Source of the DNA: Synergistaceae bacterium
GTDB lineage: Bacteria; Synergistota; Synergistia; Synergistales; Aminobacteriaceae
Assembly (NCBI GenBank): GCA_017445405.1
Contig: JAFSUD010000068.1
Location: 1-64,000, forward strand
DNA: 64,000 bases
Direction of reading: 5' to 3'
Made by a program: the position numbers and the translations under genes. How positions within the stretch are numbered: position 1 is the stretch's first letter; each line of letters opens with the position of its first letter. Below are positions 1 to 64,000 of this stretch, one piece after another. A model generated the notes under the pieces. The model made no database searches. It had not been told where the DNA came from and worked only from the letters and a program-made list of their open reading frames with translations.

Positions 1-22
1 CCAGACCAGACCAGACCAGACC
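1..22. repeat. CCAGA pentanucleotide tandem repeat at window edge
   Basis: Four copies of CCAGA plus CC open the window. The repeat lies in the same open frame as the following dehydratase gene and would encode PDQTRPD. It may be a genuine short repeat or an assembly-edge artefact. A 7-bp repeat also sits at the opposite end of the window. Confidence 0.8.
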
Positions 23-444
23 GTGATTCATGCCTTGATTGCAGGTATGAAGATTTTTGTGTTGGTCAGGAAGCAGTATTTATCCGCAGCGTAACAGAAG
101 ACATGATGAGAGACTTTCTGAATCTTTCCGGGGACATCAACCCCCTCCACAATGATGAAGAGTTCGCACGAGGCAAAGGTTATCCGTCGCGAGTAGTGTA
201 CGGAATGCTCACGGCTTCGCTGTACTCGTGCCTAGCCGGAGTGTACCTTCCGGGGCGTAACTGCCTCCTTCACAGCGTTCACGCGGACTTCTTGAGGCCT
301 GTGTTCGTGGGGGATGTCCTGACGGTCAGCGGCAAGGTAGCAGAGAAAGTTGACGTGTTCAGGCAGCTCATCATCAAGGCCGTGATTCGGAATCAGGACG
401 GCGTGAAGGTCTCACGAGCACGCATAGAGGCGGGGGTGCTGTAG
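1..444 (+). CDS. MaoC-like (R)-hydratase/dehydratase, 5' partial
   Basis: Hot-dog-fold enoyl hydratase of the MaoC family, expected to dehydrate a 3-hydroxyacyl chain. The diagnostic SGDINPLHNDEEFA segment carries the catalytic Asp and His. The frame is open from the first base of the window and the residues before the first ATG (103) still match the family (VGQEAVFIRSVTEDMM), so the gene most likely begins upstream and the ATG at 103 is internal. No in-frame start lies between 1 and 103. The CLDC residues just before the family match could belong to a linker or an upstream domain. The stop abuts the ATG of the SDR gene, pointing to an operon with SDR, ACP and MBOAT genes. The family call is firm; the substrate is unknown. 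Confidence 0.85.
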   Translation, partial: PDQTRPDRDSCLDCRYEDFCVGQEAVFIRSVTEDMMRDFLNLSGDINPLHNDEEFARGKGYPSRVVYGMLTASLYSCLAGVYLPGRNCLLHSVHADFLRPVFVGDVLTVSGKVAEKVDVFRQLIIKAVIRNQDGVKVSRARIEAGVL

Positions 445-1176
445 ATGTCGAGATACCTGATTCTGGGTGCGTCGTCGGAAGTTGCGCTTGCGTTCATGAA
501 GGCTCATGCATGGAGTGAGGATGATGAAGTGATTGCGCAGTACTTCAGCCACAAAGACGCGTTAGAGGAATTAGCAGGCAGCATTCCCGCAAAGGTCATC
601 ATGAGGCGTGCAGACTTCATGATGGACGAGGGAGTCAGTGAGTTTGTGGAGTTCCTGCGTGAGGAGAAGTTCACTCCGACACACATACTTCACGCACCGG
701 CCTTCCCTGTGAGGAACGCGAGACTCACCGAGCTTGAGTGGGGTGATTTCCGGGCACAGATGATGATTCAGGTGAGGTCATTCTTCGAGGTCATGAGGAC
801 TGTGATTAAGCCGATGAGCAGAGCAGGAGGAGGAAGAGTAGTTGTTGTGCTGTCAGCGTACACTATGAACGTTCCGCCATCTTTCCTGTCTGACTACGTA
901 ACTGCGAAGTATGCATTGATGGGCTTCACTAAGTCTATTGCTGCGGAATATGCGGGCAAGAAGATTCTAGTAAACATGATTTCTCCGTCGATGATGGAGA
1001 CGAAATTTCTCGCAGGAATTTATGAGGGCGTGAGCGAGCACAGCGCGGCGCATAACCCCATGAAGCGCAACGCAAGGCCGGAAGATTCTGCAAGTCTGGT
1101 AGAATATCTGTTATCCGACAGCAACACATTCATCACCGGAGCGAATATCCCTGTAACCGGCGGGGAAGAATATTAA
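445..1176 (+). CDS. SDR family oxidoreductase (FabG-like 3-oxoacyl reductase)
   Basis: A 243-residue short-chain dehydrogenase/reductase. The N-terminal nucleotide-binding motif is GASSEVA, a variant of the classical TGxxxGxG. The active-site Ser lies in VVVVLSAYT, and Tyr/Lys in the YxxxK motif SDYVTAKYAL. The C-terminal stretch ending in FITGANIPVTGG is typical of FabG-like enzymes. It starts directly after the stop of the dehydratase and is followed 12 bases later by an acyl carrier protein gene. With the neighbouring hydratase and ACP this suggests reduction of an ACP-bound 3-ketoacyl chain for a dedicated acyl group. The Rossmann motif is atypical, so NADPH preference is not certain. Confidence 0.88.
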   Translation: MSRYLILGASSEVALAFMKAHAWSEDDEVIAQYFSHKDALEELAGSIPAKVIMRRADFMMDEGVSEFVEFLREEKFTPTHILHAPAFPVRNARLTELEWGDFRAQMMIQVRSFFEVMRTVIKPMSRAGGGRVVVVLSAYTMNVPPSFLSDYVTAKYALMGFTKSIAAEYAGKKILVNMISPSMMETKFLAGIYEGVSEHSAAHNPMKRNARPEDSASLVEYLLSDSNTFITGANIPVTGGEEY

Positions 1177-1188
1177 GGAGGAATTATT

Positions 1189-1434
1189 ATGCGCAATATA
1201 CTTGAAGAACTGCAGCCGATTTTCCATGACGTGTTTGACGATGACTCGATAGTCGTAACCAATGAGACCAATGCGGATATGATAGAGGACTGGGATTCGC
1301 TGTCGCACATTCGGCTTGTGGCGGCAGTAACGAAACATTTTGGCGTGAAGTTCGGACTCGGGGAGCTTCAGGGCCTCAAGAACGTCGGCGAGATGATAGA
1401 GCTGATTCATGAGAAGCTGGGGGACGAAGAGTAA
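1189..1434 (+). CDS. acyl carrier protein
   Basis: Small acidic 81-residue carrier protein. The phosphopantetheine attachment site is the Ser near residue 37 in EDWDSLSHIRLV, the usual DSL motif. A good ribosome site (AAGGAGG) precedes the ATG. Its TAA shares a base with the ATG of the MBOAT gene (1434), so the two are probably translationally coupled. An ACP between FabG/MaoC-type enzymes and a membrane acyltransferase points to a dedicated acyl donor instead of the general fatty-acid ACP. Confidence 0.9.
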   Translation: MRNILEELQPIFHDVFDDDSIVVTNETNADMIEDWDSLSHIRLVAAVTKHFGVKFGLGELQGLKNVGEMIELIHEKLGDEE

Positions 1435-2887
1435 TGCTGTTCAGCTCGTACGGGTTTATATTCCTGTTTGCGCCCATTGCTATTTATGCGTACCTGATGA
1501 TAGGTAATTTTACGGGGGGGGGGTAGCTGCTAATTTCTGTCTGTTGATTGCAAGCCTCGTGTTCTACGCTTTCCAGAGTGTTCAGTGCCTCCCAATACTT
1601 ATCGCAAGCATCGCAGTAAATTACGCAGCAGGTGTGTACATCATCAATCTCAGGGCAGCAGGGCGTGAGAAGTTGTCTCGCTCTGTGATGATTCTCGGGC
1701 TGGTGTTCAATGTTTTGCTGCTGGGGGTCTTCAAGTATGCGGACTTCATCATCGAGACTATAAACCAGTTCGGAGCGGCTTTGCCTCTTCTTCATGTGAT
1801 ACTGCCTCCTGGGATATCATTTTTCACGATTACGGAGATGATATATCTTGTTGATGCCTATCAAGGCGTAACGAAGGACAAGAATCTAGTGAACTACTCA
1901 GTGTTCGTGTCATTTTTCCCGCATATATTAGCCGGGCCGATTTTGTGGCACAAGCCGATTGTGAGGCAGCTCAATGATCCGGAGACTCACCGTGTGAACT
2001 GGGAAAATATCGCGAGGGGATTGACATTGTTCATTCTGGGGATGTCTAAGAAGGTGCTTATTGCCGACCAGCTTTCACATTACGTCGGCGATTGCTTCTC
2101 TCTTCCTGAAAGCCTTACTGTGATTGACGGATTGGCTGCGGCGTTGTTCTACACAGTGCAGCTGTATTTCGACTTCTCGGGCTATAGTGATATGGCTGTG
2201 GGTTTAGGCTGGATGATGAATATTGACCTGCCCGTGAACTTCAACTCTCCATACAAGGCTTACGGAATGATAGATTACTGGAACAGGTGGCATATGTCAT
2301 TGACGCACGCGATAACGAACTATATTTACACGCCAATCTTGATGTTGTTCAAGGAGATAACGTTCGGGAAGGCGATGTTTGCGACGTTTGCGGCGATGGT
2401 GATTGCTGGAGTGTGGCACGGTGCGGGATGGACGTTCGTAATCTTCGGAGCACTGCACGGGCTAGGACTGGTTCTGAATCATGTGTGGAAGAAATATAAG
2501 CTGTGGATGCCGAGACCGCTGGGGTATGTGCTGATGTGGGGGCTGATTCTGACGGCGAATGTGTTTTTCAGGGCGGAGAGCGTGAGTGATGCGGTGAAGG
2601 TGCTTTACGCGATTACAGGAGGGAACGGGTTAATGTGGCCTCAGAAGATTGCGGACTTGTTTATGCGCTTAGGAGTTGCTTTGCCTGTGTGGACTGCCTC
2701 TATTCCCAACAAGAAATTATTGCTTGTTGCTGTGGGGCTGATATTCTTTGCGCCGAATGCCGTTGCTCTGGTCAAGTCCAAGTTCACGAAGCCTAATGTG
2801 TACTGGCTGGCGTATGCAGTTTTTCTGTTCATGATGGCGTTTTCCGAACTGAGAGAGCCTGCGGAATTTGTATACTTCAGATTCTAA
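1434..2887 (+). CDS. MBOAT family O-acyltransferase, frame broken at a G10 tract
   Basis: Multi-pass membrane-bound O-acyltransferase, expected to move an acyl group across the membrane to a surface glycan or lipid. Translation from the ATG at 1434 (MLFSSYGFIFLFAPIAIYAY) matches the family N-terminus but hits TAG right after a run of ten G (1514-1523). The rest of the protein continues in another frame from about 1520 and is intact to 2887 (447 residues counted from an internal TTG at 1544). The family's conserved His region is present as GVWHGAGWTFVIFGALHG. Eight or eleven G would restore one continuous protein, so this is either a phase-variable gene in the OFF state, a sequencing error in the homopolymer, or a fresh pseudogene. 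An SGNH-like partner follows after 15 bases. Confidence 0.85.
1514..1523 (+). repeat. G10 homopolymer tract inside the MBOAT gene
   Basis: Ten consecutive G, about 27 codons into the acyltransferase gene. In the form seen here it puts TAG in frame. Its flanks (TAGGTAATT upstream, TAG and TAATTT downstream) closely resemble those of the second G10 tract at 31878-31887. Confidence 0.95.
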
Positions 2888-2902
2888 TGGGAGGATAAAT
2901 AC

Positions 2903-3871
2903 ATGAATCCATTCAAGAAATACTGCATCAGTTTCGTAATCTTGTCTGCGTTGTGCCTGATGGTGATTCATCCTGTGCTGTTTTATGCGAGCCTAGGAGT
3001 TGAGGATGCGCCCGGCCGGACTATAGATAACTGGTTCAGAATTAAGGAAGCTCACGCAAATAGTGCTTCAGGAAGAAAGCTGTTCGTTCTCAGTTGTTCG
3101 ACGGCATTATACGCAGCAGATACGTCTATGATGGAGCGCGAGCTTGGCATAACGTCAGTCAACTTTGCGACGACAATATCACTGCGAAAATACATGTTTG
3201 ACCGCATCAGGACATCACTAAGGAGCGGAGATATTGTGCTTATGCCGCTTGAGTATCACCTCTACAAAGACCGTCCCCTTGAGGATGAAATCTATGTGTA
3301 TATTCTTGAGTACGACCCTGAATATTTCGGGAGGCTGCCTTTCTCAGAGAAGATAAATTGTGTGTACGGTGTCAAGACATCATTTCTGCTCAAGAGAATT
3401 ATTGCACGAAGTATCAGGAATGAATACGGTGATGACGGTTCCAGCTTCCTCATCAGCAAGCACCTTAACGTCAACGGCGACCTTACGAGCAATACCTACG
3501 AAACTATGCGCTACAGAGAGCCTACTGTTACGCCGCAGCAGTGTTTCACTAATGATGACGTACCGGGCAAGGAGATGGGGCGAAGCATAAGTGAGTTCGT
3601 AGAATACTGCAGGAAGTCAAACATAAAGCTATATGCTACTTGGCCGCCGCTGTATCCTGTTACCGGCAAGAAGGATTTTTACGGACATGATGCGGAAGTT
3701 GCAAGAAACATCAAAGCATTCTGGGAAGCTAACGGAGTTGCAGTGCTTGGAGATTACCGAGATGCATTCTTTGAGGCGGAAGACTGCTACAACGAAGCGA
3801 GCCACCTTAACGACCGGGCCAAACCACGATACACTCGGCATCTAATCGACCTCATCAAGCCCTACATCTAG
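2903..3871 (+). CDS. MBOAT-associated SGNH-hydrolase-like protein
   Basis: A 322-residue protein with one N-terminal signal anchor (residues about 6-30), so probably a periplasmic or extracytoplasmic domain. The LFVLSCSTALYAAD segment sits where SGNH/DltD/AlgX-type proteins carry the nucleophile block, with SCS in place of the usual GxS. The C-terminal DCYNEASHLND resembles the family's Asp-His block (D..HLN). Proteins of this kind normally lie next to MBOAT genes and work with them in O-acylation of exported polysaccharide. The ribosome site GGGAGG precedes the ATG. The overall family call is an inference from motif layout and context; catalytic competence is uncertain because the first block is altered. 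Confidence 0.6.
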   Translation: MNPFKKYCISFVILSALCLMVIHPVLFYASLGVEDAPGRTIDNWFRIKEAHANSASGRKLFVLSCSTALYAADTSMMERELGITSVNFATTISLRKYMFDRIRTSLRSGDIVLMPLEYHLYKDRPLEDEIYVYILEYDPEYFGRLPFSEKINCVYGVKTSFLLKRIIARSIRNEYGDDGSSFLISKHLNVNGDLTSNTYETMRYREPTVTPQQCFTNDDVPGKEMGRSISEFVEYCRKSNIKLYATWPPLYPVTGKKDFYGHDAEVARNIKAFWEANGVAVLGDYRDAFFEAEDCYNEASHLNDRAKPRYTRHLIDLIKPYI

Positions 3872-3879
3872 ACACAAAT

Positions 3880-3906
3880 ACTCCCGGCCACACCACAACC
3901 GGGAGT
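3880..3906. terminator. hairpin between convergent genes
   Basis: ACTCCCGG and CCGGGAGT form an 8-bp stem around an 11-base loop between the convergent SGNH-like and purL genes. The T-runs are weak on both sides, so termination efficiency is uncertain. Confidence 0.6.
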
Positions 3907-3917
3907 CGTTATCATCC

Positions 3918-6900
3918 TCACACTTTCCTGAAATACTCGCACGCTCCCCCGAAAAATCTCAGGTCATATTTTCCCGGCACATTCACGTACAGCCCTTCGC
4001 CCACACGTTCAGCATGTCCCATTCTGCCGAGTATTCTTCCGTCCGGAGAAGTCAGGCACTCCACAGCATACATCGACCCTGAAGGATTATCACTAATCCT
4101 CATCGACACATTCCCCTCAACGTCAGCGTATTGCCCTGCAACTTGGCCGTCCTTCATGAGCTGCGTGAACATCTTCTCGCTGCACACGAATCTTCCCTCG
4201 CCGTGAGAAATAGGCATCGACAGCACATCTCCCACCTCATACTTCCTGAGCCACGGCGAATTATTAGTGATTACACGTGAGCGAATTATCCGTGATTGAT
4301 GACGTCCTATCGCGTTAAACGTCAGCGTCGCCTCCAGCTCCTCAGGCTCGCATATCCTCCCGAACGGCAATAACCCAGTCTTCACAAGTGCTTGGAATCC
4401 GTTGCATATCCCGCACACTAAACCTTCACGGTTATTCAGCAAGTCCTCGAGAGCTTCGCGCACCACTGGACTCCGCAGGAATATCGCGATGAACTTTCCG
4501 CTCCCGTCAGGCTCGTCTCCGCTCGAGAATCCTCCCGGCAGCACCAGCGCATTAGACTTCCTCAGCAACGCCGCAAACTCCTCCGCAGACTCGCGCATCA
4601 GCCCGGGAGTCAGAGTCCTCACAACAAACACTTCTGCCTTGCCTCCGACTCTCTCGATCGCTCTCGCAGTCTCGTACTCGCAGTTCGTGCCCGGGAACAC
4701 AGGGATCACGAATCTAGGAGTCATCACCGCAGGCAGAGAGTACTTCACGCACGGCAGCTCATACTTCACCTTTACGTCAGGAATCTTCACGCTGATTTCT
4801 GCATCAACAGGGAAGACCTTTGCGAGCGGTGAATCATAAATCTTCATGCATTCATCAAGAGCAAATCTCTCACTGCCAATGATAATTTCAGGATTCTCAA
4901 TCACCAATCCTGCGCATTCGGGCAAGCCCTCAGAATCCGTAACCTCAACAATGAATCTCCCTCTGCGTTCGTCATCCGGCACGTCTCCCGTGAACTCAAA
5001 GCCTAAGTTGTTACCTATGCACATCCTGAAGACCTGAGCCTTCACTCCTCCAGTGCCTACGGCAGCACACGCTAGCAATTTTCCTTCTGAGTTGAGCTTC
5101 TCAATCTGCGCAAAGATTCTCAGGAGAGAGTCCTTCTCTGGCAGTCCGTGAGAGTCGTACTCTGGCGACAGCATCACAACGTGTGAGCCTGCACGCTTAA
5201 ACTCCGGCGATACTACCCTCTTCACGTCAGCAACACTCACCGCAAATGATATTAGGGTGGGAGGCACATCGAGGCGTTCTCCGTTCTGAGTCGTGAACGA
5301 TCCGCTCATAGAGTCCTTACCGCCGATAGCTGCGACTCCGAAGTCTAGCTGTGCCTTCAGTGCTCCGAGTAATGCTCCGAACGGCAGACCCCATCTCACA
5401 GAATCATGCTCTGGCTTGCCGAAGTACTCCTGCAACGTCAGCCAGCATTTACGTAAATTCCCTCCAGCCGCAATAATCTTGCACAGCGACTCCACAACAG
5501 CACAGTATGCTCCGTCAAATGTCGACGCTTCCGAAATGTACGGGTCGAATCCCCACGACATCAGCGAGCACGTCCCGCCTTCTGCACCGGGAATCTTGGC
5601 CGCCATGACCTGAGCCGGAGTCCGCTGGTACTTGCCTCCGAACGGCATTAACACGCTGTGCGCTCCAACGGTAGAGTCGAATCTCTCGGCGAGTCCCTGT
5701 CTCGAGCACGCATTCAGACTCCCGAGAACGTCAGGGAATTTCTGTGCGTGTGAATGTGAGGCTGACGACGCTTTAACGGTTACGTCAATGTGCCTCGATG
5801 CTCCGTTGCTGTCGATGAAATCGCGCGACAAGTTCACTATCTCCTTACCTCTCCACTTCATGCGCATGCGTCCCGAGTTATTCACCCGCGCAATCACTGT
5901 AGCCTCGACGTTCTCGGCAAGAGCAAGAGCTTTCACAGCGTCAACGTCCTCACTGCCAACGACGACAGCCATTCTCTCCTGAGACTCGCTAACCGCAATT
6001 TCTGTCCCGTCGAGTCCGGCATACTTTAGAGGCACAGCGTCAAGGTCAATGTCTAAGCCGTCTGCAAGCTCGCCGACTGCAACACTTACTCCTCCAGCTC
6101 CGAAGTCGTTGCATTTCTTGATGAGGCGTGAAAATTCAGGATTGCGGAATAATCTTTGCAGCTTGCGTTCCTCCGGAGCGTTGCCCTTCTGGACTTCTGC
6201 ACCGCACGTGTCAAGTGAACTTGCCGTGTGTGAGACTGATGAACCCGTTGCGCCTCCGATGCCGTCTCGTCCTGTGCGTCCCCCGAGAAGGAGAACTGCA
6301 TCACCGGGAGCCGGAGTCTCGCGGATAACGTTTGTTTCAGGAACAGCAGCTATGACTGCTCCGACCTCGAGTCTCTTTGCCGTGTAGCCGGGATGATATA
6401 TCTCATCAACTAGCCCGGTAGGAAGGCCTATTTGGTTACCGTAGGAGCTGTAGCCTTGTGCTGCCTTCGTGATGATCGTTCGCTGTGGGAGCTTGCCGGG
6501 TATTGCAGGACGTGATGGGTCTGATGCTCCGGTGATGCGCATTGCCTGATACACGTATGCTCGGCCTGACAGAGGGTCCCGGATTGCTCCGCCTATGCAT
6601 GTCGCTGCTCCTCCGAAAGGCTCGATCTCGGTCGGGTGATTGTGGGTCTCATTCTTGAAGAGCAGCAGCCATTTTTCGCCGTCAAGATTCATTCTCACTG
6701 TGCAGGCGTTGTTCTCATCAGAGATGACGAGGTCAGGCAGGAGGCCTTTAGCATGAAGATACTTTGCGCCTATCGTGGCAATGTCCATTAACGTTATTGG
6801 CTTGTCTTCCCGGCCAAGCTCCTTACGCAGGGACAAGTACACATCGTATGCTGCCCTGACTCTCCCGTCGTGAATCTCTGCTCCGTCTATGTGAGTCAAG

Positions 6901-7538
6901 AACGTCGTGTGTCGGCAGTGATCCGACCAGTAAGTATCGAGCACCTTAATTTCTGTCTGAGTCGGCTGTCTGCCCTCTGACGCAAAATATTTCCTGATGC
7001 AATCCAGATCTTCAGGACTCATTGCCAAGCCGTGAAGTGATGAATAGTCCTGCACTGTCTTCACATCTTCAGGCAGGGAGTAGTTCATGCCGAGCGACGA
7101 GTATTCTGCGAGCTGTGCCTCTCTGGACTCTACGGGGTTGATGAAGAACTTGCGGAGTGCTTCAGGATTAGTGATAGTTCCCTGAAACAGATATACCCTT
7201 GCTGTGCGGACTATGGGGCGCGTTCCTGTGAGGAGCATTATGCATTGCTCGGCAGCGTCGGCTCTCTGGTCGTACTGCCCGGGCAGATATTCAACCGCAA
7301 GAACGTAATCTGCATCATTGGGAAGAGAGGTGCTCACTATGTCGGTGAACGGCTCGGCAAAGACTGAATCTCTGCACATACTTAGCTGCTCATCTGTGAG
7401 TCCCTGAACGTCATAGCGGTTATAGATAGTTATGCGTGTGATTTGCTCAAGGCCTGATATGTTCCTGAGTTCCTGAAGTAATGACAATGCTTCGGGATTA
7501 TGTTTATCTTTTCTTGACGTGAATAGTCTGTGAACCAA
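3918..7538 (-). CDS. purL: phosphoribosylformylglycinamidine synthase, single-chain PurL
   Basis: Large glutamine-dependent FGAM synthase that converts FGAR to FGAM in purine synthesis. One chain carries an N-terminal PurS-like part, the ATP-binding synthase core (DTYWSDHCRHTTF and the FKNETHNHPTEIEPFGGAAT region) and a C-terminal glutaminase with PVFPGTNCEYE, a nucleophile Cys in GICNGFQAL and SHGEGRF. The open frame extends to 7577, but a TTG at 7538 is preferred. It follows AGGAGG at good spacing, gives the family's usual MV-R start, and leaves a TATAAT on the minus strand at 7565-7560 upstream of it. The predicted length is about 1206 residues. It lies 12 kb from the other pur genes and on the opposite strand. 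Confidence 0.95.
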   Translation of the reverse strand: MVHRLFTSRKDKHNPEALSLLQELRNISGLEQITRITIYNRYDVQGLTDEQLSMCRDSVFAEPFTDIVSTSLPNDADYVLAVEYLPGQYDQRADAAEQCIMLLTGTRPIVRTARVYLFQGTITNPEALRKFFINPVESREAQLAEYSSLGMNYSLPEDVKTVQDYSSLHGLAMSPEDLDCIRKYFASEGRQPTQTEIKVLDTYWSDHCRHTTFLTHIDGAEIHDGRVRAAYDVYLSLRKELGREDKPITLMDIATIGAKYLHAKGLLPDLVISDENNACTVRMNLDGEKWLLLFKNETHNHPTEIEPFGGAATCIGGAIRDPLSGRAYVYQAMRITGASDPSRPAIPGKLPQRTIITKAAQGYSSYGNQIGLPTGLVDEIYHPGYTAKRLEVGAVIAAVPETNVIRETPAPGDAVLLLGGRTGRDGIGGATGSSVSHTASSLDTCGAEVQKGNAPEERKLQRLFRNPEFSRLIKKCNDFGAGGVSVAVGELADGLDIDLDAVPLKYAGLDGTEIAVSESQERMAVVVGSEDVDAVKALALAENVEATVIARVNNSGRMRMKWRGKEIVNLSRDFIDSNGASRHIDVTVKASSASHSHAQKFPDVLGSLNACSRQGLAERFDSTVGAHSVLMPFGGKYQRTPAQVMAAKIPGAEGGTCSLMSWGFDPYISEASTFDGAYCAVVESLCKIIAAGGNLRKCWLTLQEYFGKPEHDSVRWGLPFGALLGALKAQLDFGVAAIGGKDSMSGSFTTQNGERLDVPPTLISFAVSVADVKRVVSPEFKRAGSHVVMLSPEYDSHGLPEKDSLLRIFAQIEKLNSEGKLLACAAVGTGGVKAQVFRMCIGNNLGFEFTGDVPDDERRGRFIVEVTDSEGLPECAGLVIENPEIIIGSERFALDECMKIYDSPLAKVFPVDAEISVKIPDVKVKYELPCVKYSLPAVMTPRFVIPVFPGTNCEYETARAIERVGGKAEVFVVRTLTPGLMRESAEEFAALLRKSNALVLPGGFSSGDEPDGSGKFIAIFLRSPVVREALEDLLNNREGLVCGICNGFQALVKTGLLPFGRICEPEELEATLTFNAIGRHQSRIIRSRVITNNSPWLRKYEVGDVLSMPISHGEGRFVCSEKMFTQLMKDGQVAGQYADVEGNVSMRISDNPSGSMYAVECLTSPDGRILGRMGHAERVGEGLYVNVPGKYDLRFFGGACEYFRKV

Positions 7539-7559
7539 ATTTATTATGCCTCCTGATTC

Positions 7560-7565
7560 ATTATA
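7560..7565 (-). promoter_or_regulatory. candidate -10 box for purL
   Basis: A perfect TATAAT on the minus strand about 20 bases upstream of the preferred TTG start. The -35 region is weak (TGTCAT at plausible spacing). It would give a very short leader with AGGAGG close to the 5' end. Confidence 0.45.
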
Positions 7566-7643
7566 TTGTGAATGCATATATTATGACATGTAGGCTATAA
7601 TGACAGTAATTTATTTACTTACCATCTAAAGGAGAGATTAACT

Positions 7644-8926
7644 GTGAGAACTGTACTTTACAGGACAAGAAAAATGTCGGCACTCCTCAAAATATCGATA
7701 GGCTTCTTGCTGGGAATACTATTCGGCTTCGTTGCTGCACCTATGCTCCCTTATTCTACGGTGCTCAGCAATCACATAATGCCCTTCCTTGAACTCAGCG
7801 GGAAAATTTTTCTCAGGCTTCTGACAATGATTATAGTTCCGCTTGTTTTCTCTTCATTAATTTCTGCCGTTGCGTCAATAGGCGATACCCGGAAACTCGG
7901 ACGCATAGGCGTAAAAACAGTTGCCTTCTACTTGATTACTACATTAATAGCTGTCTCTGTAGGGCTTCTCTGCGCACATATCTTCAGGCCCGGCACAAGC
8001 ATAAATGTTCCTACAACGCTTCATGAATACTCAGCAGCTCCTAAGCCTATAAGAGATATGATTCTGGACATATTCCCCAGCAATCCTATAGCTTCAATGG
8101 TTCATGCTGATATGCTGCAGATTATAGTGTTCGCTGTGTTCTGCGGGATAGCATGTATTTTCTCAGGAGATACCGGCCAGAAAGTTGCGGCACTCTTTGA
8201 GAAGTTAGCTGAGATAATGCAGTCAGTTACCCGTATAGTGATGTGGTTTGCGCCCTACGGAGTGTTTGCCTTGATTGCTACTTCGGCAGCAGATTTCGGT
8301 CTCACATTGATTGCTCCGTTCATTAAGATTATTGCTGCTGTCTATTCAGGCTGCATTATTCACGCATTGCTTGTGTATTCATTGATAATAGTTCTCTTCT
8401 GCAGAAGGTCTCCGCTCTGGTTCTTCAGGGGGATACAGGAGGCAGCAATAACAGCATTTGTTACGCGCTCAAGCTCTGTTACCCTGCCTGTAACGATTGA
8501 CAACGTGAGGGGAAATTTCGGGGTATCACGTGAGCTGACATCGTTTGTTCTGCCGTTAGGTGCGACTGTGAACATGGACGGAACAGCAATTTATCAGGTA
8601 GTTGCTGCTATGTTTGTGGCGAGGGCGTTTAATGTGCCGATAACGTTTAGTCTTCAGGCAAGTATATTTACTGCAGCAGCTATTGCGTCAGTCGGAGCAG
8701 CCGGGATACCTAATGCAGGATTGATAATGCTGACGATGGTTCTGACGAGTGCGGGGCTTCCTGTTGAGGGAGTTGGACTTATTGCCGGAATAGATGTGAT
8801 TCTGAGTTCACCGCGAACTATGGTGAACGTGATGGGGGATGCTGCGGTATGTGTTGCTGTAGCTGCCAGTGAGGGAGAGAATTTGACGGCGAATAATTCG
8901 CGTGGTAGAATGCCCGCTATGAATTA

Positions 8927-8936
<10 letters not shown>
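7644..8936 (+). CDS. dicarboxylate/amino acid:cation symporter (SDF family)
   Basis: A 430-residue sodium- or proton-coupled symporter of the GltP/DctA family in the cytoplasmic membrane. The serine-rich re-entrant segment is TRSSSVTLPVT, and the substrate/cation region is NMDGTAIYQV followed by ASVGAAGIPNAG and SSPRTMVNVMGD. In the last block the Asp normally found before RT is replaced by Ser-Ser-Pro, which could alter substrate choice between glutamate, aspartate and dicarboxylates. It starts at GTG behind GGAG with 9-base spacing. The TAG stop lies inside the 5' end of the tRNA-Pro gene. It is the only gene in its unit. Confidence 0.92.
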
Positions 8937-9006
<70 letters not shown>

Positions 9007-9028
9007 AACAAAACAGAGAACGACAGAG

Positions 9029-9057
9029 CCGGAGAGAATGAACACTCCGGTTTTTTT
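9029..9057 (+). terminator. Rho-independent terminator after tRNA-Pro
   Basis: CCGGAG/CCTCCG-type stem (CCGGAG ... CTCCGG) with a 10-base loop followed by seven T. Confidence 0.88.
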
Positions 9058-9103
9058 GTGTGTAAGTAAAACAGCTAATTTGCTGTGGTGCATCAAAACA
9101 CGA

Positions 9104-9138
9104 CAATAAATAATGCCGTCCCGACGAGGCAGGACGAC
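9104..9138 (-). terminator. terminator after hflC
   Basis: Minus-strand 9-bp hairpin GTCGTCCTG/CGGGACGGC followed by the T-rich ATTATTTATT. Confidence 0.7.
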
Positions 9139-9154
9139 TATATGATGTCATAAA

Positions 9155-10033
9155 TTACTCAGCATTCAGTATTTTGCCAAATGGTGAATCTTTATCGAAC
9201 ATGATTATCTTCTCGCCCTTCCCGGCAAATGACTTCTTCAGAGCATCAAGCGAACGCAGAAAGTTATAGAACTCCGCCTTTTCCGGAGTGTTATACGCCG
9301 TCTGCAATATCCTCATGTACTCAGCCTCTCCCTCAGCAATAAGCACATCAGCACTCTGTTCTGCTTCAGCTATCTTAACTGCTGCCTCCCTGTCCGTCCT
9401 GTTGCGGATCTTCTGAGCCTCAGAATTTCCCTCTGCAGTAAATGATGCCGCTATGTTCTGCCGCTCGCTTATCATTCGTTCATACACTGCTGACTTGTTG
9501 TCGTTCGGAAGGTCTAAGGCCTTAATCTCCGTCTGCACTATCGCTATTCCGTACATGCCTATATCAGAGTTCGAGTCCTCAGTTATCTTTGTGGACAGCC
9601 TACCGCCTCTGGCTTCGATAACTTCGTCCTGCGTCATTGATGATATTACGTTCTTGATGGCGTTGTACACTGCTGCCTCTATTCTCTCCCGCGCACGTGC
9701 TTCTATCGCGTTAAGAGTCTGGATGTACTTCACGGGGTCAATAACTCTCCATGTTACATAGTTATCCGCAATCATAGATTTCTTGTCCTTCGTTATTACT
9801 CCGCTTCTCGGGATGTCGTAAAGATGAAGTTTCTTCGTTATCTTCCTGATAGTGTGAACGCCCGGCATCATGAACTTGATTCCCGGAGTGTCGCTCACTG
9901 ACACTATTTTTCCGAACTTGAACAATGCGCCGTATTCGTTAGGGCCGACTATGTAGCAGAATAACGGCAGAGCAATAACAGCGACAGCAGCAGCAAAAAT
10001 GATAAACGTACTCAGCATAAAATTCTTGTTCAT
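9155..10033 (-). CDS. hflC: SPFH-domain protein HflC
   Basis: A 292-residue membrane protein with one N-terminal anchor (residues about 6-29) followed by an SPFH/band-7 domain (GPNEYGALFKFGKI, then ARERIEAAVYNAI) and a coiled-coil region rich in Ala/Glu near IAEGEAEY. In the HflKC family such proteins form a large membrane ring that surrounds and modulates the FtsH protease. It lies downstream of hflK with a 13-base gap, the canonical order, and has a good ribosome site (GGGAGG). No ftsH is seen nearby. The length is close to that of known HflC. Confidence 0.9.
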   Translation of the reverse strand: MNKNFMLSTFIIFAAAVAVIALPLFCYIVGPNEYGALFKFGKIVSVSDTPGIKFMMPGVHTIRKITKKLHLYDIPRSGVITKDKKSMIADNYVTWRVIDPVKYIQTLNAIEARARERIEAAVYNAIKNVISSMTQDEVIEARGGRLSTKITEDSNSDIGMYGIAIVQTEIKALDLPNDNKSAVYERMISERQNIAASFTAEGNSEAQKIRNRTDREAAVKIAEAEQSADVLIAEGEAEYMRILQTAYNTPEKAEFYNFLRSLDALKKSFAGKGEKIIMFDKDSPFGKILNAE

Positions 10034-10046
10034 GATTCATACCTCC

Positions 10047-10946
10047 CTAGAACTTGTCGACAGGCAATAATTTCTGTGATGCTCCGTCCGTGATGATTAC
10101 CTTAGCATTCGGCAATACTTCCTCAAGAGCTTCCCAGAACAGCCGCTGTTTCGTGATGAGCGGATACGCCTTGTACTCGTCATACATGCTGCTGAAACGT
10201 GCTGCCTGACCTTTCGCTTCGGCTATGCGTGCTGACTTCACGGCCTCTGCTTTCTGAATCACTTGGTCGGCCCGGGCTTCCGCTGCAGGAATCTGTTCGG
10301 ACTGATATTTTTTCGCGGCATTAATCACTGTCTCGCGTGCCTGTCTTGCCGTCTCTACTTCCTTGAACGCCTGAATGATTTTCTCTGTCGGAGGCTCGGC
10401 ATCCTGTACGGTCAGGTTCACGCACTGAAGGCCGATGCTGCTTTGTGCGAGCATGTCTGTTAATTTTCCGCGCACCGCTGTCTGAATCTCATTCTTTGCA
10501 GTAGTGATTACTTCATCAACAGGGTAATCTGCAACCGTGCTTCTGATACAAGCGAGCAGCATATTCTTGAGGATAGCTTCCGGATTGTCGGAGTTGTAGA
10601 GATACGCCACAGGGTCAGAGACTTTGTACTCAAGGTAGAAGTCTATGTTCACAAAATTGAAGTCCGAAGTAATCATGACGCTTTCATCTTCGCGGGCAGT
10701 GTTCCGGCCTGACTTGTCGGTCTCGTAGCCTATGCCTGTTCCGTGAGTCGTCATGTCAACAATTCTGACTCTCTGGATGAACGGGAGCTTGAAGTATAAC
10801 CCTGCTGTGTCAGTCCGGACTATGTTTCCGAACATTGTGATGACTGCCTGTTCTTGTTCGCCGACAGTGTAGAAGCCGTCAAAGCCCGTTGCAGCAATGA
10901 GAGCTATTACTATGATGATGGGGACAAGAAATTTATTCTGTCTCAT
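10047..10946 (-). CDS. hflK: SPFH-domain protein HflK
   Basis: A 299-residue SPFH protein with an N-terminal membrane segment (residues about 7-25) and the band-7 opening YTVGEQEQAVITMFG. The mid-domain LACIRSTVADYPVDEVITT is typical of HflK. The long helical region contains AEARADQVIQKAEAVK. It lacks the Gly/Pro-rich cytoplasmic N-terminus of proteobacterial HflK, which is common outside that group. It is first gene of the hflKC pair, with AGGAGG before the ATG. It probably assembles with the HflC product. Confidence 0.9.
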   Translation of the reverse strand: MRQNKFLVPIIIVIALIAATGFDGFYTVGEQEQAVITMFGNIVRTDTAGLYFKLPFIQRVRIVDMTTHGTGIGYETDKSGRNTAREDESVMITSDFNFVNIDFYLEYKVSDPVAYLYNSDNPEAILKNMLLACIRSTVADYPVDEVITTAKNEIQTAVRGKLTDMLAQSSIGLQCVNLTVQDAEPPTEKIIQAFKEVETARQARETVINAAKKYQSEQIPAAEARADQVIQKAEAVKSARIAEAKGQAARFSSMYDEYKAYPLITKQRLFWEALEEVLPNAKVIITDGASQKLLPVDKF

Positions 10947-11009
10947 AAATTAGCCTCCTGTATTAAAATTTTGCAAACAATAAATTTACACGAGAGGGGC
11001 AAAATTTTC

Positions 11010-12074
11010 ATGAGCAGTATATATAACATTTACGGCACTGATTCTCACAGCATGACCAGAAAATTACTCGAGGCCTCAGACGCAGTAAAGTTAGTCCCGT
11101 CCGGAGGAAGCGTCGCACTCAAGCCGAATCTGGTTGTTGCCGGACACCCCGACGACGGAGCAACTACTCACGCTGGAGTCTTGGCCGGATGCATCGAGTA
11201 CTTCAGGGATTCCGGAGTCCGGGACATCAGCATAATTGAGGGAAGCTGGGTCGGCGACAATACCTCACGTGCAATGAAGGCAGCAGGTTATGATGAAGTA
11301 TGCCGGAAGTATGATGTGCCGTTTATCGACCTGAAGCATGACAAGACCAGAAGCATTAATACTCCTATAGGCCCGATAGATATATGCGTCCGCGCTCTAG
11401 AGGCCGGGCTGCTCGTGAATCTTCCTGTCCTCAAGGGACATTGCCAGACACTTATGACATGTGCGCTAAAGAATCTCAAGGGCTGCCTTCCAGACAGGGA
11501 GAAGCGGAGATTTCACTCACTCGGACTCACGAAGCCTATAGCTGCATTAGGTTCAGTGCTTAAGGCCGGACTAATTATTGTGGACAGCATCTGCGGAGAC
11601 CTGAACTTTGAGGAAGGAGGCAATCCCGTTCAGACTCACAGAATGTATCTCGGAACTGACCCAGTGCAGATCGATGCATACGGCTGCAGCCTGATGGGGT
11701 TATCTCCCGGCCAAGTGCCTTACGTGAAGTTAGCTGAAGAGTTCGGAGCAGGAAGCATGAAGTTTTCTGCAGATGACATCATCAGCCTCAATGACCCTGT
11801 GAACGCTGGGAGCTACCCGAGTCCGTCTGGACGAGTCGCATCGCTCACACGGAACGTTCACGAAGATTCTGCGTGCTCGGCATGTTACGCGAGTCTTGTG
11901 CGTGCACTTCACGTGAACAGCAGGGGGAAATCCAGAAGTATATATATCGGTCAGGGCTGGCAGGGCAGGAAGATACCTTCAGGCTCACTAGGAATAGGTA
12001 AATGCTGTGCCGGTGCTGATGAGTGCGTTATGGGCTGTCCTCCCAGCGCAAAGGATATAACAGAAAGATTGTGA
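11010..12074 (+). CDS. DUF362 domain-containing protein
   Basis: About 354 residues from the ATG at 11010, which follows GAGAGGGG; an open frame exists upstream but overlaps hflK and looks non-coding. The N-terminal region (ALKPNLVV, GATTHAGVLAGCIEYFRD, IIEGSW) and NLPVLKGHCQTLMTCALKNL are characteristic of the DUF362 family, whose biochemical role is poorly defined and often linked to iron-sulfur proteins. Several Cys lie near the C-terminus (CSACYAS, then CCAGADECVMGC), perhaps a metal site, but the spacing is not a standard ferredoxin. It is monocistronic and divergent from hflK. Confidence 0.8.
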   Translation: MSSIYNIYGTDSHSMTRKLLEASDAVKLVPSGGSVALKPNLVVAGHPDDGATTHAGVLAGCIEYFRDSGVRDISIIEGSWVGDNTSRAMKAAGYDEVCRKYDVPFIDLKHDKTRSINTPIGPIDICVRALEAGLLVNLPVLKGHCQTLMTCALKNLKGCLPDREKRRFHSLGLTKPIAALGSVLKAGLIIVDSICGDLNFEEGGNPVQTHRMYLGTDPVQIDAYGCSLMGLSPGQVPYVKLAEEFGAGSMKFSADDIISLNDPVNAGSYPSPSGRVASLTRNVHEDSACSACYASLVRALHVNSRGKSRSIYIGQGWQGRKIPSGSLGIGKCCAGADECVMGCPPSAKDITERL

Positions 12075-12268
12075 TGATTCAAGTTTTGCATACGACAAAA
12101 TCACGTAAAAAAATTTGGTTTTTTCCTGAAGATGCAGTAAAATATCCGACTGTATCATCAAGATAACTACATAATCTATGTGGCGCAGGTTTATTCCCCA
12201 TCCTTGTTAAGGGGATTTTCAGAATTGCGCAGTTCCTGTGTCATCGAAACCAGTATCCTTCCCCCTTA

Positions 12269-12306
12269 CCCCGGTGTCTCACGCAAAAAGGCACCGGGTT
12301 ATTTTT
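12269..12306 (+). terminator. Rho-independent terminator
   Basis: CCCGGTG/CACCGGG-type stem with an A-rich loop, followed by TTATTTTT on the plus strand. It is positioned to end the DUF362 transcript about 195 bases after its stop. The 12075-12268 stretch shows no convincing gene; it could be a 3' UTR or a small RNA. Confidence 0.75.
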
Positions 12307-12310
12307 CTGC

Positions 12311-13603
12311 TCACTCTTTGGGGGAAATAATTAACGTCATGCCGTCGAGAGCTTTAACTATGCCTGATGCTCCCTCAGAAATCACGCCTTCTTCACTCTT
12401 CGCGCTCCATATCTCGCCATGACACATTACCTGTCCTGCAGCGTCAGCCTTAATCTCGCTCAATGCCTTAACCTCGAGGCCTAGCATTCCCTTCTTGCCT
12501 GTAGCTACTTTTCTGCGCAGCCCCTTCACAGCAAGATACGCCGCAACTCCGAAGCATATTCCCAGAGATACAGCTATTCCGGCAATCACGGACATTGAGA
12601 TTTGCAGCAATTCTCCTCCGGGTGCACGGAACAGGAACACTCCGCCGAGACAGAACACAGGAAGCCCGAGCAGCGAGAGCAAGCCCGAAGTCCCAGCTAT
12701 GAGGTCAACAGCCATCAAGATTATTCCTGCAGCGATTAACACGATGCCAGCCCAGTTAAACGGAAGCATCTTTAACCCGATAGCTCCGAGCAAGAGCATC
12801 ACGCCTCCAGTTGTGCCGAGAATGAATCCGCCGGGAGTGATGACCTCAAAGAATATCGCCATTATCCCGCCGGACAGAAGCAGGTACGCGATCTCCGGAC
12901 TCGATACGAACTGAATAATTCGCTCCGTGAACGACATACCCACGCGTGAAATCACAACGTCATCATCAAGATTGAGAGCCGCTGCAGTCTGGCCGAGCCT
13001 GATTCTCCGTCCGCGCAATGCCTTGATAAGCGAGTGAACGTCCGGAGCTATGAGGTCTATTGCGTGAGCTTTGAGAGCCTCTGCTGCTGTGAGGGAAATG
13101 CTCTCGTCAATCATCTTTTCCGCGATCTCCTGATTGCGTCCTCTGAGCTGGACAACGCTCCGCATCTGAGCCTTGAGGTCGTTCATGACTTTGCTGGTCA
13201 TTGTGTCGCCGTCTATGTCTTTTCCTCCTGCTGTTACCGGATGAGCTGCTCCGATGTTCGTGCCGGGAGACATTGCAGCAATGTGAGCAGCCTGAACGAT
13301 AAATGCTCCTGCGCTGGCTGCCCGTCCTCCGGGAGGAATCCACACAGCTACCGGGACTTGAGAGCTGAGGATGGCCTGAACGATTCCGCGCATGGCCTCG
13401 ACGAGTCCGCCGGGAGTGTCCAGCTCAAAGATGACGAGCGAGTCGCCCCGTGCTTCGGAGTCGGCAATTACTTCTTTGACGAACTCCTCGAGCTGGACTC
13501 CGACTGTGCCGTGAAGGTCGGCGAGAGTTACTGTGCTGCGAGCCTCTGCGCAAGAGACGCACATGTACAACGTAATTATTATGCATAGAATTTTCTTCTT
13601 CAT
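12311..13603 (-). CDS. NfeD-like membrane serine protease (ClpP-class, SppA-like)
   Basis: About 430 residues from the ATG at 13603, which has better spacing to GGAG than the TTG nine bases upstream. A signal sequence (to about residue 24, ending AEA) precedes a ClpP/crotonase-fold protease domain with FELDTPGGLVEAM and the catalytic-Ser region RAASAGAFIVQAA. Four to five membrane segments follow around residues 225-350, then a C-terminal OB-like NfeD domain (KGMLGLEVKALSEIKADA). Long NfeD proteins usually pair with an SPFH protein; hflKC lies about 1.4 kb away but is separated by an oppositely oriented gene. Confidence 0.88.
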   Translation of the reverse strand: MKKKILCIIITLYMCVSCAEARSTVTLADLHGTVGVQLEEFVKEVIADSEARGDSLVIFELDTPGGLVEAMRGIVQAILSSQVPVAVWIPPGGRAASAGAFIVQAAHIAAMSPGTNIGAAHPVTAGGKDIDGDTMTSKVMNDLKAQMRSVVQLRGRNQEIAEKMIDESISLTAAEALKAHAIDLIAPDVHSLIKALRGRRIRLGQTAAALNLDDDVVISRVGMSFTERIIQFVSSPEIAYLLLSGGIMAIFFEVITPGGFILGTTGGVMLLLGAIGLKMLPFNWAGIVLIAAGIILMAVDLIAGTSGLLSLLGLPVFCLGGVFLFRAPGGELLQISMSVIAGIAVSLGICFGVAAYLAVKGLRRKVATGKKGMLGLEVKALSEIKADAAGQVMCHGEIWSAKSEEGVISEGASGIVKALDGMTLIISPKE

Positions 13604-13630
13604 AGATTTCAATTACTCCTTGCTTTGTCG

Positions 13631-14614
13631 CTACAACTGTCCTGCCCCATGCTCACGAAGAAGACCGGCAATTTCTGTATAGCCCTTCTTCTCTGCAAGC
13701 ATTAAAGCTGTCTCGCCGTCACTGCCCTTAGCATTCACATCAGCCCCGTGCTTCAGAAGAAATGCGGCTGCTCCCAACTGTCCGGAATCTGCTGCCTGCA
13801 TCAATGCAGACCTGCCGTCATGACTCTGAGCGTTGACATTAGCACCATAACTGATGAGCAATTCTAGTAATTCATTGACACCCTTCATCGAGGCTAACAT
13901 CAAGGCCGTATAACTGCCTGCATTTACATCTGCGCCGTGTTCCAAGAGTAGTTTGGCTAATTTAGTGCTGCCTTTAGCGGAGGCAAGCATCAGAGAAGTC
14001 ATCCCTAAAAATCCGCTAGGTGCATTTACATCTGCGCCGTGTTTCAGGAGTAATTCTGTTAAATCCGCATATTCTTTCATTACTGCCCACGGTAATGCTG
14101 ACCAGTTGTTAGTGTCTTTAGCATTTACATCTGCGCCGTGCGACAACAACAATTCTGCTGTTTCCTTGTGCCCGTTCCTCGCTGCTAAAATTAAAGCCGT
14201 TTCACAGTTATTGTCTCTAGCATTTACATCTGCGCCGTGCTTCAGAAGCAATTCTGCTGTTTCCTTGCGACCGGAATCTGCTGCCTGCATCAATACCGTA
14301 ATGCCGTTACCGCCTCTAGCATTTACATCCGCGCCATTTCTTATGGCATCTTTAATATTGTCTAAATCTCCTGAGCAGATTTCCATAAATGCTTCATCAC
14401 TTACACAGGCTTGTTCCTGAAGTCCGGCTATTCTCTGAGCGTATTCCTGCTTGGCTATCTCTGCATCTCTAAGAGCTGTCTGCAGATGCTCCGCCTCCTT
14501 ATGTTCTGCCTCAAGCTGATTACGCAGCTCATCAGCCTCTCTGACTGCTGCTCTGACAAGACGGTAGCACAGCCACAGCAAAACAGCTATAAGAAATATA
14601 ATAATTTGCGTCAT
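13631..14614 (-). CDS. membrane-anchored ankyrin-repeat protein
   Basis: About 327 residues from the ATG at 14614, which follows AAGGAG; the longer frame to 14674 would overlap der. An N-terminal membrane helix (IIIFLIAVLLWLCYRLV) is followed by a charged coiled coil (residues about 20-60), then seven to eight ankyrin repeats of about 33 residues with the recurring phrase LLLKHGADVNA. Such repeats mediate protein-protein contacts; partners are unknown. The helix orientation would place the repeats either in the cytoplasm or in the periplasm. It lies one base after the der stop, so the two are probably cotranscribed. Confidence 0.88.
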   Translation of the reverse strand: MTQIIIFLIAVLLWLCYRLVRAAVREADELRNQLEAEHKEAEHLQTALRDAEIAKQEYAQRIAGLQEQACVSDEAFMEICSGDLDNIKDAIRNGADVNARGGNGITVLMQAADSGRKETAELLLKHGADVNARDNNCETALILAARNGHKETAELLLSHGADVNAKDTNNWSALPWAVMKEYADLTELLLKHGADVNAPSGFLGMTSLMLASAKGSTKLAKLLLEHGADVNAGSYTALMLASMKGVNELLELLISYGANVNAQSHDGRSALMQAADSGQLGAAAFLLKHGADVNAKGSDGETALMLAEKKGYTEIAGLLREHGAGQL

Positions 14615-14615
14615 G

Positions 14616-15968
14616 TTATTCTTTCTCCTTTCCGCGCCAAAATGTACGTATTGGTGTCCCGGTGAAGTCCTCAAGCTCGCGCAGCTTATTCTTCACGTGA
14701 TTCTCAAAGCCAGTGTTCACAAGCTCAGGAGCATTCACGAAGAAAATAAACGTCGGCGGTTCAGTCTCTGCCTGTGAACAGTAATACACTTTCAGCGAAC
14801 GGCCCTTCTTGTCGCTCGGCAGCCGGTCAAACGCAAGAACATCACGCATTAACCTGTTAAGCATGTTAGTCGGGATTCTCTTCTGCCTGTTAGCGTGAAC
14901 TGCCAGCACAGACGCAATAATCTTCTGTAGGCCTCTTCCGTTCAGAGCAGACGCAAATACTACAGGCGCATAGCTCAGGAACGGCATATCATCACGAATC
15001 TTCTTCATGAGTTCATCAGCCTTATGCTCACCATTCACCAAGTCCCACTTGTTCATCACGATAACTATTCCCTTGCCCTTGCGCACTATGTGAGCTGCTA
15101 TCTTCTTGTCCTGATCTGTGCAAGGCTCGTTTGCGTCCATCAGCAATAACGCAATGTCCGACCTGTCAACTGCTGCTAACGTCCTCACGAACGAGTAATA
15201 TTCGAGGTCTCCCTCACTGCGGGATGCTCCTTGACCAAACTTCGAGCGTTTCCTCAGTCCTGCAGTGTCAATGAACCTGAAGTCTTGGCCGTCAATGTTT
15301 ACTGCCATGTCTACAGGATCTCTCGTTGTCCCTGCTACAGGACTCACCAGCGAACGCTCCGACTTAGTTATCTTGTTGAGCAGCGACGACTTCCCGACGT
15401 TGGGTTTCCCCGCAATCACGAGCCGGATCTCGTCCGCAGAGTCTCTCTCCTCCTCAGCGTCCATGTCTGCAGGCAATAACTCGCTCACCAAGTCCAGCAG
15501 GTCATCAATCCCCCGCTTATGCATCGCGCTTATCCCGACGACGTGCTCAAATCCCAGAACATACGCATCATTCATCAAGTCGTCATGCTTCGGATCGTCG
15601 AGCTTGTTCACCGCAACAATCACCGGCTTGTCATCAATGCCTCCGCGTCTCAGGAACTCCGCAATCTCCTCATCACTGCCTGTTATCCCTTCCTGGCCGT
15701 CAATCAGGAAAATCACTGCATCACATTCCTTCACTGCCTCGTCAACATGCGCGCGTATACCCGCACTAAAAGCCGTGTCCTCTCCGAAGATGCCCCCCGT
15801 GTCTATGACGTAGTAATTTGCGCCTCTGTGCTCAAACTCTCCGTAAAGCCTGTCCCTCGTAACTCCGGGCATGTCGTCAACTATCGCATCACGTTTTCCT
15901 GTGAGCCTGTTGAAGAGTGAGGATTTCCCGGCGTTCGGACGGCCTATAATCGCAATTATTCCTGGCAT
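14616..15968 (-). CDS. der: ribosome biogenesis GTPase Der (EngA)
   Basis: A 450-residue tandem GTPase needed for 50S ribosome assembly. The first G domain has the P-loop GRPNAGKSSLFNRL, DTGG and NKLD. The second has GKPNVGKSSLLNKI, DTAGLRKRSK and NKWD. A C-terminal KH-like domain contains FVNAPELVNTGFENHVKNKL. Length and domain order are standard. The asparaginase-like gene ends two bases upstream and the ankyrin gene starts immediately downstream. Confidence 0.97.
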   Translation of the reverse strand: MPGIIAIIGRPNAGKSSLFNRLTGKRDAIVDDMPGVTRDRLYGEFEHRGANYYVIDTGGIFGEDTAFSAGIRAHVDEAVKECDAVIFLIDGQEGITGSDEEIAEFLRRGGIDDKPVIVAVNKLDDPKHDDLMNDAYVLGFEHVVGISAMHKRGIDDLLDLVSELLPADMDAEEERDSADEIRLVIAGKPNVGKSSLLNKITKSERSLVSPVAGTTRDPVDMAVNIDGQDFRFIDTAGLRKRSKFGQGASRSEGDLEYYSFVRTLAAVDRSDIALLLMDANEPCTDQDKKIAAHIVRKGKGIVIVMNKWDLVNGEHKADELMKKIRDDMPFLSYAPVVFASALNGRGLQKIIASVLAVHANRQKRIPTNMLNRLMRDVLAFDRLPSDKKGRSLKVYYCSQAETEPPTFIFFVNAPELVNTGFENHVKNKLRELEDFTGTPIRTFWRGKEKE

Positions 15969-15970
15969 AG

Positions 15971-16963
15971 CTATTTGCTTCCCATGTAGTCAGCTAGTTC
16001 CTGCCCCTTCAGCCCCGCAGCCATTCCTACAGCAAGCCTGATTCTTGCCTGATACGGCGAGAGCATCCCTGCACTGATTAATCCCATCTCGAGAAGCTGA
16101 GACGCGCTCCCCTCGTAGTTCTCCGTAGCCTGAACTATTCCGTCAGGGTAGCGTGAAGACAGCACTACGGGAATATCTGACTTCAGGAGTTTGCGCAGCA
16201 GCGGCACCCATGTACTCGGAACATCTCCGTCGCCGAGTCCCGAGACGATGAGTCCGTCAAGTTCCTCAAAACGTTTGTCGAGCAGTGCACGCAGAACCAC
16301 ATCACCATCACCGAGCGAGGCACTGATTACTGGAATGTTGCGGGCGATCTGTGCATGGAGCTTCATCACCTTTCTGTGTCTCGGGAAACGCAGTGATATG
16401 TAGTCCCCCGAAGGCTGAGAGAACACTCCGAGCGGAGACTCCGGGAACGCTAAGAGTCCTGCACGGTTGAAGTTCGAGATTCTGAGCACATCAGCAGGTG
16501 CGTAGATCGCATCCTGAATGCAGATTAATGCTCCCTTCCCTGTGCACGCTCCAGACAGTGCTGCACGGACTGACTGCGTGAGACGTAAGGCTGTCTCGCT
16601 GTTCTGAGTCCCTGCGTTGAAGATTGAGCCGGTGAAGATGACGGGAGGGTTAAGTTCCCAGATGAGATCGGCAAAATAAGCAAGCTCCGCCATTGCCTGA
16701 ATGTGGCACGTTATGACTACTCCTCTTGCTCCCTCGTCGTGAATATATCCTGCTGCCATGCCCATAATGTCAGCGCACATCCTCAGTGAATAGTTCGACG
16801 GAGGCTGGAAGCTCCACTTCTGGAAGACTACATGACTCTTCACATCATCAGGCAGTAACGCGTAAAGTTCCTCATCCGTAAGTTCCGGGTTATCGTGCTC
16901 TTCATGACGCTGGACTATTCTTCCTCCGGCCAAGAGCACAACTATTTTGTCTCTGTTTTCCAT
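15971..16963 (-). CDS. asparaginase-like protein with degenerate active site
   Basis: A 330-residue protein with the outline of type I/II L-asparaginase. The N-terminal strand-loop VVLLAGGRIV occupies the position of the TGGTI motif, then GVVITCHIQAMAELAYFADL stands where VxHGTDTMxETA is expected, followed by PPVIFTGSIFNAGTQNSETAL in place of PVVLTGAMR...D...N. The first nucleophilic Thr and the Thr-Asp pair of HGTDT are both missing, so normal asparagine hydrolysis is unlikely. It could be a binding or regulatory homologue, or have changed chemistry. The ribosome site AAGGAG precedes the ATG. It lies directly upstream of der. The fold assignment is moderate, and loss of the catalytic residues is visible in the sequence. 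Confidence 0.65.
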   Translation of the reverse strand: MENRDKIVVLLAGGRIVQRHEEHDNPELTDEELYALLPDDVKSHVVFQKWSFQPPSNYSLRMCADIMGMAAGYIHDEGARGVVITCHIQAMAELAYFADLIWELNPPVIFTGSIFNAGTQNSETALRLTQSVRAALSGACTGKGALICIQDAIYAPADVLRISNFNRAGLLAFPESPLGVFSQPSGDYISLRFPRHRKVMKLHAQIARNIPVISASLGDGDVVLRALLDKRFEELDGLIVSGLGDGDVPSTWVPLLRKLLKSDIPVVLSSRYPDGIVQATENYEGSASQLLEMGLISAGMLSPYQARIRLAVGMAAGLKGQELADYMGSK

Positions 16964-16980
16964 AAATCATTGCTCCTTCA

Positions 16981-17014
16981 CAAAAATTAATGCCCCCCGA
17001 ATGTGTCAGGGAGC
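16981..17014 (-). terminator. terminator between LUD and asparaginase-like genes
   Basis: Minus-strand stem GCTCCCTG/CGGGGGGC (one G-U pair or more) followed by ATTAATTTTTG, ending the TPR-LUD unit before the next gene. Confidence 0.7.
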
Positions 17015-17029
17015 TGATAAATCACTTGC

Positions 17030-17677
17030 TTAATACCCTAAGTTTTCGCCGACAAGGATAACGTGATACCTTCTGCCCTTCACAGCCTGCTCAAGAATCA
17101 ATATTGCTCTGCACATGCTGTACTCGTCGAGGCACTTCACGCAATGCCCTGCTTTGGTGCAAGCTGTCGGCTCGTTCTGGCGTACCGCGTTCGGGATAGT
17201 GGCAGTCCTCGCGCGCTCGATACCGTCATCAAGGCCGAAAGCTAACTTGTTGATGCCTATCACGAAGAGCACAAAGCCGTTGTTCTCTCCGCCCCAAGCC
17301 ATACCGGCGACTCTGTTGCCTGTGCCGTCAATGCTGATGATGCGTCCGTCGCGTGTGAGTGCGTTTGCGCTCGTCAGGAAGACATCTGCACTGTTCTCAT
17401 TGTCGCGTGCGATCCTCCGCTCCTCTGGAGTCATCTTGCCCCAGTGCTGATAGATAGTGTTTCCGCGTGCCTTGAGTGCGTCGAGTGCACCTATCTCACG
17501 AACAGTAACAGTGCCGGGAATGCCAACGCTCGCGCCTTCAGGGACAAGCTCAAGAATGCGCTTTAATGCCTCCTGAGCAGTCGGGACATATTCCGCCTCA
17601 AAGCCTCTGCGTTCAAGTGCCTTCACAACAGAGTTTCCCACTATCTCATTGCCTCGTGTTACGTTCTCGTTTGCCAT
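17030..17677 (-). CDS. LUD domain protein (LutC/YkgG-like)
   Basis: A 215-residue LUD-superfamily protein. The region VPEGASVGIPGTVTVREIGAL and DVFLTSANALTRDGRIISIDG...NRVAGM matches the family, which in LutC/YkgG takes part in lactate utilisation. A C-terminal Cys cluster (CTKAGHCVKC, then MC) is common in the stand-alone versions. No lutA/lutB genes are present here, so a role in lactate oxidation is not supported by context. It starts at ATG behind GGAGGG and lies six bases after the TPR gene. Confidence 0.82.
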   Translation of the reverse strand: MANENVTRGNEIVGNSVVKALERRGFEAEYVPTAQEALKRILELVPEGASVGIPGTVTVREIGALDALKARGNTIYQHWGKMTPEERRIARDNENSADVFLTSANALTRDGRIISIDGTGNRVAGMAWGGENNGFVLFVIGINKLAFGLDDGIERARTATIPNAVRQNEPTACTKAGHCVKCLDEYSMCRAILILEQAVKGRRYHVILVGENLGY

Positions 17678-17683
17678 AATTAT

Positions 17684-19192
17684 TTATTCCCTCCTCAAGT
17701 AATAGCTCTCAATTTCAAGTGCGGGATCTCTCCCGAATTTCTTTCTTGCCTCGCTGATTATCCTCTTTGCGTCAAAGTACATACCCTTAGCCCGGTAGCT
17801 CGCTGCGAGTCCGACATACGGTCTTATGTCATCAGGCCGGATAGCGTGTGCCTTGTGGAAGTTCGCAATTGCCCGGCTGAACATGCCTATGTTGAATGCG
17901 CTGTTGCCTTCCGAGAGTGCCTCGTCAAACGTCATCGGCCTTACATCAGGAAGACTCGGCCTTTCTGCAGGACGCGGAGGAGTCTCGGGCTTGGGCTGTG
18001 TCGTCGGCTGAGGCAGAGTGATCGTCTTAGGCTGAGGCTGTGTCCCGCCTCCGGGAATGAGCCTGTCGAGTTCGTCCTGAGCTGCGCGTCTGTGTTCCGT
18101 GTCGTCCTTCGGCAGGGAAGACATGTACTCGTTCCATGCTGCTATTGCGGTCTGAGTGTGTCCGGCTTTCTCCGAGCTTCTCGCTAATCCTGTGAGGAAC
18201 GTCAGGATTTCAGGATTCCTCCTGTAGCCGCGCTGATACAAGTTTGCTGCCTCATCGAATTTCCCCTGTTCGTAGAGAGTCCTCGCCCGCTCGCTGAGTC
18301 TGTCAGGAGTCTCGCGCCTGATGAACCACAGGCCGAAATATGCGAACCCTAACGCCATAAGCAATACTCCGCAGAATATCAACGCCTTCTGAACGTAAGG
18401 GTGAGAGTTCGGGTTTTCGTCGTTCTCGTGCTGTTTGGCTGCTCTGTCCTTGCGTCCCTTTAGGGTGGCTTGAAGCCGCTGCGTGAAGTTTGCTCCGTGC
18501 TTCACAACTGGGATGTATGCGTCGCCCTGAAGGCTCGGGTTCTCCTCGTAGTCTTTGGGGTCGTCGTCTTCTTCGGAATCTTGGTCGATGTCCGTCCACA
18601 TTTGGGGCGGAGGCTCGTCTAGATTCAGGTGAAAGCCCGCTGCTTCATGCCAAGCCTGATTGAGAATCGACTCGTGTTCCTCGTCAGGAATGTCCTGCTC
18701 GTCTGGCTGTGATGACTCGTCAGGAACTTCTTCCGGCTCAGTGTATGTGTCTTCAGCAGGAGATGACTCGTCAATAACTTCTTCCGGCTCTGGTGATGGC
18801 TCGTCGTCAGCGTAAATGTATGCTTCTCCCTGCCATGCGTCAGTGAATGCTGTGATGCGTTCGGGGCTGGGGTTTGCGGGCGGGAGGGAGGGACTGTCGT
18901 GAGCGGAGCGGGCGGCACTTTCAGCAGCGTATGTGTCATTCACGCTCACATTCTCACACGGTGCAGGAGCTTCACTTTCCGGTTCTTCTGCCGTCCCTGC
19001 TTGGGCTGAAGCATCGGGCTGTAATGTCTCAGGCTCAGGCGTTGACTCTTGCGAAGATGTTACGTCTTCATGTTCAGGACTCATTGGCAGCGCATTATTA
19101 ACAGGGACAAGCAATAATCCTCCTGTCCCTGAAACGTTATCATCATTGCCGGTATGCGTAGAATTAAGCCAGTCAAATAAATCCTGAGTCAA
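17684..19192 (-). CDS. acidic TPR-repeat membrane protein
   Basis: A 502-residue protein starting at TTG behind AAGGTGG. Residues 1-240 are very acidic and low-complexity, with repeated PEEV(I/P)DESS units. A single membrane helix (ALIFCGVLLMALGFAYFGLW, about residue 275) separates this from a C-terminal domain with TPR motifs (ARTLYEQGKFDEAANLYQRG, then NSAFNIGMFSRAIANFHKAH) and a Pro-rich linker. The layout suggests a cytoplasmic acidic tail and periplasmic TPRs, as in some envelope-assembly proteins. No specific function can be assigned. Confidence 0.8.
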   Translation of the reverse strand: MTQDLFDWLNSTHTGNDDNVSGTGGLLLVPVNNALPMSPEHEDVTSSQESTPEPETLQPDASAQAGTAEEPESEAPAPCENVSVNDTYAAESAARSAHDSPSLPPANPSPERITAFTDAWQGEAYIYADDEPSPEPEEVIDESSPAEDTYTEPEEVPDESSQPDEQDIPDEEHESILNQAWHEAAGFHLNLDEPPPQMWTDIDQDSEEDDDPKDYEENPSLQGDAYIPVVKHGANFTQRLQATLKGRKDRAAKQHENDENPNSHPYVQKALIFCGVLLMALGFAYFGLWFIRRETPDRLSERARTLYEQGKFDEAANLYQRGYRRNPEILTFLTGLARSSEKAGHTQTAIAAWNEYMSSLPKDDTEHRRAAQDELDRLIPGGGTQPQPKTITLPQPTTQPKPETPPRPAERPSLPDVRPMTFDEALSEGNSAFNIGMFSRAIANFHKAHAIRPDDIRPYVGLAASYRAKGMYFDAKRIISEARKKFGRDPALEIESYYLRRE

Positions 19193-19279
19193 AATATGAG
19201 TCCACCTTGTGAAAATTAACAGGCCATTTTAGCAATTATCCCGAAAATTCGCTACACATACAGATAATACGCTCCATGC

Positions 19280-19288
19280 TGTTATAAT
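19280..19288 (+). promoter_or_regulatory. extended -10 promoter for fliW-csrA-pur genes
   Basis: TGTTATAAT, an extended -10 element, lies about 40 bases upstream of fliW in the 125-base divergent gap. The -35 is not clear, as is usual for extended -10 promoters. Confidence 0.55.
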
Positions 19289-19329
19289 GTGCAAAAAATT
19301 TCCGTTAATTAAGGCATGTGATAATAATA

Positions 19330-19812
19330 ATGTCCGCAATGACTGTAAACACTATCAGGTTCGGTGAAATCAGCTACGATGATAACGACCTCCTGTTTTT
19401 CCCAAGAGGCATCCCTGCTTTCGAGAACAATCACAAATGGATACTCGCAGGCAGTGATGACAGCGCAATTAAATGGCTTCAGAATGTTGAAGACGGCTCG
19501 CTCGCTCTCCCTGTTACTTCGCCTGATGCCGTCCGGCCTGACTACAACGCACGCATACCTGATGACGAACTAAAGCTCATAGGCACAACTAATCCTTCTG
19601 AGCTTGCGTTATTAATCGTCGTCTCTGTCCCTGAAGGTGCGCCCTGGAACATGACAGCTAATCTCCGCGCCCCGATTCTCATTAACCTTGCTACGCACAA
19701 GGCAGTGCAGGTTATCGCGCTCAATGAGGAATACCCAATCAAGCACATGATATTTCCTGATGATGTCCGCGAGAAGATGAAGGCCAAAGCCCGCAAAGGG
19801 GGTAATGCTTAA
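19330..19812 (+). CDS. fliW: flagellar assembly factor FliW
   Basis: About 160 residues from the ATG at 19330; a GTG at 19318 is also possible. FliW binds flagellin and antagonises CsrA, setting up a partner switch. Family marks are TIRFGEISYDDNDLLFFPRGIPAF at the N-terminus (FxxGxxG-type opening), ALLIVVSVPEG, NLRAPILINL and QVIALNEEYPIKH. The stop codon overlaps the csrA ATG. No flagellar structural genes are in the window, though chemotaxis genes lie elsewhere (MCP at 34400, CheV at 44019). Confidence 0.93.
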   Translation: MSAMTVNTIRFGEISYDDNDLLFFPRGIPAFENNHKWILAGSDDSAIKWLQNVEDGSLALPVTSPDAVRPDYNARIPDDELKLIGTTNPSELALLIVVSVPEGAPWNMTANLRAPILINLATHKAVQVIALNEEYPIKHMIFPDDVREKMKAKARKGGNA

Positions 19813-20087
19813 TGTTAGTACTCAGCAGACGAGTCAACGAGAGCATCCAGATCGGGACAGATATTGAAGTGATGGTGATAGATGTCCGCGGAGATATTGT
19901 GCGACTCGGCATCACTGCTCCACAGTCAACGCAGATTTGGCGCAAAGAATTGTGGGACGTAATAGTGAAGGAGAACAGGACAGCCGCAGAAGCTCCCAAA
20001 GTCTCAGAGATAGGCGCAGCTCAGAATTTGCCCTTGTCTACTTTCTCGAAACTCAGCAAGATTCCGACGGTGAAGGTGAACTCATGA
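19812..20087 (+). CDS. csrA: carbon storage regulator CsrA, C-terminally extended
   Basis: RNA-binding translational regulator. The N-terminal MLVLSRRVNESIQIG and the conserved Arg in APQSTQIWRKEL (equivalent to the RNA-contact Arg near residue 44) are present. At 91 residues it is longer than typical CsrA (about 61-75); the extra tail (residues 62-91) is Ser/Lys-rich with no known domain. Its stop overlaps the purE ATG in the four-base arrangement ATGA, implying translational coupling to purine genes. Confidence 0.93.
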   Translation: MLVLSRRVNESIQIGTDIEVMVIDVRGDIVRLGITAPQSTQIWRKELWDVIVKENRTAAEAPKVSEIGAAQNLPLSTFSKLSKIPTVKVNS

Positions 20088-20578
20088 AGAAGACTGCGAT
20101 AATTCTCGGCTCAGACTCAGACCTTCCCATCGCAGAGAAATGCATTGACGTTCTCCGCAAACTCGCTCTGCCGTTCACTGTTCATGTAATCTCCGCACAC
20201 AGGACACCAGAACAGGCTCGGGACTTCGCATCTTCGGCACGAACAAACGGTTACGGAGTCATCATCGCTATTGCGGGGAAAGCTGCACACTTGGCCGGAG
20301 TCTTGGCCTCACACACAAGGCTTCCCGTTATCGGCGTTCCCGTTAAGAGTGCAGATTTGGGCGGAATGGATGCGCTATTGTCTACTGTGCAGATGCCTTC
20401 AGGAGTCCCAGTTGCGTGCGTGGCGATTGACGGAGGGGCAAATGCAGCATGGTTAGCAGCAAGAATATTAGCGTTGAACGATGAAGAACTGTTTGCGCGT
20501 CTCGAGAGCGAGTCAGCAAAGATGACAGAAAGCGTGAATCACAAGAACGATGACATCAGCAGCAAGTACAACAAGTAA
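20084..20578 (+). CDS. purE: N5-carboxyaminoimidazole ribonucleotide mutase (PurE)
   Basis: 164 residues. Class I or II PurE converts N5-CAIR (or AIR plus CO2) to [16 protein letters not shown] binds phosphate, and ISAHRTPE and [15 protein letters not shown] are signature blocks. The ATG at 20084 follows GAAGGTGAA and overlaps the csrA stop. No purK is seen, so class II activity on AIR directly is possible. A Lys replaces the first Gly/Ala of the common GAGGAAHL pattern (AIAGKAAHL). The 3' end overlaps purM by 29 bases. Confidence 0.95.
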
Positions 20579-21560
20579 CAGCTACAGAGAATCCGGAGTC
20601 GACGTACAGGCGGGCTATGACGCAGTGAGGCTCATGCGCGGACACGTCGCTCGGACTCTCACTCCCGGAGTGCTCGGCGGACTCGGAGGCTTCGGCGGAA
20701 TGTTCGCACTCCCTGAAGGCATGAAGAATCCCGTCCTCGTGAGCGGAACTGACGGCGTGGGGACTAAGCTCAAAATCGCATTCACCATGAACAAGCATGA
20801 CACTGTAGGCATAGACTGCGTAGCTATGTGCGTGAATGATGTTCTCTGCTGCGGAGCGAGGCCGTTATTCTTTCTCGATTACGTCGCTGTCGGCAAGAAT
20901 TACCCTGAACGAGTCGCGGAGATAGTCTCCGGAGTCGCTGAGGGATGCGTTCAGTCAGAGTGCGCACTCATCGGCGGAGAGACTGCGGAGATGCCGGGCT
21001 TCTACCCGGAGGATGAGTACGACATTGCGGGATTCTGCGTCGGAGTCGTCGAGCGCGAAAAGATACTTGACCCTGCGAACGTGAAAGCAGGAGACGTGAT
21101 TATCGCCCTGCCGTCGTCAGGAGTGCACTCTAACGGCTTCTCACTCGTCAGGAAGATATTTGCTCACCATGACATGAAGGCCTATGTTCCGGAGCTGGGA
21201 AAGACTCTCGGCGATGAACTGCTAACTCCCACAAGAATTTACGTTAAAGATGTATTGCAGGTAATCTCACGCGTGAAGTCTCTTGCTCACATAACAGGAG
21301 GAGGCTTCTACGAGAACATACCCCGGGCACTGCCTGAAGGGTTATGCGCAAAAATTGAGCTTGCGAAAGTCAAGACTCCCCCGATTTTCGAGCTGCTCAT
21401 GAAGACGGGCAATATTGAGCTTGATGAAATGTATCACGTCTTCAACATGGGCGTGGGAATGGTGATTATTGCGGAAGATGATGAACTCGTGAACGAGATC
21501 GCCGGTGCGTACGTTATCGGTGAAGTGGTGAAATGTGAAGGAGGAATATTGCTGTGTTAA
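20550..21560 (+). CDS. purM: phosphoribosylformylglycinamidine cyclo-ligase (PurM)
   Basis: 336 residues. AIR synthetase uses ATP to close the imidazole ring of FGAM. The opening [58 protein letters not shown] and [15 protein letters not shown] are canonical. It begins inside the end of purE and its stop overlaps the GTG of the purN fusion gene, so the three are translationally coupled. Confidence 0.97.
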
Positions 21561-22774
21561 GAATAGCAGTGCTTGTGTCTGGAGGCGGGACTAACCTTCA
21601 GGCCTTGATAAATGCTCAGAATAACGGAGTGCTAAAGTCCGGGCGTATCGTGCAGGTAATCTCCTCAAGAGGTGATGCCTATGCTCTTACCCGTGCAGAA
21701 GAGGCCGGAATAGTTAGCTGTGTGTGCACAACGGAATCAAGAGTCCTTGATGAGCTGAAGAAATGCAACGCCGAGCTTGTGGTCTTGGCCGGGTACATGC
21801 ACATTCTGAGTCCCGAGTTCCTGAAAGAGTGTGCGCTCCCAATCGTGAATGTTCACCCGTCATTGATACCGTCATTCTGCGGAAAGGGATTTTACGGCCT
21901 CAAGGTTCACGAGGCAGTTCTGAAGTCCGGCGTGAAGGTTACGGGAGCGACTGTTCACATGGTCAACGAGATTCCCGACGGAGGAGAGATTCTCGCGCAG
22001 AAGGCAGTAGCTGTTGAAGATGGAGATACTCCGGAGACTCTGCAGCGTCGGGTGATGGAGTGCTGCGAGTGGGTGATACTCCCCCGGGCTGTGGAAGCTC
22101 TCTGCGCAAAGCTCTCGCACCGTGTCTTCGTGAAGCCCATGCGTTATCCGGGACGAGGCATAATTACCGGGACGACTCCGTCAGGGCGTAAGATGTTCGC
22201 CTACTTCATCATGGGTAGGAGTGCATCAAGCAGAGCGAGAGTCTTCGAGCGTTCCGGAGACGACCTCATCATCAAGATGACCGGCCAAGTCGCAGACACA
22301 TCATTAATTCTCTACGCGCCGGTGAGGGTATGCGGTGCTTCAGTAATCGTTACGAACGGAGACCAGACCGACACAGTCTATGACTCTCTGAAGAACGGCG
22401 GGACTTTCGAGTCTGCATTGCGTACACGGGAATATGAGCCGGACTCTCCGCACTACACGCCCCGAATCAGCGCGATACTCACACCATCAGGCTACACACA
22501 GAGCATCCTGAAACGTGCAGGAAAATTCTTCTTTGAGTACGCTTATACTTCCGGCAAAGGGCACTTGATTCACACATACGATCATGACGTTATGCGTGAT
22601 GACATCCTGCCGTCGTTCATGGGAGAGCCTAGAGAGGTAGCAATTCCTGAAGACATGAATACGTTTGCTGACTCTTTATGGAATGAGCTTGACGAAGATA
22701 ACAAAGTGTCGCTGTACGTGAGATATTATGACGGAGATAGCTATAGCGATAAACTCTACAACAAGGGGGAATAA
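21554..22774 (+). CDS. PurN-PurO fusion: GAR transformylase plus IMP cyclohydrolase
   Basis: A 406-residue protein starting at GTG behind GGAGG. Residues 1-190 are Pur[20 protein letters not shown], catalytic Asn/His in [10 protein letters not shown] and Asp in EIPDGGEIL. Residues 195-406 resemble the PurO-type IMP cyclohydrolase known from archaea and some anaerobic bacteria: [37 protein letters not shown]-like [11 protein letters not shown] and [16 protein letters not shown]. The fusion would join folate-dependent step 3 with the last step of IMP synthesis. The next gene supplies the AICAR transformylase step, so the bifunctional PurH is replaced by two separate proteins. Confidence 0.85.
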
Positions 22775-22776
22775 CA

Positions 22777-23898
22777 ATGCGAGAATGCAAATTGAAGTAT
22801 GGGTGCAATCCTGACCAGACAACAGCAAGAATATATATGCGCGATGATTCGGAACTTCCTCTGCAGATTCTCAACGGGAGGCCCGGCTACATTAACTTTC
22901 TGGACGCTCTGAACTCTTGGCAGTTGGTGAGGGAGCTGAAGAAGGCTACAGGTCTTGCCTCTGCTGCTAGCTTCAAGCACGTGAGTCCTGCGGGAGCTGC
23001 TTTAGGGTTAAGGCTGAGTGATGCAGAACGCCGACTCTTCTTCATCGATGATGCTCTGCCCGTCAACGACTCGCCTGTAGCATGTGCGTACATCCGTGCG
23101 AGAGGGACGGATCGGCTCTCGTCATTTGGGGACTGGATAGCCCTCAGTGATGAGTGTGATGAAGTCGCTGCAAAGTACATACAGCACGAGGTCAGCGACG
23201 GGATAATTGCGCCGTCATACACACCTGAAGCACTGGAGATTCTGAAGAGCAAGCGCAAGGGAGGCTACGCTGTCGTGAAGATCGATCCGGACTATGAGCC
23301 TCCGAGCGAGGAAACACGCGACGTGTTCGGGATAACGTTTGCGCAGACGAGAAGCACAGCTCCAGTGATTGAGCCGGAGAAGTTCAACACACCCATAACA
23401 CGAAGCAAGGACATTCCGGATTCAGCACGGCGAGATTTACTGTTAGCGTTGATTACGCTGAAATACACGCAGTCAAATTCTGTGTGCGTAACGAAGGACG
23501 GACAGACTCTCGGCGTGGGAGCAGGCCAGCAGTCCCGAGTGCACTGTGTGAGGCTCGCTTGTGATAAGGCGGACTTGAGGCTTCTGCGTGAACATCCGGA
23601 GGTTCTGAGTCATGAGTTCGGAGCAATAGGACGGCCTGAACGCGACAACGCAATAGATGAGTTAGTACGCAACATGCCTTCTGAGAAGCGCAGGGAATAT
23701 CTCTCAGGGATAACCGGTGCGTCATTAGGTAGTGATGCATTTTTCCCGTTTCCCGACAACATCGAGAGGGCAGCCAAGAGCGGAGTAAAGTATGTTGCGC
23801 AGCCGGGAGGCTCAATCCGTGATGACTTGGTGATTAAGGCGTGCGATGACTACGGTATGGCTATGGTCATGACCGGGCACAGGCTGTTTCATCATTAG
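22777..23898 (+). CDS. stand-alone AICAR transformylase (PurH C-domain type)
   Basis: A 373-residue phosphoribosylaminoimidazolecarboxamide formyltransferase without the usual N-terminal cyclohydrolase (MGS-like) domain. It opens with LKYGCNPDQTTARIY, continues with ASAASFKHVSPAGAALG (the catalytic Lys-His), SDGIIAPSYTPEALEIL, KYTQSNSVCVTKDGQTLGVGAGQQSRVHC, and ends with AQPGGSIRDD and MTGHRLFHH. It starts three bases after the PurN-PurO gene, whose C-terminal half would catalyse the ring closure of its product. Confidence 0.93.
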   Translation: MRECKLKYGCNPDQTTARIYMRDDSELPLQILNGRPGYINFLDALNSWQLVRELKKATGLASAASFKHVSPAGAALGLRLSDAERRLFFIDDALPVNDSPVACAYIRARGTDRLSSFGDWIALSDECDEVAAKYIQHEVSDGIIAPSYTPEALEILKSKRKGGYAVVKIDPDYEPPSEETRDVFGITFAQTRSTAPVIEPEKFNTPITRSKDIPDSARRDLLLALITLKYTQSNSVCVTKDGQTLGVGAGQQSRVHCVRLACDKADLRLLREHPEVLSHEFGAIGRPERDNAIDELVRNMPSEKRREYLSGITGASLGSDAFFPFPDNIERAAKSGVKYVAQPGGSIRDDLVIKACDDYGMAMVMTGHRLFHH

Positions 23899-23912
23899 GG
23901 AGCGGTAACATC

Positions 23913-24149
23913 ATGCAGGAGACATTGACGCTCGAAATAGACTCAGGCCTTAAAAGCGAACTCGACAGCTTATGCCGGAAATTGGGCATGAATATATCTG
24001 CGGCCTTTGCGATTTTTGCGCGTAAGTTTATCAGTGAACAGACCACAGTGGACGGTGACACGTTCTATTCGCCGTCAAACATTGCTTACTTGGAAAAGGT
24101 TACTGCAGAAATGATTCAGGGACAGCTAAACTCTCAGAGCATGAGCTGA
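23913..24149 (+). CDS. orphan RelB/DinJ-family antitoxin-like protein
   Basis: A 78-residue protein whose first 45 residues (LTLEIDSGLKSELDSLCRKLGMNISAAFAIFARKFI) fit the ribbon-helix-helix RelB/DinJ antitoxin family. The C-terminal part would be the toxin-neutralising region. No RelE/YafQ-type toxin gene follows; the next gene is purD after 72 bases. It could be a solitary antitoxin, a transcription regulator of the operon, or a remnant. The start ATG follows GGGAG. The DNA-binding family call is good; function is open. Confidence 0.78.
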   Translation: MQETLTLEIDSGLKSELDSLCRKLGMNISAAFAIFARKFISEQTTVDGDTFYSPSNIAYLEKVTAEMIQGQLNSQSMS

Positions 24150-24221
24150 TAGAGGCCTGACCGCATAAAACTGTTACAGCTATAGCTTCCTGCATATGAC
24201 ACTGAAAGGAGATTCACACTC

Positions 24222-25478
24222 ATGAACGTAATGATAATAGGCGGAGGCGGACGCGAACACGCAATCACCCGCTGCATCGCCAACAGCCCGCGCATCACTA
24301 AACTCTACGCACTTCCCGGCAACGGAGGAATCTCTGAACTAGCCGAGTGCGTGAACATCTCCGCAGAGGACATTGACGGCATCGTCAGCTTTGCACAGTC
24401 CCACGCAATAGACTTCGCAATCGTCGCACCTGATGACCCGTTAGCTATGGGTGCAGTAGACAGGTTAGAGGCTGCAGGCGTGAAGTGTTTCGGGCCTGAC
24501 CAGAAAGCCGCAATAATTGAGAGCAGCAAGATTTTCGCGAAAGAGTTAATGACTAAATACGGCATCCCCACAGCGAACTACAAAGTCTTCACGGAAACTG
24601 ACGAAGCATTGTCGTATTGTGCGCTGTCAGATTACCAGCTCGTCGTGAAAGCTGACGGACTCGCGAAAGGCAAGGGAGTAACTGTCTGCGAGAGCTTCAA
24701 GCAGGCTCGTGAAGCTGTAATGTCCTGCATGAGGGATAAGGCATTCGGCAGGAGCGGAGAGCGCATCCTGATAGAGGAGTGCCTGAGAGGCCCGGAGGTT
24801 ACAGTCTTGGCCTTCACTGACGGAAAAGTTATTGTGCCTATGCTGTCATCAATGGATCACAAGAGAGCCTACGACGGCAACAAAGGCCCTAACACCGGCG
24901 GAATGGGGGTAGTTGCTCCGAACTTCTACTACACGCCAGAAATCGCCGACCAGTGCATGAAGACAATATTTTTGCCAACAATGAACGCTATGAATGCAGA
25001 AGGCCGGACGTTCAAAGGCTGCCTGTATTTCGGGCTTATGCTCACGAAAGACGGCCCGAAGGTCATAGAGTACAACTGCAGATTCGGAGACCCGGAGGCT
25101 GAGGCTGTGCTCCCTCTTCTCGCTACGGACCTATTCAGCATCATGCTCGCTGTACGTGATGAGAGGTTGAGTGAGGTAGATGTGAAGTTCATTGACGGTG
25201 CGTCGTGCTGTGTAGTGCTTGCGTCGGGAGGCTACCCGGGAAAGTACCTCACAGGCTACGAGATTAATTTCGGCGAGTCGGGAGAAGTTCCGGGAGTCGA
25301 GATATTCCACGCCGGGACTCGCAGGGAAAACGGAAAGTACTTTACTGCAGGAGGGAGAGTATTAGCCGTTACTGCTGTTGGTGAGAATGCCATGCAGGCG
25401 AGAGAGAGAGCCTACGATGCGGCCAAGTGCATTAGCTTTGAGGGAATGCGTTACCGTTCCGACATAGGCGCGCAGTAA
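24222..25478 (+). CDS. purD: phosphoribosylamine-glycine ligase (PurD)
   Basis: 418-residue ATP-grasp enzyme joining phosphoribosylamine and glycine to give GAR. It opens with MIIGGGGREHAITRCI and contains KADGLAKGKGVTVC, ILIEECLRGPEVTVLAFTDG, DHKRAYDGNKGPNTGGMGVV and EYNCRFGDPEAEAVLPLL. The ribosome site is AAAGGAG. It is last of the purine genes; the cytosine methyltransferase gene begins two bases after its stop, which would place restriction-modification genes in the purine transcript. Confidence 0.97.
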   Translation: MNVMIIGGGGREHAITRCIANSPRITKLYALPGNGGISELAECVNISAEDIDGIVSFAQSHAIDFAIVAPDDPLAMGAVDRLEAAGVKCFGPDQKAAIIESSKIFAKELMTKYGIPTANYKVFTETDEALSYCALSDYQLVVKADGLAKGKGVTVCESFKQAREAVMSCMRDKAFGRSGERILIEECLRGPEVTVLAFTDGKVIVPMLSSMDHKRAYDGNKGPNTGGMGVVAPNFYYTPEIADQCMKTIFLPTMNAMNAEGRTFKGCLYFGLMLTKDGPKVIEYNCRFGDPEAEAVLPLLATDLFSIMLAVRDERLSEVDVKFIDGASCCVVLASGGYPGKYLTGYEINFGESGEVPGVEIFHAGTRRENGKYFTAGGRVLAVTAVGENAMQARERAYDAAKCISFEGMRYRSDIGAQ

Positions 25479-25480
25479 CT

Positions 25481-26398
25481 GTGTACAGATTTATTGACTT
25501 GTTCGCAGGGATCGGAGGCATAAGGCTGGCGTTCGAGAGTGCGGGGTGTAAGTGCGTGTTCTCGTCGGAGATTGATGAATATGCGTGCAGGACGTACGAG
25601 GCGAATTTTCACGAGCGGCCTTCAGGAGACATCACGAAGATAGATGCTGAAGAAATACCTGATTTCGAGATACTGACTGCAGGTTTCCCGTGCCAGCCCT
25701 TCAGCATCATAGGCAGACTTGAAGGTTTTGATGACATTGCGCGGGGAACTATGTTCTTCGAGATATTGAGGATACTGCGTGAACGAAAGCCTGTTGCGTT
25801 CATGCTTGAGAACGTCAAGAATCTTGCTGCTCACGACAAGGGCAGAACTTACAGCGTCATCATGAACTCTCTTGAAAAATTAGGCTACTGTGTTTATGTC
25901 TGTGTCATGAATGCTCTCGATTACGGCCTGCCTCAGAAACGTGAAAGAATAATTATCGCAGGGTTCAGGGAGAACGTGATATTTACCTTCCCTGACCCTG
26001 TGCCTGAATCTGAACGCAGAACATTAGCCGACATTCTGGAGAGCAGGACAGACAAGAGATATTACGTCAGCGACGAGATAAGGGCTTCGAGGCTAGCCAG
26101 ACTCAAGGATAAGAATTACCCCAGACCGTACATCTCACATGAGAATGTTGCAGGAAGCGTAACACCTCATTCATGGTCGGCAGCATTGAGGGCAGGAGCA
26201 TCGGCGAATTATATTCTAGTCAATGATGAACGCCGTCCTACAGAGCGAGAATTATTGCGTCTTCAGGGATTTCCTGACAGCTTCAAGGTAGTAGTTCCAT
26301 ATGGCAGACTGAGGCAGCAGTGCGGAAATTCTGTAGCCGTGCCCATGATAAAGGCAGTTGCTGACGAGATGATAAAGGCGTTGAGGCAGATAACATGA
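25481..26398 (+). CDS. DNA (cytosine-5) methyltransferase, HaeII-type partner
   Basis: A 305-residue C5-cytosine methyltransferase starting at GTG. Motif I is DLFAGIGGIRLAF, motif IV with catalytic Cys is GFPCQPFS, motif VI is ENVKNL, motif VIII is QKRERIIIAGF, and motif X is QCGNSVAVPMIKAVA. It overlaps the following endonuclease gene by four bases. A partner of the HaeII family would be expected to methylate RGCGCY. The near-contact with purD and the absence of its own promoter region suggest insertion into or behind the purine operon. Confidence 0.95.
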   Translation: MYRFIDLFAGIGGIRLAFESAGCKCVFSSEIDEYACRTYEANFHERPSGDITKIDAEEIPDFEILTAGFPCQPFSIIGRLEGFDDIARGTMFFEILRILRERKPVAFMLENVKNLAAHDKGRTYSVIMNSLEKLGYCVYVCVMNALDYGLPQKRERIIIAGFRENVIFTFPDPVPESERRTLADILESRTDKRYYVSDEIRASRLARLKDKNYPRPYISHENVAGSVTPHSWSAALRAGASANYILVNDERRPTERELLRLQGFPDSFKVVVPYGRLRQQCGNSVAVPMIKAVADEMIKALRQIT

Positions 26399-27435
26399 AT
26401 ATTGATGAAGCGAAACAGGCATTAATAAAGCTGATAGAGAAATCAAGGCTGCATTTTTACAAGCCGGTGCAGATAGCAGAAATCTTATATCATGACCGTG
26501 TATATCATGATGTAGATTTATCCTTACTGGAAACTTACAGGACTCAGAGCAAGAAATGGCGTGATGATATGACTATGCAGCTTATAGGCAGAGTTTGCAC
26601 GAGCAGTTCACGTTTTCAGGACAATCTTTTTGACGACAACGCGATACCTCCTGCAGTTCTTGAGACATTAGGCACTCTTAACCGCAAAACAGGCGGAAGC
26701 ATTGAGGCATACATTTACAGCCGGTTCATAGGCAGGCATTCACAGCTTAAGCAGGCACTAGACTATTGCAGGAACGCATCAGCAGAAAACTTTGACATAA
26801 AGAAATTCATTGACTCGTTCAGGTATGAGGCAGGACTCAGAAGAAGCCTTGACAAAATTTATGAGATTGTCGTTTACGCTTTGTTCTCAGCTTTGGCGGA
26901 AGTACTTAACTTGCGCATCACAGTTTCCGTTGACGAGACCAAAGGCGGACTTCTTGAGGAGTTCGGGGACTTCGCAGAAAAGGTTATGAGCATAACACCT
27001 GACTTCAGGACTCACAGTGAACCGGCAAAGATATTCCGGGCTGGAGTAACGAACGCCGCAGACAGAGGCATAGATATATACTCCAACTGGGGAGCAGTGA
27101 TTCAGGTCAAGCATCTCAGCCTTGATGATGAACTTGCAGAAGATATTACGTCGAATGTATCAAGCGACAGAGTAATCATAGTTTGCAGGGATGCCGAGAG
27201 AAGGACTATACTTTCACTTCTTACACAGATAGGCTGGAGGAGTCATATACAGAGCATAATCACGGAGAATGATTTAGTGCTGTGGTACGAAAAGGCTTTA
27301 CGCGGAAAGTATTCATCTCTGACAGGAGATAACGTTCTAAAGTGTTTACGCAATGAGATAGCCGGAGAATTTCCATCTGCTGATGATGTACCTGAAGTTC
27401 TGAGAGCAAGACATTACGCCCTATCACGAGAATAA
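26395..27435 (+). CDS. HaeII-family type II restriction endonuclease
   Basis: A 346-residue protein that I recognise as HaeII-like from several blocks: LIEKSRLHFYKPVQIAEILY, SKKWRDDM, GRVCTSSSRFQDNLFD and RRSLDKIYEIVVYALF. A likely PD-(D/E)xK-type core is DRGIDIYSNWGAVIQVKH (Asp, then Gln-Val-Lys). The family cuts RGCGCY. The start overlaps the methyltransferase stop (ATGA). By eye I find no RGCGCY site in the window although GCGC is frequent, which supports this specificity. Upstream genes are purine biosynthesis; downstream is hslV after a 96-base gap. Confidence 0.85.
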   Translation: MNIDEAKQALIKLIEKSRLHFYKPVQIAEILYHDRVYHDVDLSLLETYRTQSKKWRDDMTMQLIGRVCTSSSRFQDNLFDDNAIPPAVLETLGTLNRKTGGSIEAYIYSRFIGRHSQLKQALDYCRNASAENFDIKKFIDSFRYEAGLRRSLDKIYEIVVYALFSALAEVLNLRITVSVDETKGGLLEEFGDFAEKVMSITPDFRTHSEPAKIFRAGVTNAADRGIDIYSNWGAVIQVKHLSLDDELAEDITSNVSSDRVIIVCRDAERRTILSLLTQIGWRSHIQSIITENDLVLWYEKALRGKYSSLTGDNVLKCLRNEIAGEFPSADDVPEVLRARHYALSRE

Positions 27436-27531
27436 TTACTCAGAAAATTTTAATCTGTTCACTATATTCACAAAACTGTTGCTAATGAGATAATAAGCAG
27501 CTAATTACTCATACGCATAATCAAGAAAGGA

Positions 27532-28074
27532 ATGATTACCCTGTTTAACGGGACAACTATAGTGTGCGTCAGGAAAGGCTCCCGCGTCGCAATGGCAGGA
27601 GACGGCCAGGTAACTTTAGGCTCGCAGGTCATCAAGTCCGGTGCTCGCAAAGTCAGGACTCTTCTCGGCGGAAAGATACTCACAGGATTCGCAGGAAGCA
27701 CTGCCGACGCAATGACTCTCCTCGAGAAGTTCGAAGACTGCCTCGAGCAGGAGAAGGGCGACCTCATGCGCGGAGCTGTGAAGTTAGTGCGTGAGTGGCG
27801 GCTCGATAAAGCTCTCCGCAGACTCGAAGCCATGATGCTCGCAGCCAACACAGAAATGACTCTCCTCCTCAGCGGTGCAGGCGACGTGTTAGAGCCAGAA
27901 GGCAGCGTTGCCTCCATAGGTTCAGGCTCAGGCTATGCACTTGCAGCAGGACGGGCACTCTGTGAAGCTACAGACTGGACAGCAGACGCAATAGCCAGGC
28001 GGTCAATCGAGCTTGCGTCAGAGATATGCATATACACGAACAGCAATATTATTGTGGAGGTATTGGACAACTAA
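27532..28074 (+). CDS. hslV: ATP-dependent protease subunit HslV (ClpQ)
   Basis: A 180-residue proteasome-like peptidase. The catalytic block is GTTIVCVRKG, followed by AGDGQVTLG, KVRTLLGGKILTGFAGSTADA and GSGSGYALAAGRAL. An N-terminal extension before the TTIV Thr resembles Bacillus ClpQ and must be processed or catalysis must use another residue. It starts behind AGAAAGG. It is first gene of hslV-hslU-codY, the order known from Firmicutes. Confidence 0.95.
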   Translation: MITLFNGTTIVCVRKGSRVAMAGDGQVTLGSQVIKSGARKVRTLLGGKILTGFAGSTADAMTLLEKFEDCLEQEKGDLMRGAVKLVREWRLDKALRRLEAMMLAANTEMTLLLSGAGDVLEPEGSVASIGSGSGYALAAGRALCEATDWTADAIARRSIELASEICIYTNSNIIVEVLDN

Positions 28075-28076
28075 TC

Positions 28077-29498
28077 ATGACTCAGAAGAAACTAGATTCA
28101 GAACTCACGCCCGCAAAAATCATTGAGCATCTTAACAGATACATAGTCGGACAGGACAAGGCCAAGCGTTCAGTAGCTATAGCCCTGCGCAACAGAATAC
28201 GACGACGTGCTCTCCCCCCCGAGATCGCTCACGAGATCATGCCGAAAAATATTCTCATGGTCGGCCCTACCGGTGTCGGCAAGACTGAGATAGCCAGAAG
28301 ATTAGCTACTCTCTCAAATGCTCCGTTCGTGAAGGTCGAAGCTACCAAGTTCACCGAAGTGGGCTATGTCGGAAGAGACGTAGAGACCATCATTCGCGAC
28401 CTCACAGAATTTGCGGCCTCAATGGTGCGCAAGAGAATGATTGAGGCAGTCCAGCAGCCAGCACTTGAACGGGCAGAGCAAAGACTTCTTGATGCAATGT
28501 TCCCGAAGCCCGAGAAGAAATTCTCAATGCCCGACTTCATGAGGGTGTTATCCGGCCATGACGACGATAAGGAAGAACAGCCCGAACCTCCCGAGCCGGA
28601 GCCTGCTCCCGAAGAGACGAACAAGACCCGCCAGAAGCTGCAGGAGATGCTCCGCAAAGGCAAGCTCGACAACCGCGACGTTGAGATCGAGGTGAATGAC
28701 AGCGCAGCAGCGATCCCGATATTCGGCACTCCCGGAATGGACGTTCTCGGCATAAACATTACTGAGATGCTCGGCGGAATGATCCCCAAGAAGACCCGCA
28801 AACGCCACATGAAGGTGAAGGAAGCGTTGAGAGTGTTGCAGCAGGAAGAGGCAGAGAAGATGATCGACTCCGAAGCTATGGGCAAAGAAGCTCTGGAGCT
28901 TGCGCAGGAAGACGGCATAGTGTTTCTTGACGAGATAGACAAGGTAGTTGTGAAGAACGGCAGCTCTCACGGCCCGGACGTAAGCAGAGAAGGAGTGCAG
29001 AGAGATTTACTGCCCATCGTCGAGGGGTCTGTAGTCCAGACACGTTACGGCCAGGTCAAGACGGATCACATACTCTTCATAGCTGCCGGAGCGTTCAGCG
29101 GAGTCAAGCCCTCCGACCTCATCCCGGAACTGCAGGGACGCTTTCCGATCCGCGTTGAGCTTGAGCCTCTGACGATTGAGAACCTCCAGCAGATTCTCAC
29201 CGAGCCGGAAAATTCGCTAATCCGTCAGTACGAAGCGTTAATCTCTACGGAGGGTACAACGCTCACGTTCACGAAGGAAGCTACGCAGGAAATAGCCCGC
29301 CTCGCACACAAAATGAACTCCGAGATGGAGGACATCGGAGCAAGAAGGCTTCACACTATGATGGAGCAATTGCTTGAGGAAATCAGCTTCAGTGTGTCCG
29401 ACATGGATGAAGAGAATATAGAGATAACCGGCGACATGGTGAGAGAGAAACTCAGCGGCTTAGTTGAGAACCGGGACATCCGGCGTTACCTGCTGTAG
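28077..29498 (+). CDS. hslU: HslU (ClpY) ATPase
   Basis: About 473 residues from the ATG at 28077 (an open frame upstream overlaps hslV). AAA+ unfoldase that feeds substrates to HslV. It opens with LTPAKIIEHLNRYIVGQDKAKR; Walker A is GPTGVGKTE; the pore loop region is TEVGYVGRDVE; Walker B is GIVFLDEID; the C-terminal EDIGARRLHTMMEQLLEEIS is a signature. The I domain between about residues 110 and 240 is acidic and Pro-rich. Confidence 0.96.
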   Translation: MTQKKLDSELTPAKIIEHLNRYIVGQDKAKRSVAIALRNRIRRRALPPEIAHEIMPKNILMVGPTGVGKTEIARRLATLSNAPFVKVEATKFTEVGYVGRDVETIIRDLTEFAASMVRKRMIEAVQQPALERAEQRLLDAMFPKPEKKFSMPDFMRVLSGHDDDKEEQPEPPEPEPAPEETNKTRQKLQEMLRKGKLDNRDVEIEVNDSAAAIPIFGTPGMDVLGINITEMLGGMIPKKTRKRHMKVKEALRVLQQEEAEKMIDSEAMGKEALELAQEDGIVFLDEIDKVVVKNGSSHGPDVSREGVQRDLLPIVEGSVVQTRYGQVKTDHILFIAAGAFSGVKPSDLIPELQGRFPIRVELEPLTIENLQQILTEPENSLIRQYEALISTEGTTLTFTKEATQEIARLAHKMNSEMEDIGARRLHTMMEQLLEEISFSVSDMDEENIEITGDMVREKLSGLVENRDIRRYLL

Positions 29499-29510
29499 GA
29501 GGCATGAACA

Positions 29511-30353
29511 ATGTGTGAATTTGCTGCACACTCTGACGCTGACCAAAGAATGAATGACCTGCTCCATAAGACTCGCAAAGTCGGCAGGGCACTTCAGGCC
29601 AAGCGCGAAGGCGAACCCCTCGACTACTTCAACCTTGCCCGTCTGCTCTCCGAATGCTCGAATGCGAACGTCTATATTGTTGACAGGTCGGGAAGACTGC
29701 TCGGCTATAACTGGGTGCCTGAGTACACGTCAAAGGCATTGTCTGAGAGTTTCCGCAAAGATGTGATGCCCGACGAGTTCGTGAGGAGGATGAACAAGTA
29801 CCGCGACACAGAGATTGTTGACGAGGACGCGACTCTCTTTGATGACGAGTACGAGGGAGAGAAGCCCGACAAACACTTAATCTATGTGCCGATAATAGGC
29901 GCGAGTGCTGAGAGGCTGGGAACGATCATGTTAGTCCGAGAGGCCGTGCCGTTCATTGTGGATGATGTCCTCCTGGCCGAGTACTTGGGGATGCTTGCAG
30001 GGATCGAGATTCTGAATGAGCGGGCGAAAGCCCTCGAGGCGACAGCGAGAAGCAGGCTCAGCGTGCAGATGGCGATGCGGGCGTTGTCGTACTCTGAGCT
30101 TGAGAGCATGAGGCATATCATAGCGGAACTTGACGGCCCGGAAGGAGTAGCTGTTGCGTCGAAGGTTGCTGACAGGGTAGGAGTTACCAGAAGCGTAATT
30201 GTGAATGCCCTGCGGAAGCTGGAGAGTGCGGGGCTGATTGAGAGCCGGAGTCTAGGGATGAAGGGGACGTACATTAAGATTCTGAGTCCCTTATTGCTTG
30301 AGTACTTGGACAAGAAGCCGGGAAGGCGGGGAATGCATGAGGGTGTATCTTGA
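29511..30353 (+). CDS. codY: GTP-sensing transcriptional pleiotropic repressor CodY
   Basis: A 280-residue CodY with an N-terminal GAF ligand-binding domain and a C-terminal winged helix. The recognition segment ASKVADRVGVTRSVIVNALR followed by LESAGLIESRSLGMKGTYIKI is the family hallmark. CodY responds to branched-chain amino acids and GTP in Firmicutes. It is placed directly after hslVU with AGGAGG before the ATG. An azlCD branched-chain amino acid exporter at 42113 is a plausible target. The next gene overlaps its end by 17 bases. Confidence 0.95.
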   Translation: MCEFAAHSDADQRMNDLLHKTRKVGRALQAKREGEPLDYFNLARLLSECSNANVYIVDRSGRLLGYNWVPEYTSKALSESFRKDVMPDEFVRRMNKYRDTEIVDEDATLFDDEYEGEKPDKHLIYVPIIGASAERLGTIMLVREAVPFIVDDVLLAEYLGMLAGIEILNERAKALEATARSRLSVQMAMRALSYSELESMRHIIAELDGPEGVAVASKVADRVGVTRSVIVNALRKLESAGLIESRSLGMKGTYIKILSPLLLEYLDKKPGRRGMHEGVS

Positions 30354-30780
30354 TACATGCTGCTATAACCGTGCAGTCGAGGAGTCGGAGCAGGAGAATA
30401 TGAAGGCCGAGAGTGAGGCCGTGAATTACATTCTTGCTTCGGCACAGGAAAACGGTGATGTGATTATAGGCAGCGATGCCATACACGATGAGATAAATGA
30501 TATTCATTCAGAGGCTAGGAAATCAGCGGTGCAGGAGAAATATTCTGCAGCTGGTGAGTACGTCGCTTATGATGAGGCAGTCAACAACAGGACGTATTAC
30601 TTCATGTTCAAGGCTAATGTTCATGAGAAGGATGCCAGGCATCTTGCGTGTGCGGAGAAAGGAGAGGCTAATGTTTTCCTGACGACCGATTACCGTCTGA
30701 TTAAGGCATCATTCAGGCTGAAGCTGAATTTTCAGGTAATGAATCCTGTGTGTTATGCGGATTGCCTGCGGAAGACTTGA
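30337..30780 (+). CDS. PIN-domain protein
   Basis: About 147 residues from the ATG at 30337, which lies behind GGCGGGG and overlaps the codY end. Acidic residues expected of a PIN nuclease are in place: MRVYLDTCCYNR at the start, a Glu in AIHDEINDI, and DARHLACAEKGEANVFLTTDYRL near the C-terminus. PIN proteins are usually VapC-type toxins or RNases. No small antitoxin precedes it; codY is immediately upstream and an unknown gene follows. Confidence 0.78.
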   Translation: MRVYLDTCCYNRAVEESEQENMKAESEAVNYILASAQENGDVIIGSDAIHDEINDIHSEARKSAVQEKYSAAGEYVAYDEAVNNRTYYFMFKANVHEKDARHLACAEKGEANVFLTTDYRLIKASFRLKLNFQVMNPVCYADCLRKT

Positions 30781-30798
30781 CTAATGGAGGAGGAGGTA

Positions 30799-31311
30799 AT
30801 GATGGCAGACTGGACTAAATGCACGTGGCGGACTTACGACAACGGTATGAAGACCCTAAAGGCTCTCATGGGCTATAAATGTATGGTGGCGTTCAAGTAT
30901 CTGTTCTTCAAGGGACATGAAGACGACTACACGCAGGCCAAGTATGAGGAACCCGATAAGACTAACGAAGAGTTTATTGAAGACCTTGAGGAGTTTCGGA
31001 GGAAGTATCCTGACGGCAAGCTGCATTTTGAGCCGGACGCTCCGCCGAAGTTCACTGTTGACGAGAATGACAGCGAGCAGGTGTTGATTCGGGGAATAAT
31101 TGCGCTGGTGAACGCTCTCGGCATTGAGGGAATGCTGGAGTTCATGGCACCCTACGAGAATGGGGACGGGACTTATTCCGAAGGGTGGACTGAGAGGCCG
31201 GAGGGACTTGCGGAGAGCATCATAGAATGTTTCCGTGCACTTCTGGCCAAGAGGAAGGCTGCGGATATTCCCGTCAAGGCTGCTGCGGAGGCTGAGGCGG
31301 TATTAGCGTAG
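30799..31311 (+). CDS. hypothetical protein, acidic
   Basis: About 170 residues from the ATG at 30799, chosen because GGAGGAGG lies just upstream (the longer frame to 30784 would put this site inside the gene). I do not recognise a family. The protein is acidic, with an Ala/Glu-rich tail and no membrane segment or signal peptide. It follows the PIN gene by 18 bases and may be its partner, though it does not look like a known VapB-type antitoxin. Confidence 0.6.
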   Translation: MMADWTKCTWRTYDNGMKTLKALMGYKCMVAFKYLFFKGHEDDYTQAKYEEPDKTNEEFIEDLEEFRRKYPDGKLHFEPDAPPKFTVDENDSEQVLIRGIIALVNALGIEGMLEFMAPYENGDGTYSEGWTERPEGLAESIIECFRALLAKRKAADIPVKAAAEAEAVLA

Positions 31312-31320
31312 TTGATGAAC

Positions 31321-31350
31321 AGCCGGGTATGAGTGAGTTCACGCCCGGCT
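31321..31350. terminator. hairpin between convergent genes
   Basis: AGCCGGG/CCCGGCT stem with a 16-base loop. It lies between the unknown gene (+) and the end of the specificity gene (-), and overlaps the latter's stop. A short T-rich GATTCTTTG follows on the plus strand. Confidence 0.55.
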
Positions 31351-32425
31351 GATTCTTTGTGCGAAGTGCGAGAGGACGAGGGAGAGCTTCTGTGTCTCGA
31401 GGGAGAGCATGTAGTCGTGCATGAGCTGCCAGTCCGGGAGTCCGGAGTCGTCGATGGGGAGCTGTATCATCTCGTTTCTGAGGCGTTCCTCGCTGCGCTT
31501 GTAGTTGTAGCTGTACTTGCCCCTGACCTTATCGGCTACCGTCGTGATGAACATTCCAGTGTACCTGTCGAGAAATGGAGCATATCCCAGCGTAATATCT
31601 GCTGTCGAGATGAAGTCTTCTGCTTTGTAGACAGAGTAGCCTATTGACCCTTCACCGTTCCTAATGAATGCGATGCAGTTACCTTTCTGCACGAGGCCGT
31701 CTTCAGGTTTCACGAAGTCAAGTACTGCGTTATTGCGGTTAGTTGCGCCGAGATAGGAAATGCCTACGTTGTCGCGTTCGAGGTGATTAGCTCCTTTCGC
31801 TTTACCCATTTTCAGCGTGAACAGCTCGCCTATTCTGAATCTTCTCCACGTTCTGCCCTCGAGACTAGGTAATTCACGGGGGGGGGGTAGTACGTAATTT
31901 ACGCATTATGCGTTCAGTGTACTCATGAATGAGTCTCTGTTCATGATAGCGAATGTATCTCTCCATGAATGCGTAGTCCGGCTCTCCCGAGTCGTCGATG
32001 GGGAGCTGAACAATTAACCCTTTGACTCTTTTGCTTGAGCACATCTGATTGTAGGAGAACTTCCCCATCACGCTATAACCTATAGCAGTTACGACGAATT
32101 GCATATGATATTTGTTCATGACAGAACGTGGAGTTAGAATATTCACTCTCCCGTGAGACACAGCGTAGAACCCGTAGCCGTGAAAAAATGCTTTTCCGAA
32201 CATATCAACACTGATAACGTTACTGCTGTAGAGTCTAGCTCTCTCATCGTAACACTTGATGAATTTGCATATGCCGTTGTTGTTGAAGCCTGCCGACAAC
32301 AAAGGAGCTTCACCGTCCTCGCATTTGTCCGCCTGAATGTCTCCTGATGGCAACGATATAGTGAACAGCTCGCCAAGTGTAAAACGTCCCCACCTGACTC
32401 CCTCGAGACTCTCCCTCTCATTCAG
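31339..32425 (-). CDS. restriction specificity subunit (HsdS/BcgB-like), split by a C10 tract
   Basis: Two-domain DNA specificity subunit on the minus strand. The first target-recognition domain runs from near 32425 to the tract and begins WGRFTLGELFTI. The second, after the tract, begins WRRFRIGELFTL. Both end in similar conserved helices (DDSGEPDYAFMERYI and DDSGLPDWQLMHDYM). A C10 run (G10 on plus, 31878-31887) lies exactly in the linker; as it stands the first half stops at TGA right after PPP, and the second half is in another frame. Nine or twelve C would fuse them. The first half is in the same frame as the upstream R-M gene and is separated only by its TGA. No ATG is available in that frame, so a CTG at 32425 or reinitiation is needed; an ATG at 32421 is out of frame. 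Confidence 0.85.
31878..31887. repeat. G10/C10 homopolymer tract in the specificity gene
   Basis: Ten G on the plus strand (ten C in the coding sense), placed in the linker between the two recognition domains. The flanks TAGGTAATT...AC before and TAG then TAATTT after match those of the tract at 1514-1523. Confidence 0.95.
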
Positions 32426-34384
32426 TCAAGTAAACGCATCCCCCTCATCCGCAAACAAATACCCTCTCCCGTGAAATATCATGTTCGCCTCAAACGTCAG
32501 ATAATCCCCCACGCTCTCCGCAAAATCCTGCTCGCCAGGCAATTCATCATTGTAGTAGTAGAACGAATGCAGCCACTCGTCCCCAGCCTCTACCGTCGTC
32601 TCTACCATAAACTTCGACGGGTAATCTGTCCTCTCGCCCCGCCAGCAGTCCAGCAGATACTGCCTCCTGTCCTTAGACCTCGAGTCGTCCTCAACAAGCC
32701 CCCGATGCATCTTCACTTCCCAGCCGTCATCCTCAAAGTTGATGAACTTCGACAGCTTATCTTTCGGGTGAGGCTCCCCCGCAGTGAACACCGCAATACA
32801 CGGCACTGTCCCCACTCCGTAGAACGTCTGCTTGTTCAGGCTTATCACTCCCTCTAACGTGTGGTGCTTCAGAATATCTCCCTTGAGCTGCCGGTCGTCC
32901 TTCGTCTTGCCTATCATTGCTGACACAGGAACAATCACTGCTACCCTACCTCCTGCAAGTACGCTCTCCAGAAGGTGATAGATGAAGTTCAGCTCCGAAA
33001 GATTCTGAGTCGCCTTGTTCTTGGCCTGAGAGTACGGCGGATTCATGAAGCCTACTGTGATGCCGTGAAGCTGGAGTTTGTCAGGGGAACTCGCGAAGAA
33101 GTCCTCGCACGTCAGGTTGCTCTGGCCGTCCCCGCGAAGAATCATGTTCGTAGTGGCTATCGCGAACATGTCGTTGCGTATCTCCGTCCCGAATATCTGG
33201 TGCTCCTTGATGTGCCTGCGCTGTGATTCTGACTCTGCCTCCTGAAGCATCCTGTGCATTCCCGCAATCAGGAAGCCTCCAGTCCCGCAGCATGGGTCAA
33301 ATATCACGTCGTCAGGCCTCAAGTTCACGAGGTCGCAGAAAAGTTCCGTGATGTGTCTCGGCGTAAGCACTACCCCTAACGTCTGGCCGTCCCCTCCTGA
33401 ATACCTCACGAACTCGCCGTAAAACCTCCCCAAATAGTCCTCGCTCGACGCATTAAGCTCTATCGCGTTGTAGATGTTCTTGCTCAGGTAGTCCGCAAAG
33501 TACTTCAGCGGAGTCATTTCGAGGTCATTGCGTTTCTTGTTGAGAACCGGCCTGTCCTTGATGATGGTGAACTGATTCAGAACTTTATCGCGCTTCACTT
33601 CCGGCCTAACTTTCGCGCGGGTCATTGCGTTTTCAAGATACCTGTAGAGTATCTCGCCGTCAGTGTTGCCCTCGACAGTATCTCCCTTCAGAAGGTCAAG
33701 GCTGAAACCGTATCTGCTCTCACTGAGCGCAAGGAGTATAGCTGAGACAACAAGGGGCTTTTCTGTGTCGCTGAGGCTGCCGTAATTCCGGAGGTGCTCG
33801 TGGAGAGTCCGCGACTTGGTGATGAGTTCGTCAAGCTCCAGCTCTTCAGGGGATTCCTCCTCAAGCACGGAATGGCGGTAATACTTCTCTATGTTGTCAG
33901 GGGAAAAGTTCTCGAACGTCTCGATCTCCGCAAGCTCCTTCACACAGTCCTTCCCCACAAACACAGGCCTCAATGTGTGGTGCCTGGCGTCTCCGGCATT
34001 CCCGAACGCAAATATCTTCGTGAACGTCCCGTGCGCAAGTATCTTCCGTGCGTACCACACTGCACCGTTGACCGCGTAATCCCGAGTTGCCTCGACGCTC
34101 TGAGAGATGCCCCCGTCCTTCCCGTGCAGACATAATTTGTCCCTGTCTGCCTTGTCCTCAATCACCAGCACATAATCATTTACCACCGCGATAAAGTCAG
34201 GTTTTCCGGCTTCTCCTGTCTGACTCTTTGAGGCTGTGCGTAATGCCTCCTGCAGTCCCGCAATTTCGGTGTGCTGATATTCCGCGTTAATTCCTGCCTC
34301 CCTCAGCAGGTCATGTATATAGATGTCAAAGTTGGATTCGTTCATGGCCGCAAAAAATGACCCCGCAATTTCTCGCGAGGCCAT
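32426..34384 (-). CDS. BcgI-like fused restriction-modification subunit (RM, N6-adenine)
   Basis: A 652-residue protein combining an N-terminal PD-(D/E)xK nuclease domain (Pro-Asp in GKPDFIAVVND, Glu-Asp-Lys in VLVIEDKAD), a helical region, and an N6-adenine methyltransferase of the HsdM type (motif I FDPCCGTGGFLIAG, motif IV NPPYS, plus VVLTPRHITELF). The layout and size match the A subunit of BcgI-like type IIB systems, which cut on both sides of the site with a separate specificity subunit. The start may be 34384 or the internal ATG at 34345 (MNESNFDIYIHDLL); neither has a strong ribosome site. The specificity gene follows directly in the same frame after the TGA. Confidence 0.88.
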   Translation of the reverse strand: MASREIAGSFFAAMNESNFDIYIHDLLREAGINAEYQHTEIAGLQEALRTASKSQTGEAGKPDFIAVVNDYVLVIEDKADRDKLCLHGKDGGISQSVEATRDYAVNGAVWYARKILAHGTFTKIFAFGNAGDARHHTLRPVFVGKDCVKELAEIETFENFSPDNIEKYYRHSVLEEESPEELELDELITKSRTLHEHLRNYGSLSDTEKPLVVSAILLALSESRYGFSLDLLKGDTVEGNTDGEILYRYLENAMTRAKVRPEVKRDKVLNQFTIIKDRPVLNKKRNDLEMTPLKYFADYLSKNIYNAIELNASSEDYLGRFYGEFVRYSGGDGQTLGVVLTPRHITELFCDLVNLRPDDVIFDPCCGTGGFLIAGMHRMLQEAESESQRRHIKEHQIFGTEIRNDMFAIATTNMILRGDGQSNLTCEDFFASSPDKLQLHGITVGFMNPPYSQAKNKATQNLSELNFIYHLLESVLAGGRVAVIVPVSAMIGKTKDDRQLKGDILKHHTLEGVISLNKQTFYGVGTVPCIAVFTAGEPHPKDKLSKFINFEDDGWEVKMHRGLVEDDSRSKDRRQYLLDCWRGERTDYPSKFMVETTVEAGDEWLHSFYYYNDELPGEQDFAESVGDYLTFEANMIFHGRGYLFADEGDAFT

Positions 34385-34399
34385 TCGTCATCAGATATG

Positions 34400-36553
34400 C
34401 TACTTCTTCTTTGCAGGAAGAGCTTTGCGTGCTCCGCCCTTCTTCGTCGCAGGAGCTTCGTCCTCAATGTGGAACTGTGAGAGTGCCTCAGTGATGCTCT
34501 CGACGAGTCCTGTCTGCTCAACTGCACCAGTCGCCGCACGCTCAGCTATCAACGCTGTCTCGTCCATGTCGTTCTTGATGCTCTCGAGGTTCTCCAGAAT
34601 CTCTGTCGTAGCCTTCGTAACGTTGTCGATGCCTGCAGCTATCTCTCTGCTTGATGCCGCCTGCTCCTGAGCAACTGCCGCGATGTTCTGGATGCGGTCA
34701 TTGGCCATGTCGATCTGCCCGATTGCCTCAGACAGTGAATCCTGTGCGTGATTGGCCTTCTCCGTCGTCTCGTCAAGAAGCACTGCCGTCTCGTCGCTGG
34801 AGGTCTTGGTGTCCCTGACGCTCGTCTGCAGCGTCTCTATGAGGCCTCTGACGTTCTCGGCGGCTCTGCTGGACTCTTCGGCGAGCTTGCGCACTGACTC
34901 GGCCACGACTGCGAATCCGCGTCCGGCTTCTCCTGCTCTTGCTGCCTCGATGGCTGCGTTGAGGGCTAACAGGTTCGTCTGATCAGCTATTGACGTGATG
35001 TCCCCGATGAACTCGCTTATCTTGTTGGAGTTCTCGACGAGTTCCTGCAGCTTTTCTCCGCTCTCCTTCGTCTTGCGCTGAAGAATTACTATGTTGGCGA
35101 TTGCTTCCTTCACCGTGTCAACTGCCTTGTTCGTTACTGATGTCATGTTAGAGATGAACTCGGCGCAGTCTGTTGCGGCCTGTGCGCTGGTCATTGATGC
35201 CGCGCTCATTTCCTCAGTTCCGGCGTTGGATTCCTGAAGTGATGATGCGTTACCCTCCATCAGCTTGACCACGTTGGCGACGTTCGAGCGTACGTTGTTT
35301 GCGTAATCAGTGTTCTTCGTTGCGTCTTCCTTCATGCGGCCTGCAGTGTCGTGGCTCGTGATTGCCAGTCCGCGAATGTCTCCGATGGCTGTACTGAGTG
35401 CCCCGAACATCTCGGACAGTGCATCGCCCAAGTTCCCGAGTTCGTCCTTGCCCTCATAGCGGAAGTCTGAGCGGGTAATAGCCATTTCTCCGTTGCTGGC
35501 TTCTTTGCAGAGTTCAACGACGCGGCCAAGAGGCGTGGAGATTGACTTTGCGATGTAAAGAGCTATGCCGATGCCTAGAACGATTGCTACACCTGCAAGC
35601 GCGAGTACTAAGGTCATTGTGCTTCCCAATGAATCATATGCTCCCTGCGACAAGTCTACGATTCTCTGAGTGCCTGCGTCAGTTATCTTGTTGGCGATGT
35701 TCACGAGGTTGAGACCATCAGCTAAGAGTGCTGCAAATGCCGGTTCTGTCTGCGTGAAGGAGGTCAGCACGTCGTTGAAGCCGTTCTTCAGGGTTGTGAA
35801 CGTTCCGCGTCCTGCTGCCATGAGGTCTCTGATTTCCTTCAGCGTCGATGTCTCGTAGTACCTGTTGTACTGATTCTCGCCGTTCACGAGCTGCTGGACG
35901 ATGTCGTTCATCATCTTTGCGTCTCTCTGCTGAAGAGCTATAGCATAATTTCTCGCCGTTACCGCAAACGCTGTCGTGAGACCTTCGGCTAACCTGATAC
36001 GATCGATGTACGTCTCCATGCTCGTGCCCTCGAGGTTAGTCTTGAGCTGGCTCAGTGTTACCTGATACTGCATGTCTACAACGCTCTGAAGGAGAGTTAT
36101 CATTTTGTCGATCTCCTGATTGAGTGTTGCCGATACTGTACGCTTTGTGCGAATCATCTGGCTTGCTTTGGAGAATGTCGACTCGGTGTTGCGGATGATG
36201 TTCTCCATCTCGGCCAGGTTCGAGAGGCTCGAGAGTGATGGGTCTTGCGCATACATCTGCTTGCCGCGTTCGAGGATGGTTCGCAGGCCTGACAGGTAGT
36301 TCGTCATCCTGTCCATGTCCTCATCACTTTCTGAGAACTTGAGGTCCCGCACACATGCACGTATCCAGCTTATCTGGTTAGTCAGCTCAACGGCTATCTT
36401 GACCGTGTTATCGACGACCTTCTGGAGGTACTGTACATCCGACTGCACTGCCGAGATGCTTGACCATGAGAAGAACACTGCTACTCCGAAAAGAGCTAAG
36501 ACTATTCCGAACCCTATCGTGAGTTTCCCCGTAATCTTGAAATTGTTTAACAT
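34400..36553 (-). CDS. methyl-accepting chemotaxis protein
   Basis: A 717-residue chemoreceptor. The first membrane helix is near residues 10-30 ([16 protein letters not shown]). A mostly helical periplasmic sensor of about 270 residues follows, then a second helix ([20 protein letters not shown]). A HAMP domain leads into the signalling domain, whose tip is [20 protein letters not shown] followed by [18 protein letters not shown]. The C-terminus ends in a Lys/Ala-rich tail without a clear CheR pentapeptide. It sits just upstream of the BcgI-like genes on the same strand, 15 bases before the R-M start. Confidence 0.95.
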
Positions 36554-36631
36554 ACTATTACGCTCCTGTTATGAATAATTTTGGTGGAATGATTGTGATT
36601 CCCTGAAAACTATAACGCTGCTGGTGATACT

Positions 36632-37192
36632 TTATGCTTCAGGGGCAATCCCCTCCTTAGCCATGAGCCACGACAACGCAGCAAACGTTTTCGAGTCCCG
36701 TATTTTGCCTTCACGAATCATTATCGGTATGTCGTCAAACTTCACTTCGACAACCGACACATTTTCGTCTTCGTCTTGGGGCAGTGATGATTCTGTGAGA
36801 TCCTCGGCCAAGAACAGCGTGAAAAGTTCCGTGCAGAATCCCGGTGATGCGTAGAAGTCTCCGATGTCGTAGAGCTTTCCGGCCTTCACGTTAAGCTCCT
36901 CCTGCATTTCGCGTTCGGCTGCCTGTGAGGGGTCTTCGCCCTTCTCGATGAGGCCTGCGCACACTTCCAGAGTCTCCTCATGAACTGCGTACCTGTACTG
37001 TCTCACGAGGAGCACGCTTTTTCTGTTCGTTACGACGAGCATACCTACAGCGGCTTTGTGTTCGACGACTTCACGGGTAGCAATGTGGCCTGAAGGTGTA
37101 CGGACTTCATCACAGCGGACGCTCAGAATCTTACCGTCAAAGATTCTCCGTTCATTCACGCAGACTTCTTCAATGTCTGACTTATGCGGCAT
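36632..37192 (-). CDS. NUDIX hydrolase (ADP-ribose pyrophosphatase-like)
   Basis: A 186-residue NUDIX enzyme. The Nudix box is GLIEKGEDPSQAAEREMQEE. Upstream sequences RREVVEHKAAVGML-like (TREVVEHKAAVGML) and VLLVRQYRYAV, and downstream YASPGFCTELFTLFLAEDL, match the ADP-ribose/NudF subgroup. It probably hydrolyses ADP-ribose or related sugar nucleotides. It is monocistronic or the last gene after fmt. Confidence 0.9.
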   Translation of the reverse strand: MPHKSDIEEVCVNERRIFDGKILSVRCDEVRTPSGHIATREVVEHKAAVGMLVVTNRKSVLLVRQYRYAVHEETLEVCAGLIEKGEDPSQAAEREMQEELNVKAGKLYDIGDFYASPGFCTELFTLFLAEDLTESSLPQDEDENVSVVEVKFDDIPIMIREGKIRDSKTFAALSWLMAKEGIAPEA

Positions 37193-37282
37193 AAGAACAC
37201 CTGCCCTTTTCTCTGTTATTTATGATTAGATGAATGGCGTAATTATATCGCATATCCACAAACTTTACACAATTTACGCAGC

Positions 37283-38194
37283 TCATAAAATATCTCCTGC
37301 TTTGAGGCGCGTACCTCTGGCCCATTCTGAGCCGGAGACTCTGTTCCTGCCCTCGTTCTGGACTTCAGAAAGCTCAACGCAGAAATCACTGCATGAGACT
37401 ACAGGATTTCCCCCGCACTCCATGACCTGGCCGGGTGATTCTGCCTTCACGTCATCACGCACACCTGCACGCCATACCTTCACGCGCTTATTGTGAATCA
37501 TCACGTATGCTCCTCCCGACATGTCGAGTGCCCTCACCGTGTCAGTGAATCTCTCTGCGGTCATGGTGAACGACAGAGCAAATTCGGCCTTCTCCAGCTT
37601 GGGGGCATACGTCGCGAGGGAGTCGTCCTGCGGTGTGAACGTCATGTTTCCCCCGAGAGCAGCGAACGCCAGATCACAGCCTATCCCTGCGAGTCTCGGG
37701 TACAAGTCCGACGCGCTGTCTTCTGCGTGAATGTCTATGCGTCTCTGCGCAACAATCCCTCCTGCGTCCATCGCCTGAACAAGACGGAACACGCTGACTC
37801 CCGTGTAAGTTCTGCCCCCGAGAAGTGCTCTCTGAATCGGAGCTGCTCCTCTGTACTCAGGAAGGAGCGAGGGGTGAATGTTGAGGCACATGCGGGAGAG
37901 GAAAGGCTCGCGGATAATCTGCCCGAAGTCGATCACGAAGATAACGTCCGGAGAGTCGGACTCGAGGGCGTGAAGGAGTCCGGGATTCTCTGAGAGCTTG
38001 CCTGTGCGTTCGGCACTCAGGCCGAGTGAAGAGGCTGCGAGTTCGACGGGAGAGGGATTCTCTTTTCCGCTTCTGCCTGAACGTGTGGGAAGTCCGGTGA
38101 TGATTCTGCGGAAGGCTATATTGTGCCTGACGAGTCCTCCGAGACATAACGCAGCGAATTTCCCAGTCCCCATAAACCAGATGTTACGGCTCAT
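37283..38194 (-). CDS. fmt: methionyl-tRNA formyltransferase
   Basis: 303 residues. It transfers a formyl group to initiator Met-tRNA. The opening MSRNIWFMGTGKFAALCL, the catalytic region with CLNIHPSLLPEYRGAAPIQRALL (Asn-His) and DAGGIVAQ are conserved, and a C-terminal OB-like domain follows. It is downstream of def, as expected, but the junction carries extra diverged copies of the def tail and the fmt head (38196-38520). Confidence 0.95.
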   Translation of the reverse strand: MSRNIWFMGTGKFAALCLGGLVRHNIAFRRIITGLPTRSGRSGKENPSPVELAASSLGLSAERTGKLSENPGLLHALESDSPDVIFVIDFGQIIREPFLSRMCLNIHPSLLPEYRGAAPIQRALLGGRTYTGVSVFRLVQAMDAGGIVAQRRIDIHAEDSASDLYPRLAGIGCDLAFAALGGNMTFTPQDDSLATYAPKLEKAEFALSFTMTAERFTDTVRALDMSGGAYVMIHNKRVKVWRAGVRDDVKAESPGQVMECGGNPVVSCSDFCVELSEVQNEGRNRVSGSEWARGTRLKAGDIL

Positions 38195-38195
38195 G

Positions 38196-38423
38196 CTAAA
38201 AGTGCCCTCCTGTGTTTTCTGAGAGTCTGCCTGCGAGTTCTGCAGCGAGGCCGAGTGATGAGGCTGCGAGTTCGACGGGAGAGGGATTCTCTTTTCCGCT
38301 TCTGCCTGAACGTGCGGGAAGTCCGATGATGATTCTGCTGAAGGCTAAATTGTGCCTGACGAGTCCCCCGAGACATAACGCAGCGAATTTCCCAGTCCCC
38401 ATAAACCAGATGTTACGGCTCAT
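38196..38423 (-). pseudogene. chimeric ORF: fmt head fused to def tail
   Basis: A 75-codon open frame whose first 68 or so residues copy the start of Fmt (MSRNIWFMGTGKFAALCL...) with scattered substitutions, then switch to ENTGGHF and stop, the end of peptide deformylase. It is a partial tandem duplication of the def-fmt junction. It keeps an ATG directly after a def-like stop and could be translated. It is unlikely to be functional as a transferase because the catalytic Asn-His block is missing. Confidence 0.9.
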
Positions 38424-38520
38424 GCTAGAAATGTCCTCCCGTGTTCTCGTCTGCCTTCTTCTTGATGGCGTTGCGCTAGGTTACGGCTCATGCTAAAAAT
38501 GCCCTCCCGTGTTCTTGGCT
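38420..38520 (-). repeat. second diverged copy of the def 3' end
   Basis: After the true def stop the sequence reads ATGAGCCGTAACC (first bases of fmt) and then runs straight into another copy of the last 16 or so codons of def (RNAIKKKADENTGGHF), ending in TAG before the next fmt head. A 23-codon out-of-frame ORF (38420-38491) is created. Together with the chimera at 38196-38423 this makes three def tails and three fmt heads in about 330 bases. Confidence 0.88.
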
Positions 38521-39011
38521 ACCTTCTTCTTGATAGCGTTGCGCTTGAGGCTGGAAAGGTAATCAATAAACACTTTGCCCGTCAGGTGATCCATCTCGTG
38601 AAGAAATGCTCTCGCCGTGTAACCTGATGCCTCGTACTCGTGAACTTCTCCCTTCTCGTCCTGCGCAGCTATCTTCACCCACTCGGGACGCGTAACGTGT
38701 GCATAAATTCCCGGAAAGCTCAGGCAGCCCTCTTCTCCGTCCTGAATGCCTTTCTGGTCAATAACCCGCGGATTGATGAGCACGTAGCTGCTGCCGTTAT
38801 ACTCCACCACCGCAATTTTCTTGAGGACTCCAACCTGCGGAGCTGCGAGTCCTACTCCGTCATGCGCCCTCATCGCTGCGTAGAGATCCTGCACGAACTT
38901 CGCGAGGTCTTCATCAAACACTGTAACCTCTTCAGATTTCTTCTTGAGGACAGGATTCGGGTACTTCAGAATCTCGAGGCCTCCGTCAATTACTTCATTA
39001 GTATCTGCCAA
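38493..39011 (-). CDS. def: peptide deformylase
   Basis: 172 residues. Metalloenzyme removing the N-formyl group from new proteins. The three signatures are GVGLAAPQVG, EGCLSFPG (metal Cys) and FLHEMDHLTGKVF (HExxH). The C-terminal tail KKKVAKNTGGHF is the segment found copied twice more downstream. It is divergent from ctsR. Confidence 0.96.
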   Translation of the reverse strand: MADTNEVIDGGLEILKYPNPVLKKKSEEVTVFDEDLAKFVQDLYAAMRAHDGVGLAAPQVGVLKKIAVVEYNGSSYVLINPRVIDQKGIQDGEEGCLSFPGIYAHVTRPEWVKIAAQDEKGEVHEYEASGYTARAFLHEMDHLTGKVFIDYLSSLKRNAIKKKVAKNTGGHF

Positions 39012-39149
39012 AATTATTCACTCTCCATTGATAATTTGTTCATGTAGATTTTAGATGAATGTGTGTAATAGTCAATTTACTGATTGATTATCGCTAACCT
39101 AGTAAATATAATTCATGCCCGTGTTTTATCATAAGGAGGAAGATTATTC

Positions 39150-39641
39150 ATGCAGCAGAACTTGAGCCATGACATAGAGCAGTATATCTTGAGCAGACTC
39201 AGCAGTGAGACAGAAAATTTTGTGAGCCTCAGAAGAAAGGAACTCGCCGAAATGTTCGAGTGCGTCCCGAGCCAGATAAATTATGTTCTCCGCAGCCGTT
39301 TCAGCCCTGAGCAGGGATACATAATTGACAGCCGTAGAGGGGAACACGGCTACATAAAGATAGTAAAGATATTGTGCGTAACGCCGGAGGAAAAGACAAA
39401 GCATATTGATGACATAATAGGCGAAGCTATTTCATTGAAGGAAGCTCACAAGTTATTAGCGATACTGGAGAGCAGAGGATTCATAACGCAGCGGGAGCGG
39501 TTAATCATTGAAATATCACTCAGGCACTCAGACCGCATCTGGGAAGATACATCTATTCTCAGCCGTGAAAGAATGTTTGCAGGCCTCTTAAAGCGTATGG
39601 TGAAAGGATTAACACAGCTCAACGAAACCGAAGACGAGTAA
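39150..39641 (+). CDS. ctsR: class III heat-shock repressor CtsR
   Basis: 163 residues. It opens SHDIEQYILSRLS and has RRKELAEMFECVPSQINYVLRSRF (winged HTH) followed by GYIIDSRRGEHGYIKIVKI (the glycine-rich wing that acts as a thermosensor in the family). It normally represses clpC and its own operon. I cannot find a full tandem heptad operator upstream; only a single AGTCAA-like half occurs near 39070. AAGGAGG precedes the ATG. clpC follows after 18 bases. mcsA and mcsB are absent between them. Confidence 0.93.
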   Translation: MQQNLSHDIEQYILSRLSSETENFVSLRRKELAEMFECVPSQINYVLRSRFSPEQGYIIDSRRGEHGYIKIVKILCVTPEEKTKHIDDIIGEAISLKEAHKLLAILESRGFITQRERLIIEISLRHSDRIWEDTSILSRERMFAGLLKRMVKGLTQLNETEDE

Positions 39642-39659
39642 GGGAGATGGATATAAATA

Positions 39660-42128
39660 ATGTGGCAGTTTTACACGGAACGGGGAAAAAGAGTAATTCA
39701 GATAGCGCGCAATGAAGCCCTTAACTTGGGGCACACGGCGGTAGACCCTGAACACTTATTGCTTGGAGTACTTCAGGAGGGCAGCGGAGTAGCCTCACAG
39801 GCACTTGCGGAGCTGGGAGTAGATCCCGAGAATCTGGCCTCGCACGTAAGAGATTTACTTGGCGGTTCGCAGGACATTCTGGCCAAGCCCACAGACTTAC
39901 CCATGAGCCAGAGGACGACTCACGCTCTAGACCTTGCCGTCTCTGAAGCCCGCAAGATGGGAGATAACTACGTAGACACAGAACACATTCTGCTCGGGGT
40001 ACTTGCCGACGACGGAGCACTCTCGGCCCGGCAGTTCAAGGCGATGGGGCTAACGTCATTAGCTGTGCTCAAGCAGATAAACGAGATACGCGCAAACGGC
40101 ACAGGCTCGCGTCATGCATCATCATCAGGCAGCAACAACAGCAGCAAGCAGCAGAAGGTGAAGGTCAAGACTCCGACTCTGGATCATCTCGGCACGGACT
40201 TAACCGAACGCGCCCGCAACGGTGAACTTGACCCGGTAATCGGCCGTGAACGCGAGATAAAGCGTGTAATGCAGGTGCTGTGTCGCCGCACTAAGAGCAA
40301 CCCTGTATTGATTGGTGAACCCGGAGTCGGCAAGACCGCAGTAGTCGAGGGACTCGCCCGTGAGATAGCTTCCGGACTCGCTCCCGAGCCGTTGCGTGAA
40401 AAGCGGATCGTTCAGCTCAACATGGGGACTCTTGTTGCCGGAACAAAGTACCGCGGAGAGTTTGAGGACAGACTCCGCCGAGTCGTCAAGGAACTCACGG
40501 ACAGCAAGGGCGACGTGATTCTGTTTGTTGACGAGGTGCACACGATCATCGGAGCAGGCAACGCGGAAGGCTCGACCGACGCAGCAAACATCCTCAAGCC
40601 TGAACTATCACGCGGGACGTTCCAGCTCATCGGCGCGACGACTCAGGACGAATACAGGAAATACATTGAGAAGGACGCTGCACTCGAGCGGAGATTCCAG
40701 CCCATACAGGTGGAAGAACCCAGCGTAGATGACGCAGTGCTGATTCTTCGCGGCCTCAAGGACAGGTACGAGTCGCATCACAATGTGTTCTTCACTGACG
40801 ACGCGATCGACGCAGCAGCAAAGTTATCATCGCGCTACGTTCAGGACAGATTCCTGCCGGACAAGGGAATCGACCTCATCGACGAGGCAGGAGCACGCAC
40901 CCGGCTATTGTCGCTTGACCCTCCGGAGTACATCAACGACATACGCAGCGAGCTTGAGGACATCCAGAAGCGCAAGGAAGAGGCCGTTTTGTCGGAGCAG
41001 TACGACCTCGCGACAGCATTACGCGACACCGAGCGCAAAATTTCCGACGAACTCGACCGCGCAATGAAGAACTGGCAGTCCACGCGCAAAGATGAACGCA
41101 GAACTATCACTGCAGAGGACATTGCGGCAGTAGTTGCCGAGCAGACAGGTATTCCCGTGAAGCAGCTCACCGAAGCAGAGACTACACGCCTTCTGAAGAT
41201 GGAGGAGGAGATTTCACGGCGGCTTATCGGTCAGGACGAGGCGGTCAGTGCTGTAGCTAGAGCGATTCGCCGGGCACGTACAGGCTTGCGAGACCCGAGA
41301 AGGCCTATCGGAAGTTTCCTGTTCATGGGGCCTACAGGAGTCGGGAAAACGGAGCTTGCGAGATGCCTTGCGCGTTTCATGTTCGGGCGAGAGGACGCAA
41401 TGATTCGCATAGACATGAGCGAGTTCATGGAGAGGCACGAGGTCTCTAAACTTGTGGGAGCACCTCCCGGCTACGTCGGCCACGAGTCAGGAGGGAAGCT
41501 CACCGAGATGGTCAGACGCAAGCCCTACAGTGTGGTGCTGTTCGACGAGATAGAGAAGGCTCACCCGGACATCTTCAACGTCCTGCTTCAGATTCTTGAT
41601 GACGGCAAGCTGACGGACGGTCAGGGACGCAAGGTAGATTTCCGCAACACAGTAATCATCATGACGAGCAACGTCGGCGCGAAAGAGGCACAGCAGGGTA
41701 ATTCTCTGGGTTTCGGTCAGAGCGAGGAGAGCAAGACAGTACGCGACTGGGAACGCACAAAGAATATTATTCTTGAGGAGGCAAATAAACTCTTCCGTCC
41801 CGAGTTCCTTAACCGCATTGATGAAATGGCAGTGTTCAAGCCGCTATCACGCGATAACCTCATGAAGATTATTGATACTATGCTGGATGACTTGTCCCAG
41901 CGTCTCGACACTAAGGGCGTGAAGATTAACGTATCAGATGACGTGAAGAGCAAGATACTCGAGAAAGGCTACAAGCCCAAGTACGGAGCGAGGCCTCTCA
42001 GGAGGGCGATACAGTCAATGCTTGAGGATAAACTCTCTGACTTCATGCTGTCGGGAAAGCTGCACAGCGACAAGAGCAGCATCAACGTGAACCTTGAGGG
42101 CGAGGAGCTGAAATGCGAGCTGGTGTGA
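39660..42128 (+). CDS. clpC: ATP-dependent Clp protease ATPase subunit ClpC
   Basis: 822-residue Hsp100 unfoldase. The N-terminal repeat domain has [22 protein letters not shown] and [20 protein letters not shown]. The first AAA+ domain has [16 protein letters not shown] UvrB/UvrC-like middle domain lies near [23 protein letters not shown]. The second AAA+ domain has [29 protein letters not shown] and the C-terminal [13 protein letters not shown] Ser/Asn/Gln-rich linker (residues about 150-170) follows the N-domain. The azlC start overlaps its end by 16 bases. Confidence 0.97.
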
Positions 42129-42781
42129 TAGGGCGGGCACTTCATGACACAATACCAGTAATGACCGGCTACGTGGTGCTGGGAATAGGCTTCGGAATAC
42201 TTCTCAGCACCAAAGGCTACGGTGCATTCTGGCCGCTGTTCACTGGTACATTCATCTACTCAGGGACTATGCAGTTTGTTGCTGCTGAAATGTTCACTGC
42301 ACATACTCCGCTCGGGGCTGTGGGACTTACTGCATTAATGGTGAGTGCGCGCCATGTGTTTTACGGTATATCTATGGTAGAACGCTACAAGGATATTCAC
42401 GGCCTAAGGAAAGCCTACATGATTTACGCCCTCACAGATGAGACATATGCTCTTGTGTGCAAGTCAGATGATGAAGATTATTGCTTCTGGGTGTCGCTGC
42501 TTGACCAGAGCTATTGGGTGTGCGGTGGAGTGATGGGGGCATTGCTCGGCCAAGTCCTGAAGTTCGACGCGAGAGGGATAGATTTTGCGCTGACGGCGTT
42601 ATTCGTGAGTATATGTGTCGAGCAGTGGCTTAACAGCGAGAGGCATATTCCGGCATTGACAGGGCTTATTGCGAGCGTGAGTTGCCTTGCCGTCTTCGGA
42701 GCAGATAATTTCCTGATACCTGCAATGATAGTGATAACGGTTATGCTGTTCCTGCTGAGGGGGAGAATTGAGGATGTATGA
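42113..42781 (+). CDS. azlC: branched-chain amino acid exporter subunit AzlC
   Basis: A 222-residue membrane protein with about seven or eight helices. AzlC signatures are IPVMTGYVVLGIGFGILL, FIYSGTMQFVAAEM and SARHVFYGISM. It forms an exporter with the small AzlD. The gene starts inside the end of clpC and ends in GTATGA, which overlaps the ATG of a duplicated azlD head. It is a plausible CodY-related function because CodY senses branched-chain amino acids. Confidence 0.92.
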   Translation: MRAGVIGRALHDTIPVMTGYVVLGIGFGILLSTKGYGAFWPLFTGTFIYSGTMQFVAAEMFTAHTPLGAVGLTALMVSARHVFYGISMVERYKDIHGLRKAYMIYALTDETYALVCKSDDEDYCFWVSLLDQSYWVCGGVMGALLGQVLKFDARGIDFALTALFVSICVEQWLNSERHIPALTGLIASVSCLAVFGADNFLIPAMIVITVMLFLLRGRIEDV

Positions 42782-42899
42782 CGTTTACGCAGGATATATA
42801 GTGCTGATTGCCGGGATTGCTGGTCGATGTGCCGCGCTGTGTTCGGAGCATATAACGGTTATGCTGTTTATGCTGAGAGGAAGGATTGAGGATGTATGA
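42774..42899 (+). pseudogene. chimeric ORF 1: azlD head fused to azlC tail
   Basis: A 41-residue open frame. It begins MYDVYAGYIVLIAGI like AzlD and ends TVMLFMLRGRIEDV like AzlC. It overlaps azlC at its start and the next copy at its end through the same GATGTATGA arrangement. It is predicted to encode one membrane helix and is the product of tandem duplication of the azlC-azlD junction. Confidence 0.88.
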
Positions 42900-43005
42900 C
42901 GTTCACGCGGTTATAGTGCTGATTGCCGGGATTGCTGGTGCGATGTGCCGCGCTGTGTTCGGAGCAGATAACGGTTATGCTGTTTGTGCAGAGAAGGAGA
43001 ATTGA
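42892..43005 (+). pseudogene. chimeric ORF 2: second azlD head/azlC tail copy
   Basis: A 37-residue open frame starting MYDVHAVIVLIAGI. It then follows the same duplicated segment, but a shifted frame makes the azlC-like tail read as ADNGYAVCAEKEN before TGA. It is about 116 bases long, like copy 1 (118 bases). The true azlD starts two bases after the stop. Confidence 0.85.
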
Positions 43006-43007
43006 GA

Positions 43008-43331
43008 ATGTATGACGTTTACGCGGGATATATAGTGCTGATTGCGGGAGGAATTACTGTGATGCTTAGATTCCTGCCGTTTATTGCGTTCGGGAAATCG
43101 AGGCCGGATTTCGTGATGTATCTCGGCCGGGTGCTGCCTCCTGCAGTGATGGCTATGCTGACGGTGTACTGCCTGAGGAGTGTGAATTTGCTTGCGGGGA
43201 CTCACGGACTGCCTGAAGGTCTGGCGTGCCTAGCGGTGATAATTCTGCATGTCTGGAAGCGCAATACTCTCTTGAGCATTGGTGCGGGGACGGCGTTATA
43301 CATGTTCATGATGCAGATAGTGTTTGCATGA
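43008..43331 (+). CDS. azlD: branched-chain amino acid exporter subunit AzlD
   Basis: About 107 residues from the ATG at 43008, which follows AGAAGGAG. It has three to four hydrophobic segments, with the AzlD pattern RFLPFIAFGKSRPDFVMYLG and LPPAVMAMLTVYCLR. It partners AzlC but is separated from it by two diverged duplicate segments. Confidence 0.9.
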   Translation: MYDVYAGYIVLIAGGITVMLRFLPFIAFGKSRPDFVMYLGRVLPPAVMAMLTVYCLRSVNLLAGTHGLPEGLACLAVIILHVWKRNTLLSIGAGTALYMFMMQIVFA

Positions 43332-43349
43332 AGGTATGATAGAATAACG

Positions 43350-43443
43350 CGCTAAGGAGAGGCATTCCGGAACGACGGAGTGAGGCTCGCCGGGGGACAC
43401 CGCCCTGAAGCCTGAATAACTCAGGTGAAAGGAGGTGAAAGCC
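43350..43443 (+). other. structured leader of a small ORF
   Basis: About 90 bases able to form CATTCCG/CGGAGTG and CCTGA/TCAGG hairpins with a GC-rich segment between, ending in the very strong ribosome site AAAGGAGGTGAAA. It resembles the leaders of small toxic peptides, but no match to a named RNA family is claimed. Confidence 0.4.
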
Positions 43444-43551
43444 ATGAAGGAAGTGCTCGACGGAATAATAAAACTGCTGCAGTACGTTTCCGTATCAGCA
43501 ACAGTTCTTGAAATTCTGCTTAGAGTGATCCGCTGGTGGTTCACCCGCTAA
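43444..43551 (+). CDS. 35-residue hydrophobic/amphipathic peptide (candidate type I toxin-like sORF)
   Basis: Starts at ATG six bases after GGAGGTGA. The protein MKEVLDGIIKLLQYVSVSAT plus VLEILLRVIRWWFTR is mainly hydrophobic and ends in a Trp/Arg cluster, a pattern seen in membrane-acting peptides of type I toxin-antitoxin loci. It is followed by GC-rich hairpins and a perfect TATAAT on the opposite strand (43665-43660) that could drive an antisense RNA over its 3' end. Function is inference only. Confidence 0.5.
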   Translation: MKEVLDGIIKLLQYVSVSATVLEILLRVIRWWFTR

Positions 43552-43584
43552 GTAATGCTTTATGGTTTATCCGTAGACTTGCTT

Positions 43585-43644
43585 TAGTGGGGATTCCAAC
43601 TCCCCGCTAGGGCGGTCTGAACACAATACCCGACCTCTCCCGGG
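43585..43644. terminator. two hairpins downstream of the small ORF
   Basis: GTGGGGA/TCCCCGC and CCCG/CGGG stems lie in tandem, the second followed by CATTTATTG. They could end the sORF transcript and, on the other strand, structure an antisense RNA. Confidence 0.5.
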
Positions 43645-43659
43645 CATTTATTGACAGAA

Positions 43660-43665
43660 ATTATA
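43660..43665 (-). promoter_or_regulatory. candidate antisense -10 box (TATAAT)
   Basis: A perfect TATAAT on the minus strand reads toward the small ORF. The -35 region is not clear. The rest of the gap (43666-44018) is AT-rich and holds no convincing gene; a plus-strand TATAAT at 43692-43697 could serve cheV. Confidence 0.35.
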
Positions 43666-44018
43666 CACCATTCATTCATGAACACCTACGCTATAATTAC
43701 TGCATCACACAGGAGAAAGATAACGTTTTACCAACTACTTTAACAACTACAAAAATGTATCGTAATCATTGATGAATGCACAAGTTATGTTGACTTTTAC
43801 AACAATTAGTATGCAGATATTTTCTTGATATGTAGATTATTTATTCCTGAAGTTACCTAAATATTATTTGATGATCTCGTGAACTGGAGCATCAGGCACA
43901 AAGCATACTTATATTCACAGCCAATAACAGCTATTACTCTCTCTGATGTCTTTAACCGTCAAGCAAGTGTGATAAGATATACAAACATGTACCCAAATTT
44001 GCGGAGGCTTAATATATT

Positions 44019-44954
44019 ATGCAGGAAGTCAAGAAAGTTACGACTGAAGTCGGCACTAATGAATGGCAGTTAGTCGTCTTTGTGCTCGGCGATCAGTCTT
44101 TCGCTATCAATGTCGACAAAACCCGTGAAATTTTGCGCTGGCCAGGTGTACGCTCTATCCCTGATGCCCCGGTCGCTCTCATAGGCATTACTTCTGTCAG
44201 AGGAGAAGTCCTCCCGATGGTTGACCTGAGAATCTTTCTCGGTATTCCGCCGGTTACTCCTATGGAGCAGAGCAAAGTCATCATCGCTGAGTTCAACGAA
44301 GTAAAGCTCGGATTCGTCGTCGATGCCGTCGAACGCATATACCGAATCAAGTCCGAAGACTTAGACGCAAGCATGACAGGCAAATATCTCGGCGACTGGA
44401 TTCTCTACGTCATCAAGAGAGACTCGCGCAATGTCCTCCTCCTCGACTACGAAGCCATAGTGCAGACCATCAGCCCGCAGCTCGTCATCCAGCACTCCGG
44501 AGACCCCGGCAAAGCAGTAGCCATGATGGAAGGTGTAGGACATCCCGGAGACTACCATATTATTGTGGCCGAAGACTCTCCGCTTATCCGCAAACAGGTT
44601 GAAGATGCGTTAATGGCTTCGGGCTTCACTGACCTGCATATCTGTCCCGACGGCAAGGTCGCTTATGAGGCAATAGTCCGTGAAGGCGAGAAATGCGACC
44701 TTCTCATCACAGACGTTGAGATGCCTAGGCTCGACGGCCTGACACTGACCCGCCGCATCAAGGAGAACCCGGAGACCAAGAACATACCCGTAATAGTCTT
44801 CTCGTCAATCATGGCCAACGACATCAAGAACAAGGCCGCCAGCGTAGGAGCTAACTATCAGGTAACGAAGCCCGAAATTACCCAGCTTGTGGAGTGCGTC
44901 GTTAAAGTTATCCGTGAACGTCAGACGAAGGAAGCAGAGGAATCCGCCAGTTAA
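44019..44954 (+). CDS. cheV: chemotaxis coupling/response protein CheV
   Basis: A 311-residue CheV. An N-terminal CheW-like domain (QLVVFVLGDQSFAINVDKTR, SVRGEVLPMVDLRIFLG) couples receptors to CheA. The C-terminal receiver domain has DDS-type acidic pocket VAEDSPLIRKQVEDAL, phospho-acceptor Asp in LLITDVEMPRLDG, and Lys in QVTKPE. Ribosome site GGAGG. The downstream unknown gene overlaps its stop. Confidence 0.95.
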   Translation: MQEVKKVTTEVGTNEWQLVVFVLGDQSFAINVDKTREILRWPGVRSIPDAPVALIGITSVRGEVLPMVDLRIFLGIPPVTPMEQSKVIIAEFNEVKLGFVVDAVERIYRIKSEDLDASMTGKYLGDWILYVIKRDSRNVLLLDYEAIVQTISPQLVIQHSGDPGKAVAMMEGVGHPGDYHIIVAEDSPLIRKQVEDALMASGFTDLHICPDGKVAYEAIVREGEKCDLLITDVEMPRLDGLTLTRRIKENPETKNIPVIVFSSIMANDIKNKAASVGANYQVTKPEITQLVECVVKVIRERQTKEAEESAS

Positions 44955-45664
44955 TGTTTCTGCCATTCTGGAACTCTGAGCTTTTCGTGGAGATCTCACG
45001 CTGTTTCCCGTTCGGACGAGACTATCACCCTGCATCACTGAGCAGATTTCATGACGAGACATTGAGGCGTATATCCTGCTCATGTCTTGACTTGGGGGGA
45101 GAGTTCTTTTTCATGGCTTCCCCTATGACCGGCTGCGTCGGCAATCTCTCGCGCGAGAACTTCTACAAGTTTTCTCCTGATGCAGTGCTCAACTTGGGAT
45201 TCATAATGACGCTCGGTTACTCTGACCTGCTCGAGAGAGCTGTTATCGGCTCGCTGGTTCTCCCTGAGGCACGCATGAAGCTCAAGGCCGGGATAGCTGC
45301 ATGTTCTCTCTGGAGCAGAGGCATCTTCGAGGGCATGACTAAGGTTATTGCTGTAGCTGCTGATGAACCATTTTTTGACAGCACCGGCTACCTGAAGGCC
45401 TTCGCAGGTTTTCTCGATGAGATGAGGCATGCGAAAGGCAGCCCTAACAGCTCGTACTATGCTGAGAAATTCGGGTATGACAGATTTTTTGTGCAGTGGG
45501 AGACGGATAACCCTACAGATATAGCAGTGAGCCAGGCAATAGCTGATTTCGAGTATGACAGCACGCGCGATATAGTCGGAGGAGGGACAACGGACGAATT
45601 TCCGCCGTTCATGGGAGCGACGATAAGCTCAATGAACATTCATGCAGCAGAAGAATTACCGTAA
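44954..45664 (+). CDS. hypothetical protein downstream of cheV
   Basis: A 236-residue protein whose ATG overlaps the cheV stop, so it is probably cotranslated. I recognise no family. It has no signal peptide or membrane helix. Notable are several Cys in the first 65 residues and a hydrophobic middle (VLNLGFIMTLGYSDLLERAV). The context suggests a link to chemotaxis or signalling, but no motif supports a specific role. Confidence 0.65.
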   Translation: MFLPFWNSELFVEISRCFPFGRDYHPASLSRFHDETLRRISCSCLDLGGEFFFMASPMTGCVGNLSRENFYKFSPDAVLNLGFIMTLGYSDLLERAVIGSLVLPEARMKLKAGIAACSLWSRGIFEGMTKVIAVAADEPFFDSTGYLKAFAGFLDEMRHAKGSPNSSYYAEKFGYDRFFVQWETDNPTDIAVSQAIADFEYDSTRDIVGGGTTDEFPPFMGATISSMNIHAAEELP

Positions 45665-45715
45665 CATAACACACCCCAAAGAGTGAAAAATATTTAGTGA
45701 AGAGAGGGAGATAAA

Positions 45716-46885
45716 TTGGCACGCGCAAAAAAGAAGAAGGCAGACGAGTCTAAAGCTGCCGTGAACATTGAAGATTTCGGACTCGACAGCGGCATCGGGA
45801 ATATTTCCGACGACAAGGACTCCGTTCAAGACCTGCTCGACGAGGGCAGCGACAGAGGCTACGTAACACATGACGACATAGAGCGGCACTTGCCCTCTGA
45901 GGCGTGGGATCCTGACACGCTCGACAGGATTTTTACCAACCTTCAGGAGATGGGTATTGATGTCGTTGACAAAGCAAACATAGGGAGCATTCCTGCACCT
46001 GCGGACTCGCGCGAGGAGTTCATCCCTACGATAGACAGCGAATTAACCAAGCTGGACGACATACCATTAACCGACCCTGTGAGAATGTATCTCCGAGAGA
46101 TAGGCAAGGTGTCATTGCTTACGGCTACGGAAGAAGTGGAGCTTGCGAAGAAGATGGAGGCCGGAGACGTTGAGGCGAAGAAGAAGCTCATTGATGCTAA
46201 TCTGCGTCTCGTTGTCAGCATTGCGAAAAAGTACATCGGGCGCGGAATGCTCTTCCTAGACCTGATTCAGGAAGGCAACTTAGGCCTTATCCGTGCAGTT
46301 GAGAAGTTCGACTATCGCAGAGGCTTCAAGTTCAGCACTTACGCTACATGGTGGATACGTCAGGCGATAACCCGCGCAATTGCGGACCAGGCAAGAACTA
46401 TCCGGGTCCCTGTCCACATGGTGGAGACGATTAACAAGATGGTGAGAGTCTCGCGGCAGTTGGTGCAGGAGCTTGGCCGAGAACCTTCTGATGAGGAGAT
46501 AGCCGACAAGATGCACATTGAGGCCGGAAGAGTTGAGGAGATTCGGAGGATCTCGCAGCTTCCTGTGTCGCTCGAGACTCCAATCGGTGAGGAGGAGGAC
46601 TCGCAGCTAGGGGACTTCATCGAGGATCACGACCTCCCGAGTCCCGATGAGGCAGCAGCAGGACACTTGCTGCACGAGCAGATCGAGGAGATGTTGAGCA
46701 CGTTATCAGAGCGTGAGAGAGAGGTTCTGCACTTCAGGTTCGGACTCGAGGACGGACATTCTTACACGCTCGAGGAAGTCGGCCGGAAGTTCAACGTTAC
46801 GAGAGAGCGTATCCGTCAGATAGAGGCTAAAGCACTCCGCAAACTCCGCCAGCCCAGCAAGAAGCTCAAAGACTTTCTGGACTAG
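45716..46885 (+). CDS. rpoD: primary sigma factor RpoD
   Basis: 389 residues starting at TTG behind AGAGGGAGA. Region 1.2 [21 protein letters not shown], region 2 [29 protein letters not shown] then [20 protein letters not shown], region 3 and region 4.2 [21 protein letters not shown] identify the housekeeping sigma-70. The N-terminus carries a shortened region 1.1. The channel gene starts five bases after its stop. Confidence 0.97.
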
Positions 46886-46890
46886 TAATC

Positions 46891-47964
46891 ATGTCGGCGA
46901 AGAGTTTCGTGAAGACTGTCAAGAATGCACGGAGAGGCGTGAAGTACGCCAAGAAGTTCCACAACAAGCTCGCGTTAGCTGTTCTGCTGTTCTTGGGGCT
47001 GATAGGCGGAAGCGCATTGTTCGTGTGGTGGCAGGAACGCAATTTTACGGGGTCATACTTTGATGCATTATGGACGGTGCTTTTTACGCTGATAGGGCAG
47101 GGAGAATTTGCTACCTCTCCTCACACAATGTGGGGAAGGATAATAGTATTCTTCCTGTCAATATTCGGCGTGGCACTTTTCGGAGTAGTCTTTGCAGAAG
47201 TGATGCAGAGGCTTATCAACAGCAGGATAAAAGCAATCTTAGGGGAGATGATGGGGATAAACACGTGCAAGTATGAGGGGCATATCTTAGTATGCGGATG
47301 GAATCAGCGGGGAGTGTACCTGATACGCGAGATATTGTCAGCCGGACAGCAGGCGGCAGTGATTGCGAAGGAGAGGCCCGCCGACCTGAACAGTGAAGTA
47401 TTTTTTGTGCAGGGGAATCCTTCGGAGCGCGAGGCACTGCTCAAGGGAGGGATAACTCACGCACAGGGAGCGATAATTCTCGGCGATCCTGACTTCGGAG
47501 AGGACGACTCGCACTCAATACTCACGGCCTTAGCTGTCGAGGACACTGCGCCTGATGTGTATACGGTGATGGAGCTTCACGACCCGGAGAATGAACGCTA
47601 TGCGCGATATGCACACGTAGACGACATACTCTACTCTGACAGCCTGATAGCCGGTATCACGTCAATGTGTACGCACAATGAGGGGATTTCTGCGTTCATC
47701 AGGGACATACTCTCGACGGCGGACGACGGGCACAGTTTTGCGACGATTGATGCGAAGCCGGGAGATGCAGGAAGGACGATAGACGAGTTTTTTGCGAGGC
47801 TGAAGAAGGAGGATGTTCTGCCGATAGGAGTGCTTTCGCCGGGTAAGCCTGACGCGCCGGTCTCAGAGTGGGTGTCTTATGTGAACCCTGACGGCAGGAT
47901 GAAGGTAACTCTTCCGATGAAGGCGGTGTGCATAGTCAAGGATAGCTGGACAGGCAAAGACTAA
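46891..47964 (+). CDS. two-helix potassium-channel-like protein with RCK domain
   Basis: A 357-residue protein with two membrane helices (LALAVLLFLGLIGGSALFVW and IIVFFLSIFGVALFGVVFAE) flanking a pore loop, followed by a Rossmann-type RCK/TrkA-N domain starting HILVCGWNQRGVYLIREI and a C-terminal TrkA-C-like part. The pore loop reads TLIGQGEFATSP where K+ channels have TVGYGD, so ion selectivity cannot be assumed. It immediately follows rpoD. Confidence 0.8.
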   Translation: MSAKSFVKTVKNARRGVKYAKKFHNKLALAVLLFLGLIGGSALFVWWQERNFTGSYFDALWTVLFTLIGQGEFATSPHTMWGRIIVFFLSIFGVALFGVVFAEVMQRLINSRIKAILGEMMGINTCKYEGHILVCGWNQRGVYLIREILSAGQQAAVIAKERPADLNSEVFFVQGNPSEREALLKGGITHAQGAIILGDPDFGEDDSHSILTALAVEDTAPDVYTVMELHDPENERYARYAHVDDILYSDSLIAGITSMCTHNEGISAFIRDILSTADDGHSFATIDAKPGDAGRTIDEFFARLKKEDVLPIGVLSPGKPDAPVSEWVSYVNPDGRMKVTLPMKAVCIVKDSWTGKD

Positions 47965-47997
47965 AGAACTTATTGTTACGCAGTGCATGAATACGTA

Positions 47998-48034
47998 AAA
48001 TTGACAGGGATGATATTTATTGTCTCTGTCAATT
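47998..48034. promoter_or_regulatory. 10-bp perfect inverted repeat overlapping a promoter
   Basis: AAATTGACAG and CTGTCAATTT form a perfect inverted repeat with an 17-base spacer. It overlaps the promoter TTATTG-N17-TATAAT (48017-48045) of the large peptidase gene. It may be an operator or a terminator of the channel gene; a T-run is lacking. Confidence 0.5.
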
Positions 48035-48045
48035 TATTGTATAAT
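48017..48045 (+). promoter_or_regulatory. sigma-70 promoter for the C1-peptidase gene
   Basis: -35 TTATTG and -10 TATAAT with 17-base spacing, about 50 bases upstream of the GTG start. Confidence 0.6.
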
Positions 48046-48097
48046 GACTACAATTACCAAGTTATACAAAATTTCATAAGGAAAGAGGTAGACATAA

Positions 48098-51000
48098 GTG
48101 AGCATTTTTGATATAATTGCGCACATCGCACATCGCACATCTGATTGTTTTGTAGCTTTTCAGAGCTTACCGTTATATTCCACACTAACATTAATTGATA
48201 TTGGGAGATATTCCCGCAGACTGTGCAGATCATTTGCCGCTGCATGTGTAATCGTGTGCTTAGTGATGCTGCTTTGCCCTGAAATGTCGGCTTATGCAGC
48301 ATATTACGATTCCGGGCGCGAGGGCAACAGTTGGGCGAGTGCATACCTCATCAGTTCTGCTGAGGACATGATAGCTCTCAAGGACAGAGTTAATGCTGGC
48401 AGGGAGTCTTCAGGAAAGTATTACGTGCTTGATGCGGATATAGACTTGACCTCAGAGACGAGCTGGGAAGGTATTAACAGGTTTTCAGGACACTTTGACG
48501 GCCAGAATCATACGATCACTATGAACAGCCAGAGCAACAGACTTTATGCTGCTCTGTTCCATACTGTAAACACAACTAATAACTATGATGCTGCCATCAA
48601 AAATCTTAACGTTATCGGAACAATAACAGCTAACTGTGCTGGAACGATCGTGCATTATCTTTACTCTGGTATAGTCGAGAACTGCAGCTTCACCGGAACT
48701 GTTACGCCAAATAACGCGACAAGCCCTTATGGAGCAGGAGGAATAGCTGCGCATCTTGAAGGAGGAACTGTTAGGAATTGCCGTGTCAGTGCAGAAATTT
48801 CAGGGGCAGCTTATGCCGGAGGAATAGTCGGAGAAGCTGAGAGCGGGACTATCGAAAACTGCACAGTAGAGGACAGCACGCATATAACTGCCCGACAGGT
48901 CGGGGGCATAGCAGGCAAAATAACTTCATCATCAGGTGTGAACATCTCTGCAACGAGCAACCACTGGCCGAGTGCTTACCCGTTGAGCGGCAGCGGCTAC
49001 ACGCCTCCTTCTCCTCAAGAAGAAATTATGTGGAATGGCCATAGGTATGAAGTCATTACCGAGTCTCTCACGTGGGAGCAGGCAAAGACTAGGTGCGAAG
49101 AGCTGGGAGGACACCTCGCGACGATCACGAGTCAGGCCGAGCAGAATTTTGTTGCGGGACTTCTCGGGGACTCAGGGACTTATTGGCTAGGAGCACGTGC
49201 AGACGAGTCCGGGTTCTGGCACTGGGTAACTGATGAGCCGTTCGAGAAGCAGTACACGAACTACGCATCAGGACAGCCCGACGGTTCAGGAGTGTACCTG
49301 CAGATTGACAGTTCAGGAAAATGGGACGACGTATCAGGAACTTCGCAGGGATTCATCTGTGAGTGGGATGATGAGCCTGAAGAGGTAAAGGCCGCTCCAG
49401 TTGCAGAGAGTTTTAGAGAATGGCTGTCTAATCCTGAACTCAGAGAAAACAGCGACGGCGCAGCTCCAAGTCCAATAGATACATCGCACCTCAGCAGCAA
49501 CCCTCCGAGATACACATCAAGTACTGCATTCATTGCAGCTGATACATTGCCTGCACGCTATGACGGAAGAGAAGAGATCGGTCTCCCTGAAGCAAGAAAT
49601 CAGGGCAGCTATAACACCTGCTGGGCATTTGCGTCGCTCGGTGCAATGGAGGCAAATTATAGGAAGCAGGGGCTGGCATCTCTTGGTGAGTACCCTGATT
49701 TGTCGGAACTGCATTTAGCGTGGTTCACCTACAAGACTATTTACAGTAAAGACATTCACCCAAATCTGCCCGTGCTGGATCAGCTAGGGACTCCCGACAA
49801 GGCAGCTAACTTCTTAACAACATCACCGACAGCCCCGGTAAGAGAGCAGGATATGCCCTACACAGAAGCCGGAAAGAATGCAGAAATCGAGGCCTTCCTG
49901 CTAGGAAAAACCTTCACTAAAGCTCCGTTAAAGCTCGTAGATGCCAATAAGCTGGACAAGATTAACGAAGGCGATATATCACGAGTTAATAGCGAAATCA
50001 TGAAGCACGGAGGAGTGTATGTTCATTATGTGCATGATGAAAGCGGCTACGATGAGGTGAATCATTCTTACTACTTTGGCGACCCATCAGGAGGCTCTGG
50101 ACATGCAGTACTTCTTGTTGGCTGGGATGATGATTATCCCGCAGAGAACTTCACGAATAATCCTGGCAGAAATGGTGCCTGGCTGGTCAGGAACTCTTAC
50201 GGCAAAGACTGGGGCGATAACGGCTATTTCTGGATGTCCTATGAACAAGCAAGAAGCAGGCCTGTAAATAATGCTTACGTGTTCATAGTGAGCGAGGACA
50301 TATCGGATGAGACGACAGAGCAGCGTGAACATGACTTAGGAGGCGAGACCGCAAACATTACGCCTCAGTGGTCGGCAAACGTGTTCAGGGCAGAACGCAA
50401 CGAAAGCATAGTATTCATCACGTTCAACACGACAGACAACAACGCTGATTATCAAGTGTACGTGAATAATCTCGGCAAAGAGAAGCCTGCAGATCCGGGA
50501 AGCGTTATCTCAGAACCTGTTTTGTCCGGAAATATGCCTAATGCCGGTTATCACGCAATGAGGCTTTCAGAACCGATAGAGCTTTACGCCGGAGATTATT
50601 ACTCAGTGATTGTGAAGATGGTTACAAGTTATGACTATGCTACGGCAGCAGAAAGCACTGTAGAAGGCTACTTCACTGCATCAGTGAGTGAGGGCGAGAG
50701 CTATTTTGCGTCAGGTGATGCTGTGCCTTCAGTGTGGGTTGACGGTAATGACATGAACGGCGAAGCGTACAACGCCACTGTGAGGGTGATAACGATTGCG
50801 AGGCCGTCGTATGAATTTGCGCCGTCAATCACGACATCGGGACTGCCTTTCGGACGGGCAGGAGAAAGCTATGAGTTCAGGCTAGAGGCTATGGGGACGG
50901 GCACTATTGAGTGGAGAGCCGGGGAGCTGCCTGAAGGATTCTCGTTCAGCCGTGAAGGTGTGCTCAGCGGTCAGAGCGATGAAGCTTTTGATGTGCTGGT

Positions 51001-51292
51001 GAAGTTTACGGCGTTCAACGATGTAGGGAGTGATGAGGCAGAGTTGAGGCTGGTGATTGTTTCAGAAGAGAAGGCAGAAGTGAAGCCGGAAGAAAGTAAT
51101 GATGTGCCGCCAGATGAGAGGCCAGAAGAAAGTGAAGATGTGCGGCCAAATGATAGGCCAACAAAGACAGAGGGCAAGATTCTGGACGTGCTGCCTGAGC
51201 GGTATGCTGTTCCGCCCAGTGATGGAGGGTGCAGTGCGGGGCTTGGGAGTCTAGGGTGCGTTCTGGTGATTATGCTGCTCAGGAGGAGGTGA
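48098..51292 (+). CDS. secreted papain-family (C1) peptidase with lectin-like domain and SYNERG-CTERM tail
   Basis: 1064 residues starting at GTG behind GGAAAGAGG. A signal sequence ends near YAAYYD. Residues 70-280 contain GLUG-like repeats (GGIAAHLEGGTVRNC, GGIVGEAESGTIENC). A C-type-lectin-like domain spans about 305-430 (WEQAKTRCEELGGHLATI ... WDDVSGTSQGFICEW). The C1 peptidase has Gln and Cys in RNQGSYNTCWAFASLG, His in GGSGHAVLLVGWDDD and Asn in WLVRNSYGKDWGDNG, so it looks active. An Ig-like He_PIG module (PSITTSGLPFGRAGE) precedes an acidic Pro/Glu-repeat linker and the C-terminal GGCSAGLGSLGCVLVIMLL plus Arg cluster. It is expected at the cell surface. Confidence 0.9.
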   Translation: MSIFDIIAHIAHRTSDCFVAFQSLPLYSTLTLIDIGRYSRRLCRSFAAACVIVCLVMLLCPEMSAYAAYYDSGREGNSWASAYLISSAEDMIALKDRVNAGRESSGKYYVLDADIDLTSETSWEGINRFSGHFDGQNHTITMNSQSNRLYAALFHTVNTTNNYDAAIKNLNVIGTITANCAGTIVHYLYSGIVENCSFTGTVTPNNATSPYGAGGIAAHLEGGTVRNCRVSAEISGAAYAGGIVGEAESGTIENCTVEDSTHITARQVGGIAGKITSSSGVNISATSNHWPSAYPLSGSGYTPPSPQEEIMWNGHRYEVITESLTWEQAKTRCEELGGHLATITSQAEQNFVAGLLGDSGTYWLGARADESGFWHWVTDEPFEKQYTNYASGQPDGSGVYLQIDSSGKWDDVSGTSQGFICEWDDEPEEVKAAPVAESFREWLSNPELRENSDGAAPSPIDTSHLSSNPPRYTSSTAFIAADTLPARYDGREEIGLPEARNQGSYNTCWAFASLGAMEANYRKQGLASLGEYPDLSELHLAWFTYKTIYSKDIHPNLPVLDQLGTPDKAANFLTTSPTAPVREQDMPYTEAGKNAEIEAFLLGKTFTKAPLKLVDANKLDKINEGDISRVNSEIMKHGGVYVHYVHDESGYDEVNHSYYFGDPSGGSGHAVLLVGWDDDYPAENFTNNPGRNGAWLVRNSYGKDWGDNGYFWMSYEQARSRPVNNAYVFIVSEDISDETTEQREHDLGGETANITPQWSANVFRAERNESIVFITFNTTDNNADYQVYVNNLGKEKPADPGSVISEPVLSGNMPNAGYHAMRLSEPIELYAGDYYSVIVKMVTSYDYATAAESTVEGYFTASVSEGESYFASGDAVPSVWVDGNDMNGEAYNATVRVITIARPSYEFAPSITTSGLPFGRAGESYEFRLEAMGTGTIEWRAGELPEGFSFSREGVLSGQSDEAFDVLVKFTAFNDVGSDEAELRLVIVSEEKAEVKPEESNDVPPDERPEESEDVRPNDRPTKTEGKILDVLPERYAVPPSDGGCSAGLGSLGCVLVIMLLRRR

Positions 51293-51394
51293 TGAGGCAT
51301 GAAATGTTGTGCGAGACCTCCTTAGAGAGAATGAAGGTAGTTGCGTAAGCGGTCGACAGGAAATTTTGTGAAGTTAAGCTAGGAGGCGAAACTT

Positions 51395-54238
51395 ATGAAG
51401 AGTAAACGATTTATAGGGCTTATGGCTCTGGTGATGTGTGCAGTGCTGGCGTTCGCTGGGCAGAGTTCAGTTGCGACGGGTACGACTGCATCAGATTTCG
51501 AAGCGTCGAAGTGGTCGGAATGGAACTATAGGACTGTACACAGTAAATTCGGCGATTGGTGGGGAACTACTGGCCGTAGCGACAAGTTTGGTAATAACTG
51601 CTTTATGTTTGCGCGCCTTGTAGTTTACACACTGACTAACGGAGAAATAAACTTTAATCAGCAGACAGATGGTCTAAGAGGGATAGTAGGCTTAAGTGGC
51701 AGCAGGATAGCTCAGCACTTTAATGATGGAGGTAACTATCTCTCTGCAGATGGCGTAAAGAGAACATTTCAGAATGCTCAAGTTGGGGATGTCGTCCAAA
51801 TGTACTGGAACAGCACTCCACATACATTCATCATATCCTACAAAGATGATTACGGCGTCCAAGTTCTGCAATCGAACACTACTAGCGCAAAAGTGATTAA
51901 CAACACGTATTACACGTGGTCTGAGCTTGCAAAAGCATACAAAAAGCCTAGCGGAAGCGGCGGATTCTCAATCTACAATCTTGGTATTCGTCCAAATCCT
52001 GAGACTCCTCCAGTGGTTACCTACGCACCAATAGAGAATCTCGTCGCAGGCCAGTACTACAGCTTACAGTGCCAAGCTAACGGCAGCGTATCATCTTGGA
52101 CTTTGACGGGCACTCTCCCTCCCGGACTGTCATTTAATTCGCAGACAGGAGAAATCTCCGGCACAGTTGAGTCCACAGCACGCGGCATGATTTCCTACAA
52201 TGCCAGGAAGTACAACTACAGCGTAACGGCCAAGAATTCTGGAGGCACAAGCAGATCAAGAACCGGCTACATAGGAGTTTATGATCCTCCCGTATTCATC
52301 ACAGACTCACCGCTGTCCGACGGAGAAATCGGCGTGGACTACAGACAGGAAATCGAGGCTTACGGAACCGAATGGTCTATGCAATGGAAAGTCATAGGAT
52401 CACTTCCTCCCGGCCTGACGTTCAACGGCCCGAATAACTCCCGCAAAGCCGTAATCTCGGGGAAGCCAACGGCTGCAGGAGTCTATACGTTCAAAGTACA
52501 TCTCGAGAATTTCATGGGCAATCCTGAGACCACAGCCGAGAAAGAATACACTATCACTATCGGGAAGCCTTTAATGTGGATAAAGGGATACTTCAAGCCT
52601 GGTGCTGTAGTCGAACAATACTATTCGAGCGCAATCAAACTCTATGTACGTTCTGCAATGGCTATGTCCAGGTGGGAAAGCAAGAGCCCCAGGTCAACTG
52701 TATTTCCTACGAAAGGCTGGCTTCCTTCTGGTATGAAACTGCGGGAAACTACAGACCTGCGCTTTGATGATGAGGGAGATTTCTACTACATTTACCTCGA
52801 GGGAACACCGCTTCCGTCTCGGTCATCTACTTATAGTTTTGTGGTCGAGGCGGATAACGGCTATCGTGGTCCTGAGAATCAAGCACTTTCACCGCTGCAG
52901 AATATCATCGTGAGCAAAGTAGGACCTAACCCTAACATGTCCATACTCTACACGTTCAGGGATGGACAATACAAGGTGAATTACAGAGACTACGTACTCA
53001 TATCAGGAGGACAGCCTCCCTACACTGTCAGTAAAATTTCCGGCGAACTTCCTACTGGCATAGGAATCTATTCTTACGGCTCGTACATCTATCTGCTCAA
53101 CACTCCCGGCAATTACGGCGACTACGAATTCACGCTCAGGGCAACAGATGCTAACGGAGGCTACACAGACAAGACCTTCCAGCTCAGGATAAAACCGAAC
53201 TCTGCCTATGACAGTGCAGGTGTCGGCGAAGAACCGTCCAAGCCCTCAAAGCCTAAGCTAGCCACAAAGAAGATACCTGACGCTACAACATACTCTGAAT
53301 ACAGAGTCGAGCTCGAGGCAGGAGGAACTGCACCGATCACCTGGTCGTTCGAGGGCAATCTTCCCGAAGGCTTCATCTCAACCGACAGCGGAGTAATCTT
53401 CGGAGTTGCGACAGAGACAGGGAAGTACAAGTTCAAGGCCACAGCAACTAACTCAGAGGGCAGCAAGTCTAAATCATTCACCCTCAAAGTTCTGCCGCAG
53501 AAGCCTTCAATCACTACTACAGCTATTCCTGATGGTGTGATAGGCGAATCCTATGACTTCACCATCGACACAGAGGGCGACGAAATCAAGTTCAGCAAGT
53601 CCGGCAAGTTCCCGAAAGGCCTCAAGCTCGACAAGATTACAGGCGAGATCACGGGAGTGCCTACCAAAGCAGGAACGTACACGTTTACGGCAAGGGCCAA
53701 AAACAAGGCCGGGAAAGCATCAGCGGAGTTCACGATCGTCATTCATGAAGAGGCTGCGGGTGAAGAAACAGTGAATGCGTCTGCTGTGAGGAATGCTGCG
53801 GTACGTGCCGGAGTGTCGAGTACGGAAGAGCTGTACCTCCTCCACAATGGCGCAGAGATCGACGACTCCGCCTCAGTGAGTGCGGGAACTCCTCTTACCT
53901 TCAGAGCGGGAGATCTTCCCGATGACGACGAAGACGACGCTCCGGACTACTCGGGACTCAGAGTCTACGTTGACGATGAAGAGGCTGAAGGCGTGAGTGT
54001 CGCTCCCGACGGGACGTTCACTCTTCCGGGAGAACTCGTGCAGGGATCGTTCACGGTCTACGCTGCAGGGAGAGTTGACGGCCAAGAGGTCGAGACTGCG
54101 GAAATCGACATCGAGACAGCCTCAGATCCAGAGTCCGACTCGTTCGACGACGGCGACTCGTCCGGTGCATGCAGTGTGAATCTCGCGGGAATGTTCATGC
54201 TCCTCATGAGCGGAATAGTCTTGCTGAAGAAGAAGTAA
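51395..54238 (+). CDS. secreted CHAP/NlpC-like protein with Ig-like repeats and SYNERG-CTERM-type tail
   Basis: 947 residues. A signal peptide (about 1-30) leads into a Cys/His hydrolase-like domain: the candidate nucleophile is in NNCFMFARLVVYTLTNG and the His in STPHTFIISYKDD, with VGDVVQMYW between, as in CHAP/NlpC-type cell-wall amidases. Six or more putative-Ig (He_PIG) repeats follow, marked by SGxLPxGL-type phrases such as TGTLPPGLSFNSQTGEISG and SGKFPKGLKLDKITGEITG. The tail SGACSVNLAGMFMLLMSGIV plus Lys cluster resembles the sorting signal of the preceding gene. Ribosome site AGGAGG. Confidence 0.85.
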   Translation: MKSKRFIGLMALVMCAVLAFAGQSSVATGTTASDFEASKWSEWNYRTVHSKFGDWWGTTGRSDKFGNNCFMFARLVVYTLTNGEINFNQQTDGLRGIVGLSGSRIAQHFNDGGNYLSADGVKRTFQNAQVGDVVQMYWNSTPHTFIISYKDDYGVQVLQSNTTSAKVINNTYYTWSELAKAYKKPSGSGGFSIYNLGIRPNPETPPVVTYAPIENLVAGQYYSLQCQANGSVSSWTLTGTLPPGLSFNSQTGEISGTVESTARGMISYNARKYNYSVTAKNSGGTSRSRTGYIGVYDPPVFITDSPLSDGEIGVDYRQEIEAYGTEWSMQWKVIGSLPPGLTFNGPNNSRKAVISGKPTAAGVYTFKVHLENFMGNPETTAEKEYTITIGKPLMWIKGYFKPGAVVEQYYSSAIKLYVRSAMAMSRWESKSPRSTVFPTKGWLPSGMKLRETTDLRFDDEGDFYYIYLEGTPLPSRSSTYSFVVEADNGYRGPENQALSPLQNIIVSKVGPNPNMSILYTFRDGQYKVNYRDYVLISGGQPPYTVSKISGELPTGIGIYSYGSYIYLLNTPGNYGDYEFTLRATDANGGYTDKTFQLRIKPNSAYDSAGVGEEPSKPSKPKLATKKIPDATTYSEYRVELEAGGTAPITWSFEGNLPEGFISTDSGVIFGVATETGKYKFKATATNSEGSKSKSFTLKVLPQKPSITTTAIPDGVIGESYDFTIDTEGDEIKFSKSGKFPKGLKLDKITGEITGVPTKAGTYTFTARAKNKAGKASAEFTIVIHEEAAGEETVNASAVRNAAVRAGVSSTEELYLLHNGAEIDDSASVSAGTPLTFRAGDLPDDDEDDAPDYSGLRVYVDDEEAEGVSVAPDGTFTLPGELVQGSFTVYAAGRVDGQEVETAEIDIETASDPESDSFDDGDSSGACSVNLAGMFMLLMSGIVLLKKK

Positions 54239-54252
54239 CAGAGTAAACATTA

Positions 54253-54282
54253 TCCCCCTTCATTCACGAGGGGGGATTTTTT
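54253..54282 (+). terminator. Rho-independent terminator
   Basis: TCCCCC/GGGGGGA stem with an 11-base loop followed by six T. It ends the plus-strand surface-protein unit, in front of the convergent permease gene. Confidence 0.88.
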
Positions 54283-54287
54283 GTGCG

Positions 54288-55190
54288 CTAGAACAGCAGC
54301 GTCAATAACGGCACGCTTACGAGAGATATTATTGTGGACACGACAACGCACCGGGCCGCAAACTGATAATCTTTCCCGTACATCTCGGCTATTATCTCCG
54401 TGTTCGCAGCAGCAGGCATAGCAGTAAGCACCACCGCAACCTGCCACAGAATATCCTCTACTCCAGAGAGCTTAAGCATCACCATGTAGATTATTGGCAG
54501 AATAGCCAGACGTACCGCAGTCAGCTTGAACGCATTAATCTCGAACGCAGACCGCAAGTCCGACTCTCCCAGTGCAGCACCGATTATCATCATCGAGAGA
54601 GGGCCTGTCATGTCCCCGATGTTCTTGACGGCAACGCTCAGGACTCCGGGCAGCTTGAACGGCATGAACATTAACGCGATCCCGATGAACACTACCACCA
54701 GACTCGGAGTCTTCAGGAGAATCATCATGCGCTCCCGGAAATCTCCCTCATCAACGAAGAGCGAGAGTCCGAGCGTCCAGATGAGCACCCTCACAGGCAG
54801 AAGGTAGAACGACGCGTAAAACACTCCCTGCGCTCCGAAGACAGACGCAACTATCGGCATTCCGGCATTCGAGAAGAGAGTCGAGAACTCTAGCACTGAT
54901 TTTCTGTTCTGAGGCTCATTCCGCCAGAAGATTTTTCCGAGCACCCACGCAATAAGTGTGAGAACTGATGAGATGATCATTATCTTTCCGGCAGAGATAA
55001 GCTCATCAATTCCTATGTCAACATTAAACGAGTTCAGAATCATGCAGGGCAATGTGATGTCAAGAAGCAGATTTATGAAGCTGGATCGTCCTTCATGCCT
55101 GAGAATTTTTGTCTTGGCCATGATGATGCCCGTAACTACATAGATGAACATCAAGGCCTGAGTGTTAAGCATCCTTTCAAATACGCTCAT
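54288..55190 (-). CDS. AEC family permease (auxin efflux carrier-like)
   Basis: About 300 residues from the ATG at 55190, which has better spacing to GGAG than the GTG nine bases earlier. It has around ten membrane helices. Family marks are LFSNAGMPIVASVFGAQG in the middle and PLSMMIIGAALGESDL. AEC members export organic acids, amino acids or auxin-like compounds; the substrate here is unknown. It lies 19 bases after the adenosine deaminase gene, probably in the same unit. Confidence 0.88.
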   Translation of the reverse strand: MSVFERMLNTQALMFIYVVTGIIMAKTKILRHEGRSSFINLLLDITLPCMILNSFNVDIGIDELISAGKIMIISSVLTLIAWVLGKIFWRNEPQNRKSVLEFSTLFSNAGMPIVASVFGAQGVFYASFYLLPVRVLIWTLGLSLFVDEGDFRERMMILLKTPSLVVVFIGIALMFMPFKLPGVLSVAVKNIGDMTGPLSMMIIGAALGESDLRSAFEINAFKLTAVRLAILPIIYMVMLKLSGVEDILWQVAVVLTAMPAAANTEIIAEMYGKDYQFAARCVVVSTIISLVSVPLLTLLF

Positions 55191-55208
55191 GAAATGCACG
55201 CTCCATTC

Positions 55209-56252
55209 TTAAATCTCATCACGCAGCAGCTTCTTCACCTCGTCGCTGGTAAAAGCTCCGTCAATTGCATTCTCAAGTACCGCGCGCTCATCATCAGAGG
55301 ACAGCCCGAAAACTTCTCGCATATACCTGAACTCGTCAGCTAAAGTTGTACGCTCAATGGCCATGTCGTCAGTGTTCAGAGTAACGCGCAGCCCCTCACG
55401 CAGATAATTCATGAACGGGTAGTCCTTCATGTCAGGCACAGCACGGGTAAGCCTGTTGCTCGTCGGAGACATCTCGAGAAAGATTCCGCGTTCCTTCAGC
55501 ATTGCGACAACGTCCGGAGACTCAAAGCTCCTCACGCCGTGCCCTATCCTAGCAGCTCCGAACTCCACAGCATCACGGACACTCTCCGCTCCGTCTGCCT
55601 CGCCAGCATGAATCGTGAAGGGGATATTGCGCTCACGTGCCTCAGCGAACAATCCGGCGTAATCCTTCGTGGGGTAGATGCCCTCAGCTCCGGCTAAGTC
55701 CAGAGCCACGACTCCGCCGTCCTTCACGAGATACTTTCCTGCAAGCTCCAGAGTCTCGCGGTTCGCAGGTTCATTATCCCTGCCCCGCATCATGCACAGA
55801 ATCAGATTCGCCCTGATACCCGAAGACTTCAGGCCCTCGAGTGCTGCCCTCACTGCGTCCTCCTGAGTCATGCCCCTTTCAGTGTGAAGCTGGGGAGCAA
55901 ACCTCACTTCTGCGTAAATCACTCCCTGCGAGGCTATGTTCCCGAGCACGAGTCTGACGCTTTCACGCAGGCCTTCAGGAGTCTGCATGAGCGACAGCGG
56001 CAGGGCGAAACGTTCCAGAAACTGGTTGAGGTCTCTGCAGTCATCAGGGACAGTGAGCAGAGACTCGAGTTCCCGGTCATCTGAGGCGGGGAGCACTATA
56101 TTCTGCAGATCGGCGAGTTCTTTAGCTATCGCTGGCGTTATTACTCCGTCCAAATGAAGATGAAGGTCTATGTATTTTTCTCCGGCGGATGAACTGCTGC
56201 ATGACAGCAGAAGCAATGACATAACAACTGCAGATTTCAGCAATGACTTCAT
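55209..56252 (-). CDS. adenosine deaminase-like protein with lipoprotein signal
   Basis: 347 residues. Metal-dependent deaminase of the ADA family: HLHLDG supplies two metal His, HAGEADG supplies His and the catalytic Glu, GHGVRSF supplies His, and LNTDDMAI supplies the Asp pair. It has an N-terminal signal MKSLLKSAVVMSLLLLSCSS with a lipobox-like LLSC, so it is probably exported and lipid-anchored, which is unusual for this normally cytosolic enzyme. It could salvage extracellular adenosine for a host-associated cell. Ribosome site AGGGAGG. Confidence 0.88.
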   Translation of the reverse strand: MKSLLKSAVVMSLLLLSCSSSSAGEKYIDLHLHLDGVITPAIAKELADLQNIVLPASDDRELESLLTVPDDCRDLNQFLERFALPLSLMQTPEGLRESVRLVLGNIASQGVIYAEVRFAPQLHTERGMTQEDAVRAALEGLKSSGIRANLILCMMRGRDNEPANRETLELAGKYLVKDGGVVALDLAGAEGIYPTKDYAGLFAEARERNIPFTIHAGEADGAESVRDAVEFGAARIGHGVRSFESPDVVAMLKERGIFLEMSPTSNRLTRAVPDMKDYPFMNYLREGLRVTLNTDDMAIERTTLADEFRYMREVFGLSSDDERAVLENAIDGAFTSDEVKKLLRDEI

Positions 56253-56270
56253 TTAGTAATAACCCTCCCT

Positions 56271-56319
56271 AAAAAAATATCCCTCCGGTTTAGCGCGAGC
56301 TTTTAGTGAACCGGAAGGA
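56271..56319 (-). terminator. Rho-independent terminator
   Basis: Minus-strand CTTCCGGTT/AACCGGAGG stem followed by GATATTTTTTTA. It ends the SprA-related gene transcript. Confidence 0.8.
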
Positions 56320-56354
56320 TTATCAGCCGTATAGTATTTGTCTCATGTTGTGAA

Positions 56355-57278
56355 TTAAGCTGCCGACATCAAGCCTTGAAGTTCGTACTCCTTCACTGCC
56401 GCCAATACAGAAGATACTCCGTTCTTGGCCGGATCCTGCTGTTCGTCGTCCTTATTAACAGCCGCAAAGATAGGCGTACCCTCTGCTACTGTTTCCAGAT
56501 GTTCTTCGTCCGTGTCGTCTTCTCTGGCGATCTGTCCTCTAGCTTTCGCCGCAAGAGCTGCTGCCTTCGCTGCAACCTGCCTGTCCTGTCCTGACGGGTC
56601 TGCAGGAGCATTGGCTGCTCTCTGGACCTGCTGCATGTTACGCAGTGTCTCTTCCGGAGTGCTGCCCTGCTTGAGCTTGATCGGGACTTCTCCGCCAGTG
56701 ATGTAGCGTTTGCCGTCAGGGCCTTCGGTGTACGTGTAGCTTACTCCTCCGCCGAACTGCCCTGCTGCTGCCTGATGGGCTGCCTCATGCGCAATAACTT
56801 CTCGCTGAGTCTGCTCGAGTTCCCTGACTTGAGCTTCTTTCTCGTCTTCTGACTTGTCCTCTTTTTTGCGGGCTTCACGTTTATCGGCTTCTGCCTTGAT
56901 GATGTTCTGGCTGTCCTCGTGTTCCTCGTCTTCCTTGAGCAAGGCTTCACGGGTCTCCTGCTCCTTCGCCGTGATGTCTTCGGTAGTTACTCCTCCGCTA
57001 ACACGGTTAAGCTCTTCCTCTGTGCCCTTCATCGTTACTGACGCGCCGGTGATGTAATTGCGTCCGTCTGTGCCCATAGAGTAATGATACACAGTGTGCA
57101 CCTGAGCATTGCTGCCGAGTTTGGCTCTTAGTGCCTGTTCTTCGGCTAGTATCTCCTGCTCTTTGGCCTGCTTGTCCTGATCTGTCTTCTGGGCCGTCTT
57201 CTCGGTCTCATACGCCCGGGAAACTCCCTGCATCATCGGCTCTAAGTATCCCGCAGAAAGCATTGATGTTACCTGCAT
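56355..57278 (-). CDS. SprA-related putative metalloprotease-like protein
   Basis: A 307-residue Glu/Lys-rich protein. A long charged coiled-coil region (residues about 20-150) precedes VIAHEAAHQAAAGQFGGGVS, where HEAAH fits an HExxH zinc motif, then YTEGPDGKRYITGGEVPIKL and a tail (PEETLRNMQQVQRAANAPADPS) typical of the SprA-related family. The YSMGTDGRNYITGASV segment near residue 70 looks like an internal copy of the second. No signal peptide. Protease activity is inference from the motif. Confidence 0.75.
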   Translation of the reverse strand: MQVTSMLSAGYLEPMMQGVSRAYETEKTAQKTDQDKQAKEQEILAEEQALRAKLGSNAQVHTVYHYSMGTDGRNYITGASVTMKGTEEELNRVSGGVTTEDITAKEQETREALLKEDEEHEDSQNIIKAEADKREARKKEDKSEDEKEAQVRELEQTQREVIAHEAAHQAAAGQFGGGVSYTYTEGPDGKRYITGGEVPIKLKQGSTPEETLRNMQQVQRAANAPADPSGQDRQVAAKAAALAAKARGQIAREDDTDEEHLETVAEGTPIFAAVNKDDEQQDPAKNGVSSVLAAVKEYELQGLMSAA

Positions 57279-57330
57279 GTTATCTACACCTCCTTGTTCG
57301 TAGTCAACATATTATACTAGATTTCACGCC

Positions 57331-58332
57331 TCATCTCCCAAGAATTACGCTCGCTGTTCCGTTTTCGTTTGCATTCATCACAGCATGAACCCCGAACGGC
57401 AGATACATATTGTCCTCTCCGTGTCCTGCGGGTATTCCTCTGATTACCGGCTTTCCGCAAAGCTCCGCGTAATACCTCAGCACGTCCTCAAGACCGAACG
57501 TCCGGCTGTCCGGTGATGCGTCAGTGTTCTCACAGTTTATGAAGTCCCCCAGCAAGATACCGTTCACCCTCTGCAGCAATCCATTCTGCCACAACTGATT
57601 CATCATGCGGTCGATCCTGTAGGGCTTCTCGCCTACCTCCTCAAGCAATAACAGTGCACCTTCTGCCTTCAGTTCGTAAGGCGTTCCGACAAGAGAAGCT
57701 ATGAGCGTGAGATTTCCGCCGATGACTGCTCCCTCAGCATGTCCGGGAATCATTGTCTGCAGTGTCCGGCCTTCAGGCATGGGGATTTCGCCGGAGATGA
57801 CCTCGCCGTTCAGTCCTGCGAGAAAGTTCGTGCGTGTGTATTCTGTGTTAGTGCTGTCGCGTGTGAGCGATACAAGCATAGGGCCGTGTACTGTAGGGAT
57901 TCCGCAGCGTTCGTTCAGGACACAGAGAAGGGCTGTTACGTCGCTGTAGCCGATTATCGGCTTGGGGTGGCGGGAGATCATGTCGTAGTCGAGCTTGTCG
58001 AGTATTCTTGCAGCACCATAGCCTCCGCGTGTGCAGATGATGGCCTTGACGGAGTCATCACGGAACATTGCGTTGATGTCGTCAGCTCTCTGCTGATCTG
58101 TCCCGGCCAGGTAGCCATACACTTCATACACACTTGCACCCAGCTTCGTAATGATGTCGTGCGAGCGAAGAATCAGGTCGCCGGAGTCGATTTCTTCCCT
58201 GTCCATGCAGCTAGACGGTGAGATGATGCCGATATACTCTCCTGCCTCAAGTGGTGAGCCTCCGCACGAAACAGCAAGTGCCTGTGAACATAACACTGAC
58301 AGCGCAAACAATATACATAACACTTTTTTCAT
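57331..58332 (-). CDS. S66 family LD-carboxypeptidase, exported
   Basis: 333 residues with a signal peptide (MKKVLCILFALSVLCSQALA). S66 blocks are IGIISPSSCMDREE, CTRGGYGAARILDKLDYD, the catalytic Ser region PIIGYSDVTALL, and HGPML; Glu and His of the triad are expected in LEEVGEKPYRIDRMM and IPAGHGEDN. LdcA-like enzymes trim murein tetrapeptides in recycling; export suggests a role in the envelope. Ribosome site AGGAGG. It lies downstream of holA, with a duplicated holA tail between. Confidence 0.88.
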   Translation of the reverse strand: MKKVLCILFALSVLCSQALAVSCGGSPLEAGEYIGIISPSSCMDREEIDSGDLILRSHDIITKLGASVYEVYGYLAGTDQQRADDINAMFRDDSVKAIICTRGGYGAARILDKLDYDMISRHPKPIIGYSDVTALLCVLNERCGIPTVHGPMLVSLTRDSTNTEYTRTNFLAGLNGEVISGEIPMPEGRTLQTMIPGHAEGAVIGGNLTLIASLVGTPYELKAEGALLLLEEVGEKPYRIDRMMNQLWQNGLLQRVNGILLGDFINCENTDASPDSRTFGLEDVLRYYAELCGKPVIRGIPAGHGEDNMYLPFGVHAVMNANENGTASVILGR

Positions 58333-58347
58333 AATAATTCCTCCTGT

Positions 58348-58620
58348 CTAAACCTTTGCCATAAGTTCCCATATTATAATCTCGAAGCCCTGCCAGCTTT
58401 CCGCCCTGTTAGTCTTCTCAAGAAACGAAAGCCTTATTGCCTCCATCATGAAGCGTTTGATTCTCTCTGCGCCGTATTGCTTGAGGGCATTGCGGGACTT
58501 GGTAACTGCGTACTTCTTCTTCACTGGGTCGTTGTCAGAAGCCTTGAGTGCGTCGGAGTGCAGAGGCTTCGGAAAACAAGCGAACATTAACGCAGGCTGT
58601 GAATATGACATTGGCAGCAT
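58348..58620 (-). pseudogene. chimeric ORF: short ldcA-like head fused to holA 3' end
   Basis: A 90-codon frame. From PALMFACFP to the stop it is a diverged copy of the last 80 or so residues of HolA just upstream. The first codons (MLPMSYSQ) with the ribosome site AGGAGGAATTATCATG correspond to the start region of the S66 peptidase gene, with several codons missing. It is a tandem duplication of the holA-ldcA junction; unlikely to work as a clamp-loader subunit but translatable. Confidence 0.88.
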
Positions 58621-58635
58621 GATAATTCCTCCTGT

Positions 58636-59568
58636 CTAAACCTTTGCCATGAGTTCCCATATTATAATCTCGAAGCCCTGCCAGCTTTCCGCCCTGTTAG
58701 TCTTCTCAAGAAACGAAAGCCTTATTGCCCCCATCATGAAGCGTTTGATTCTCTCTGCGCCGTATTGCTTGAGGGCATTGCGGGACTTCACGAGAGCGTA
58801 ATTGTACTTCTTGGCTGTGTCCACTCCTGCAGCATTGAGTGCCTGTGCGTGGAGACTCTCCGGAAAACACGCGAGCATCAGTGCAGGACGTAACCTGTTC
58901 GTGATTGCAGCAAGGGGCTGAAGGATCGAGTCCTCACGCAGGAACGTAATAGCCCGTGCGACATCATGAGGCTTACTGTCGCATATGCCATCAATGAACA
59001 TCATCTGTGCCCTGCCTCCCTCGTCAAACGATAACGCCTCAACGTCAGCAATTGTGATTTCGCGCTTCCCTGCATAGAGTGCCAGCTTGCTTATCTCTCC
59101 GCGTAACTCCTCCTGAGACTCTATGCTGTCTGATAGCATCTGTGCAGCATCAGGAGAAATCCTGCACCCCTGAGACTTGGCCAAGTCAAGCAGCCAGTCT
59201 TTGCGCTTCCACGGAGGGAGCTGTGCTTCGGGCTTGATGATGGTGATTGATGAGGCTATGGACTTGAGAGTCTTTGAGTCAGTGCTGAAGACGAGAATCA
59301 TCATGCAGTCAGCTTTGTCGTCCTCAAGAAGAGAGACCAGTTCTTCAGGGAACGGCTCGAGAGTCTCCGCTCCCTCAACAACTACTGACTCTCTGGATGC
59401 AAAGAGTCCGGGCTGAATCACTGTGCTGAACATATCCTGCCATGACTCAAAATCTCCGGCCTCATACTTTGCTGACAACGGATAGCCTGATTTCTCGAGT
59501 TCACTTAATTTCTCGGCTAGCTGCCTTCTCTGGGCTTCACTGTGTTCTATAGCTATGATGTGCGGCAT
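58636..59568 (-). CDS. holA: DNA polymerase III delta subunit
   Basis: About 310 residues from the ATG at 59568, which follows GGAGGAATAATT; the longer frame upstream covers the terminator of the previous gene. It resembles the HolA clamp-loader ATPase-like fold: the PPWKRKDWLLDLAKSQGCRI region, EELRGEISKLALYAG and the conserved C-terminal KYNYALVKSRNALKQYG. The clamp-loader delta subunit opens the sliding clamp. The assignment is by overall pattern and is moderate to good. Confidence 0.82.
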   Translation of the reverse strand: MPHIIAIEHSEAQRRQLAEKLSELEKSGYPLSAKYEAGDFESWQDMFSTVIQPGLFASRESVVVEGAETLEPFPEELVSLLEDDKADCMMILVFSTDSKTLKSIASSITIIKPEAQLPPWKRKDWLLDLAKSQGCRISPDAAQMLSDSIESQEELRGEISKLALYAGKREITIADVEALSFDEGGRAQMMFIDGICDSKPHDVARAITFLREDSILQPLAAITNRLRPALMLACFPESLHAQALNAAGVDTAKKYNYALVKSRNALKQYGAERIKRFMMGAIRLSFLEKTNRAESWQGFEIIIWELMAKV

Positions 59569-59597
59569 AATTATTCCTCCCTGCAGAATTATATACG

Positions 59598-59635
59598 CAA
59601 AAAATTGAGGAGTCCCGGAATTTTCAGGACTCCTC
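59598..59635 (-). terminator. Rho-independent terminator
   Basis: Minus-strand 9-bp perfect stem GAGGAGTCC/GGACTCCTC followed by AATTTTTTG. It ends the pilin-like gene. Confidence 0.88.
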
Positions 59636-59668
59636 TGCGCATTTAGAGAGAGTGGGTTATTTATCGCT

Positions 59669-60127
59669 TTACAGTGTGAGTACTTGCACCCACACCTGCG
59701 AATCATTGTTGTACTGGGACTTCTTGTCCCCTCCCAAGAGCTTGTTGTGCCCTGCTTTGGCGGTCAGCCTGTTCCTGATTCTTGCGTCGTTGCTGAGTTC
59801 ATATCCGACGTACCAAATCCTGCCGTTATCAGAAACGTGAAGCATATATCCGCCCTTGTTCTCCTCGCTGTCTGCAAGATTAACCATTGATTTACTGTTA
59901 AGGTAGTTCAAGATTTCTCTGCGGTCATTATTTTTTGTCTGCCTGTTCTCACTGTGCCACATTGAGGCCGCCGTCCTTAAGCTGCGAAAATCATGAATGA
60001 TATGATTAGCTTTAGCTGTATAGTAAGAATTATAATTCATGAGAGCCATTATTCCGGTCAAAATTACAGTTATCGCAAGTACGATTACTATTTCTATCAA
60101 GGTGAAGCCTTTGCGCTTTATGTTCAT
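59669..60127 (-). CDS. type IV pilin-like prepilin
   Basis: About 152 residues from the ATG at 60127, which follows AGGAGG. A class III signal (MNIKRKGFTLIEIVIVLAIT) with the prepilin-peptidase G-F site and Glu5 is followed by the hydrophobic helix, then a small hydrophilic domain containing WYVGYELSNDARIRNRLT. It could be a minor pilin or pseudopilin for twitching or secretion. It is alone; no pilus assembly genes are adjacent. Confidence 0.88.
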   Translation of the reverse strand: MNIKRKGFTLIEIVIVLAITVILTGIMALMNYNSYYTAKANHIIHDFRSLRTAASMWHSENRQTKNNDRREILNYLNSKSMVNLADSEENKGGYMLHVSDNGRIWYVGYELSNDARIRNRLTAKAGHNKLLGGDKKSQYNNDSQVWVQVLTL

Positions 60128-60239
60128 TAATAATTTTCCTCCTGCTTGATGTTCATGTGTAAATTGTCGGAAACACACAGACATTCTTTAGCGGCGTGGT
60201 ATAGTATCACACAAAGACTTAACTAGCAATCAATTCACA

Positions 60240-60272
60240 TAAAAAATCTCCCGCCCATCTCTGAGCAGGAGA
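60240..60272 (-). terminator. Rho-independent terminator after leuS
   Basis: Minus-strand CTCCTGC/GCGGGAG stem with a 10-base loop followed by ATTTTTT. Confidence 0.85.
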
Positions 60273-60287
60273 CACATTCACAAAATC

Positions 60288-62771
60288 TTAACCCTTAACT
60301 ACAATGTTTACGAGCTTATCAGGCACAACAATAACCTTCACGATCTCTTTACCTGCTATCTTGTCGGCTATGAACTTTTCAGACACTATCCCGGCTTCAA
60401 GCTCCTCACGTGATAATCCTGCAGGACGCTCAAATTTCCCGCGAACCTTGCCGTTTATCTGCGCAACAATTATCACGCTGTCCTTCGCCATTGCCGACTC
60501 ATCTGCTTTCGGCCAAGACTCGAGGCAGAGCATCTCAGTGTGTCCGAGCATCTCCCACAGCTCCTCCGTGATGTGCGGGCAGAAAGGAGACAGGCAGTTA
60601 ATCAGCACATCTACAGCTTCCTTCTTGAGCGACCACGCTTCCGGCGAATCATCGTTCAGAGAATATATTGCGTTCGTCAGCTCCATCAGTCTCGCAATTG
60701 CCGTGTTGAACTGCTTCTCGTCGATTACGTCATGAGTAACATTGTCTATCGTCGTGTGAATCTTGCGCTTGAGGTCGCGGAGCTTGGAGTCCTTCAGCTC
60801 ACTCATCGGGATAACGTCTCCCCTGAGCTTGTCAGCATTCTCTTCAACATAACGCCACACACGATTCAGGAATCTGTGCGCGCCCTCGACGTTGCGGTCT
60901 GACCACTCCAAATCATTATTGGGCGGAGCAGCAAACAGAATGAAGAGCCTTATTGTGTCAGCTCCGTACTTCTTGACCATCTCGGTCGGATCTACGGTGT
61001 TGCCGAGAGACTTGCTCATTTTTGCGCCATCCTTGATGACCATTCCCTGAGTCAGAAGGCGGGTAAAGGGTTCACGGTATTCTGTGAGGCCTATATCCGT
61101 GAGGAACTTTGCAAAGAACCGCGCGTAAATCAGGTGAAGGCATGCGTGCTCGATCCCTCCGATGTACTGGTCAACGGGCATCCAATAATCTACGTCCTCT
61201 TTCCTGAACGGAGCAGTCTCGCAGCCGGGCGAGCAGTACCTGTCGAAGTACCACGACGAGCAGAAGAATGTATCCATCGTGTCAGCCTCGCGACGAGCCG
61301 GGCCTCCGCAATGAGGGCATGTAGTGTTCAGGAACTCGGGAAGGTCGAGCAGCGGCGAGTGTCCGACCTCCTTGACCTCGACATCTTCGGGGAGTCTCAC
61401 GGGGAGCTGGTCTTCAGGGACAGGGACGACTCCGCACTTGTCGCAGTAGACGAACGGAATCGGAGTCCCCCAGTAACGCTGGCGGGAGATGAGCCAGTCT
61501 CTGAGCTTGAAGTTGACCTCACGCTTGCAGTAGCCTTCACGTTCGCCCCAGTCAATCATTGCCGGGATTGCGTCAGATGTCTTCATGCCGTCGAACTGCC
61601 CCGAGTTGCACGCGATGCCGTCGTCCTCGAAGGCCTGAGTCATTGATGAGCCGTCTAAGACTGTGCCGTCAGCAGGATTGATTACGGGGATGATGGGGAT
61701 GCTGTACTTGCTTGCGAAGTCGAAGTCCCTTCCGTCATGAGCAGGAACGCCCATTATTGCGCCGGTGCCGTAATCGATGAGGATGTAGTTAGCTACCCAG
61801 ATGGGAATCTTCTTGCCGTTCACTGGGTTGATGCCGAAGAAGGGAGTCTTGAAGCCGAGTTTCTCTGCGCCAGCGTCGGAACGCTCGATCGATGACTGGG
61901 AGGCTACCTGCTTCACGAAGTCCGCGAGCTTCTGTGCGTCCTCTGGGGACATTGCGGACTGCATCGTCTTGACGAGTTCGTGCTCGGGAGCGAGGGCGAT
62001 GAACGTTACGCCGTAGATTGTGTCAAAGCGTGTAGTGAATGCCTCAAGCTCATAGTTCAGCTCAGGAATCTTGAACGACAGACGCGCACCCTCTGAGCGT
62101 CCGATCCAGTTCGTCTGCATGATTCTGACTCTACGAGGCCAGCCGTCTAAATCTTTCTCGATGTCGTCAAGCAATTCCTGTGCGTAGTCAGTAATCTTGA
62201 TGAACCACTGCTTGAGGTTCTTCTTGTGGACGGGATTTCCGCAACGCCAGCAGCCTCCGTCGACGACCTGCTCGTTAGCGAGGACGGTTCCGCATGTGTC
62301 GCACCAGTTCACGGGAGCTTCTTTCTGGTAAACGATGCCCTTCTTGTACATCTGCAGGAATATCCATTGATTCCAGCGGTAATATTCAGGAAGGCAGGTG
62401 ATAGCTTCGCGCCGCCAGTCATAGCTGTAGCCCATGCGCTTGAGCTGCTCGGTCATGTAGGCGATGTTGGAGAGCGTCCAGTCGTGGGGTTTGGTCTTGA
62501 ACTTGATGGCTGCGTTTTCAGCGGGCATACCGAAACTGTCGAAGCCGATGGTGTAGAGGACGTTCTTTCCGTTTTTGCGGAGGAAGCGTGCGAGGACATC
62601 ACCGATGGAGTAATTGCGGATGTGTCCCATGTGCAACGCTCCCGAGGGGTAAGGGAACATTTCGAGGCAGAAGAATTTTTCTCTTGACGGGTCGGTGTGA
62701 GACTCGAAGCAGTGAGAATCATTCCAGCGTTTCTGCCATTTGGCTTCTATGTCAGCAAAGTTGTATGGCAT
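60288..62771 (-). CDS. leuS: leucyl-tRNA synthetase
   Basis: 827-residue class I synthetase. HIGH region [19 protein letters not shown], the editing domain ([19 protein letters not shown], then [16 protein letters not shown]), zinc-like Cys pairs ([28 protein letters not shown]), the WYFDRYCSP block and the KMSKSLGN motif are all present. Ribosome site AGGAGG. Standard length. Confidence 0.98.
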
Positions 62772-62830
62772 TAAGAAAAATTTACCTCCTAATGATTAAT
62801 GTGATTGTTGTGCGAAATTATACAACAGCG

Positions 62831-62870
62831 GAAAGAATCCCCCCCTCATTGTGAGAGTGAGGAGGGCGTG
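62831..62870 (-). terminator. hairpin terminator downstream of the TupA-like gene
   Basis: Minus-strand CCTCCTCAC/TGAGGGGG stem followed by GATTCTTTCC. A weak T-run. Confidence 0.6.
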
Positions 62871-62877
62871 TGAGAGT

Positions 62878-63843
62878 TTAGGGGCGTGATGATGAGGCTA
62901 GGACTTGTGAACGTACGGAGTTGTCGAACGGCCAGAGTGCGCCGAAAGTGTAGTCCCATTCATCAGGGATAAACGGGGAAAAGCCGTTTGCTCCTGAGAA
63001 AGTCATTTCCCCAAAGTATATGTGCCTGTCGACAAGATATAAATCTACCCTTATCTGGTCAAAGCCTTTACACAAAGTTTCAGCTATGCGTTTCATCTCT
63101 CCGAACTCATCAGGACACGGACAATCATAATCAGTATTACGCAGATTTCTGTCCTTCATGAACGGCTGCAGCTTCCAGTCCATGTCGTAAACATTGCGTC
63201 TGTGGTTAGTATATCTGTCAAAGTCTGTCCATAAGAACACAGGATTTTCATCAATGCAGGTAAATTTGTAGTCATTGATGGCATCACCTAAATATGGCTC
63301 AACAATAATTTTCGGGGTAATGTCCCTGTAGTGCATCTCGAAGCCGGCCCAAGCATAATTTCTCATCATGCACAGCTCATATTTGCGCTTCAGGAACGAA
63401 CGGTTAATCCTGCTCTTGTCCTTCACGAGCGTAACGCTCCCCGAATCATGGTTGCACTTGATTACGAACTGTTCAGGCAAAGCGTCAAAGTCTATGTCGC
63501 CGAAGCTGTCGTACACTCCCAGCAAGGGGATAAGATACTGACTGCCTATCTTCTCTGTTACCCACTCACGCACGGCTACCTTGTCGGCAAGACGGGTCTT
63601 GAGCGGCGAGGGCATGTAGACCTTAGAGACGTGTATCTTCTCGTTGTAGGTCTGGGGATTATCCCAGTTGAGGGGACGGCCGAACATTCTGCGGTACTTT
63701 CTCCCTATCGCTGCCTCGATCTCTGCGTAACTCATCCTTGAATTGTGTCTGGCTATCATGTTGCGGATTTTCAGCCACATTATCATCATTGACGGGTGTG
63801 AATCATTGACTATGTGTTTCTTGACGAACTGTTTAAGGCTCAT
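62878..63843 (-). CDS. TupA-like ATP-grasp protein (surface polysaccharide/teichuronopeptide-type)
   Basis: About 321 residues from the ATG at 63843, which follows GGGAGGA. Family marks include KYRRMFGRPLNWDNPQTYNEK, LADKVAVREWVTEKIGSQYL, PEQFVIKCNHDSGSVTLVKDK and KIIVEPYLGD, DLYLVDRHIYFGEMTFSGANGF. ATP-grasp proteins of this kind are usually in polysaccharide loci and ligate or modify glycan-linked groups. It is alone here; the gene neighbourhood to the right is outside the window. Confidence 0.82.
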   Translation of the reverse strand: MSLKQFVKKHIVNDSHPSMMIMWLKIRNMIARHNSRMSYAEIEAAIGRKYRRMFGRPLNWDNPQTYNEKIHVSKVYMPSPLKTRLADKVAVREWVTEKIGSQYLIPLLGVYDSFGDIDFDALPEQFVIKCNHDSGSVTLVKDKSRINRSFLKRKYELCMMRNYAWAGFEMHYRDITPKIIVEPYLGDAINDYKFTCIDENPVFLWTDFDRYTNHRRNVYDMDWKLQPFMKDRNLRNTDYDCPCPDEFGEMKRIAETLCKGFDQIRVDLYLVDRHIYFGEMTFSGANGFSPFIPDEWDYTFGALWPFDNSVRSQVLASSSRP

Positions 63844-63870
63844 GAGGCAGTCCTCCCGTCGACAGGCAGA

Positions 63871-63912
63871 CACAAAATATCTCCCGCAAGATTTTTCCTG
63901 CAGGAGATGTTA
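63871..63912 (-). terminator. Rho-independent terminator of a gene to the right of the window
   Basis: A 10-bp minus-strand stem ATCTCCTGCA/TGCGGGAGAT with a 10-base loop followed by ATTTTGTG, ending a transcript that comes from beyond 63930. Confidence 0.7.
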
Positions 63913-63953
63913 TAATTTGCGTTTATGCCTGAATTTACAGAGAGACTAGTATG

Positions 63954-63986
63954 GCGTGATGCGTGATGCGTGATGCGTGATGCGTG
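63954..63986. repeat. 7-bp tandem repeat GCGTGAT at window edge
   Basis: Four full copies of GCGTGAT plus a partial one, near the end of the window. A TATAAT and a short ORF (ATG at 63925) precede it, but the ORF stops inside the repeat. The final bases CCGATCT match the end of a common sequencing adapter, so this edge may be an assembly artefact. Confidence 0.8.
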
Positions 63987-64000
63987 CATGATACCGATCT

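Follow-up and report, generated by a model that had tools for sequence, protein, structure and literature searches.

Can a run of ten cytosines between the two halves of a specificity gene determine how many sequences a restriction enzyme reads? The question is raised by a locus within the window, the whole stretch of 64,000 nucleotides analysed here, which lies on contig 33 of a metagenome-assembled genome, 2.53 Mb in size and 88% complete, of an uncultured gut Synergistota bacterium. An RM gene is followed by two half-genes of a specificity (S) subunit, each encoding a target recognition domain (TRD), and the C10 run lies between them. We think it highly likely that the locus encodes a phase-variable BcgI-like (Type IIB/IIG) system, in which slippage in the C tract decides whether the last TRD half joins S.

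The enzyme and its divided specificity gene

The RM subunit has the composition of those in BcgI-like systems, in which a nuclease motif and a gamma N6-adenine methyltransferase are found in a chain of about 640 aa. An N-terminal PD-(D/E)XK nuclease, with the motif PDF...IEDK (E76/K78), is fused to a gamma N6-adenine methyltransferase containing NPPY (Pfam N6_Mtase, E 1e-31), and both the nuclease ExK and the methylase NPPY are invariant across RM orthologs. Residues 20-645 match the PADLOC Type IIG profile REase_MTase_IIG (PDLC03602, 637 positions) with E 2e-179; the PADLOC profiles matched have the lengths of BcgI A and B, and Type II specificity subunits were also called by PADLOC. Met14 (MNESNFDI) is likely to be the true start of RM. 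A Foldseek search with the RM model matched HsdM, the RM chain of BsaXI, BpuSI and DrdV. Type I systems have a separate HsdM and an ATP-dependent HsdR, and no HsdR is present among the window ORFs adjoining the locus. The initial annotation had called the system BcgI-like; this assignment, made from sequence and predicted structure, is supported by the PADLOC profiles, the conserved ExK, and the AlphaFold/Foldseek matches to BsaXI. Elsewhere in the window a gene for a cytosine-5 DNA methyltransferase is followed by that of a 346-aa protein (25481-27435), which is probably its Type II restriction partner, and hslV, hslU and codY are found consecutively in this Synergistota genome (27532-30353; CodY identified by Pfam, 1.6e-35).

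The C10 run marks the exact boundary between two Methylase_S half-domains, which occupy different frames (Table 1). In the C10 allele TRD1 closes with ...RKLRTTPPP* at the TGA at 31874-31876. When the number of cytosines is a multiple of three (9 or 12) the TRD1 frame continues into RELPSLEGRTWRRFRIGELF, and the halves are fused. The two Methylase_S halves that a two-TRD S of the BcgI type would need are both there, but they share a reading frame only when the tract has 9 or 12 cytosines. The homopolymer is placed between the TRDs so that it cuts S to one TRD, as in NgoAV. It had been proposed in the initial annotation that the tract splits S between its recognition domains and that nine or twelve C would fuse them, and this is borne out by the frames and by the Pfam matches to Methylase_S in both halves; the parallel N-terminal phrases noted there (SLEGVRWGRFTLGELF and SLEGRTWRRFRIGELF) are real. 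Two G10 runs are observed in the 64-kb window, against 0.02 expected from shuffled sequence; the second, in an MBOAT gene, was not mentioned in the initial annotation.

Table 1. Positions in the window of the RM-S locus, its tract, and the boxes and second G run discussed in the text
Feature	Position	Strand	Remarks
RM gene	32426-34384	-	followed by TRD1, C10 and TRD2 in gene order
M stop TGA with in-frame CTG, the sole candidate TRD1 start	32423-32428	-	same in-frame TGA CTG in 9/9 tract-type loci
TRD1 and dimerisation helix, first half of S	31877-32425	-	Pfam Methylase_S E 1e-9; PADLOC Specificity_II
C10 tract, proposed slippage switch	31878-31887	-	G10 on + strand; in frame at 9 or 12
TRD2, second half of S	31339-31878	-	Pfam Methylase_S E 4e-8; at C10 not in the frame of TRD1
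Box GTAATTCAC	31869-31877	+	directly 5' of the G run on the G strand; PWM score 9.5
Second box copy GTAATTTAC	31894-31902	+	genus-wide motif
Second G10 in window	1514-1523	+	in MBOAT O-acyltransferase gene, 1434-2887; frame broken at G10; sister contingency locus
Box GGTAATTTTAC	1503-1513	+	beside the second G10, in MBOAT gene

The joint between RM and S is unusual in that TRD1 of the window has no ATG, GTG or TTG start, a point that the initial annotation had not mentioned. The sequence AC(T/C) TGA CTG, with TRD1 in frame, is found at the joint in all nine tract-type loci (the window included), and a standard start codon is absent from TRD1 in these loci except for an internal TTG in two. S might be expressed by read-through of a leaky UGA-C, or by initiation at CUG. 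A prfB-like +1 frameshift at TTGAC was considered and rejected, since that frame stops immediately. The BcgI-like loci of H. pylori have an RM stop codon and no usable S start (PMC3936762). Five other relatives (L074, L077, L078, L083 and L064, from Selenomonadaceae, Kapaibacterium and one member of the genus) have a run of A9-A10 at the RM-TRD1 joint, where the frame is fused in 5/5; slippage on this run would yield RM alone. Either the TGA CTG joint or the A9-A10 run could tune RM:S towards 2:1, the ratio of subunits in BcgI (PMC3874165). The lack of a standard start codon in TRD1 counts against the phase-variable reading. In L056, L058, L059, L029 and L065 a run of T8-T10 lies a few bases upstream of the RM start codon; this run, T6 in the window, is possibly a second switch.

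The tract in related loci

The RM gene is present in 14 other genomes of the genus, at 64-88% identity, and one further locus, L069, was found in genome contigs; its M carries an internal stop and was excluded from the alignments. Going by the named records of its sister genomes, which include MAGs from red deer, goat and reindeer and one entered as Fretibacterium sp., the genus is one of ruminant-gut Synergistota. Either two or three TRDs are found downstream of RM in the relatives. The C tract occurs in nine loci, and is always at the last TRD junction, with lengths of C10 in the window genome (G000), C13 (G021), C15 (G002), C11 (G028), C19 (G030), C9 (G033 and G009), C10 (G005, in frame) and C8 (L069). 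Thus between species the tract ranges from C8 to C19 and alters the frame, as in a contingency locus. The assembled tract is in the truncating frame in eight of the nine, where six would be expected; this is not significant, and was counted against the phase-variable reading. The in-frame tract of G005 provides a natural full-length S. In the three-TRD loci (G021, G028, G030, G033 and G009) the product cut at the tract keeps two TRDs. In G017 and G025 the RM and both TRDs form one fused chain (RM-TRD-TRD), and in G031 and G035 TRD1 and TRD2 are in frame without a tract. An origin of the tract in an inserted element is not favoured; the S linkers of tract-bearing and tractless loci are near-equal in length (HDYIEY...CVKW, 26 aa, and HEYTER...RTW, 27 aa). 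Endomicrobium, of another phylum, has a BcgI-like locus that is otherwise decayed but carries a G10 run where TRD1 meets TRD2 (L084:7633-7642).

The TRDs themselves are exchanged. The family to which the window TRD2 belongs is found in the first position in G021, G031, G033 and L069, and in the second in G009, G017 and G028. M of G009 and that of G030 are 95% alike, and their TRD1 halves have 99-100% nucleotide identity. The two loci nevertheless differ in TRD2, TRD3 and tract length (C9 and C19), and a stretch of about 100-200 bp around the tract is 80-84% alike.

In the assemblies almost every TRD past the tract is out of frame, yet dN/dS for these TRDs is 0.08-0.20; for the window TRD2 the values against relatives are 0.08-0.09. 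The sequence beyond the tract is therefore under purifying selection at the level of protein, even where it is out of frame, and so these TRDs must be translated in some cells. An AlphaFold2 model of the G005 S (pLDDT 79.6) contains two TRDs with a helix after each. The PPP encoded by the tract follows the helix at 151-178, in the least confident stretch of the linker ahead of TRD2 at 193, and a Foldseek search with the model matched HsdS structures and the S chain of BsaXI.

G runs and a flanking box

The tract is one of many in its genome. There are 29 G/C runs of at least 9 in the window genome, numbering 5, 12, 5, 5, 1 and 1 for lengths from 9 to 14. The mode is at 10, unlike the distribution expected by chance, where the counts would drop about fourfold with each extra base. 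Ten of the 29 host ORFs are in frame at the assembled tract, which is near one third, and the hosts are mostly genes of surface glycans (glycosyltransferases, pyruvyl transferases, UDP-sugar dehydrogenase, epimerase and MBOAT). Most genomes of the genus have frequent G10 runs; in most of the order's other genera they are rarer. Campylobacter shows the same pattern, its poly-G loci likewise including a Type IIG gene (PMC4889913). No dedicated study of phase variation in Synergistetes came up in a literature search. The switching by tract length put forward in the initial annotation is strongly supported on comparative grounds, by the fixed position of the tract, its lengths of 8-19, the purifying selection past it and the tract-rich genome.

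A common motif, GtaAATTTAC, is found in the 5' flanks (on the G strand) of the 29 tracts; its EM log-likelihood is 84.8, where controls that were shuffled or matched in composition reached 23-45. When 43 tracts of three sister genomes were fitted independently, the result was cAGTAATTA (65.9, with controls at 24-50), and the motif trained on the window genome recognized held-out flanks with an AUC of 0.79 (p 9e-11). This fitted motif and held-out test replaced the exact pattern TAAWTTAC N0-4 G8, which was too strict (9/41 genomes, with about one match in the reversed control). The box is usually 0-7 bases 5' of the G run, and occurs in unrelated genes, in both gene orientations and in all reading frames; it would therefore act at the level of DNA. 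None of 22 tracts from three other genera has a box scoring above 6, and no motif beyond Y-A was found in the 3' flank of the tracts. A dispersed uptake-like repeat was rejected as an explanation, GTAAWTTAC (22 sites) not being enriched genome-wide over base composition by a rough estimate. Tentatively, and we would not call it probable, the box might be a cis element read by a host factor, through which hypermutable G tracts are created, maintained or tuned, with the S switch as one client. Should the box govern how mutable the tracts are, we would know of no earlier cis signal dedicated to contingency loci.

What slippage would do to specificity

Slipped-strand mispairing would add or remove cytosines in the tract, and we infer that this occurs within the population. 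A tract of 9 or 12 C would give a two-TRD S, which may assemble with two RM chains to read an asymmetric bipartite site, while at 10 or 11 C TRD1 and the dimerisation helix alone would be made; two of the three phases would give half-S and one the full S. Judged against the sister species, where the length of the run differs, a change of tract length probably alters which site the enzyme marks and cuts. We put at about even the chances that half-S forms a dimer with a palindromic half-site specificity, as opposed to being silent. Dimerisation of half-S into a palindromic reader is found in NgoAV, EcoR124I delta50 and EcoDXXI deltaC (PMC3874165), and a specificity carried by half-S, as suggested in the initial annotation, would have its precedents in NgoAV, EcoDXXI deltaC, HaeIV and a one-TRD S of L. 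plantarum. The last is a gene of 177 aa adjoining a 51%-identical RM on a plasmid (L197:4404-4937).

A plain on/off switch, in which half-S can neither recruit RM nor bind DNA and full S is the sole active form, is a substantial possibility, if somewhat short of an even one. cj0031, a Type IIG enzyme, is switched on and off by its tract (PMC4889913), and the loss of S would be safe where S is common to nuclease and methylase. The TRD1 half-S of JHP1422 in H. pylori J99 did not work alone (PMC3936762). Yet half-S homodimers do function in NgoAV, EcoR124I delta50 and EcoDXXI deltaC, single-TRD systems of the HaeIV type exist, the L. plantarum one-TRD S lies naturally beside a related RM, and an off state is unlikely in the three-TRD relatives (G021, G028, G030, G033 and G009), whose cut form keeps two TRDs. 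Either switch would alter nuclease and methylase together, because both share S.

That the tract and its collars serve chiefly as crossover points for swapping TRD cassettes, and not as a translational switch, seems to us rather improbable. TRD families do move between positions, and G009 and G030 differ by the replacement of TRD2 and TRD3, with partly similar sequence round the tract; but the same box and tract are found at 28 other, unrelated sites where there is nothing to exchange, and the length variation and its effects on frame follow the pattern of contingency loci. The two roles are compatible. Programmed transcriptional or translational slippage, making both forms from one allele with no mutation of DNA, is less probable again. 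In its favour is the A9-A10 run at the M-TRD1 joint of five relatives, which is in the fused frame in all and would give RM alone on slippage; against it, a C tract whose length differs among species, from 8 to 19 and in different phases, fits DNA slippage and not a fixed programmed site. We give hardly any credence to a decaying pseudogene, or a tract length due to assembly error. A TGA between M and S, the missing standard start, a frame broken at C10 and a metagenome-assembled genome might suggest it, yet dN/dS is 0.08-0.2 past the tract, the catalytic residues are conserved, nine loci have the same tract position and nine genomes the same TGA CTG junction.

The phase-variable system that we favour is of a kind already known, from NgoAV, JHP1364/1365 (G13/14 in S) and cj0031. 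In NgoAV, a Type I system of Neisseria gonorrhoeae, a poly-G run truncates S to its N-terminal TRD, and truncated and full S differ in specificity (PMC6789123, PMC3874165); NgoAV has separate HsdM and HsdR, in contrast to the fusion of nuclease and M without adjacent HsdR here. The Campylobacter jejuni cj0031 shares the fused nuclease-methylase with a G9/G10 tract, and belongs to a repertoire of 12-29 poly-G tracts that, as here, are mostly in glycan genes; it is a single chain turned on or off, whereas the choice in the window would be between one and two TRDs (PMC4889913). The BcgI-like Type IIB loci HP1471/HP1472 and JHP1364/JHP1365 of H. pylori have the same RM and S layout. JHP1364/1365 has a homopolymeric G repeat (13/14) in S, whose place relative to the TRDs the text read does not give and which the authors took as loss of full S, not as half-site switching; unlike in the window genus, no three-TRD form or flanking box of these loci is described (PMC3936762). 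The H. pylori Type I HsdS JHP1422 resembles five of our relatives in having three consecutive TRDs, with no homopolymer between TRD2 and TRD3 described (PMC3936762). BcgI is formed as 2RM + S1-S2, AloI is fused, and HaeIV has one TRD and a symmetric site (PMC3874165). The two phases of the window system would resemble HaeIV (half) and BcgI (full), although none of these three is described in that paper as switching forms.

What is new is that the tract is kept at the TRD joint genus-wide despite the exchange of TRDs, together with a BcgI-like system in three-TRD form, the setting within a contingency repertoire of Synergistota, and the box. Phase-variable specificity subunits allow one clone to have several restriction and methylation identities, with consequences for phage defence, gene exchange and epigenetic regulation. 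The proposed switch would place this outside the well-studied pathogens, in a gut genus of Synergistota and in a BcgI-like enzyme whose nuclease and methylase would switch together. Since one locus is present in the genus in one-or-two-TRD, two-or-three-TRD and locked-fused versions, the effect of an extra TRD is directly testable.
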